A DNA stretch of 8,749 nucleotides from Phycisphaerales bacterium UBA4658. GTDB lineage: Bacteria; Planctomycetota; Phycisphaerae; Phycisphaerales; UBA1924. Positions within the stretch are counted from its first letter, which is position 1. The number at the start of each line of letters is the position of its first letter. A model generated the notes under the pieces. That model worked only from the letters and a program-made list of their open reading frames with translations. It was not told the origin of the DNA and ran no database searches. Below are positions 1 to 8,749 of this stretch, piece after piece. The stretch is taken from the NCBI GenBank assembly GCA_002405485.1, contig DHLW01000169.1, positions 1 through 8,749 of the forward strand. The letters run 5' to 3'. A program made the position numbers and the translations under genes.

Positions 1-31
1 CCAAACGCGTCTCGGGCCGAAGATGAGGAGC

Positions 32-65
32 GGGGGGAAGGGGTTGGGGGCAGGAGGGGTGGGGG
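32..65 (+). other. G-rich tract, potential G-quadruplex
   Basis: Five runs of four or more G (32-37, 40-43, 46-50, 56-59, 61-65) are separated by loops of 1-6 nt. This fits the classical quadruplex pattern with more runs than needed. It ends 27 nt before the candidate -10 box and 50 nt before the membrane-protein start, so it occupies the core-promoter or activator region. Whether it folds, and whether it affects transcription, cannot be told from sequence. Confidence 0.5.
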
Positions 66-89
66 AGGACCGGACGAGCGGTGGAACTT

Positions 90-98
90 TGGTATGCT
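90..98 (+). promoter_or_regulatory. Candidate extended -10 promoter element
   Basis: TGGTATGCT has the TGn extension and a TATGCT hexamer (four of six matches to TATAAT). No good -35 is present 17 nt upstream, which is usual for extended -10 promoters. It predicts a start near 105 and a very short leader holding just the GGAGG ribosome site. It rests on motif matching only. Confidence 0.3.
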
Positions 99-105
99 CC
101 GATCT

Positions 106-110
106 GGAGG
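106..110 (+). promoter_or_regulatory. Shine-Dalgarno site (decides start of the membrane protein)
   Basis: GGAGG lies 5 nt before the ATG at 116. It is the reason for preferring that start over the in-frame upstream ATG at 23. Confidence 0.75.
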
Positions 111-115
111 TTGAC

Positions 116-700
116 ATGAGCCAGATGCCAGCGACGGAACAGCCGGACGTGTCTGCGATGAGCGAGCCCCCAAAGTGGCCGATGGTGGTGGGGATCATCA
201 GCATCGTGTGGGGTTCTCTTGGGGTGATCTGCAACGGATGTGGTGCGCTCTCGCCGGTGCTCGGGAACGCGATGGTGAACATGGTTCCCCCGGAGCAGCA
301 GGAGCAGATGCGCCAGCAGATGGCGGCGAGCAGTTCGGCGCCGATGATCGCGGTGGCGGTGCTCTCGGTGCTGCTCTCGATCCTGCTCATCGTGGCGGGG
401 GTGATGACGCTGCGTCGGCAGGCGATCGGGCGTCCGATGCACCTTGGGTGGGCCGCGATCGGGACGCTTACCGCACTCGCTGGGGTCTTTTTCGGCTGGG
501 CCAATGCGCAGGCGATGCAGCAGCAGATGCCGCCGGGGGCCGACGCCACGCAGGCCGCGGCTCAGCAGGCCGGGATGGTCGGCGGACTCGTCTTCGGTCT
601 GTGCTTGTCGCTCATCTACCCGATCTTCTGCCTCGTCTGGTTCGGCGCAATGGGCAAGAAGCCCGAAGTGGGCGCTCCGCGGACTGACGGGCTCATCTGA
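116..700 (+). CDS. Four-helix inner-membrane protein of unknown function
   Basis: I do not recognise a named family. The 194-residue product has four hydrophobic helices, roughly residues 23-45, 76-98, 108-130 and 153-177, and a short polar N-terminus without a cleavable signal. Two Gln/Met-rich loops follow helix 1 (PPEQQEQMRQQM, about 58-69) and helix 3 (AMQQQMPPGAD, about 133-143), so the protein looks like two related helix-loop-helix halves. The frame is open further upstream, but the ATG at 116 is preferred because GGAGG lies 5 nt before it and the upstream residues are low-complexity Gly/Arg. The TGA is followed 18 nt later by the ROK kinase start, which suggests cotranscription. It is probably an integral inner-membrane protein. 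A role in sugar uptake is possible from the neighbour but unproven. That it is a real gene is well supported; its function is not. Confidence 0.8.
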   Translation: MSQMPATEQPDVSAMSEPPKWPMVVGIISIVWGSLGVICNGCGALSPVLGNAMVNMVPPEQQEQMRQQMAASSSAPMIAVAVLSVLLSILLIVAGVMTLRRQAIGRPMHLGWAAIGTLTALAGVFFGWANAQAMQQQMPPGADATQAAAQQAGMVGGLVFGLCLSLIYPIFCLVWFGAMGKKPEVGAPRTDGLI

Positions 701-718
701 GTCGAGCCGGGCTGGACC

Positions 719-1705
719 ATGAGCGAAGGCGTCTATCTCGGCCTGGATATCGGCGGCACCAAGATCGGTCTGTGCGTGGGCACACCTGATGGGCGTGTGC
801 TCGCGACCGATCGACTCGCCGTCGATCACTCGCTCGCGCCCGAGGCGATTCTGAGCGACTGCAAGCAGCGGCTGCTGGCACTCCTCAAAGCTGTCGGGCC
901 GAGCGCGGGAAGAGTGCTTGCGCTCGGGGCGGCGTGTCCGGGGCCGCTGGATTATGCCCGCGGGGCGTTCATCAATCCGCCGAACAATCCGCGGTGGCAT
1001 GGGTTTGGATTGCGTGATTGGTTGAAGGCCGGCTTCGAGTGTCCGAGCGCGATGATGAACGACGCCAACGCCGCGGCGTATGCCGAGTGGCTGTGGGGTG
1101 CCGCACGCGGAGCGCAGACGGCGGTGTTTCTGACGTTTTCCACCGGCATGGGCGCGGGGCTCATCATCGATGGTCGGTTGTACGAGGGTCCGCTCGGGCT
1201 TGCCGGCGAGATCGGGCGGATCAAGAGCAGTCCGCAGGATGACGGGCCGGTGGGGTTCGGGCGTCGCGGGAGCATCGAGGGGTACTGCTCGGGTCCTGGC
1301 CTGAGCCAGATGGCCCACGCCGAGGCGATCGTCTGCACGCACACCAATGAATCCAGCGTGCTCCGCGAAGTGCTGGCGCGAGAGGGCGCGATTTCGCCGC
1401 AGGCGCTGTGCGATGCGGCGCGGGGCGGCGATGCCGCTGCACTCCGCGTGATCGAGCGGTCGGCGAGCGAACTGGGGCGGCTGATGGGAGTGATGACGGA
1501 CATCCTGAACCCCCAGGTGTTCGTGCTGGGCACGATCGGCTCGGCGTATCCGGATCTGTTCATTCCTCGCGCGATGCGCGTGCTGCGAGAGGTGGCGATT
1601 CCGGCCGCGTCGGCGATCGTGGACGTTCGGCCGAGCACGCTCACCCATCGCGGGGATCAGCAGGCGCTGGCCGTCGCCGCGTACACGCTCCGATCCGGCC
1701 GCTGA
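719..1705 (+). CDS. ROK-family sugar kinase (glucokinase-like), zinc site lost
   Basis: This is a 328-residue cytosolic protein of normal ROK length, expected to phosphorylate a hexose or N-acetylhexosamine with ATP. The N-terminal phosphate loop is DIGGTK (10-15), the substrate loop INPPNNPRW is at 85-93, the catalytic Asp115 lies in NDAN (114-117), the second phosphate loop STGMGAG is at 141-147, and the sugar-contacting Glu164 lies in AGEIG. In ROK enzymes this Glu is normally followed by GH and then CxCGxxGCxE, whose His and three Cys bind structural zinc. Here the four ligand positions read Arg167, Val178, Phe180 and Ser185, while Gly181, Gly184 and Glu187 remain. The exact sugar cannot be assigned. 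No strong ribosome site precedes the ATG. It starts 18 nt after the membrane protein, so translation may be coupled. Family assignment is firm, glucokinase activity tentative. Confidence 0.9.
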   Translation: MSEGVYLGLDIGGTKIGLCVGTPDGRVLATDRLAVDHSLAPEAILSDCKQRLLALLKAVGPSAGRVLALGAACPGPLDYARGAFINPPNNPRWHGFGLRDWLKAGFECPSAMMNDANAAAYAEWLWGAARGAQTAVFLTFSTGMGAGLIIDGRLYEGPLGLAGEIGRIKSSPQDDGPVGFGRRGSIEGYCSGPGLSQMAHAEAIVCTHTNESSVLREVLAREGAISPQALCDAARGGDAAALRVIERSASELGRLMGVMTDILNPQVFVLGTIGSAYPDLFIPRAMRVLREVAIPAASAIVDVRPSTLTHRGDQQALAVAAYTLRSGR

Positions 1706-1710
1706 AGAAG

Positions 1711-1736
1711 GCCCGAATAACCCGGTGAAGTCGGGC
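1711..1736 (+). terminator. Weak hairpin after the ROK kinase
   Basis: GCCCGA at 1711-1716 pairs with TCGGGC at 1731-1736 around a 14-nt loop, starting 6 nt after the kinase stop. The stem is short and no T tract follows, so it is at best a weak terminator. It may also be chance pairing in GC-rich DNA. The rest of the spacer up to 1946 holds no gene I can support. Confidence 0.2.
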
Positions 1737-1946
1737 AAGCTGCGTGCGTTCGCGCCGTTGGTATCGCTACACGTCCAACCGCGCCTCGGGTCGAACCCGC
1801 GGTGAGCTGGCGGCGTGGTCCGCTGAATGCACTACTGGAGTGTGCCGGCTCGGCTGCGCGATGCGGCTTGAGCTTCCGGCCTGGTGAGTATCGCGGGTGC
1901 ATGCGCCGGGGTTCGGCGCTTGCCGGGGTCAATCCAGAGCATTCAC

Positions 1947-1950
1947 GGAG
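1947..1950 (+). promoter_or_regulatory. Shine-Dalgarno site (decides start of the DUF4114 protein)
   Basis: GGAG lies 7 nt before the ATG at 1958 but only 1 nt before the ATG at 1952. The second ATG is therefore the likely start. Confidence 0.65.
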
Positions 1951-1957
1951 AATGGAC

Positions 1958-2695
1958 ATGAAGATCAAGACGAGCATTGTTTCTGTGAGCGTGATGGCCG
2001 CTTTGAGCGCTGTCGCATCGGGTCAGACGTACACGACCGTCAACCCCCCGCCGTCGGGCGAGAAGAGCCACGCTCAGATCCTGCGGGATCTGTACGGCTC
2101 GACATTCACGATGACGTCCAACGGGCGTGACTATGTGGGCGGAGCGGTGACGGCGCAGCGGCTTGCCGACGCGGGCGCCGGCGGACCGACCTCGCTCTCC
2201 TCGGGCACGGTGGGCGCGGTCGACTCGATCTGGTCGGGGGAGAGCACGTTCCTGGTCACCGCACGGGCCAAGTTCGCGGCGGACCGATCGCAGTTCGGGT
2301 ATTTCGACGACACGCTGGCGACGCCGACGTTCCAGTCGCTGTTTGACACGGGCACGATGAACTCCGAGCGCTCGGTCACCTTGACCGGGCCGTTCCGCTG
2401 GGCGATCAAGAATCTCAGCCGCAACACCCTGTGGACGAGCAACCCGGGAGACAACAACGGGCTGGGCTCATTCTCGAACCGGACGTTCGACCAGCTCACG
2501 ACGTACGCGATCGATCGCCCGGAGAAGACGGGCATGGAGTGGGTGCTGTTCTGGGAAGATCGCATGAAGGGCGAGCATGCGGACTATGACTTCAACGACG
2601 CGGTCATCGCGATCACGGCGCAGCCGATTCCCGCGCCGGCCTCGGCGGCGCTCGTCGGGCTCGGCGGGATGCTCATGCTCCGCCGCCGACGCTGA
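1958..2695 (+). CDS. Secreted DUF4114-like protein with PAP-type PEP-CTERM anchor
   Basis: The 245-residue product starts MKIKTSIVSV and has a classic signal peptide with a probable cleavage near residues 20-22 (AVASG/QT). The middle is rich in Ser, Thr, Gly and Asp, as in extracellular beta-rich proteins. Residues about 194-220 contain WVLFWEDRM followed by ADYDFNDAVIAI. This is the aromatic, Asp-rich closing motif of DUF4114 domains, thought to bind calcium. The last 22 residues form a sorting signal: PAPASA, a short hydrophobic Gly/Leu helix and a terminal RRRR. This matches the PEP-CTERM layout, with PAP in place of PEP. Such proteins are expected to be processed by an exosortase and displayed or shed at the cell surface; no exosortase gene is in this window. 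The upstream open frame (from 1802) is probably not translated, because the signal peptide begins at 1958. Confidence 0.85.
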   Translation: MKIKTSIVSVSVMAALSAVASGQTYTTVNPPPSGEKSHAQILRDLYGSTFTMTSNGRDYVGGAVTAQRLADAGAGGPTSLSSGTVGAVDSIWSGESTFLVTARAKFAADRSQFGYFDDTLATPTFQSLFDTGTMNSERSVTLTGPFRWAIKNLSRNTLWTSNPGDNNGLGSFSNRTFDQLTTYAIDRPEKTGMEWVLFWEDRMKGEHADYDFNDAVIAITAQPIPAPASAALVGLGGMLMLRRRR

Positions 2696-2734
2696 TCGCC
2701 TCGCGGGCTCTGCCGGGTCGGCGAGTGTGCTGCG

Positions 2735-2740
2735 TATCGT
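2735..2740 (+). promoter_or_regulatory. Candidate -10 box for leaderless hydrolase mRNA
   Basis: TATCGT ends 6 nt before the hydrolase ATG at 2747, and no Shine-Dalgarno sequence is visible. That spacing would place the transcription start at or next to the ATG, the arrangement of leaderless genes. The hexamer is weak and no -35 is evident. Confidence 0.3.
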
Positions 2741-2746
2741 CGGGGC

Positions 2747-3547
2747 ATGAGTTCCACCGTGCACGTGGGGGCGCTGGTTCCCGGGCGGCTTGCCCAGTGG
2801 CTGGCGCTCCCGCACGACAACCCCGACTTTGCCGTCACCCCCGACGAGCTCGCGCTCACGATCGAGCGCCTTCGCGCCACGCCGATGGCTCCTCCACGCC
2901 CGGTGCTCGTGCTTGCCGGGTACCGGGCGTGGCGCATCATGGTCTCGCAGGTCGCCCGGCGGATGCATGAGCTGGTCGGCGGGCCGGCGGACATGTTCGA
3001 GCCCCTGGCCTATCCGCATTGCGGCGATCTGGACCGGATCGCGCGGCTCGTGGTTCGGCATGTCGAACGCACATGGCCCAACCCCGAGCCGCACCGCACC
3101 ACCGAGATCGACGTGATCGGGGTCTCCATGGGCGGGCTGGTCGCTCGGCTGGCGGCGCAGTTGCCCTTGGAAGACGGTCAAAAGCGGCTGCGCGTCGCCC
3201 GCCTGTTCACCCTCGGAACCCCGCACAATGGCGCGATCCTCGCGGGGAAGGTCGCGCTCGATCGTGCCGCCAAGGACATGCGGCCCGGCTCGGCGTTCCT
3301 GGATCGCCTGAACGCCGCGCTCCCGACGGCGCGGTATGAACTGGTCTGCTATGCCCGACTGAACGATCGTTGGGTCGGCGCGACCCGGAGCGCCCCGCCC
3401 GGGCGCGAGCCTATCTGGGTCAGCGGCACGCGCGTCTTCAGCCATGTCACGATCACGACCGACGATCGCATCCTCGCCGACGTCGCGCTGCGACTCCGCG
3501 GCGAGACGCCCCTGGCCCGACGGGCAAGCCGGCCTCCGATGGATTGA
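2747..3547 (+). CDS. Alpha/beta hydrolase, lipase/esterase-like
   Basis: The 266-residue product has no signal peptide and is probably cytosolic. After strand PVLVLAGY (52-59) comes the nucleophile elbow GVSMGG (125-130) with Ser127, then FTLGTPHNG (154-162), a motif shared by lipases and PGAP1-like esterases. Asp207 in NDRWV and His233 in FSHVTI sit where the acid and the His of the triad are expected. The family hydrolyses ester bonds of lipids or small acyl substrates; the substrate here is unknown. The N-terminal 50 residues look like a separate helical cap. The gene lacks a ribosome site and may be leaderless. It ends 12 nt from the stop of the TraB-family gene on the other strand, so the two are convergent with almost no spacer. 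A long minus-strand frame over the same DNA has no recognisable motif and is a shadow. Confidence 0.85.
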   Translation: MSSTVHVGALVPGRLAQWLALPHDNPDFAVTPDELALTIERLRATPMAPPRPVLVLAGYRAWRIMVSQVARRMHELVGGPADMFEPLAYPHCGDLDRIARLVVRHVERTWPNPEPHRTTEIDVIGVSMGGLVARLAAQLPLEDGQKRLRVARLFTLGTPHNGAILAGKVALDRAAKDMRPGSAFLDRLNAALPTARYELVCYARLNDRWVGATRSAPPGREPIWVSGTRVFSHVTITTDDRILADVALRLRGETPLARRASRPPMD

Positions 3548-3559
3548 TCGGTCGGCGGG

Positions 3560-4990
3560 CTATTCCGCAGGCACTCGCTTCTCCGCACGCTTGAGCTCTC
3601 GCTGCAGCGCCTGCCGGATCGAACTCCGCATGGACTCCATCTGGCGACGCTCGGCGGGATTGCCCGGCATGTTCACGACGATCGCGTCAAGCCACTCCAC
3701 GCCGGCCTCGCGATAGCCCAGCGCGGCGAGCCCCTCCTCGAGCCCGGGCATGTGCGCCCCGCCGTAGATGATCCCGACCGACTTGACCCCGGGCTCGTTC
3801 TCGATCACCGAGCGAAGATCATCCAGCACCACCTCGTTACGGTCGTGCAGGATGACGCTCATGGTCTTCTGCATCCCCGGGGCGGCGGCCAGGAACCTGT
3901 CGGCGTCGTTGAGCACCTCCAGGAGCATGAGCTTGCCGATCGTCTGCATGCCCGGCATCAAGCGCATGAATCCCAGCATCAGCTTGGCGACGCCCGCCTG
4001 AAACGACGACCCGTCGAGCATCTTGAAGATCTGGTCCGGATCCGAGCCCGAGGAGCTCAGCCGTTCCTGCACCTGATCGATCGACAGGTCGCTGTTGCGC
4101 CAGTTTGGCAGATCGTGGTTCATCACGTCGAGCTGAAAGACCAGCCCAAGGGCCCGGGCCAGCTCGTGCTGCAGCCCCCGGTCGTCGGCATCCGGAAGGT
4201 CCGAAGGGCGGATGGGCTTCTGTGCGCTCAGCAGGATGTCCTCCGCGGCGCCCTCACCGCCGACGGCGCCGTCGGAGCCGAGACTCGTGATTTCCAGCTC
4301 GCCCCAGCGCCGTGCCGCGGGCCGACTGGCCTGATTCGGTTCGGACGCCGCATCCGACGGCTCGGCCTTCGGAATCGAGGCCGGCTTGGCTGCATACACA
4401 AACCGCGTTCCCCAGGCGTCGGCGGCCATGAGGTCGAAGTAGGTTCTGTACTTGCCGTCGAGCCCCGCCTGCAGGGCCTCCAGCGACTCGGGCAGGGCGC
4501 CGGCGCGGCGCTCGTGCTGCCGGGCGGCGATCGCCAGCAGACGCATACGCATCCTGGTGCTCTTCACGCGCGAGGCATCGTCATCGGCCGTCTTCAGCGC
4601 GTGCTCGGGCCGACCCGTGCCCGGCGGCTTGACGCCCTCATAGAGCACCACATCCTGATTGTCCAGCAGTTGCTGCAGGCGGTCGTAGAAGGGCTTGTCG
4701 CCGACGTGCACCGCGGCGCACATCGTGATCGACGGGCCGGGCGCTCCGACGCGCTCGAATCGCCGAACGGCCATTTGCAGCGTCACGCTCTGCAGGTGCT
4801 TGCCGTCGCCGCCGCGGTCGTCGATGGTCCGGAGATAGCGGTCGTCTCGATCCCGCTCGATCGCGCCCGCGGGCTGGGCCGTCGTCGAGGGGGCGGAGTC
4901 GGTCTCCGGCCCGGCCCAGGCGTTTGACGCGAACGCCAGCAGCGACGCCCCAGCCAGGGACCCCGCCGCGAGGAATCGGTGCAGATGCAT
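3560..4990 (-). CDS. Exported TraB/GumN-family protein with inserted GspG-like domain
   Basis: The 476-residue product begins with a signal peptide, MHLHRFLAAG to about NAWA/GP (cut near 26). The first TraB half holds AAVHVGDKPFYDRL (His95, with Ala replacing the Gly of the usual GxxH) and VVLYEGVKP (Glu118). Residues about 143-257 look like the C-terminal domain of type II secretion pseudopilin GspG: helix with GALPESLEAL (164-173), ADAWGTRFVY (190-199) and SLGSDGAVGGEGAAEDI (236-252), including both Asp positions used for calcium in GspG. The TraB fold then resumes with ARALGLVFQLDVMNHDLPNW, RNEVVLDDL (384-392) and IIYGGAHMPGLEEGL (His413). No pilin N-terminal helix is present. TraB relatives include Tiki-type proteases and pheromone-shutdown proteins, so a periplasmic metal-dependent hydrolase is possible. 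The start is chosen because GGAG lies 8 nt upstream of this ATG but only 2 nt from the earlier one at 4996. Confidence 0.85.
   Translation of the reverse strand: MHLHRFLAAGSLAGASLLAFASNAWAGPETDSAPSTTAQPAGAIERDRDDRYLRTIDDRGGDGKHLQSVTLQMAVRRFERVGAPGPSITMCAAVHVGDKPFYDRLQQLLDNQDVVLYEGVKPPGTGRPEHALKTADDDASRVKSTRMRMRLLAIAARQHERRAGALPESLEALQAGLDGKYRTYFDLMAADAWGTRFVYAAKPASIPKAEPSDAASEPNQASRPAARRWGELEITSLGSDGAVGGEGAAEDILLSAQKPIRPSDLPDADDRGLQHELARALGLVFQLDVMNHDLPNWRNSDLSIDQVQERLSSSGSDPDQIFKMLDGSSFQAGVAKLMLGFMRLMPGMQTIGKLMLLEVLNDADRFLAAAPGMQKTMSVILHDRNEVVLDDLRSVIENEPGVKSVGIIYGGAHMPGLEEGLAALGYREAGVEWLDAIVVNMPGNPAERRQMESMRSSIRQALQRELKRAEKRVPAE
4232..4564 (-). other. GspG-like domain inserted inside the TraB-family protein
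   Basis: This segment encodes residues about 143-253 of the TraB-family protein. In order it shows a helix ending in GALPESLEAL, the loop-strand ADAWGTRFVY, a variable Pro/Ala/Ser stretch of about 25 residues, and SLGSDGAVGGEGAAEDI. These match the order and spacing of the soluble GspG domain (GRYPTS-like helix end, DPWG-like turn, SLGADG..GGEG...DI calcium loop). The flanks match consecutive parts of TraB, so it is an insertion and not an end-to-end fusion. The boundaries are estimates. Confidence 0.7.
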
Positions 4991-4998
4991 GATCATGA

Positions 4999-5002
4999 CT
5001 CC
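4999..5002 (-). promoter_or_regulatory. Shine-Dalgarno site (decides start of the TraB-family gene)
   Basis: On the minus strand, TGGAG lies 8 nt before the ATG at 4990 and 2 nt before the ATG at 4996. The later ATG is favoured, and its product begins cleanly with the signal peptide. Confidence 0.65.
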
Positions 5003-5058
5003 ATTCTTGGCCCACTGGGGCAGGTGCGGGAGTATGGGCCATCGCCTGTGGATTCGCA

Positions 5059-5079
5059 GCATCCCCAGATGCGGGATGC
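5059..5079 (-). terminator. Perfect 7-bp hairpin between the HEAT and TraB genes
   Basis: GCATCCC (5059-5065) and GGGATGC (5073-5079) are perfect inverted repeats around a 7-nt loop. They begin about 18 nt after the HEAT gene stop and lie in the 107-nt spacer before the TraB gene. No T tract follows on the minus strand, so it may attenuate or process the transcript and need not be a full terminator. Two copies of CGTCACGA (5079-5086, 5089-5096) sit one helical turn apart between it and the stop codon. Confidence 0.35.
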
Positions 5080-5097
5080 GTCACGATCCGTCACGAA

Positions 5098-7311
5098 TCA
5101 GACGACAGCCGCCCGATCGCCCCCGGCCGCGGGTTCGCGGGCCGTCCACGCGCCCGGCGTCTGTGTGCCCATGTCGATGCGCATCTGCGTCAGCAGGTGC
5201 GCTCCGGCCCGGCGGGCTCGCGTCTGAACCCTCAGGTCGGGCTCGGTTCGGACCGTCTCCGCGACGGCGGCGGCCAGGGCCTCGCGAATCCGCGGCGCGG
5301 GGGTGATCCCCGCCACCCGCTCGGCGAGCCAGAGGCCCGAGATCCGGTGCATCGGCCGGTCGTCGCTCAGCAGCGGCGCCACGCGCGGCAGGATGTCTTC
5401 CAGCCGCTCGCGGGCCACGGCAGCCAGAACCGCGGCCCGGGCCGCAGACGCGCGGACCCGATGCTGCTCATCGTTCTTGAACTCCACGATGGCCGAGGCC
5501 AGCACGCCCGATTCCTCGGCGATCGAGCCGCGAAGGCGGGCCGCTCGAGCCAGCGCGTCCAGAGCGTTGGCTCGAACCCGCGCGTCAGGATGCCGAAGGC
5601 ACCGATGCACAGCGTGCTGAGCCGCCGGTGAGGGCAGGTCCGCAAGCAGCGTGATCGCCGCGGCGGCACAGTGAAGCAGATCGCGTCGCTCCGGCGAGAT
5701 CTGGCCACTCTCCGCCACCGGCTCGGCAGAGCGGTGCACGATCGTCAGCAGCTCGAGCTCGATGCCGGCGCCGAGGCCAAGGGCTCTGGCCGAGGCGATC
5801 GCGGCGATTCGGCGATCCAGCGGGCCGGAACGCACCGCCTCCTGGATCATCCTGACAAGGGTCTCGTCGCCGGCGCTCAGCATCCGGCGGGCGTTCAGTC
5901 GGCCCTGGGAGGACGGGCCGAGCGGGTCCAGCGATCGACTCAGTCGCGTCGCCTGCATTCGCACGGACCGGTGGGGCGAACGCTCAAGCACGCGGAGCGT
6001 TCGATGCAGTTGATCGGGCGCGATCCGGGACCTGGCCGAGGGCAGGGTCATTCGCAGCAGCCCGCAGCGGGCCACACGCGCATCCTCGTCAAAGACGAAG
6101 TCGGCCCCAGCGCCGGATGTCCAGTCCGATTCGCGAGAGAGCTCCAGGAGTGCGGCAAGCCGGACACGCGGCGACCCGTGGGCCAGCAGCGGCTCCAGAC
6201 GGGCCGAGAGCCCCCGACCGTCGACACACGCAAGCCACCGCGGAGCCCACGCCGCCGGACCGGGAGCGAGAGATTCGAGCGTCTGCGCGCTGATGTCCAG
6301 CCCGGAGCAACGGCCTCGCCGCACGCCCTCGCGCGACCGTTCGAGGGCGGCAGAACGATCCGGATTCGCCAGCAGATGGCCTCGTTCCAGAACGCGACCG
6401 ATCCCGTCGGCATCGGTGGAGAGCCCGAGCCGATCCACGCATGCGGTGCGCCACGCGTCGATGGTCATGCACATCCAGGCCGCTTCTCGAGTCGCCAGCG
6501 CGTCTCCCCGCCGGAGCATGCCGCGCAGCACCATGTGGGCGGGGTGATCGGCGTCTGCAAGCAGGGTGCGTGCGTGCTCCCGCGATCCGCGGGCCGCCGC
6601 CGGTGTTGGGCCGAGCACCAGCAGCAACGCCCCGAGCGTCTCCCGCCGCCGATGCGCATCGAAGCCACCTGCGCATTGCGCGACCGTTCGCCGCACCGCT
6701 TCGCGAGCAACCGGGTCCAGCGCGGGTTCCTGCCCAAGCCGCGTGGCCAGGGCGAGCACGGCGGCCCCGGCCTGCTCAGCCACGATCGGATCGCGGTCGC
6801 TCAGCAGCGCGTGCAGGAGCGACATGGCGTGCGGATCGCACAACACGCCCACGAGTGTCGCCACCGATGCGCGGGCCGTGGGGTTTGGATCGAGCGCGGC
6901 GATGGCGCATGCCCGAGGCCAGACGCCCTGACCCCGCCCCACGACGCGGGCCCGATGCCCGGGCTCCAGCCGCGTCCAGACGCCGGCGACGATTGCCAGC
7001 GCGTCCGGTCCGCTCCGCGTGTCGGCAAGCTCCAGAAGACTGTCGCAGATGTGCGCCGTCTGCTCGGGCGATGCGCCGGCGAGGGCCAGGCCGTAGCCCA
7101 TGATCTCCGCTTCAAGGTCGCGCCCCCCGAGCGCCACCCGGGCCCGATCCACAAGACCTCGCGCACGATGGGCAAGCGCTTCCAGCCCAGCCGCGCCTCC
7201 GCTGAGAGGCGACCCACGCATTTCGGGGGGCGCAGCGTCAAGGGAAGGCCCTGTCGGCGATTGTCGATTCGCGGATGTCGTCTGGGCCACTCGGGGAGCC
7301 ATGCGGCGCAC
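5098..7311 (-). CDS. Large HEAT-like helical-repeat protein
   Basis: The 737-residue product has no signal peptide or membrane helix. After a Pro/Ser-rich N-terminus (about 1-38) it is a run of degenerate paired helices of the HEAT type, recognisable by an Asp/Pro turn followed by VR.xA..AL: DPNPTARASVATL (141-153), DRDPIVAEQAGAAVLAL (172-188), SPRVRLAALLELS (380-392), HRSVRMQATRLS (447-458), HPDARVRANALDALARAA (574-591), QHRVRASAARAAVLAA (616-631) and RPMHRISGLWLAERV (652-666). HEAT arrays act as scaffolds binding protein or nucleic acid; no catalytic motif is visible. The GTG at 7311 has AGG 6 nt upstream, whereas the ATG at 7302 lies 15 nt from it, so the GTG is slightly favoured. It is 107 nt upstream of the TraB-family gene on the same strand. 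The coding call is secure from length and repeats; the role is unknown. A long opposite-strand frame here is a shadow. Confidence 0.85.
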   Translation of the reverse strand: MRRMAPRVAQTTSANRQSPTGPSLDAAPPEMRGSPLSGGAAGLEALAHRARGLVDRARVALGGRDLEAEIMGYGLALAGASPEQTAHICDSLLELADTRSGPDALAIVAGVWTRLEPGHRARVVGRGQGVWPRACAIAALDPNPTARASVATLVGVLCDPHAMSLLHALLSDRDPIVAEQAGAAVLALATRLGQEPALDPVAREAVRRTVAQCAGGFDAHRRRETLGALLLVLGPTPAAARGSREHARTLLADADHPAHMVLRGMLRRGDALATREAAWMCMTIDAWRTACVDRLGLSTDADGIGRVLERGHLLANPDRSAALERSREGVRRGRCSGLDISAQTLESLAPGPAAWAPRWLACVDGRGLSARLEPLLAHGSPRVRLAALLELSRESDWTSGAGADFVFDEDARVARCGLLRMTLPSARSRIAPDQLHRTLRVLERSPHRSVRMQATRLSRSLDPLGPSSQGRLNARRMLSAGDETLVRMIQEAVRSGPLDRRIAAIASARALGLGAGIELELLTIVHRSAEPVAESGQISPERRDLLHCAAAAITLLADLPSPAAQHAVHRCLRHPDARVRANALDALARAARLRGSIAEESGVLASAIVEFKNDEQHRVRASAARAAVLAAVARERLEDILPRVAPLLSDDRPMHRISGLWLAERVAGITPAPRIREALAAAVAETVRTEPDLRVQTRARRAGAHLLTQMRIDMGTQTPGAWTAREPAAGGDRAAVV

Positions 7312-7320
7312 ACTCTACCT

Positions 7321-7373
7321 GTTGCGGTGCAGGACTCGGCATTATCGAACAAGTTGTATGTGATTCCCGCAAC
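7321..7373. repeat. 7-bp inverted repeat in the divergent promoter region
   Basis: GTTGCGG at 7321-7327 and CCGCAAC at 7367-7373 are perfect inverted copies, centre to centre about 46 nt, flanking the GATAAT box. They could be paired operator half-sites for a regulator of the two divergent genes. A 7-bp match may also be chance. Confidence 0.25.
7341..7346 (-). promoter_or_regulatory. Candidate -10 box for the HEAT gene
   Basis: On the minus strand this reads GATAAT, five of six matches to TATAAT, and ends 29 nt before the GTG at 7311. No good -35 lies 16-18 nt upstream. The spacer 7312-7474 is clearly more AT-rich than the surrounding genes, as expected for a divergent promoter region. Confidence 0.35.
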
Positions 7374-7474
7374 TTTTCGCTTGCCAGTGCGGAACACATA
7401 CGGTGAAATACGCACGCGGACCGCGTTCGTCCGCGCGTCGTCGGACCGACATCCTGTTCTCAGGGCTGCGATTC

Positions 7475-8023
7475 ATGAATCTCTCTTCGCGTTCCGCGTC
7501 CATGGCCTTGGCGTACCAGTTGTTTTTGTACCGCAAGCCCCTGCATCCTGAGATCATGCAGCTCAAGGGACGAAAGGTCTTGTCGCACGGGCGATACGAC
7601 CTGGAGGCCTGGATTTCCGCGGGCGGGCACATGCTCCGGTTTCGTCATGGGTCGTTTTCCTGCTGCGAGCTGCTGACCGACCAGGATGACCGATTGCCGG
7701 TGGACGGGGCGGTGACGGGTTTTCCCTGTTCCGGCGAGCATGAGTTCGAGCATCGCTTCGGAGCCGAGAAGGTCGTGTACACCACCAGCATCCAGACAGA
7801 GAACCTGAGCGAGAACCTGTATCGCTCGACCTATGACGAGATGCTGGACTACGCCCGGCAGACCGAGGCCCTGACCCACAAGTGGGCGGATGATCAGGGT
7901 CGCAGGTGCCTGTCTCTTCTGGATCTGCAGCGCTTGAGCAAGGAAGTGCACTGCCAGGGGTATCACCTCGTGGCCGGGACGGGGCTGGTGCTGCGAACCC
8001 AGACGATCTTCCAGCACGTGTGA
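7475..8023 (+). CDS. DUF2617-family protein
   Basis: The 182-residue product matches DUF2617 in length and layout as I recall the family: LAYQLFLYRKPLHPE near the start (12-26), a Tyr-x-x-x-Trp-Ile strand followed by GHML (51-54), TTSIQTENLSENLY (103-116), and the closing LVLRTQTIF (171-179). No catalytic residues are known to me and the biochemical role is undetermined. It has no signal peptide and is probably cytosolic. Three starts are possible: GTG 7403, ATG 7475 and ATG 7502. ATG 7475 is chosen because AGGG (7462-7465) lies 9 nt upstream, and the family-like sequence begins soon after; the residues from 7403 are Arg-rich and not family-like. ATG 7502 would give 173 residues and cannot be excluded. 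The gene is divergent from the HEAT gene. Its last 31 coding bases recur with three mismatches at 8328-8358. Confidence 0.75.
   Translation: MNLSSRSASMALAYQLFLYRKPLHPEIMQLKGRKVLSHGRYDLEAWISAGGHMLRFRHGSFSCCELLTDQDDRLPVDGAVTGFPCSGEHEFEHRFGAEKVVYTTSIQTENLSENLYRSTYDEMLDYARQTEALTHKWADDQGRRCLSLLDLQRLSKEVHCQGYHLVAGTGLVLRTQTIFQHV
7988..8018 (+). repeat. Repeat copy A: coding 3' end of the DUF2617 gene
   Basis: This 31-bp segment encodes VLRTQTIFQH in the DUF2617 product. It matches 8328-8358 at 28 of 31 positions in direct orientation. Two of the three differences are silent third-base changes and the third changes Gln to Glu. Confidence 0.7.
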
Positions 8024-8048
8024 TTGGCGTCTGCCGAGCGCCCCGGAC

Positions 8049-8219
8049 TCACGGGCGAAGCCGCGCTGCGAGCAGCACTCCGGTGCCGCCGATGACCAGG
8101 CCGTCTTTGCGGAGAGCACGCAACTCATCGAATCGTTCCGGTGCGGAGAAGTCGATACCGGTCTCGGCGAGCACGTTGGTCACGAGGTGTAGACCGGCAG
8201 GTGGCCCGATCTCGCCCAT
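8049..8219 (-). pseudogene. Gene-like minus-strand remnant
   Basis: A 56-codon frame from ATG 8219 to TGA 8049 has strongly coding-like codon use for this genome (third positions mostly G or C, codons such as GTG, CTC, GAG, ATC, GAC) and a natural-looking sequence: HLVTNVLAETGIDFSAPE, FDELRALRKDG, then a hydrophobic LVIGGTGVLLAA ending RLRP. No ribosome site precedes the ATG. In another frame, a 32-codon stretch from ATG 8278 (MKCHHLAALGEVLARS) ends at 8180, so an old frameshift between the two is conceivable. I could not assign a family; the end only loosely recalls the last helix of DoxX-type proteins. It is either the decayed 3' end of a gene or a short unrecognised gene, convergent with the DUF2617 gene. 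Confidence 0.35.
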
Positions 8220-8327
8220 ACGCGGGGGACCGAACGTGCCAGAACCTCGCCCAACGCCGCGAGGTGGTGGCACTTCATGCCTCAGCCAACAGCGGCGAGG
8301 TCTGGCCACCCGCCAGGGTCCGGATTC

Positions 8328-8358
8328 GTGCTGCGGACGCAGACGATCTTCGAGCACG
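8328..8358 (+). pseudogene. Repeat copy B: fragment of a second DUF2617 3' end
   Basis: In frame this encodes VLRTQTIFEH, nearly the same as the end of the intact gene 340 bp upstream, preceded by GSGF where the intact gene has GTGL. DUF2617 proteins end in TQT(L/I)FE-like sequence, so this reads as the tail of a lost paralogue or a partial tandem duplication. Similarity fades quickly upstream, and the frame continues downstream into Pro-rich sequence with no stop where one would be expected. A short mobile repeat carried by both loci is the alternative. Confidence 0.5.
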
Positions 8359-8365
8359 GCGAATT

Positions 8366-8388
8366 CCCTCCACCCCCTCCCCCCACCC
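8366..8388 (-). other. C-rich tract, potential G-quadruplex on the minus strand
   Basis: C runs at 8366-8368, 8373-8377, 8379-8384 and 8386-8388 give four G runs of 3-6 on the minus strand with loops of 1 to 4 nt. It lies just after the DUF2617-tail fragment in DNA without an intact gene. Confidence 0.45.
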
Positions 8389-8401
8389 AGGCCGGAAAGA
8401 C

Positions 8402-8442
8402 CTTCACCATGGAGGCACGAAGACGCACGGGGGGAGATGGGG
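8402..8442 (+). repeat. GGAGGCACG-type dispersed intergenic repeat
   Basis: The run TTCACCATGGAGGCACGAAG, continuing with ACGCACGG and GGGG, resembles the CACGGAGGCACGGAGG-type repeats often seen between genes in planctomycetes and some other environmental bacteria. Translated by mistake, such repeats give HHGG-T-x-THGG or TTEARR-like peptides; here HHGGTKTHGG and FTMEARRR. It is only one diverged unit. Recognition is from memory of such sequences, not from an alignment. Confidence 0.45.
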
Positions 8443-8560
8443 AGCGTGTTCTGCGCCAGGCACATCGAGCGCGTAGAGCCGCGGTCGATGGCACGGCGTG
8501 ATGCCGCGAGGGTGCAAAGAGGTGGTCGGTGACACCTGGCGACCGTGGCGGGTTGCCCGC

Positions 8561-8578
8561 GATCTCGCCTTCGAGATC
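8561..8578 (+). terminator. Perfect 7-bp hairpin with 4-nt loop
   Basis: GATCTCG (8561-8567) and CGAGATC (8572-8578) form a perfect stem with loop CCTT, followed by TTCGTT. It sits 35 nt before the lipoprotein start. It could terminate anything transcribed from the left or serve as an operator for the lipoprotein gene. No long T tract supports a strong terminator. Confidence 0.3.
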
Positions 8579-8598
8579 TTCGTTGGTCCCGATCGGGT

Positions 8599-8604
8599 TA
8601 CGAT
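8599..8604 (+). promoter_or_regulatory. Candidate -10 box for the lipoprotein gene
   Basis: TACGAT (four of six matches to TATAAT) ends 9 nt before the ATG at 8614, with no Shine-Dalgarno sequence between. This would give a leaderless or nearly leaderless transcript, as proposed for the hydrolase. Confidence 0.25.
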
Positions 8605-8613
8605 CTGTCGCTC

Positions 8614-8749
8614 ATGAACACGACGCTGCCCGCCGCTTTCCTGAGGTTCGTCCTTCTCGCGCCGATGGTGTTCGCTGCTGGGTGTTCCCAGTCGCGTCCG
8701 TCGTCGCCCGAGGTGAGTGGTTCGGCGGCTGCAGCGGCGGGGGGGGGGC
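8614..8749 (+). CDS. Lipoprotein, N-terminal part only
   Basis: The frame opens MNTTLPAAFLRFVLLAPMVF and continues AAGCSQSRPS. A short N-terminal region with one Arg, a hydrophobic core and the lipobox FAAGC with Cys24 make a clear lipoprotein signal peptide, so the mature protein should be lipidated and membrane-anchored. After the Cys comes a Ser/Pro/Ala/Gly-rich linker, and the frame is still open at the window edge (45 codons seen). The functional domain lies outside the window, so no function can be given. Visible codons end in three GGG codons within a run of ten G (8739-8748). No ribosome site is apparent; start choice rests on the signal peptide. Confidence 0.7.
   Translation, partial: MNTTLPAAFLRFVLLAPMVFAAGCSQSRPSSPEVSGSAAAAAGGG

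Follow-up and report, generated by a model that had tools for sequence, protein, structure and literature searches.

A GspG-type pseudopilin head inserted into a TraB-family protein of Planctomycetota

Results

Architecture of the window protein

The window, a stretch of 8,749 nucleotides from the draft genome of Phycisphaerales bacterium UBA4658, encodes a likely exported protein of 478 residues (P0001; positions 3560..4996, minus strand) in which the head of a GspG pseudopilin lies between the two halves of a TraB core. This TraB-GspG-TraB architecture is established by computation, from the open reading frame list, Pfam and homologues. The frame opens with a methionine at 4996 or 4990 and stops at 3560. 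Its first 28 residues (4913..4996, minus strand) read as a hydrophobic, signal-peptide-like N-terminus that ends NAWA/G and lacks a prepilin motif. A hydrophobic N-terminus is shared by 107 of 110 aligned proteins, and the prepilin motif was found in none of 121 homologues and at none of 80 loci. Export, proposed in a preliminary description of this DNA, is therefore likely from the signal-like N-terminus, and the same description was right that the N-terminal helix of a pilin is missing.

The window protein scores 32.2 bits (E 1.2e-7, HMMER; cut-off 21) against the Pfam model for GspG (T2SSG). The preliminary description had set beforehand that it should be abandoned if the inserted segment failed to match T2SSG, and this match upholds it. 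The TraB assignment is less direct. The Pfam TraB model (PF01963) gave no match to the window protein at E<=1, whether the insert was cut out or not, and it is assigned to TraB through its family, in which 66 of the 110 aligned relatives match TraB and 108 match T2SSG. When ten relatives were scanned singly both domains were reported in each, the best TraB stretch following the head in nine and preceding it in one. The TraB model had no match in the window's own genome and, across the class, hit just 12 genomes out of 198, and so misses most of these proteins. Excision of the insert as a means of raising the TraB score had little effect and is neutral (P0039, 36.9 bits cut and 35.5 uncut; P0025, 33.9 and 33.4; P0106, 27.9 and 28.8). 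Because the window is one contig of a draft genome in 203 contigs, a frame joined by misassembly, or a chance resemblance, was considered; this explanation is negligible, as 39 of 61 genomes match head pieces together with TraB parts and many separate assemblies hold the same architecture.

The first half of the TraB core (residues 52-126; 4619..4843, minus strand) carries H97 and E120, and the second half (residues 272-445; 3662..4183, minus strand) carries R386-N387 and a GX2H site (G412..H415), GX2H being the motif name for TraB-family histidine sites; the halves were placed by alignment, Pfam and hhalign. H97, E120, R386, N387, G412 and H415 are each present in 110/110 aligned insert-bearing proteins, and H97, E120, R386 and H415 also in 30/30 insert-free sisters, so that the two GX2H-type histidines and the glutamate characteristic of TraB/TIKI proteins are invariant. 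A set of two histidines and two glutamates is described in the portion of PMC6254334 consulted; at the position of the further RRSP glutamate, two residues before the first histidine, the family has Ala, Val or Met and the sisters Ala or Val. Among the segments compared, column entropy was lowest in the region where the chain re-enters the core (residues 272-310; 0.99). By analogy with its TIKI and Ere relatives, the window protein is likely to be an active hydrolase acting on a peptide or ester.

A large insert-free sister family fixes the insertion point. The alignment used for it held 73 sequences from the 120 listed of 1497 found, and 66 of these 73 match Pfam TraB. The spacing between P124 and Q288 is 128-175 residues in insert-bearing proteins (median 145, n=110) and 31-51 in the sisters (median 33, n=73), and hhalign joined the two families at E 1.4e-40 with a gap at the insertion point. 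The head enters 7-14 residues past E120, where a beta strand reaches its C-terminal end.

Features kept and changed in the inserted head

The inserted head spans residues 134-260 (4217..4597, minus strand). A profile of the 110 aligned sequences matched solved GspG/EpsG chains (2kep, E 1e-10; 3gn9, E 2.4e-9) over the head and the helix end, which, with the Pfam match, bears out the earlier claim of a GspG soluble domain in mid-protein; the domain is complete. D193, W195, S238, D242 and D253 correspond to PulG D92, W94, S113, D117 and D125 (counted on the full-length PulG chain of 5wda), and the first three are invariant (110/110). In the calcium loop (residues 238-254; 4235..4285, minus strand) the ligand positions are retained as D242 in 109/110 and D253 in 107/110, the remainder being Glu, together with the glycines G246 (107/110) and G247 (109/110); both aspartates are present in the window protein. 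At 68 of 80 loci the turn and loop passed a pattern test, and inspection by eye of the other 12 found the DxW turn in all. Among them, the first loop Asp is replaced by Asn in L062 and L068, and the loop is not recognisable in L072, L096 and L102. With its ligands kept, the head is predicted to bind calcium.

Other positions separate the inserted heads from true GspG. For this comparison, 24 true GspG sequences were used, drawn from the 30 loci of the best hits in the class (7 not extracted) plus one from the window's own genome (L021), a sample that leans to canonical GspG. The position of PulG E44 is Ala or Gly in 103 and Glu in none of the 110 inserted heads, whereas 16/24 true GspG have Glu, and the DPW motif occurs in 1/110 against 22/24. 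Thr147 is found in 107/110 inserted heads, where true GspG has Ala in 22/24; Arg150 in 109/110, where true GspG has Asp in 17/24 and Arg in none of 24; and Arg152 in 98/110 against 2/24. The two arginines form an R-M-R stretch specific to the insert on the GspG helix (residues 150-152; 4541..4549, minus strand). The position of PulG D48 is Arg in the window protein and acidic in 56/110 relatives against 14/24 true GspG, so that some of the filament signature persists. In the parts of PMC6692295 consulted, the PulG helix lies in the filament core, E44 and D48 make contacts to R87 and R88 on other subunits, and the calcium-free protein was solved with a misfolded C-terminal region. We read the pattern as that of a head which keeps its fold and a putative calcium site while its helix would now face the TraB core. 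Apart from the residues of the fold and the calcium site, conservation is lower in the insert, with mean column entropies of 2.12 against 1.48-1.55 in the core.

AlphaFold modelled the inserted segment as an ordered, separate GspG fold, and neither as disorder nor as an ordinary part of TraB, either of which would have told against the preliminary description. In this model (pTM 0.83) the head blocks had pLDDTs of 76-98 and the linker blocks 81-92; the predicted order of the linkers would suit a fixed arrangement of head and core. The model of an insert-free sister showed the core elements in the same order, with the GspG elements absent. Foldseek returned nothing at E<=0.001 for the window model, the best match being EpsG (E 0.033, prob 1.00); ChaN, Ere and RRSP appeared in the list of the sister model only. 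By sequence, the sister-family profile matched none of the PDB chains.

Distribution and variants

A search of 5.8 billion proteins returned 163 homologues (120 listed), many with precomputed TraB and T2SSG annotation. The alignment described above comprised 110 of 121 proteins; the 11 left out all bear the insert and include the window protein itself (P0002) and a protein with an altered loop (P0105). The insertion, for which the preliminary description had called for a survey, recurs among planctomycetes: 40 of 61 genomes, the window's own included, match the protein, 39 of them with head parts. Most named carriers go under the labels Phycisphaerales, Phycisphaerae or Planctomycetota; three of the 80 loci bear a Pirellula label and one a Kiritimatiellae label. 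Across the phylum, the family profile matched 233 of 294 genomes; among the matches listed, near-full-profile matches came from 9 genomes, and most of the others covered either the two halves or just the GspG columns. Seven entries among the 120 listed are misannotated, bearing the name "type II secretion system protein GspG". Pirellula-labelled and related members (L036, L040, L041 and L047) have a C-terminal extension and reach 855-885 residues; P0109 is extended by TPR repeats.

The window's own genome encodes a second, strongly diverged TraB-GspG paralogue (G000:C73; L023:1198-2487, plus strand). It keeps both histidines and the glutamate, and has neither the asparagine of the RN motif nor the arginine pair (Asn150, Gln152). 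Close kin of this paralogue were found in none of 101 genomes.

One gain and one loss of the head

In a tree of the TraB columns (35 of the 110 insert-bearing rows, the paralogue and 30 of the 120 sisters), a single change separates insert-bearing from insert-free proteins with support of 99/98 (98% of bootstraps), the paralogue forming the longest branch. A tree of the heads (28 of the 110 inserted heads, the paralogue and 25 true GspG, L022 being used here only) separates the inserted heads from true GspG with support of 100/100.

One member of the head-bearing group has no head. This protein, from genome G013 of the same bacterial family (L199:468-1553, minus strand), has 361 residues, and the gap between its two matched pieces is too short for a head. 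A second core tree, from which the paralogue was left out and to which G013, L062, L068 and L096 were added, nests it within the head-bearing group next to L068 (100/98). It retains H97, E120, R386, N387, G412 and H415, so that the head was dispensable in that lineage. It also carries the WRNSD signature (W299, R300, N301, S305 and D393) that marks head-bearing members, and these residues are accordingly not tied to the head. A candidate salt bridge between Arg150 in the head and D393 in the core lost support, since D393 is kept without a head. Given the nested position of G013, the history with the fewest events on the trees made is that the head was gained once and later lost once.

Genomic neighbourhood

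No fixed operon surrounds the gene among the loci compared. Its convergent neighbour in the window (2747..3547, plus strand) encodes a PGAP1/DUF676-like alpha/beta hydrolase by Pfam, and hydrolases of this kind turn up close to the TraB-GspG gene at 23 of the 80 loci, with varying positions and orientations. Elsewhere in the window, 1952-2695 (plus strand) encodes a protein with a signal-like start and a PEP-CTERM-like end; its DUF4114 and Pfam PEP-CTERM matches are below cut-off, and the NCBIfam PEP_CTERM match is just above (16.5 against 16 bits). A gene at 7403-8023 (plus strand) matches DUF2617 weakly (E 8e-4, short of the cut-off), and a look-alike, compared by eye, lies near the TraB-GspG gene in 13/80 loci.

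In one group of loci, the gene sits in a block ordered dxs-ispA-exbB-TraB/GspG-prepilin-hydrolase-ispG, in which an ExbB/TolQ-like proton channel gene immediately precedes it on the same strand (e.g., L084:7112-7852, plus strand). An ExbB/TolQ-like gene is present in 14 of the 80 loci, on the same strand in 13. Prepilin genes occur immediately downstream in 13 of 78 loci and next but one in 6 of 73; elsewhere they make up 9 of 763 genes. However, 12 of these 19 prepilin loci hold the dxs block, where the pilin gene is on the opposite strand, and as members of one syntenic block they are not independent.

Discussion

The function of the inserted head

Pseudopilin heads are familiar as components of secretion filaments, and active sites of folds such as TraB lie at the C-terminal ends of beta strands. 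Here the head is inserted directly after the strand that bears the catalytic-type glutamate E120, and because it leaves the core past this residue at the C-terminal strand end, it would be positioned over the mouth of the active site. There it might act as a calcium-stiffened cap, lid or substrate guide that controls access, with R150 and R152 fastening it to the TraB core. The retained calcium ligands, the changed E44 position and DPW motif and the gained arginines fit this best. We give a calcium-stiffened cap beside the active site of a likely exported TraB/TIKI hydrolase a chance just short of even, lowered from slightly better than even because G013 lost the head. The preliminary description had named gating, calcium switching and docking to a secretion pseudopilus as possible roles; of the three, gating or capping next to the active site appears to fit best, with the loss of the whole head in G013 counting against it. 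Also against it are the three loci whose loop is not recognisable and the two with Asn for the first loop Asp, the D48 position where it is still acidic, the missing arginine pair of the paralogue, the lower conservation of the insert and the lack of a Pfam TraB match in the window protein.

Docking of the hydrolase, through its head, to the pseudopilus of type II secretion, or to some other pilus, perhaps with pilins as substrates, would account for the enrichment of downstream prepilin genes and for the D48 position that is still acidic in about half of the relatives. A soluble mitochondrial GspG head also binds itself (Kd 216 nM), yet is monomeric on gel filtration, according to the section of PMC8134430 consulted. 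The machinery is at hand, as a secretin and T2SSF are found in 61/61 genomes and in the window's own genome one contig carries both GspG and a secretin; being universal, it is uninformative, and a correlation between the gene and secretion machinery could tell nothing apart. The weight of the single dxs block among the prepilin loci, and the loss of much of the pseudopilin signature (the E44 position, a contact site for R87/R88 in the PulG account, and DPW), weaken docking, which we consider unlikely. The near-invariant loop residues and the misfolding of calcium-free PulG would also suit a switch, with the binding or loss of calcium setting the order of the loop and thereby the activity of the hydrolase. 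The gene persists, however, without a recognisable loop (3/80 loci) and without the whole head (G013), which speaks against obligatory switching, and steady extracellular calcium would make the site structural and not regulatory; such a switch seems quite improbable.

That the head is a tolerated passenger with no catalytic role is suggested by G013, which lost it with its catalytic residues intact and whose nearest relative in the tree, L068, has a decayed loop, by the higher column entropy of the insert, and by the multiplication of GspG heads in another likely exported protein (see below). Against this, a head is present in 110/110 aligned proteins and, by pattern or by eye, at 80/80 fetched loci, although head-bearing queries favour such members, and the near-invariant T147 and R150 are new, being absent from true GspG at these positions. 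We hold a mere passenger to be improbable, and retain the calcium-stiffened cap as the working interpretation.

GspG heads outside pili

Elsewhere in the phylum, in one family (coded f47), two proteins of 452 and 476 residues carry four GspG heads in a row behind a signal-like N-terminus, with no pilin helix (L162:103-1461, minus strand, T2SSG E 4e-37; L161:64-1494, minus strand, T2SSG E 2.4e-33; four stretches each). The four-head protein has 16 matching database entries, a copy of the query included. These proteins support the view of the GspG head as a module outside pili. More tentatively, and with the balance somewhat against it, Planctomycetota may have domesticated the pseudopilin head as a calcium-clamped module of secreted proteins, namely the TraB/TIKI cap and the four-head strings; if so, the pilin fold would serve in recognition, in the periplasm or outside the cell, apart from any pilus.

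What is at hand in many planctomycetes is a pseudopilin head within a likely enzyme, with the calcium site kept and much of the filament signature gone. The large insert-free sister family and the head-less G013 protein are natural controls, which makes the effect of the added domain directly testable. Naming such proteins GspG could also inflate counts of secretion systems.

Comparison with known systems

The preliminary description knew of no protein with the TraB-GspG design, and no account of it was found in titles and abstracts of open-licence papers. The TraB/PrgY/GumN proteins (PF01963) of the TIKI/Ere/ChaN superfamily are without the GspG head of about 125 residues that is here inserted after the glutamate motif. 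GspG/PulG/EpsG (PF08334) have a prepilin cleavage site and an N-terminal helix; the inserted head has neither, differs at the E44 position and DPW, carries Arg150 and Arg152, and is embedded in another protein. The nearest parallels are partial. The PERCAL inserts of bacterial animal-type peroxidases likewise place a GspG-like calcium loop inside an enzyme domain, but in the passages of PMC3396595 consulted the 11-residue motif alone is inserted, whereas here it is the whole head. In heteroloboseans, jakobids and others, mitochondrial GspG likewise joins a GspG head to extra sequence; there, as far as the consulted section of PMC8134430 describes it, the transmembrane helix is kept and the extra domain is C-terminal, whereas the planctomycete head is flanked on both sides.
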